Assembly (NCBI GenBank): GCA_022567875.1
Contig: JADFGB010000002.1
Coordinates: forward strand, 1 to 18,008
DNA: 18,008 nucleotides
Direction of reading: 5' to 3'
DNA from: Bacteroidota bacterium
Lineage (GTDB): Bacteria > Bacteroidota > Ignavibacteria > Ignavibacteriales > Ignavibacteriaceae
The notes beneath the pieces are model-generated. The model was not told the DNA's origin. It saw only the letters and a program-made list of their open reading frames with translations, and made no database searches. Position 1 is the first letter of the stretch, and each line of letters starts with the position of its first letter. Made by a program: the position numbers and the translations under genes. Shown here piece by piece: positions 1-18,008 of this stretch.

Positions 1-1095
1 TATGGCTTGTTGGCTGAGAATGCAGATTTCTCTGCAATCTGTAAAGAATCGGATATAAAATTTATTGGACCTTCACCCGATATGATAAATGCAATGGGTA
101 ATAAATCTTTTGCCAAAGAAACAATGAAAAAAAATGGTGTACCCGTAATTCCTGGAAGTGACGGAGTTATTGAAAGCATAAAAGAAGGGAAATCTTTAGC
201 CGCAGAAATTGGTTACCCGGTAATCATAAAAGCATCAGCCGGAGGCGGTGGAAAGGGAATGAGAATTGCATGGAAAGAGAATGAATTTGAAAACGCTTTT
301 AATACTGCAAAATCAGAGGCAGCAATTTCTTTTGGTAAAGATGATGTTTACGTTGAAAAATTTATTGAAAATCCCCGTCATATAGAAATACAAATAATGG
401 GGGATATGTATGGTAACGCTCATCATTACGGTGAAAGAGACTGTTCTATTCAGAGACGACATCAAAAACTACTTGAGGAATCACCCTCTCCCGCAATTGA
501 CGAAGTAACAAGAAACAAGATGGGTGAAGCAGCTTTGCTCGGTGTTAAAGCTGTAAATTATGAAGGTGCAGGTACTTTTGAATTCTTATTAGATAAAAAT
601 AAAGATTTCTACTTTATGGAAATGAATACGAGAATTCAGGTTGAACATCCCGTTACTGAAACCGTGTACGGCGTAGATTTAATAAGACAGCAAATATTGG
701 TTGCTTCCGGTGAAAAAATAGAAACACTCCCGCGCAAGCCCATAGGACACAGTATAGAATTCAGAATAAATGCCGAAGATCCTTCAGCAGATTTCAGACC
801 TTCTCCGGGCTTGATTCAGTCATTGCATTTCCCCGGTGGATATGGAATCAGAATAGATTCACACATTTATCACGGTTATACTATACCTCCCTATTATGAT
901 TCACTAATTGCAAAATTAATTGTATGGGGAAAAAACAGAGAGCATGCAATAATGAGGGGACGAAGAGCATTAGAAGAATTTACTGTCGAAGGAATAAATA
1001 CTACTATTCCTTTCCATTTAAAAATACTTGAAGATGAAAAATTCCTGAGCGGTAATTTTGATACCGGTTTTATGGATGATTTTAAATATGAATAA
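1..1095 (+). CDS. accC: Biotin carboxylase subunit of acetyl-CoA carboxylase, 5' end cut off by the window
   Basis: ATP-dependent carboxylation of biotin on the biotin carrier protein, the first half-reaction of malonyl-CoA synthesis for fatty acids; cytoplasmic. The reading frame is open from base 1 (Tyr-Gly-Leu-Leu-Ala-Glu-Asn), matching the family's conserved YGFLAEN segment, so the gene starts upstream. By comparison with the usual length of about 450 residues, roughly the first 80 are missing. Visible parts are the ATP-grasp glycine-rich loop (KASAGGGGKGMRIA), the GERDCSIQRRHQK segment, and the catalytic EMNTRIQVEHPVTE stretch; the C-terminal domain includes RINAEDP. The TTG at 7 is not the real start. 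A propionyl- or pyruvate-carboxylase biotin carboxylase domain is possible, but the protein stops where a stand-alone AccC should (DDFKYE), so I prefer AccC. The accB gene would be expected just upstream of the window. Confidence 0.93.
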   Translation, partial: YGLLAENADFSAICKESDIKFIGPSPDMINAMGNKSFAKETMKKNGVPVIPGSDGVIESIKEGKSLAAEIGYPVIIKASAGGGGKGMRIAWKENEFENAFNTAKSEAAISFGKDDVYVEKFIENPRHIEIQIMGDMYGNAHHYGERDCSIQRRHQKLLEESPSPAIDEVTRNKMGEAALLGVKAVNYEGAGTFEFLLDKNKDFYFMEMNTRIQVEHPVTETVYGVDLIRQQILVASGEKIETLPRKPIGHSIEFRINAEDPSADFRPSPGLIQSLHFPGGYGIRIDSHIYHGYTIPPYYDSLIAKLIVWGKNREHAIMRGRRALEEFTVEGINTTIPFHLKILEDEKFLSGNFDTGFMDDFKYE

Positions 1096-1142
1096 AATTT
1101 TATTTAGTATAATTGACTGATTAAAAGGTTAAAGAGGTAATA

Positions 1143-1523
1143 ATGAATTTCCCGGAAAATCTAAAATACAGTGATGATCACGAATGGATATTAGTAGAGG
1201 GTAATGTAGCAACAATTGGCATTACCGATTATGCACAAAATGAGTTAGGTGATATTGTCTTTGTTGATATAGACCCTAACTTATCAGACGTACATGCTGG
1301 CGAAACACTCGGTACAATTGAAGCCGTAAAAACTGTAAGTGATCTACTTGTACCCTGTAGCGGAAAAATTATTGAAATAAATGAAGCATTAGCCGATGCC
1401 CCTGAAGATGTTAATACCGATCCCTACGGTAAAGGTTGGATGATAAAAATTGAAATATCCAATTCCTCAGAAATTGAAAAATTGCTGGATGTAGAAGCTT
1501 ATAAAAATAAGATTGGACAATAA
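1143..1523 (+). CDS. gcvH: Glycine cleavage system H protein
   Basis: Lipoyl carrier of the glycine cleavage complex: it shuttles the aminomethyl group from the P protein (GcvP) to the T protein (GcvT) and is reoxidised by the L protein; cytoplasmic. The 126 residues match the family length. The N-terminal YSDDHEW and GITDYAQNELGDIVFVD segments are diagnostic, and the lipoylated lysine is Lys63 in ETLGTIEAVKTVSD. The start is supported by AGAGG about 7 bases upstream. It lies 47 bases after accC. A TATAAT hexamer at 1108-1113 in that gap could be a -10 box, but I see no matching -35, so it may simply be co-transcribed with accC. None of the partner genes (gcvT, gcvP) is in the window. The protein has the full acyl-carrier fold and looks intact. 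Confidence 0.96.
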   Translation: MNFPENLKYSDDHEWILVEGNVATIGITDYAQNELGDIVFVDIDPNLSDVHAGETLGTIEAVKTVSDLLVPCSGKIIEINEALADAPEDVNTDPYGKGWMIKIEISNSSEIEKLLDVEAYKNKIGQ

Positions 1524-1578
1524 TTAGTTATTTATTAATATTTCCTTTTACATCTTTTCATAGATGATTTATTCCAGT

Positions 1579-1609
1579 AAACAAAATCTTACATAGCAAA
1601 ATTTTGTTT
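1579..1609 (+). terminator. AT-rich inverted repeat between gcvH and guaA, possible weak terminator
   Basis: Nine-base perfect arms (AAACAAAAT at 1579-1587 and ATTTTGTTT at 1601-1609) separated by 13 bases, followed by a T-rich stretch. It lies 55 bases after the gcvH stop and 33 before guaA. The stem has only one G-C pair, so it would be a poor intrinsic terminator. It could also be a chance repeat in AT-rich DNA. No convincing guaA promoter was found in this gap. Confidence 0.3.
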
Positions 1610-1641
1610 TATTTTAAGTTATATTTTAAATAAAAAAGTTT

Positions 1642-3183
1642 ATGACCTCAGAAGAGAAAATACTAATTATTGATTTTGGCTCTCAGTATACACAACTTAT
1701 TGCCAGAAGAATAAGAGAAGCCAAAGTATTTTCTATTATCAAACCTTATTCTATTTCAATTGATGAGATACAAGAATTAGAACCTAATGGAATCATATTA
1801 TCCGGTGGTCCTCAAAGTGTTTATTCAGAAAATGCTTATTCTGTTCCTGAAGAAATATTCAATCTTGGTATACCTATTTTAGGTATTTGTTATGGATTGC
1901 AGCTCATCTGTAAATTACTAAAAGGAAAAGTTGAACCTGCAAAAAACAGGGAATATGGAAAATCCATTATTAAAATTGAAGAAGAAAACAAATTATTTTT
2001 AGATGTGAAGAAATCATCATCAGCTTGGATGAGCCACGGAGATTTAATTACACAATTACCTGAAAATTTTATAAACTTAGCTATATCTGATTCATCACCA
2101 AACTGTGCAATAGCAAATACAGATAGAAACATTTACGGCGTTCAATTCCATCCTGAAGTAAACCATACAGAAGAGGGGGAAAAAATAATTAGAAACTTTC
2201 TTTTTGAAATCTGTAAATGTAAAGGCCTTTGGAAGTCTTCTAATTTTATTGAATCAACAATAATTGATATTCAAAATAAAATTGGTTCATCTAAGGCAAT
2301 ATGTGCTTTAAGTGGAGGTGTCGATTCTACTGTTGCAGCTGTAATTATGAAAAAAGCAATCGGGGATAATCTTATTTGCGTTCATATCGACACAGGACTT
2401 ATGAGAAAAAACGAAAGCGAAAAAATTGAAATTGTTTTCAGAGATGAATTAAATTTAGATGTAGTTTTTATCAATGCAGTTGATATATTCTTAAAAAGAT
2501 TGGAAGGTATTTCTAACCCTGAAGAGAAAAGGAAAATAATAGGAAAAACTTTTATAGAACTTTTTGAAACAGAAGCTAAAAAATATTCTGATTTAAAATT
2601 TCTTGTTCAGGGGACTTTATATCCAGATGTTATTGAATCATCTCCAGTTGCGGGGACTTCAAAAACAATTAAAACACATCACAATGTTGGCGGTTTACCC
2701 GAGGAAATGGATTTATTGTTAATAGAACCATTCAGAGAATTATTTAAAGACGAAGTAAGAAATATCGGCAGAGAATTAAAAATACCCGATTCATTTATAG
2801 AAAGACACCCTTTTCCAGGCCCTGGTTTAGCAGTCAGGGTAATTGGAGAAATTACTAAAGAGAGACTTGAGATTTTAAAAGAAGCAGACGATATTTTTAT
2901 AACGGAGATAAAAAATGAAAATCTTTATTCTGAAATATGGCAGGCTTTTGCAGTACTTCTACCTGTTCAAACTGTGGGTGTGATGGGTGACTCTCGTACT
3001 TATGAAAATGTTTTAGCATTAAGAGCAATTACTTCAACTGATGGTATGACTGCCGATTGGTTCAATTTTAACTCTAACTTTTTATCAAATGTCTCTAACA
3101 AAATTATCAATAATGTTAGGGGAGTAAATAGAGTTGTTTATGATATTAGCTCAAAACCTCCTGCAACAATTGAGTGGGAATAA
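1642..3183 (+). CDS. guaA: GMP synthase (glutamine-hydrolysing)
   Basis: Converts XMP, ATP and glutamine to GMP, the last step of de novo GMP synthesis; cytoplasmic dimer. It is 513 residues, the normal length. Residues 1-190 are a class I glutamine amidotransferase domain with nucleophile Cys83 (GICYGLQ) and the His170/Glu172 pair (GVQFHPE). Residues about 215-395 are the ATP pyrophosphatase domain with the PP-loop SGGVDST at 224-230. The C-terminal dimerisation domain has FPGPGLAVRV and ends with the conserved KPPATIEWE. The ATG at 1642 gives the expected MTSEEKILIIDFGSQYTQLIARR start, although no Shine-Dalgarno sequence is visible (AAATAAAAAAGTTT precedes it). It seems to head a run guaA, TPR protein, LpoA-like protein, radC, with overlapping or nearly touching ends. 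Confidence 0.98.
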   Translation: MTSEEKILIIDFGSQYTQLIARRIREAKVFSIIKPYSISIDEIQELEPNGIILSGGPQSVYSENAYSVPEEIFNLGIPILGICYGLQLICKLLKGKVEPAKNREYGKSIIKIEEENKLFLDVKKSSSAWMSHGDLITQLPENFINLAISDSSPNCAIANTDRNIYGVQFHPEVNHTEEGEKIIRNFLFEICKCKGLWKSSNFIESTIIDIQNKIGSSKAICALSGGVDSTVAAVIMKKAIGDNLICVHIDTGLMRKNESEKIEIVFRDELNLDVVFINAVDIFLKRLEGISNPEEKRKIIGKTFIELFETEAKKYSDLKFLVQGTLYPDVIESSPVAGTSKTIKTHHNVGGLPEEMDLLLIEPFRELFKDEVRNIGRELKIPDSFIERHPFPGPGLAVRVIGEITKERLEILKEADDIFITEIKNENLYSEIWQAFAVLLPVQTVGVMGDSRTYENVLALRAITSTDGMTADWFNFNSNFLSNVSNKIINNVRGVNRVVYDISSKPPATIEWE

Positions 3184-4094
3184 TTTTGGATAATAATCTT
3201 CAAATTGAATTTAAATTAAATAATGCCAAAAAATTTGCTGCATCAGGTAAATATTTACACGCTTCACAATTATATAAATCTTTAATTGAAGATTTTCCTG
3301 ATAATTCAGAACCATATTTTCAACTTGCACAATTATATCAAGATCAAAACCTATCTAAAGAAGCTGAAAATTTATTATTAAGTTATTTAGTTGGACATCC
3401 TGACAGAATTGATGTAATAATTTATTTAGCACAAATATATTTACAAAGTTCAAAATGGGACGAGATGATCGAAATTCTATCATCAGTTACACCAGCTGAA
3501 GATCCTATCTCTTTATTTCTGATAGGTCATGCATATTTTATGCTTGAAGATTTTGAAATTGCAAAAATAAATTTTGAAAACTTTTTAAAATTTAATAATG
3601 AACCGGAATTATTTTATGAGACTCAATTGTTTTTATCTAAAATTTATCTTTCTCAGAATAAATTTAATAAAGCTTTAGAATATGCTAAAAAATCAGAAAA
3701 GTTCTATTCAAATTATTGGGAAGTTAAATTTATTTATGCCAAGATTTATTTAAGCACCAAAATGATAAACCATGCAATTAAAAATATTGAAACTTGTATA
3801 AAAATGAATACCGCAAATTATAAGGTATATAAATTAGCTGGCGAAATTTATTATAAAGCTGAAGATTTTATAAAATCAGAAGAATTTTTTATAAAAAGTA
3901 TTAATCTAAATGATAACAATAGCACGGAGCTTTACATTAAACTTGCGGACATTTGCATAAAAAACAAAAAAAATTATGAAGCTGTTAATTATTATGATTT
4001 GACATTAAAAATAAATTCGAAACATAAAGTAGCTTTAAAAGGTAAAAAAAAAGCTTTATCATTAATGAAAAATCAGAATGCTTATAATGAATAA
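3174..4094 (+). CDS. TPR-repeat protein of unknown function
   Basis: A cytoplasmic-looking protein of about 306 residues with no signal peptide or membrane segment, made almost entirely of helical tetratricopeptide-like repeats. Repeat units begin near residues 15, 48, 80, 112, 150, 184, 220 and 255, with typical features such as a small residue at helix A position 8, Tyr-rich positions and A-x-x-x-Y/F spacing (for example ASQLYKSLIEDFPDNSEPYFQLA). It probably acts as a protein-protein scaffold; no catalytic residues are visible. The start is uncertain: a GTG at 3174 overlaps the end of guaA by 10 bases, while a TTG at 3186 is the other in-frame choice, and neither has a clear ribosome binding site. 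Overlap with guaA upstream and the secreted TPR/binding-fold gene downstream suggests co-transcription. I do not recognise a named family. Confidence 0.8.
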   Translation: MGIILDNNLQIEFKLNNAKKFAASGKYLHASQLYKSLIEDFPDNSEPYFQLAQLYQDQNLSKEAENLLLSYLVGHPDRIDVIIYLAQIYLQSSKWDEMIEILSSVTPAEDPISLFLIGHAYFMLEDFEIAKINFENFLKFNNEPELFYETQLFLSKIYLSQNKFNKALEYAKKSEKFYSNYWEVKFIYAKIYLSTKMINHAIKNIETCIKMNTANYKVYKLAGEIYYKAEDFIKSEEFFIKSINLNDNNSTELYIKLADICIKNKKNYEAVNYYDLTLKINSKHKVALKGKKKALSLMKNQNAYNE

Positions 4095-5838
4095 AACTAA
4101 AATTCTAATTTTCTTTATAGTACTTGTTTTTTATTCAATATCTTATTCACAGATTGTTCAAAATTTAATTGATATTAGATTTAATACGGCTGTAAAATTA
4201 TTTGAAAAAGGTAATTACTCAACTGCATTAGAAACTTTTGAATGGATAATTGATAATAATGAATTAAACTCTAAAACCACTGTATCATATTTATTTAAAG
4301 CAAAATCAGAATTAAGATTAAACAAATTTAAGAATGCTAACATTACACTAAATAAATTATTACAGTACTATCCCGACAGTAAATATCGGAACGAAGCATT
4401 GCTTACTCTTTCAAAGTTATACTATAAAATGAAAGACTACTTTGGGGAGATGAGTAAAATTGTACAACTCATTAGTGAAACAACTTTACCCTATTATGTT
4501 CATTATGCTAAATCAACCGGAAAAAAAATAGCATTAAATTATCTTTCATCTTTAGATTTAATAAGAATTTATGGTAAATATAAAAGTGAAATTATAACAC
4601 CCTATATTCTATACCTACTTGGACAGATTTATTTTAAGGAAGGGGATATACAGAGTTCAAAAAACTCATTTAAAGAGATATTAAATCTTTATCCAAAATC
4701 TGCTGAGTACAATGATGCTTTAAATCTTTATAAACACGGTGGATTTGAAAGAAGATTAACTTCTACCGAAACAATAATAGGTGTTATACTACCATTTGGA
4801 AAGAACGAAGACAAGCATTCTCCAGTTAATGAGATCTTGGAAGGAATACGTTTTGCAGTTGATGAGTTTAATAAAACTCATGATGAAAAAATAGGTTTAT
4901 TAGTTAGAAATTCAGAAAGAAACCGCGAAAAAATTTTTGAAATTAGAGATGAGTTGGAAGATATACCTGCATTAAAAGCTGTTATAGGTCCTCTTTTTAG
5001 CGATGAAGTAAAATATGCTAATGAAGCATTTTATAGGACTGATATTCCACTTATTTCTCCTACTGCTACGGAAAACGGTTTGTCTTTACAAAATGTAAAT
5101 TTTTTTCAAGCTAATCCATCTTTTGAAACACGCGGAAGAGTAATGGCAAATTATGCATTTCATATTGACACTATAAGAAGAGCAGCAATTTTAAAAGCAA
5201 GTGACACTTATTCTGCAAAATTAGCGCAAGCATTTGCTGAAGAGTTTACAAGATTGGGGGGAGAGATATGGGTTAATTCAGATTATCAAAGCGGTAAATA
5301 TAATTTTAAAGAAAGTGTTGATAAAATAAATCAATTTAGAGATACGCTACAATGTATTTATATTCCTGTTTCCAGCAGTAACGATGCTGCTTACGTGCTT
5401 TCTTATTTAGTTATTGACAGTTTACAAGTGGATAGTTTGAATATAAAAATTTATGGGAACCAAGATTGGTTTTCATCAAAATTATTAAAACCATCGGCTA
5501 CAATTGGCAGTAATCTTATTTTTACATCTGATTATTTTATTCCTTTCAGAAATAGAAATTATAAACATTTTAACAGAAAATATTTTGAACAAAATAAATA
5601 TGACTCAAATAGAAATGTTCTCTATGGTTACGATGTTACAAAGTTCTTACTTTCAATATTAAATGTAAACGGAGATAATGTTTATTCAGTTGCACAAGCT
5701 TTAAAAACAAGCAAAGAAATAAATGGAATTCATAATAATTTTTTATTTGACAATAACAGAATAAATAAGATTCTAAATATTGTTAAATATAGAAATGGTA
5801 TTTTTAGACTAATTAAAAGATATAAAATAAACGATTAA
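4087..5838 (+). CDS. Secreted TPR plus type 1 periplasmic-binding-fold protein, LpoA-like architecture
   Basis: Exported protein of 583 residues. Residues 1-21 are a signal peptide (Lys-rich start, hydrophobic core, SYS before Gln22) without a lipobox cysteine. Residues about 25-215 hold TPR-like helical repeats (for example LFEKGNYSTALETFEWII and YLLGQIYFKEGDIQSSKNSF). From about residue 229 a type 1 periplasmic binding fold begins (TIIGVILPFG, AVIGPLFSDEV, IPLISPTATE), as in branched-chain amino acid receptors. TPR followed by this fold is the layout of LpoA, the outer-membrane activator of penicillin-binding protein 1A, but a solute receptor is the other possibility and the missing lipobox argues against a direct LpoA equivalent. 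I chose ATG 4087, which gives a clean signal peptide; ATG 4078 would add three residues. It overlaps the preceding gene by 8 bases, with radC following after 14. Confidence 0.82.
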   Translation: MNKTKILIFFIVLVFYSISYSQIVQNLIDIRFNTAVKLFEKGNYSTALETFEWIIDNNELNSKTTVSYLFKAKSELRLNKFKNANITLNKLLQYYPDSKYRNEALLTLSKLYYKMKDYFGEMSKIVQLISETTLPYYVHYAKSTGKKIALNYLSSLDLIRIYGKYKSEIITPYILYLLGQIYFKEGDIQSSKNSFKEILNLYPKSAEYNDALNLYKHGGFERRLTSTETIIGVILPFGKNEDKHSPVNEILEGIRFAVDEFNKTHDEKIGLLVRNSERNREKIFEIRDELEDIPALKAVIGPLFSDEVKYANEAFYRTDIPLISPTATENGLSLQNVNFFQANPSFETRGRVMANYAFHIDTIRRAAILKASDTYSAKLAQAFAEEFTRLGGEIWVNSDYQSGKYNFKESVDKINQFRDTLQCIYIPVSSSNDAAYVLSYLVIDSLQVDSLNIKIYGNQDWFSSKLLKPSATIGSNLIFTSDYFIPFRNRNYKHFNRKYFEQNKYDSNRNVLYGYDVTKFLLSILNVNGDNVYSVAQALKTSKEINGIHNNFLFDNNRINKILNIVKYRNGIFRLIKRYKIND

Positions 5839-5852
5839 TAATAAGGTGTGTT

Positions 5853-6533
5853 ATTCTAACCGTAAAAGAATTACCTATTGATGATAGGCCAAGAGAAAAA
5901 TTAAAATTAAGAGGAGAACAAAGCCTTACCGATGCAGAACTAATTGCTATTCTTTTAAGAACGGGCACAAAGGGCAAATCAGTAATTACTCTTGCACAAG
6001 AATTAATTTCCACTTATGGAAACTTAGCTAAGTTATCTACAAAATCTTTTTCAACATTTATGAAAATATCGGGTATAGGAAAAGATAAAACTGCAACCTT
6101 ATTAGCAGCATTTGAATTGAGCAGGAGAATTCAATCACAAAAAAAATGGTTTTCAGATAAGAAAATTACTTCTCCAAGAGAAGTAGCAGAAATATTTATT
6201 CCCCTTTTAAAAGATGAATTAAAGGAAAAATTTTTAATTATAAATTTGAATTCTGCAAATAAAATTATAAATTATAACATAATATCAATTGGTAATTTAA
6301 ATTCAAGTATAGTGCACCCTAGGGAAGTATTTAAATCTGCAATTGAGAATAGTGCAGCAAGTATTATATTGATGCATAATCATCCTAGCGGAAATTGTAC
6401 ACCTAGTGAGGAGGATAAAAAATTGACTAAAAAATTAGTCGAATCAGGTAAACTTTTGGATATACCTGTTTTTGACCATATTATTATTGCAGGAAATTCT
6501 TACACAAGCTTTTTAGAAAAAAAAATAATTTAG
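5853..6533 (+). CDS. radC: RadC family JAB/MPN metalloprotein, apparently starting at ATT
   Basis: RadC/YicR-type protein, once linked to DNA repair, true role unsettled. The family's N-terminal segment is encoded from about 5859 (TVKELPIDDRPREK, then LTDAELIAILLRTGTKGKSV), but this frame has no ATG, GTG or TTG between the preceding stop (5823) and ATG 6060, which is inside the helix-hairpin-helix. ATT at 5853 gives 226 residues, the normal family length, and has AAGG six bases upstream (5843-5846). Domains on that numbering: helix-hairpin-helix around residues 72-89 (ISGIGKDKTATLL) and a JAMM metal site His175-x-His177-Pro-Ser-Gly with Ser185 and Asp188. It lies 14 bases after the secreted TPR gene. 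The family call is firm; the start codon is inferred, and a sequencing error or rare initiation are alternatives. Confidence 0.9.
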   Translation: MLTVKELPIDDRPREKLKLRGEQSLTDAELIAILLRTGTKGKSVITLAQELISTYGNLAKLSTKSFSTFMKISGIGKDKTATLLAAFELSRRIQSQKKWFSDKKITSPREVAEIFIPLLKDELKEKFLIINLNSANKIINYNIISIGNLNSSIVHPREVFKSAIENSAASIILMHNHPSGNCTPSEEDKKLTKKLVESGKLLDIPVFDHIIIAGNSYTSFLEKKII

Positions 6534-6553
6534 TATGTTTACCATACAAAAAA

Positions 6554-6582
6554 TTGCTAATTCACTATTTTTATTATATATT
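6554..6582 (+). promoter_or_regulatory. Probable promoter of the lipoprotein/LysM unit
   Basis: TTGCTA at 6554-6559 and TATATT at 6577-6582 are separated by exactly 17 bases, a good housekeeping-type pair. Transcription would start near 6590, leaving about 35 bases before the ATG at 6624, with an AAGGAG ribosome site at 6612-6617. It sits in the 90-base gap after radC. The sequence background is AT-rich, so chance matches are easy. Confidence 0.45.
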
Positions 6583-6623
6583 TTAATTCTTTAATAAATT
6601 TAAATACCTTAAAGGAGACTCAA

Positions 6624-6902
6624 ATGGATATAGGCAAAAACATTAAAAATGTAGCATTAGTGTTAGTATTTGCCGTTACTACAAGTGCTTTTGTAGGTTG
6701 CGGTGGAGTAAGCGATGCACAAATGCTAGATTTAAACAACCTGAAAGCGGAAGTTAACTCACTGAAGGCTGAATCGGAAACACTTAAACAGGAAAGAGAG
6801 GATTTGCAGAAATCTATAGCAGAAAAAAATGCAAAACTTGAAGAATGTAAAAGAGTGACTGAAGAGACAAAAGCCAATCTAAATAAAATGAAGAATCAAT
6901 AA
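6624..6902 (+). CDS. Small coiled-coil lipoprotein
   Basis: 92 residues. A short N-terminal region and hydrophobic segment (about residues 9-24) lead to a lipobox-like FVGC with Cys26, so the mature protein is probably lipid-anchored at that cysteine. Phe at the -3 position is less usual than Leu. Residues about 33-90 are a continuous, highly charged heptad-like helix (LKAEVNSLKAESETLKQE and following), predicted to form a coiled coil. The overall plan recalls Lpp-type envelope spacers, but there is no sequence identity that lets me name it. A strong AAGGAG at 6612-6617 precedes the ATG. It shares a promoter with the LysM protein downstream, and the two probably work together at the envelope. 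I do not recognise a named family. Confidence 0.82.
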   Translation: MDIGKNIKNVALVLVFAVTTSAFVGCGGVSDAQMLDLNNLKAEVNSLKAESETLKQEREDLQKSIAEKNAKLEECKRVTEETKANLNKMKNQ

Positions 6903-6934
6903 TGGTTTATAAAAAAGAAATTGGAGTAAATTTT

Positions 6935-7615
6935 ATGAAATTAAATAAATCAGTTTTAAGTATCTTCGCTCTTCTTTTATTCTTTTCAGCCAATATATTG
7001 GCACAAGGAGTAGAGATGACCGTAGAAGGATGGGAAGCTAAAATGAAAAGTTTGAAAGCCCAAAAGATATCACTTACAAGTGAAATTGCTTCCTTAAAAA
7101 CAGACGTTAACAATTTAAGAAACACTAAAGTTGAAAGCTATGAAGACTGCATGAATAAATTATACACAATACTTGGCGTAACTGCTGCGGATGTTGATAA
7201 TTTTAGAGTTGCAGTTAATCAACTTGATGGTAGAATTGCAGGACAAGATGGTCCAAAAATTGACAGCCAAAAAGATTTAGATTTATTAAAGCTAAATAAA
7301 ATTAGTGCTTTACCAGAGTTTTACGAGAGAGATAATAGCACTCTTCAAAGAGATCTAGATGCATGGATAGAAGAACCTACTGAAATTGATTATACAGTAG
7401 TTAGAGGAGATAATCTTTGGAATATTGCAAAGAAATCTCAGCATTACGGCAACGGGTTTGCTTGGACAATGATTTATAAAGCAAATCGTGATAAAATTAA
7501 AGACCCTGATTTAATTTATCCTAAACAGGTATTTAAAATTCCAAAGCTTACAGAAGAAGAAAAAGCTAAATACGATAAAATAAGAAGGAACTACAAACCA
7601 GCTCCTGTTCAGTAA
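6935..7615 (+). CDS. Secreted coiled-coil LysM-domain protein
   Basis: 226 residues from ATG 6935. Residues 1-23 are a signal peptide (hydrophobic core, cleavage likely after Ala23 in ILAQ). Residues about 33-63 are a coiled coil (MKSLKAQKISLTSEIASLK). Residues 153-203 form a LysM domain (YTVVRGDNLWNIAKK through IYPKQVFKIP), which in the family binds peptidoglycan. The mature protein is therefore probably periplasmic and wall-associated. ATG 6935 is chosen because a GGAG lies 9 bases before it and it starts the signal peptide directly; ATG 6902, overlapping the previous stop by one base, would add 11 unneeded residues. It lies 32 bases after the lipoprotein gene and is closed by a strong terminator. 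The middle region (70-150) has no recognised domain. Confidence 0.88.
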   Translation: MKLNKSVLSIFALLLFFSANILAQGVEMTVEGWEAKMKSLKAQKISLTSEIASLKTDVNNLRNTKVESYEDCMNKLYTILGVTAADVDNFRVAVNQLDGRIAGQDGPKIDSQKDLDLLKLNKISALPEFYERDNSTLQRDLDAWIEEPTEIDYTVVRGDNLWNIAKKSQHYGNGFAWTMIYKANRDKIKDPDLIYPKQVFKIPKLTEEEKAKYDKIRRNYKPAPVQ

Positions 7616-7646
7616 GTTTGTTTTTAAATATTAATATATATTACTT

Positions 7647-7684
7647 AAAACCCTTATCATTTTTTAAATGATGAGGGTTTTTTT
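7647..7684 (+). terminator. Strong intrinsic terminator after the LysM gene
   Basis: Sixteen-base stem (7647-7662 pairing with 7666-7681, one G-T wobble, three-base TTT loop) with a CCC/GGG core, directly followed by a T run to 7684. It lies 31 bases after the LysM stop. It ends only 21 bases before the phoH ATG, so phoH must depend on read-through or on a promoter that overlaps this hairpin. Confidence 0.88.
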
Positions 7685-7705
7685 ATTTAAATAAAAAATA
7701 AAACA

Positions 7706-8671
7706 ATGACTGCAGAACAAAAAGAAATAAAATTAAATAGTGCTAATATGTTAGAAATTTTAGGTGTCAATGATGGCAACTTAAAACAAATTGAAGGAAA
7801 ATTCAGTGCATCAATTACAGTTAGAGGAGATACGGTTTATGTTAACGGAGTAAAAGAAGAGATTGATGTAATTGAAAAAATTTTAAAAGAAATGATTTAT
7901 GTACTTAAAACAAACGGTAAACTTGAATCATCCGATGTGAATATGATTATATCTCTTACTAAAGAAGGTAAAGAAATAATTAACCATAAAGATTCCGAAT
8001 CGATAATTCTGTACACAAGAAACGATATTATAAAAGCTAAAACTTCAGGACAATTACAATACATACAAATAGCTAAAAAAAATGATATCTGTTTTGCTAT
8101 AGGCCCTGCCGGTACAGGCAAGACATATCTAGCAGTAGCTTTAGCTGTTGCAGAACTAAAAAAAGGAACAGTTAAAAAAATAATTCTTGCTCGTCCAGCA
8201 GTTGAAGCCGGTGAAAGTTTAGGATTTTTACCCGGTGATTTTCAAGAAAAAATTGATCCTTACCTCCGTCCTTTGTACGATGCCTTAGATGACATGCTTC
8301 CTTTAGATAAGCTAAAAAGTTATATCGAAAAAACTATTATTGAAATAGTACCACTTGCCTATATGAGGGGCAGAACATTAAATAATGCTTTCGTTATTCT
8401 TGATGAAGCACAGAACGCTACAGATATTCAAATGAAAATGTTTTTAACAAGGCTCGGTGCTAATTCAAAGGCAATAATTACAGGTGATATAACCCAGATT
8501 GATCTTCCTAATAAAAGTTTAAGCGGGCTTGTTCAGGCAAAAGAATTATTGAGTCACATTGACGGAATAGGTTTTGCTTATCTTGACAGAAGTGATATTG
8601 TGAGGCACAAATTGGTTAAAGATATTATTGATGCTTATGAAAAATTTAATAAAACAAATGGAAAGAACTAA
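7706..8671 (+). CDS. phoH: PhoH-like ATPase (YbeZ type)
   Basis: 321-residue P-loop ATPase of the PhoH/YbeZ family, cytoplasmic, associated in other bacteria with RNA metabolism and with the YbeY endoribonuclease. Residues about 15-65 look like the KH-type RNA-binding segment typical of YbeZ. Walker A is GPAGTGKT at 133-140 and Walker B is FVILDEAQN at 229-237; the family segments LARPAVEAGESLGFLPGD and GDITQIDLP are present. Length is normal for the family. There is no Shine-Dalgarno before the ATG (AATAAAACA precedes). The usual neighbour ybeY is not next to it here; mazG converges from the other side, only four bases after the phoH stop. A terminator just upstream separates it from the LysM unit. 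Confidence 0.95.
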   Translation: MTAEQKEIKLNSANMLEILGVNDGNLKQIEGKFSASITVRGDTVYVNGVKEEIDVIEKILKEMIYVLKTNGKLESSDVNMIISLTKEGKEIINHKDSESIILYTRNDIIKAKTSGQLQYIQIAKKNDICFAIGPAGTGKTYLAVALAVAELKKGTVKKIILARPAVEAGESLGFLPGDFQEKIDPYLRPLYDALDDMLPLDKLKSYIEKTIIEIVPLAYMRGRTLNNAFVILDEAQNATDIQMKMFLTRLGANSKAIITGDITQIDLPNKSLSGLVQAKELLSHIDGIGFAYLDRSDIVRHKLVKDIIDAYEKFNKTNGKN

Positions 8672-8675
8672 CTAT

Positions 8676-9437
8676 TCAAAGTACTTTTTTACTTTTGTTC
8701 CAATAAAAATCCATTTCTTCTAAATTTGACTCACCAATTTTCTTCCCTTTTTCTTTTATACTCTTTTCAACATAGCTAAATCTTTTCACAAATTTATTAT
8801 TGGTTTTTCTTAAGGCATTCTCTGGGTTTACACCTATAAATCTTGCATAGTTTACAATTGAAAATATTACATCTCCAATCTCTTCTTCTATTTCTACAAT
8901 AGATTTATTATTCTCAGCTTCGTGCATTTCGTTTATTTCTTCCTCTACTTTTTTCCAAACATCTTCTTTTCGTTTCCAGTCAAAACCAACTTTTGCAGCT
9001 TTCTCCTGCATCCTGTGTGCTTTCTGTAAAGAAGGTAAATTATCGGGAATACCTTCCAGCACGGATTCTCTTCCTTCATCTAATTTTATCATTTCCCAAT
9101 TACGTTTTACATCGTCAGAGTTATTTACTTTTACATTGCCAAAAACGTGTGGATGTCTGTTTATAAGTTTTTCTTTTATTGAATCAATCACTTCCACTAA
9201 TTTGAATTTATTATCTTCTTCCGCAATTATTGAGTGAAAAACAATATGCAATAACAAATCGCCTAATTCCTTTTTTAATTCTTCATAATCCTTTTTATCA
9301 ATAGCATCAACAACTTCGTAGGCTTCTTCAATTGTGGCAGATTTTATTGAATCATTTGTTTGCTCTCTGTCCCAAGGACATTCTTTCCTAAGTTTTTTAA
9401 CTAGATTAACTAATTCTTCAAATTTACTTTTCAGCAT
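8676..9437 (-). CDS. mazG: Nucleoside triphosphate pyrophosphohydrolase MazG
   Basis: Hydrolyses (d)NTPs to the monophosphate and pyrophosphate, a housekeeping activity that in other bacteria clears aberrant nucleotides and lowers ppGpp. The 253 residues contain two tandem MazG folds, as in the E. coli type. The N-terminal domain has CPWDREQT (20-27), metal ligands EExxE at 37-41 and ExxD at 57-60. The C-terminal domain has its own set (EIEEEIGDVIFSIVNYAR), with KVGFDW between them. The ATG at 9437 has AGGA ten bases upstream, a little far but acceptable. It is transcribed away from ridA and toward phoH, with only four bases between the two stops, so no dedicated terminator fits between them. 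It looks complete and ordinary. Confidence 0.95.
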   Translation of the reverse strand: MLKSKFEELVNLVKKLRKECPWDREQTNDSIKSATIEEAYEVVDAIDKKDYEELKKELGDLLLHIVFHSIIAEEDNKFKLVEVIDSIKEKLINRHPHVFGNVKVNNSDDVKRNWEMIKLDEGRESVLEGIPDNLPSLQKAHRMQEKAAKVGFDWKRKEDVWKKVEEEINEMHEAENNKSIVEIEEEIGDVIFSIVNYARFIGVNPENALRKTNNKFVKRFSYVEKSIKEKGKKIGESNLEEMDFYWNKSKKVL

Positions 9438-9477
9438 ATTATTAAATTCCTAAATTGTACCGAGATAAAATATTATT

Positions 9478-9506
9478 TTAATAATCTAAAATAATAAATA
9501 TATATT
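9478..9506 (+). promoter_or_regulatory. Possible ridA promoter
   Basis: TTAATA at 9478-9483 and TATATT at 9501-9506 are 17 bases apart, with TATATTTG (9501-9508) also fitting the Bacteroidetes-type -7 element TAnnTTTG. The start would be near 9513, only a few bases before the AGGAG ribosome site at 9517. The -35 match is weak and the region very AT-rich. Confidence 0.27.
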
Positions 9507-9526
9507 TGGTGAAAACAGGAGAAGTT

Positions 9527-9985
9527 ATGATTGAAGATAAAATAAAAGAACTTGGATTTGAATTACCTGAACCCGCTAAGCCAATGGCCGCATATTTACC
9601 GTCGGTGCAAACCGGCAATCTTATTTTTACGGCAGGACAAATACCAATTGTAAATGGAGAATTAAAATATAAAGGGAAAGTAGGATTTATTTTAACTCTT
9701 GAAGAAGCACAAAAGGCAGCACAAATTTGTGTGTTAAATTGTTTGGGTGTCATCAAAAATATTATAGGTTCGTTAGAGAATATTGAACAGATTGTAAAAT
9801 TAACAGTATTTGTAAACAGCGCTGATAATTTTACCTTACAGCATCTTGTTGCAAACGGTGCCTCAGAATTACTTGGAGAAATATTTGGTGATAGAGGAAA
9901 ACACGCAAGAAGTGCAGTAGGCGTTAATGAATTACCTGGGGATTCTGCAGTAGAAATAGAAATGATTTGCAGAGTAAAAGATTAG
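9527..9985 (+). CDS. RidA family (YjgF/YER057c/UK114) enamine/imine deaminase-like protein
   Basis: 152 residues. Members hydrolyse reactive enamine/imine intermediates such as 2-aminoacrylate released by pyridoxal-phosphate enzymes. Key features are TGNLIFTAGQIP (29-40), VKLTVFVNSADNF (90-102), and the signature ARSAVGVNELPGDSAVEIE, in which Arg128 corresponds to the substrate-binding arginine of RidA. At about 150 residues it belongs to the longer Rid subgroup rather than the 128-residue archetype, so its exact substrate is not certain. The start is ATG 9527, decided by AGGAG at 9517-9521; a TTG at 9506 would add seven residues and lacks a ribosome site. It converges on trpA with overlapping stop codons. 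TrpB is a known source of aminoacrylate, so the position beside trpBA may be meaningful. Confidence 0.88.
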   Translation: MIEDKIKELGFELPEPAKPMAAYLPSVQTGNLIFTAGQIPIVNGELKYKGKVGFILTLEEAQKAAQICVLNCLGVIKNIIGSLENIEQIVKLTVFVNSADNFTLQHLVANGASELLGEIFGDRGKHARSAVGVNELPGDSAVEIEMICRVKD

Positions 9986-10773
9986 TTAATATTGAAAAGC
10001 GAATTTTTTAATTCTCTGACTAAATTTAATGTTTTCTGATAGGGTGATTTTTCTTTAAATAATGATTTGATTATAGCACTGCCTACAATAATACCATCGC
10101 AAAAAGGTAAAACTTTTTTTGCATCGTTCGGACTTGAGATACCAAAACCAACTAAAGTTTTATTTTTTGTTATTGTGTTTTTTATAGTTTCCAAGTAATT
10201 TTCATTTATTTCTTTATCAGAATTTATCCCTGTTATTCCGTTGATGCTTACACAATAAACAAAACCCGAAGATTCTCCATCAATCATTTTTATTCTGTTC
10301 ACAGGTGTTGTAGGAGCAACAAGAGAAATAATATCCAAATTATTGAAATGATTTTTATAAAAAACTTTCTGTTCGTTAACCGGGATGTCCGGAATAATTA
10401 AACCGTTAACCCCGGATTTAAATGAATCTTTTGCAAATCTTTCTATTCCATAAGCCAATATTGGGTTTGCATAGCCCATAAGGATAATTGGTTTTGTAGA
10501 AAATTTTCTTATTTCTTGTACATAATCAAAAGTTAAAGAAATATTTATTCCTTTCTTTAATGCAAGTTGGGAAGATTTTTGAATTACACTTCCATCAGCA
10601 ATAGGGTCACTGAAAGGGATTCCTATTTCTAGTATATCCGCGCCGGCATTAAAGATATTTAAAGCCAATTCCGTAAAATTTATTTTATTAGGAAATCCGC
10701 TTGTTAAAAAAACAGAAAGGACTTTATCTCCTTTATCGTTTATAGCTTTTATTTTATTTTTTATTATTGACAT
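9982..10773 (-). CDS. trpA: Tryptophan synthase alpha subunit
   Basis: Cleaves indole-3-glycerol phosphate to indole and glyceraldehyde 3-phosphate, passing indole to TrpB through the alpha2beta2 tunnel. The 263 residues have the catalytic pair Glu49 and Asp60 (DILEIGIPFSDPIADG), the same numbers as in the enteric enzyme, and the phosphate-binding GFGISSP and VGSAI segments. The start is the ATG at 10773, one base after the trpB stop; an upstream ATG at 10815 would add 14 residues inside trpB and can be dismissed. It is the last gene of the operon. Its TAA overlaps the TAG of the convergent ridA gene, so there is no intergenic terminator. Confidence 0.96.
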   Translation of the reverse strand: MSIIKNKIKAINDKGDKVLSVFLTSGFPNKINFTELALNIFNAGADILEIGIPFSDPIADGSVIQKSSQLALKKGINISLTFDYVQEIRKFSTKPIILMGYANPILAYGIERFAKDSFKSGVNGLIIPDIPVNEQKVFYKNHFNNLDIISLVAPTTPVNRIKMIDGESSGFVYCVSINGITGINSDKEINENYLETIKNTITKNKTLVGFGISSPNDAKKVLPFCDGIIVGSAIIKSLFKEKSPYQKTLNLVRELKNSLFNIN

Positions 10774-10774
10774 T

Positions 10775-11971
10775 TTATACGAATAGATTTTTATAAGTTT
10801 CCATATCTTTATCACCCCTGCCGCTTAAGTTGACGATTATGATTTCATCATTTTTTGTCTTCGGCATTATATATTTGAGATAAGCAATTGCGTGCGCGCT
10901 TTCAAGTGCAGGTATAATACCTTCAGCTTTTGAAAGCATTTTTGCTGCCTTAAGTGCTTCTTCATCCGTAACAGAAAAGTATGAAACTATTTTTTCATCT
11001 TTTAAATAACTATGCTCTGGTCCAACACCCGGATAATCAAGACCGGCAGATATAGAATAAACTTCTTCGACTTGTCCGAATTCATTTTGCAAAAGGTAGG
11101 AACGCATCCCGTGAAAAATACCGTCTTTACCCAGAGTAAGGGTCGCACAATTTTCTTTAAATTCTAGCCCCTTGCCTGCAGCTTCAACACCGATAAGTTC
11201 AACATCATCTTCAATAAAAGGATAAAAAATACCAATGGCGTTACTTCCTCCACCAACGCAGGCAATAATTTTATCGGGATTTTTACCCTCTAATTTATTT
11301 ATCTGCTCTTTAGTTTCTTTCCCAATAATTGATTGAAAATCTCGTACCATCATCGGGTAAGGATGGGGGCCAACAACAGAACCGATTATATAATGAGTGT
11401 TTTCAATATTACTTACCCAATCTCTTATTGCTTCGTTGGCAGCATCTTTTAATGTTTTTGTCCCTGATGTAACTTCAATTATTTCTGCACCCAACATTTT
11501 CATTCTTAATACATTAGGCATTTGTCTTTTAATGTCTTCTTCTCCCATAAATATTGAACAGCGCAAACTGAATTTAGCACAAACAGTTGCTACTGCAACA
11601 CCGTGCTGACCGGCACCGGTCTCAGCAATTATTCTGTCTTTACCCATTCCCTTTGCTACAAGTATTTGTCCGATTGCATTATTGATTTTATGAGCACCGG
11701 TGTGACAAAGATCTTCTCTTTTTAAGTATATTTTTCCGCCATTGTAATGTTTAGTTAAATTTGAAGCAAATGTAAGCGGTGTTGGTCTTCCTGAATATTC
11801 TGTGTTTAATTTTTCAAGTTCTTCTAAAAACGAAATATCGGTTTTAAGTTTATTGTAGTATTCTTCTAATTCCATTAACGGTGTTATTAAAGTTTCGGGG
11901 ACAAACTTACCGCCGTATTTACCAAAGTGTCCTTTAACATCAGGGAGATTATAATTATTTAACACATTCAT
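10775..11971 (-). CDS. trpB: Tryptophan synthase beta subunit
   Basis: Pyridoxal-phosphate enzyme that condenses indole with serine to give tryptophan. The 398 residues match the TrpB1 type that pairs with TrpA. The N-terminus has the conserved [12 protein letters not shown]. The cofactor lysine is Lys95 in [15 protein letters not shown], the catalytic glutamate is in [11 protein letters not shown], and the phosphate-binding loop is VGGGSNAIG. The ATG at 11971 is eight bases after aroF; no strong ribosome site is visible (AAGAAT), so coupling to aroF translation is likely. TrpA follows after one base, consistent with equal production of the two subunits. Confidence 0.98.
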
Positions 11972-11979
11972 TACAATTC

Positions 11980-12987
11980 TTAATTTTTAATTATAGGGGT
12001 TAATTCTTTTATTTTAGTATATAATTTTTTAAACCTTTCAAGTGTTAAAGATTGAGCACCGTCTGAAAGTGCTTTATCAGGATGATTATGAACTTCCACA
12101 ATAAGCCCGTCAGCACCACAGGCAATTGCTGCTAAGCTCATAGGTGCAACCTTATCCCAATAACCTGTTCCGTGCGAAGGGTCAACAATTATTGGAAGAT
12201 GAGACAATTTTTTTATTACCGGTACGGAATTTAAATCCAGCGTGTTGCGGGTTGATGTTTCAAAAGTTCTGATTCCCCTTTCGCAAAGTATTACATTATA
12301 ATTACCCTGTGCTAAAATGTATTCCGCACTCATAAGTAAATCTTCAACTGTAGCTGCCATTCCTCTTTTAAGTAAAATTGGTTTGTTAATTTTCCCAACT
12401 TCCTCCAACAATGAATAATTTTGCATGTTCCTTGCACCTATTTGTAAAACATCTGCAACTTCAGAAATAATTGGGATTGTATGTGTATCTTTTACTTCTG
12501 TAACAATAGACATTCCAAACTCTTTTTTAACTTCATCCAAATACTGCAATCCTTTTTCTTTTAATCCTTGAAAAGAATAAGGACTCGTTCTGGGTTTATA
12601 TGCACCTGCTCTAAATAAATTAATACCCATTTCCTTTAATCTTCCTGCAATATCAAATATTTGATCTTTGCTTTCAACGGAACATGGCCCTGCAATTATT
12701 GATATGTTATTACCTCCTATTTTGCTGTCACCAATCTTTATCACTGAATCTTCTTCTTTCATTTCTCGGCTTACAAGCTTGTATTTTTTAGTTACTCTTA
12801 TTACTTCTTCAACGGACTTCATTTTTCTAATTTCCTCTTCGTGTATTAAATTTGTGGGACCAGTTATTCCAATTGCAAGTTTTCTCTCTCCTGGAATTTC
12901 GTGGGGTGTACAATCATATTCTATAATTTTATTTTTGATATTATCAATATCATTTCTTTGAGTATTTAAGTTCATAATTATCAGCAT
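11980..12987 (-). CDS. aroF: 3-deoxy-7-phosphoheptulonate (DAHP) synthase, type I-beta with N-terminal regulatory domain
   Basis: Joins phosphoenolpyruvate and erythrose 4-phosphate, the first committed step of aromatic amino acid synthesis. The 335 residues carry a ferredoxin-like regulatory domain at about 1-72 (ending YKLVSRE) and the TIM-barrel catalytic domain from about 95. Visible active-site parts are AGPCSVES with metal ligand Cys102, [13 protein letters not shown] (129-141), [28 protein letters not shown] and DGLIVEVH. In the Thermotoga relative the N-terminal domain mediates feedback inhibition by tyrosine and phenylalanine; which effector acts here cannot be read from sequence. 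ATG 12987 is supported by AGGAG six bases upstream and by alignment of the N-terminus; the ATG overlaps the trpF stop (ATGCTGA). Its position between trpF and trpB ties precursor supply to tryptophan demand. Confidence 0.95.
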
Positions 12988-13601
12988 TTTTCGCTCCTAA
13001 GTGATTTCAAAAGTGAGAAAAAATAGCTCACCTTATTTTTGTCTTTTTTACCCGGACATTCTTCCAATGAAGAAGAAATATCAATAGCTTTGGGATTTAT
13101 ATTATTAATTACAAATTTAATATTGTTTGCAGATATTCCGCCCGATAGTATAATATCATTTTTAATCTTATCCGGTATTTTCATCCAATCAAAACTTTTT
13201 CCTGTTCCACCATAATAATTTGATGAAAAAGAATCGAATAAAAATCTACAATTATTGTATTCACTTAATATCAAGAAATTAAATGTATCAGTAATTCTAA
13301 AACTTTTAATCACAGGTAACAATATTTTATTAACAATTTCCGGTGATTCTTCCCCGTGTAATTGTACGGTGTTTAACTTAATATTTGCTGCCATTTCATT
13401 AATCAATTCGGGTGTTTCATTTACAAACACTCCAACTTTCATAGTAAAAGGTGAAAGCTCACGAATGATTTTAACTGCTTTATCAGGCTCAACATATCTT
13501 TTGCTTTTTTTGTAAAATATAAAACCCAAAGCGTTCGCGCCGTATGCTTCACACATAAGCGCATCTTCCAGATTTGTTATTCCGCAAACTTTAACTTTCA
13601 A
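12981..13601 (-). CDS. trpF: Phosphoribosylanthranilate isomerase
   Basis: Amadori rearrangement of phosphoribosylanthranilate to CdRP, third step after chorismate. The 206 residues begin with the diagnostic KVKVCGITN, with catalytic base Cys6. The general acid is Asp123 in FLFDSFS, followed by GGTGKSFDW; SGGISANNI and the phosphate-binding end DISSSLEECPGKKD complete the barrel. The start codon is TTG at 13601: no ATG or GTG lies upstream before an in-frame stop at 13614-13616, and the first downstream Met is residue 16, beyond the active-site Cys. It overlaps trpC by 11 bases and aroF by seven, so translation is probably coupled. It is a separate protein, not fused to TrpC. Confidence 0.95.
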   Translation of the reverse strand: MKVKVCGITNLEDALMCEAYGANALGFIFYKKSKRYVEPDKAVKIIRELSPFTMKVGVFVNETPELINEMAANIKLNTVQLHGEESPEIVNKILLPVIKSFRITDTFNFLILSEYNNCRFLFDSFSSNYYGGTGKSFDWMKIPDKIKNDIILSGGISANNIKFVINNINPKAIDISSSLEECPGKKDKNKVSYFFSLLKSLRSEKC

Positions 13602-14385
13602 TTTGGCACCATTTCATTAAATCCATTAAACTTTTATTTAAGTTATTGGAAGACATTAAAAAATCACCGACTAAAACAGCATTTACATTTGTTCTTTTTA
13701 TAATTGATAAATCTTCATTTTTTCTAATCCCGCTTTCAGATACTATTAATACATCTTCAGGTAACAATTGCGAGATAGCAACAGTTGTATTTAAGTCCAC
13801 AGAAAAATCCGTGAGGTTTCGATTATTTATTCCGACAAGACTGCTTAAACTAAAATCAATTTTATTGATTTGATTTTCTGAGTGTAATTCTAACAAAACC
13901 TCTAAATCAATTTCATTTGCTGAACAAATTAATTCATTGATTTGAGCTTTTGAGAGAGCTTCACAAATAAGAAGAATTACATCCGCACCAAATGCCTTTG
14001 ATTGATAAACCTGAAAAACATCGGTTATAAAATCTTTTCTAAGAAGAGGAAGTTTTTTAAATTTTGCAATCTCTTTTAACATATTTATATTACCGCCGAA
14101 AAACACTTCATCTGTTAAAATAGAAACACAGGCAATCTTTGAGTTGAAATATGTTTCAATTATATTTTTATAATCGAATTTTTTATTAATTACTCCTTTA
14201 GATGGACTTTTCTTTTTTAACTCAGCTATTATTGAGATATCTTTTGTGTTCTTTATATTATCAATTAAATTTAAGTTTTCAGAGTTAAATAATTCCATTG
14301 ATTCAAATGAATTGAGAGAAAAATTATTCTTTAAGATTCTAATTTCTTCTTTTTTTTGATCGAGTATTTTATTTAATATGCTCAT
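13591..14385 (-). CDS. trpC: Indole-3-glycerol phosphate synthase
   Basis: Decarboxylating ring closure of CdRP to indole-3-glycerol phosphate. The 264 residues show the family's active site: Glu55 and Lys57 in IIAELKKKSPSKGVI, general acid Lys117 in LRKDFITDVFQVYQ, then AFGADVILLI, VGINNRNLTDFSVDL and SESGIRKNEDL. The ATG at 14385 lies two bases after the trpD stop. No clear ribosome site is visible (TAGATAAAA precedes), suggesting reinitiation after trpD. The protein is stand-alone, unlike the TrpC-TrpF fusion of enterics, and looks complete. Confidence 0.97.
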   Translation of the reverse strand: MSILNKILDQKKEEIRILKNNFSLNSFESMELFNSENLNLIDNIKNTKDISIIAELKKKSPSKGVINKKFDYKNIIETYFNSKIACVSILTDEVFFGGNINMLKEIAKFKKLPLLRKDFITDVFQVYQSKAFGADVILLICEALSKAQINELICSANEIDLEVLLELHSENQINKIDFSLSSLVGINNRNLTDFSVDLNTTVAISQLLPEDVLIVSESGIRKNEDLSIIKRTNVNAVLVGDFLMSSNNLNKSLMDLMKWCQIES

Positions 14386-14387
14386 TT

Positions 14388-15410
14388 TTATCTATTTGTA
14401 CTACAGAATTTTATTAATTCATCTAATTTATTTTTTGCAGAGCCAGTAGTTACCGATTTTTCAGCTGCTTCCTTGCACTGAGTAATATTATCAGAATATT
14501 TTGCACAATATAAAGCTAAAGCAGCATTAGCAGTTACAGTAGTAAAACAGCCGTTTGTGCTAGTACCGTTAAAAATATCTTTAATAATATTTGCGTTTGT
14601 CTCTGCTGTATCACCTTTTAATTCGCTTATATCTACATTATCATAACCAAAAGTTTCATTAGTAATCTGATAATTTTTAATTGTTGAATTTCTGTTGTAT
14701 TCAAAAATTTCGGTCGTTCCATTAAGTAAAATTTCATCATATTTATTATCGCAGCAGAGAAAACATACTCTTTCAAAATTCAAATGGATAGATGCTTGCG
14801 CCATTAATTTTGCTGCATCGTTGCTGAACGTACCAATCATTTGCTTAATTACTCCAGCGGGATTTGTCAAAGGTCCCAGCATATTAAATATTGTTCTAAT
14901 TGCCAATTCTTTTCTTACCTGTGCGGCGTTCTTCATTGCTGGATGATATTGCGGTGCAAACAAAAATGTTATACCAATTTCATCTAAAGCTTTTTCAGAA
15001 ATCTCTTTGGGTAAAGTTATATTTACTCCAAGTTCTTTTAGAACATCAGCACTTCCACTTTTACTTGAAATTGATCTGTTACCATGCTTTGCCACTTTTA
15101 TTCCTGTACCTGCAACAACAAATGCTACAGCTGTGGAAATATTAAATGTACCGGAATTATCACCACCGGTACCACAAACATCAATTGCATCATTCCCATT
15201 TAAATTAAATTCTAAGCATCTTTCTTTCATGACTTTTGCAAATCCTGCTAACTCTTCAGAAGTAACTCCTTTTAATCTCATAGAAGTTAGTATGCCTGCT
15301 AATAATGAATTGTTAACATTTCCGAGCATTATTTCTTCCATCAAATCAGATGATTGACTCAGTGTTAGGTCTTCTTTATCAAGTAATTTTTCAAAAATCT
15401 GATTTATCAT
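14388..15410 (-). CDS. trpD: Anthranilate phosphoribosyltransferase
   Basis: Transfers phosphoribose from PRPP to anthranilate. The 340 residues match the stand-alone TrpD length, with the PRPP loop CGTGGDNSGTFNISTA at 79-94 and KHGNRSISSKSGSADVLKELG from 108 onward, plus the anthranilate-side segment FAPQYHPAMKNAAQVRKELA. ATG 15410 overlaps the trpG stop in the ATGA arrangement, which decides the start; a TTG at 15422 would add four residues and has no ribosome site. GGAG precedes the ATG by only two bases. The gene is not fused to trpG, in contrast to enterics. Confidence 0.97.
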   Translation of the reverse strand: MINQIFEKLLDKEDLTLSQSSDLMEEIMLGNVNNSLLAGILTSMRLKGVTSEELAGFAKVMKERCLEFNLNGNDAIDVCGTGGDNSGTFNISTAVAFVVAGTGIKVAKHGNRSISSKSGSADVLKELGVNITLPKEISEKALDEIGITFLFAPQYHPAMKNAAQVRKELAIRTIFNMLGPLTNPAGVIKQMIGTFSNDAAKLMAQASIHLNFERVCFLCCDNKYDEILLNGTTEIFEYNRNSTIKNYQITNETFGYDNVDISELKGDTAETNANIIKDIFNGTSTNGCFTTVTANAALALYCAKYSDNITQCKEAAEKSVTTGSAKNKLDELIKFCSTNR

Positions 15411-15973
15411 AACTCCAACCAATTTTTTATTATTTTATTTCCTTCGGTTTTCAATATTGATTCCGGATGGAATTGGATGCCTTCTATTGGCAAAAATTTA
15501 TGTCGCAATCCCATAATTGTACCGTCTTCTGTTTCGGAGGATATTTCCAGTTCTGCAGGAAGAGATTTTTTTTCAATAATAAGTGAATGATATCGCGTTG
15601 CTTCAAAATTCGGGGAGACATCTTTAAATATTGTTTTGTTATCGTGTTTAATTTTTGAAGTTTTACCGTGCATTATGTTTTTAGCTTTAATGATTTTTCC
15701 ACCAAATGAATAACCGATTGCTTGGTGACCAAGGCATACTCCAAGTATTGGAATTTTATCGGAAAATCTTTTTATAGTAGAGAGCGTAACTTTAGAGTTT
15801 TCAGGTCTTCCGGGTCCGGGAGAAATTAATATTTTATCGGGAGATATTTTTTGAATTTCATCAGTTGTTATTTCATCATTTCTTTTTACAATTAGTTCGC
15901 AATTATAAATTCCCAGTATTTGAACTAGGTTGTATGTAAATGAATCATAATTGTCAATTACTAATACTTTCAT
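15407..15973 (-). CDS. trpG: Anthranilate synthase component II (glutamine amidotransferase)
   Basis: Supplies ammonia from glutamine to TrpE. The 188 residues form a class I glutamine amidotransferase domain: IDNYDSFTYNLVQ at the N-terminus, ISPGPGRPE (50-58), nucleophile Cys80 in GVCLGHQ, and GIQFHPES with the catalytic His and Glu near the C-terminus. ATG 15973 has a GAGG site six bases upstream and is preferred over the TTG one codon earlier. The start overlaps the last 20 bases of trpE. A pabA-type role in folate synthesis is possible in organisms with a single shared subunit, but the operon context points to tryptophan. Confidence 0.96.
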   Translation of the reverse strand: MKVLVIDNYDSFTYNLVQILGIYNCELIVKRNDEITTDEIQKISPDKILISPGPGRPENSKVTLSTIKRFSDKIPILGVCLGHQAIGYSFGGKIIKAKNIMHGKTSKIKHDNKTIFKDVSPNFEATRYHSLIIEKKSLPAELEISSETEDGTIMGLRHKFLPIEGIQFHPESILKTEGNKIIKNWLEL

Positions 15974-17429
15974 CAATTACCTCTGCAAATATTAATGCTT
16001 TTTTTAATACAGCTGATTTATTATAAATTTCTTTCAATTCCAGTTCTGGCTTACTATCGTAAACAATACCTGCACCTGCCTGCCAAAAAATTTTGTTTTT
16101 TACTGAATAAAGTGTTCTTATGGCAATACACATATCAAGGTTTCCTGAAAAATCTAGATAACCAATTGCGCCGGCATAAACACCTCTTGGTATATTCTCA
16201 TAATTATTTATTAGTTCAATTGCTTTTAGTTTTGGAGCGCCAGTAACTGTTCCTGCAGGGAAACAGGATTTTAAAGCATCAACTGATGATTTATTATTTA
16301 AAAGTTGTCCTTCCACTTTTGAAACAATATGCATTACGTGAGAATATCTTTGAATTATTTTATCTTGAACAACATTTACAGAATTGAACTGACATACTTT
16401 TCCAAGATCGTTACGCCCCAAATCGACCAGCATAGTGTGTTCTGCAAGTTCTTTTGGGTCGTTTAATAATTCATTTTCCAATTCTGAATCTCTGTATTCA
16501 TTGTCTCCTCTTTTTCTTGTTCCTGCAATTGGTAAAACTTGGGCTTTACCGTCTATTACTTTGACCAAGTCTTCCGGCGAAGTTCCGGTTATTGTAAAAT
16601 TATTTTCAAATTCTAAATAATACATATACGGTGAAGGGTTGATGATTCTTAATGCACGGTAAACATTAAAAGGGTCTCCATTGAAAGATGCAGAGAATCT
16701 TTCCGATATAACAATTTGATAAACATCCCCGTCTTCAATTCTTTCTTTGCTTTTATTAACCCTTGAATAAAACTCTGAGGCGTCTATCTTATCTTTATCG
16801 AAATTAACAACGGAAAAATCAGACTTATAATTAATTTGTTTCTTTAATAAGTCTTTAATTTTTTTAATTTTTTTCTTAGCATTTTGATATTCTAATTTAT
16901 AATCCGAATTTTTGTCTATCAGTACGTTTGAAATTAAAATTAATTGATGTTTTAAATGATCGAATGCAACAACAGTTTGATACAAACCGAATATAGAATC
17001 ATATTCAGTTTCGGTAATAGGTGAAAGTTTTATAGAATTTTCTATCAGAGAAATATTTTCATATCCTAAATATCCAACATAACCCCCGGTAAAAACGGGC
17101 AGTTCTTTTAATGTTGGTTGTTTGTGTTTCTTTGCAATTTCTTCCAATAAATCAAAAATATTTCCTTTAATGGTTTCTAAATTGTCACCTGTTTTAATTG
17201 AAATTGTATTACCTTTGTTTGAAATAGTTGTTACGGGATTAACCCCGATAAAAGAATATCTTGCTATGCTGTTTTCACCTTCTACAGATTCAAGTAAAAA
17301 ACTTAGTTGACCGATTTGCCTAAGTTTTATATAAGCAAGAACCGGTGTTAGCAAATCCGCAGTGATAATCTCATAAACGGGTATCAAATTATAAGATTTT
17401 GTTAATTTTTTAAATTGTTCAAAATTCAT
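15954..17429 (-). CDS. trpE: Anthranilate synthase component I
   Basis: Converts chorismate to anthranilate using ammonia from TrpG; the regulated entry step of the branch. The 491 residues carry the tryptophan-binding LLES motif at 45-48 (SFLLESVEG), so feedback inhibition by tryptophan is likely. The chorismate-binding domain shows ITGTSPEDLVKV, LPIAGTRKRG, FPAGTVTGAPKLKAIELI and AGAGIVYDSKPELE. The start is ATG 17429: the alternative TTG at 17471 lies inside the terminator hairpin and would give residues unrelated to the family. No strong ribosome site precedes it (GGTAA at most). Sixteen bases upstream sits the attenuator terminator, and a Trp-rich leader peptide precedes that, so transcription into trpE is probably set by tryptophanyl-tRNA charging. 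Confidence 0.97.
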   Translation of the reverse strand: MNFEQFKKLTKSYNLIPVYEIITADLLTPVLAYIKLRQIGQLSFLLESVEGENSIARYSFIGVNPVTTISNKGNTISIKTGDNLETIKGNIFDLLEEIAKKHKQPTLKELPVFTGGYVGYLGYENISLIENSIKLSPITETEYDSIFGLYQTVVAFDHLKHQLILISNVLIDKNSDYKLEYQNAKKKIKKIKDLLKKQINYKSDFSVVNFDKDKIDASEFYSRVNKSKERIEDGDVYQIVISERFSASFNGDPFNVYRALRIINPSPYMYYLEFENNFTITGTSPEDLVKVIDGKAQVLPIAGTRKRGDNEYRDSELENELLNDPKELAEHTMLVDLGRNDLGKVCQFNSVNVVQDKIIQRYSHVMHIVSKVEGQLLNNKSSVDALKSCFPAGTVTGAPKLKAIELINNYENIPRGVYAGAIGYLDFSGNLDMCIAIRTLYSVKNKIFWQAGAGIVYDSKPELELKEIYNKSAVLKKALIFAEVIDESISN

Positions 17430-17445
17430 TTTATTACCATTAAAC

Positions 17446-17477
17446 AAAAAACCCCTTACAGTAAACTGCAAGGGGTT
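17446..17477 (-). terminator. trp attenuator terminator (3:4 hairpin)
   Basis: On the minus strand AACCCCTTGCAG (17477-17466) pairs with CTGTAAGGGGTT (17461-17450) across a TTTA loop: 12 pairs with one G-T wobble and a CCCC/GGGG core. The right arm runs straight into a six-T tract (17451-17446). It is a textbook intrinsic terminator placed between the leader peptide stop and the trpE ATG, so it must be bypassed for the operon to be expressed. Confidence 0.92.
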
Positions 17478-17501
17478 AATATTAAAAGTTGTTTTTTACA
17501 G
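17466..17501 (-). promoter_or_regulatory. Candidate antiterminator (2:3) pairing in the trp leader
   Basis: CTGTAA at 17501-17496, two bases after the leader peptide stop, can pair over six bases (one G-T wobble) with TTGCAG at 17471-17466, the inner part of the terminator's left arm. CTGTAA is the same six bases that begin the terminator's right arm, so the two are direct competitors. A ribosome that reaches the leader stop would cover this segment and let the terminator form. One stalled at the Trp codons, about 30 bases back, would leave it free. The pairing was read by eye; no folding energy was computed. Confidence 0.55.
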
Positions 17502-17502
17502 G

Positions 17503-17595
17503 TTACTGAGTCATATTATAATTATTTACAAACCACCACCAAGATTCTTGGTTAAATGAAAAATAATTGTAATATGTCCCAGTATTTACTTTCAT
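17503..17595 (-). CDS. trpL: trp operon leader peptide
   Basis: A 30-codon open frame, ATG at 17595 to TAA at 17503. Codons 19-21 are three consecutive TGG (17541-17533), the only Trp codons in it. The peptide is also rich in Tyr (residues 8, 9, 11, 26) and Phe (12, 14, 22), so 10 of 30 residues are aromatic. It is followed by an alternative-pairing segment and an intrinsic terminator before trpE, the arrangement known from enteric trp attenuation, where ribosome stalling at Trp codons under low charged tRNA-Trp prevents termination. The ribosome site is weak (a purine stretch, TTAAGATT, before the ATG). It is probably a regulatory device with no function for the peptide itself. The reading as trpL rests on context and the triple Trp run, not on sequence similarity. 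Confidence 0.87.
   Translation of the reverse strand: MKVNTGTYYNYFSFNQESWWWFVNNYNMTQ
17515..17573 (-). promoter_or_regulatory. Candidate leader pause hairpin (1:2) over the Trp codons
   Basis: Within the leader peptide, ATTACAATTATT (17573-17562) can pair with AATAATTATAAT (17526-17515), 11 of 12 positions. Nested inside, ACCAAG (17552-17547) pairs perfectly with CTTGGT (17543-17538) across a three-base AAT loop, taking in the first Trp codon. Such a structure would match the pause hairpin that synchronises polymerase with the leading ribosome. The outer arms are all A-T apart from the mismatch, so they may be fortuitous. Confidence 0.45.
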
Positions 17596-17608
17596 AATCT
17601 TAACCGTA

Positions 17609-17637
17609 AATGTAAGAGCATTTTTTTTTATAATCAA
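17609..17637 (-). promoter_or_regulatory. Candidate trp operon promoter
   Basis: TTGATT (17637-17632) and TACATT (17614-17609) are 17 bases apart on the minus strand, with a nine-A run in the spacer. The start would fall near 17602, giving a very short untranslated leader of about seven bases before trpL. An alternative -10, TATAAA at 17632-17627, would give about 25 bases but has no visible -35. Choice between them cannot be made from sequence. Confidence 0.35.
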
Positions 17638-17698
17638 TACAATAAATAAAAAATTAATAAATAGTAAATAATTTAATTTAAAAATCGATACATAAAAG

Positions 17699-17713
17699 AA
17701 TAGGGAACCTATT
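17699..17713. repeat. Short inverted repeat in the divergent trpL / secreted-protein gap
   Basis: AATAGG at 17699-17704 and CCTATT at 17708-17713 are perfect arms around GAA. It lies just upstream of the plus-strand promoter candidate and about 60 bases upstream of the trp promoter candidate. It could be an operator half-site pair or chance. Otherwise the 176-base gap (17596-17771) is plain AT-rich DNA. Confidence 0.25.
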
Positions 17714-17719
17714 GATATC

Positions 17720-17749
17720 TTGAATGTATATAAACATTATAGCTATATT
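17720..17749 (+). promoter_or_regulatory. Candidate promoter for the secreted protein at the right edge
   Basis: TTGAAT at 17720-17725 and TATATT at 17744-17749 are 18 bases apart. The latter extends to TATATTTG (17744-17751), which also fits the Bacteroidetes TAnnTTTG element. The start would lie near 17756, about 30 bases before ATG 17787. Confidence 0.4.
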
Positions 17750-17786
17750 TGAAGTGAAGATAGATGAGAAAATGATGATACATAAT

Positions 17787-18008
17787 ATGAAGAAAACAAT
17801 AATTCTGCTGATAATACTAATTTCACTTCCTGTATTTTCACAATTTAAAAATCAGAATAAAATCAAAGAGTCGGTAAGTGATGGAATAGTAAACAAACAA
17901 TATGACGGAGGTTTATTCGGTATATTTAATTCCAAAAAATTTCAGATGAGTCACATATACAATTTATCTTTTTCTGCTTCCGGCGCTATTCAACTAGCTG
18001 TAGTCTCT
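17787..18008 (+). CDS. Secreted protein of unknown function, 3' end cut off by the window
   Basis: Only the first 74 codons are present. Residues 1-18 are a signal peptide (MKKT, a hydrophobic Ile/Leu core, PVFS) with cleavage likely before Gln19, so the protein is exported. The mature start is polar (FKNQNKIKES), followed by a Gly-rich stretch (DGGLFGIFNSKKFQMSHIYNLSFSASG) whose alternating pattern near the end suggests beta strands, perhaps an outer-membrane or surface protein. In-frame ATGs at 17772 and 17775 are alternative starts; 17787 gives the neatest signal peptide, but none has a strong ribosome site. It is divergent from the trp operon and probably unrelated to it. I do not recognise a family. 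Confidence 0.75.
   Translation, partial: MKKTIILLIILISLPVFSQFKNQNKIKESVSDGIVNKQYDGGLFGIFNSKKFQMSHIYNLSFSASGAIQLAVVS

Follow-up and report, generated by a model that had tools for sequence, protein, structure and literature searches.

A predicted ribosome-mediated tryptophan attenuator upstream of the trp operon of an Ignavibacteria genome and its conservation among relatives

Classical attenuation by leader peptides is ascribed chiefly to Actinobacteria and Proteobacteria in PMC4833913, which also describes short leader genes near structural genes in Bacteroidetes, among others, and argues for reinitiation. For Actinobacteria, Seliverstov et al. (2005, PMC1262725) report control of tryptophan genes at the RNA level, by classical attenuation in some cases and with some attenuator components missing in many. 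Naville and Gautheret (2010, PMC2965389) describe a His leader in front of hisS paralogues in bacilli, before which these authors knew of no shown leader-peptide system outside Proteobacteria and Actinobacteria. To call trp attenuation classically enteric, as the original prediction for the DNA studied here did, is therefore too narrow, other Proteobacteria and Actinobacteria being known from the same papers (PMC2965389, PMC1262725).

Here we analyse a stretch of 18,008 nucleotides, in the following called the window, for which a complete ribosome-mediated trp attenuator in a Bacteroidetes/Chlorobi-type host had been proposed. The host type agrees with the seven close named relatives of its trpE (58-91% identity), which are Ignavibacteria or 'Bacteroidetes' metagenome assemblies, and the attenuator itself is supported by conservation and co-variation. 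We computed its anatomy, its conservation and the co-variation of its alternative helices, and modelled its folding in three ribosome states. The attenuator is real, conserved and ordinary in principle; the lineage is unusual and there are differences in detail. Vitreschak et al. are said to have predicted attenuators in some Bacteroidetes/Chlorobi operons in 2004.

The features of the locus are collected in Table 1. Downstream of the leader follow trpE, trpG, trpD, trpC, trpF, a DAHP synthase gene, trpB and trpA, an operon content which agrees with Trp as the amino acid sensed. With the DAHP synthase gene placed between trpF and trpB, a Trp attenuator would govern the first shikimate step too. 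The longest trpE frame begins at TTG 17471, within the terminator, so that a gene caller could set the trpE start there and mask the attenuator.

Table 1. Features of the trp locus (window positions) and of the His leader locus of the same genome (L129 positions).
Feature	Position	Strand	Remarks
Bacteroidota-type promoter-like site	17637-17607	(-)	TTG 17637-17635, 20 nt, TACATTTA 17614-17607; ends 11 nt before leader ATG
Leader peptide ORF (predicted)	17595-17503	(-)	30 codons; ATG 17595-17593, stop TAA 17505-17503; peptide MKVNTGTYYNYFSFNQESWWWFVNNYNMTQ
Segment 1 (protector 5' arm)	17584-17561	(-)	Leader codons 4-12; MFE fold; co-evolves with segment 2
Three tandem Trp codons, TGG TGG TGG (sensor)	17541-17533	(-)	Trp clusters also in relatives
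Protector 3' arm, overlapping segment 2	17527-17504	(-)	MFE fold
Segment 2 (antiterminator strand), CAGTAACCTG	17508-17499	(-)	CAG-TAA-CCTG; straddles leader stop
Intrinsic terminator	17477-17446	(-)	12-bp stem 17477-17450, U run to 17446; -18.7 kcal/mol; covariation
Antiterminator partner, CAGTTTACTG	17468-17459	(-)	Terminator 5' arm apex, loop, start of 3' arm
trpE, anthranilate synthase component I	15954-17429	(-)	TIGR00564, 512.8 bits, slightly below cut-off 517.7
trpG	15407-15976	(-)	TIGR00566; ORF as listed, start codon may be later
trpD	14388-15422	(-)	TIGR01245; ORF as listed
trpC	13591-14385	(-)	NF001377
trpF	12981-13601	(-)	NF002298
DAHP synthase (first shikimate step), inside trp operon	11980-12987	(-)	NF006421
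trpB	10775-11971	(-)	TIGR00263
trpA	9982-10815	(-)	TIGR00262; ORF as listed
His leader ORF, MNLLQLHHHHHHTCSQARW	L129:1099-1158 (contig C34)	(+)	Followed by terminator-like hairpin and T run
hisG	L129:1267-2124		After the His leader; hisD next

Ahead of the trp operon lies a short predicted leader ORF in which Trp codons are clustered; both the 30 codons and the TGG TGG TGG run that had been proposed were located. The sensor codons are the single occurrence of TGGTGGTGG in the window (chance expectation 0.02). Among the 11 copies of TGGTGGTGG in the assembly (1.85 Mb), the leader copy alone encodes WWW within an ORF that begins with ATG and does not exceed 60 aa. When the upstream 260 nt were dinucleotide-shuffled, WWW appeared in an ATG ORF of 8-60 aa in 4/20000 cases, and the looser W-x0-3-W ORF in 522/20000. 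A chance origin of the leader was rejected on the TGGTGGTGG counts, on these upstream shuffles and on the detector rate in shuffled loci given below.

Bacteroidota ribosomes largely disregard Shine-Dalgarno sequences, and none of the motifs GGAGG, AGGAG and GAGG was found in the 18 nt 5' of the leader ATG in any of the 38 distinct sequences from the window's order (0/38). A promoter-like site, called with a consensus that we take to be that of Bacteroidota (TTG-N17-23-TAnnTT(T/C)(G/A), ending 6-13 nt 5' of the leader ATG), is present in 27 of these 38 sequences as compared to 2.3% of shuffles. The strict TTTG version is present in 21/38 as compared to 0.6% of shuffles; the window, with TTTA, is outside those 21. 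Transcription may thus start just 5' of the leader ATG and give a near-leaderless transcript.

Between the leader and the first structural gene lies an intrinsic terminator, as had been proposed: a strong 12-bp stem followed by a T run whose end (17446) is separated from the trpE ATG (17429) by 16 bases. The fold of 17433-17640 has a z of -4.8, none of 200 shuffles being equally stable, and the two ends of the leader pair with each other in the MFE fold. An alternative pairing segment, placed by the original prediction two bases beyond the leader stop, does exist; its location had to be corrected, as segment 2 straddles the stop codon. Segment 1, the 5' arm of the protector, is an element that the original description did not contain. 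Across the order, the protector 1:2 helix has at least 6 pairs in 37/38 sequences; here and in the segment 1 spacing, the Trp cluster is wrongly placed in rows L015 and L031 (L and f denote our locus and family labels), which affects these two rows. In the order, segment 2 pairs on average 5.7 bases with the terminator 5' arm, 3.1 with the loop and 6.2 with the 3' arm.

Segment 1 of the window lies 20-53 nt upstream of the Trp codons. In the window's own family f1 (19 rows, counting the named relatives), the closest base of segment 1 precedes the first Trp codon by 11-28 nt in 17/19; the exceptions are L020, where segment 1 adjoins the Trp codons, and the L015 row with its wrongly placed Trp cluster. 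In families f2 and f3 the nearest segment 1 base is at most 4 nt from the Trp codons in 15/19. With segment 1 placed 5' of the sensor codons in f1, a ribosome stalled at these codons might not block its re-pairing.

To survey conservation, trpE loci were searched for ORFs that start with ATG, contain a Trp codon cluster and precede a terminator at least as stable as -14 kcal/mol. This detector fired in 91/123 real loci, among them L089 and L100, which were judged weak or spurious and not scored positive, as compared to 34/2460 shuffles. At the order level, counting the named records L003-L009 that were grouped there by trpE identity (58-91%), a Trp-cluster leader and a terminator are found in 42/43 loci (38 distinct). 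Both the Trp run and the terminator, on whose conservation the original prediction was made to depend, are kept in these 42 loci. The sole exception, L014, keeps the ORF and the terminator and has just two scattered Trp codons. In the rest of the class, 11/29 loci are positive (L047-L055, L067, L076), 29 of 34 loci having been read and five of f10 left out. Outside the class, 36/51 loci are positive in a sample that is not random: of 144 matches, the 51 read comprise the 11 best-scoring, all of f37, and 40 picked by hand, one to five per family. L002 (a paralogue) as well as L010 and L011 (distant trpE) were left out of all counts, and the genomes with no trpE match at the cut-off (104/159 class genomes, 11/41 near relatives) stand outside them. 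The duplicates L012, L013, L016 and L042 were excluded from the states model, the promoter and Shine-Dalgarno survey and the segment 1 spacing. In L018 the gap between terminator and trpE is about 226 nt, as compared to roughly 14-45 nt in most order-level relatives.

Several families were negative at every locus read (f10 7/7, f18 4/4, f19 4/4, f26 3/3, f29 2/2, f31 4/4, f44 3/3); further negative loci were found in f5 (3/4 read), f33 (1/1), f48 (1/1, L089) and f42 (1/5). In most loci of f10, f18, f19 and f26, an open frame of at least 70 codons lies on the trpE strand and ends no more than about 140 nt 5' of trpE. With these candidate upstream frames, trpE is probably not the first gene of the operon in those families. 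In f29, f31 and f44 a putative open frame upstream of trpE lies on the opposite strand.

Two families of the positive loci have leaders of their own kind. Those of f37 (L056-L066) are short, with WWP, and WWWP in 10/11, and segment 2 pairs chiefly with the terminator 5' arm (mean 6.9; loop 1.3; 3' arm 2.6); by these computed pairings the f37 antiterminator is more classical than that of the window's order. Those of f35 (L106, L107, L111, L125, L126) are very short, 15-18 codons with WWW, and their segment 2, situated close to the stop, engages the 5' arm and the loop (means 4.8 and 4.8; 3' arm 2.2). These families also bear on the question of which amino acid is sensed. The leader might respond to aromatic amino acids generally, Tyr and Phe codons (TYYNYFSF) stalling the ribosome too; Y and F codons do precede the Trp run in the window leader, and a DAHP synthase inside the operon would suit such a sensor. 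However, the f37 and f35 leaders keep the Trp run without a TYY motif, and the TYY codons of the window sit in segment 1, where their conservation can be ascribed to the helix with segment 2. We regard general aromatic sensing as unlikely and continue with a sensor of Trp.

The alternative helices were further examined for co-evolution among the 38 order-level sequences. Pairing of segment 2 with the terminator apex of the same sequence has -16.81 kcal/mol as compared to -12.44 kcal/mol for cross pairings, the own partner beating the row median in 37/38 and 0/20000 permutations being as good. For segment 1 and segment 2 the own and cross values are -14.79 and -9.66 (32/38; 0/20000 permutations). 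In nine control pairings, made with reversed, complemented or unrelated regions, the difference between own and cross was at most 1.66. The reversed segment 1 against segment 2 reached 3/20000 permutations in this test, which ignores relatedness; some controls gave low permutation counts, so that these counts cannot be taken as strict probabilities. With that reservation, segment 2 and terminator gave 95/20000 in the other members of the class (n=11), 19/20000 in f37 (n=11) and 0/20000 in the other members of the phylum (n=25), and segment 1 and segment 2 gave 6/20000, 0/20000 and 0/20000, respectively.

Column by column, co-variation was followed in alignment A1, which took 28 of the 31 sequences that had passed an 80% filter (L020, L039 and L040 omitted). 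The terminator columns have 98.5% paired cells and two-sided changes at 7/12 pairs. The antiterminator columns have 80.1% paired cells as compared to 32-42% in slid versions; two-sided changes occur at 6/10 pairs, a count that was equalled in 77/500 shuffles and by the +1 slide. Taken together, the changes in both sets of columns indicate that the first bases of the terminator 3' arm co-vary with two partners.

A pairing constraint on the leader also touches a further function that was considered. Besides attenuation, the released leader peptide could act in trans, as described for peTrpL of Sinorhizobium, a leader peptide with trans action after release, in PMC7298713. In close relatives, the peptide is also conserved outside the Trp run (GTYY, NMTQ), which would fit such a function; these two stretches are, however, the two arms of the 1:2 helix, and the leaders of other families have little in common but Trp. 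We consider a trans-acting peptide very unlikely, and read the conserved stretches as parts of the attenuator RNA.

Equilibrium folding alone mostly ends in the terminator, and we therefore modelled nascent RNA of growing length with the ribosome as a mask, either stalled at the Trp codons, absent or at the stop, with E. coli trpL as control. For the window, the model gives up to 11.8 antiterminator pairs with the ribosome stalled, 4.8 without ribosome and 0.7 with the ribosome at the stop. The antiterminator is maximal in the stalled state in 37/38 sequences of the order, 11/11 others of the class, 11/11 of f37 and 23/25 others of the phylum, the lead of the stalled state being less than 1 pair in 7, 1, 1 and 1 of those cases, respectively; L045, L090 and L093 do not fit the pattern. 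With the ribosome at the stop, the antiterminator has fewer than 4 pairs in 30/38 order-level sequences and at least 4 in 8/38. The model thus favours the geometry that had been put forward, stalling at the Trp codons against finishing at the stop: the antiterminator would be exclusive with the terminator and released when a ribosome sits on the Trp codons, and the position of the stop, straddled by segment 2, would let a terminating ribosome cover that segment.

The model also points to weaknesses of the switch. In the absence of a ribosome, 30/38 order-level sequences still attain at least 4 transient antiterminator pairs, so that the state without translation would be only weakly 'off' and the protector is leaky in the model. 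With a mask of the ribosome footprint only, the window retains 4.8 antiterminator pairs instead of 11.8, and E. coli trpL 3.8 instead of 8.5. Once complete, the terminator prevails at equilibrium even with the ribosome stalled in 81/85 sequences, and likewise in the E. coli control; antitermination must then be kinetic, with read-through dependent on timing.

Rfam covariance models gave no family at gathering score in the window, so that such elements may stay unannotated. Lenient matches such as PyrG_leader (27.5 bits, threshold 65) and the trpB motif (23.9 bits, threshold 59) fell far short. Trp_leader, which we take to be the Rfam family of the E. coli trpL attenuator, was absent even among the lenient matches, and so was T-box (17300-17750). 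In many Firmicutes, a T-box controls the terminator in front of trpE. The present terminator might be switched by another sensor (T-box, Trp-binding protein or Rho), the leader peptide being incidental. By eye, and using what we take to be the T-box motif, the distant trpE loci L010 and L011 (one record titled Mesobacillus, the other Pseudomonas) have T-box-like sequence and no leader peptide. Such a sensor is highly improbable for the window, given the Rfam results for the window and the T-box result for 17300-17750, and also given that the Trp-codon cluster is conserved while the remaining sequence changes.

We conclude, from conservation, co-variation and the modelled states, that the element very probably attenuates transcription of the trp operon by a ribosome-mediated mechanism that senses Trp-tRNA. 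RNA polymerase would initiate just 5' of the leader ATG and a ribosome would load without a Shine-Dalgarno sequence. When Trp-tRNA is ample, the ribosome would reach the stop and cover segment 2, the terminator would fold and transcription would end 5' of trpE. When Trp-tRNA is scarce, the ribosome would stall at the Trp codons and leave segment 2 free to pair with the emerging terminator apex, and the polymerase would read on. If the leader is not translated, segment 1 would hold segment 2 and the terminator would form. The transcription start, leader translation, ribosome-polymerase coupling and a response to tryptophan are the inferred parts of this scheme. A MNLLQLHHHHHHTCSQARW leader ahead of hisG and hisD is likely a second leader-peptide attenuator of the same genome, as judged from its sequence.

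To our knowledge, transcription-translation coupling has been little tested in Bacteroidota. A leader-peptide attenuator needs a ribosome that keeps pace with the polymerase, and these leaders would therefore probe coupling directly. The outcome of this study is a co-variation-supported set of Trp attenuators in Bacteroidota. We tentatively raise the possibility, less likely than not, that Trp attenuation is an ancient trait of the whole phylum and has a form peculiar to it, with a near-leaderless ORF lacking a Shine-Dalgarno sequence and an antiterminator that invades the terminator apex from both arms. If so, a ribosome could enter the leader as soon as its 5' end emerges, tight coordination of ribosome and polymerase at leaders would be implied, and a ribosome stalled 3' of segment 1 would keep it off segment 2.

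Compared with the leader elements of Actinobacteria in PMC1262725, the present one belongs to another phylum and all four segments are present. With the bacilli His leader of PMC2965389, it has in common leader-peptide attenuation outside Proteobacteria, whereas the bacilli case concerns histidine and Firmicutes. It resembles E. coli trpL in the leader ORF with tandem Trp codons, the alternative pairings, the terminator before trpE and the order of states in the folding model. In contrast to E. coli trpL, the leader has 30 instead of 14 codons and is without a Shine-Dalgarno-like motif, with a promoter-like site 11 nt before the ATG. The Trp codons lie in the loop of the 1:2 hairpin, as opposed to the start of its 5' arm in the E. 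coli fold. Finally, the E. coli antiterminator pairs before the terminator 3' arm emerges, whereas that of the window would mature only once the loop and the initial three 3' arm bases are out, and the antiterminator of the order differs from that of E. coli in reaching both arms of the terminator apex.
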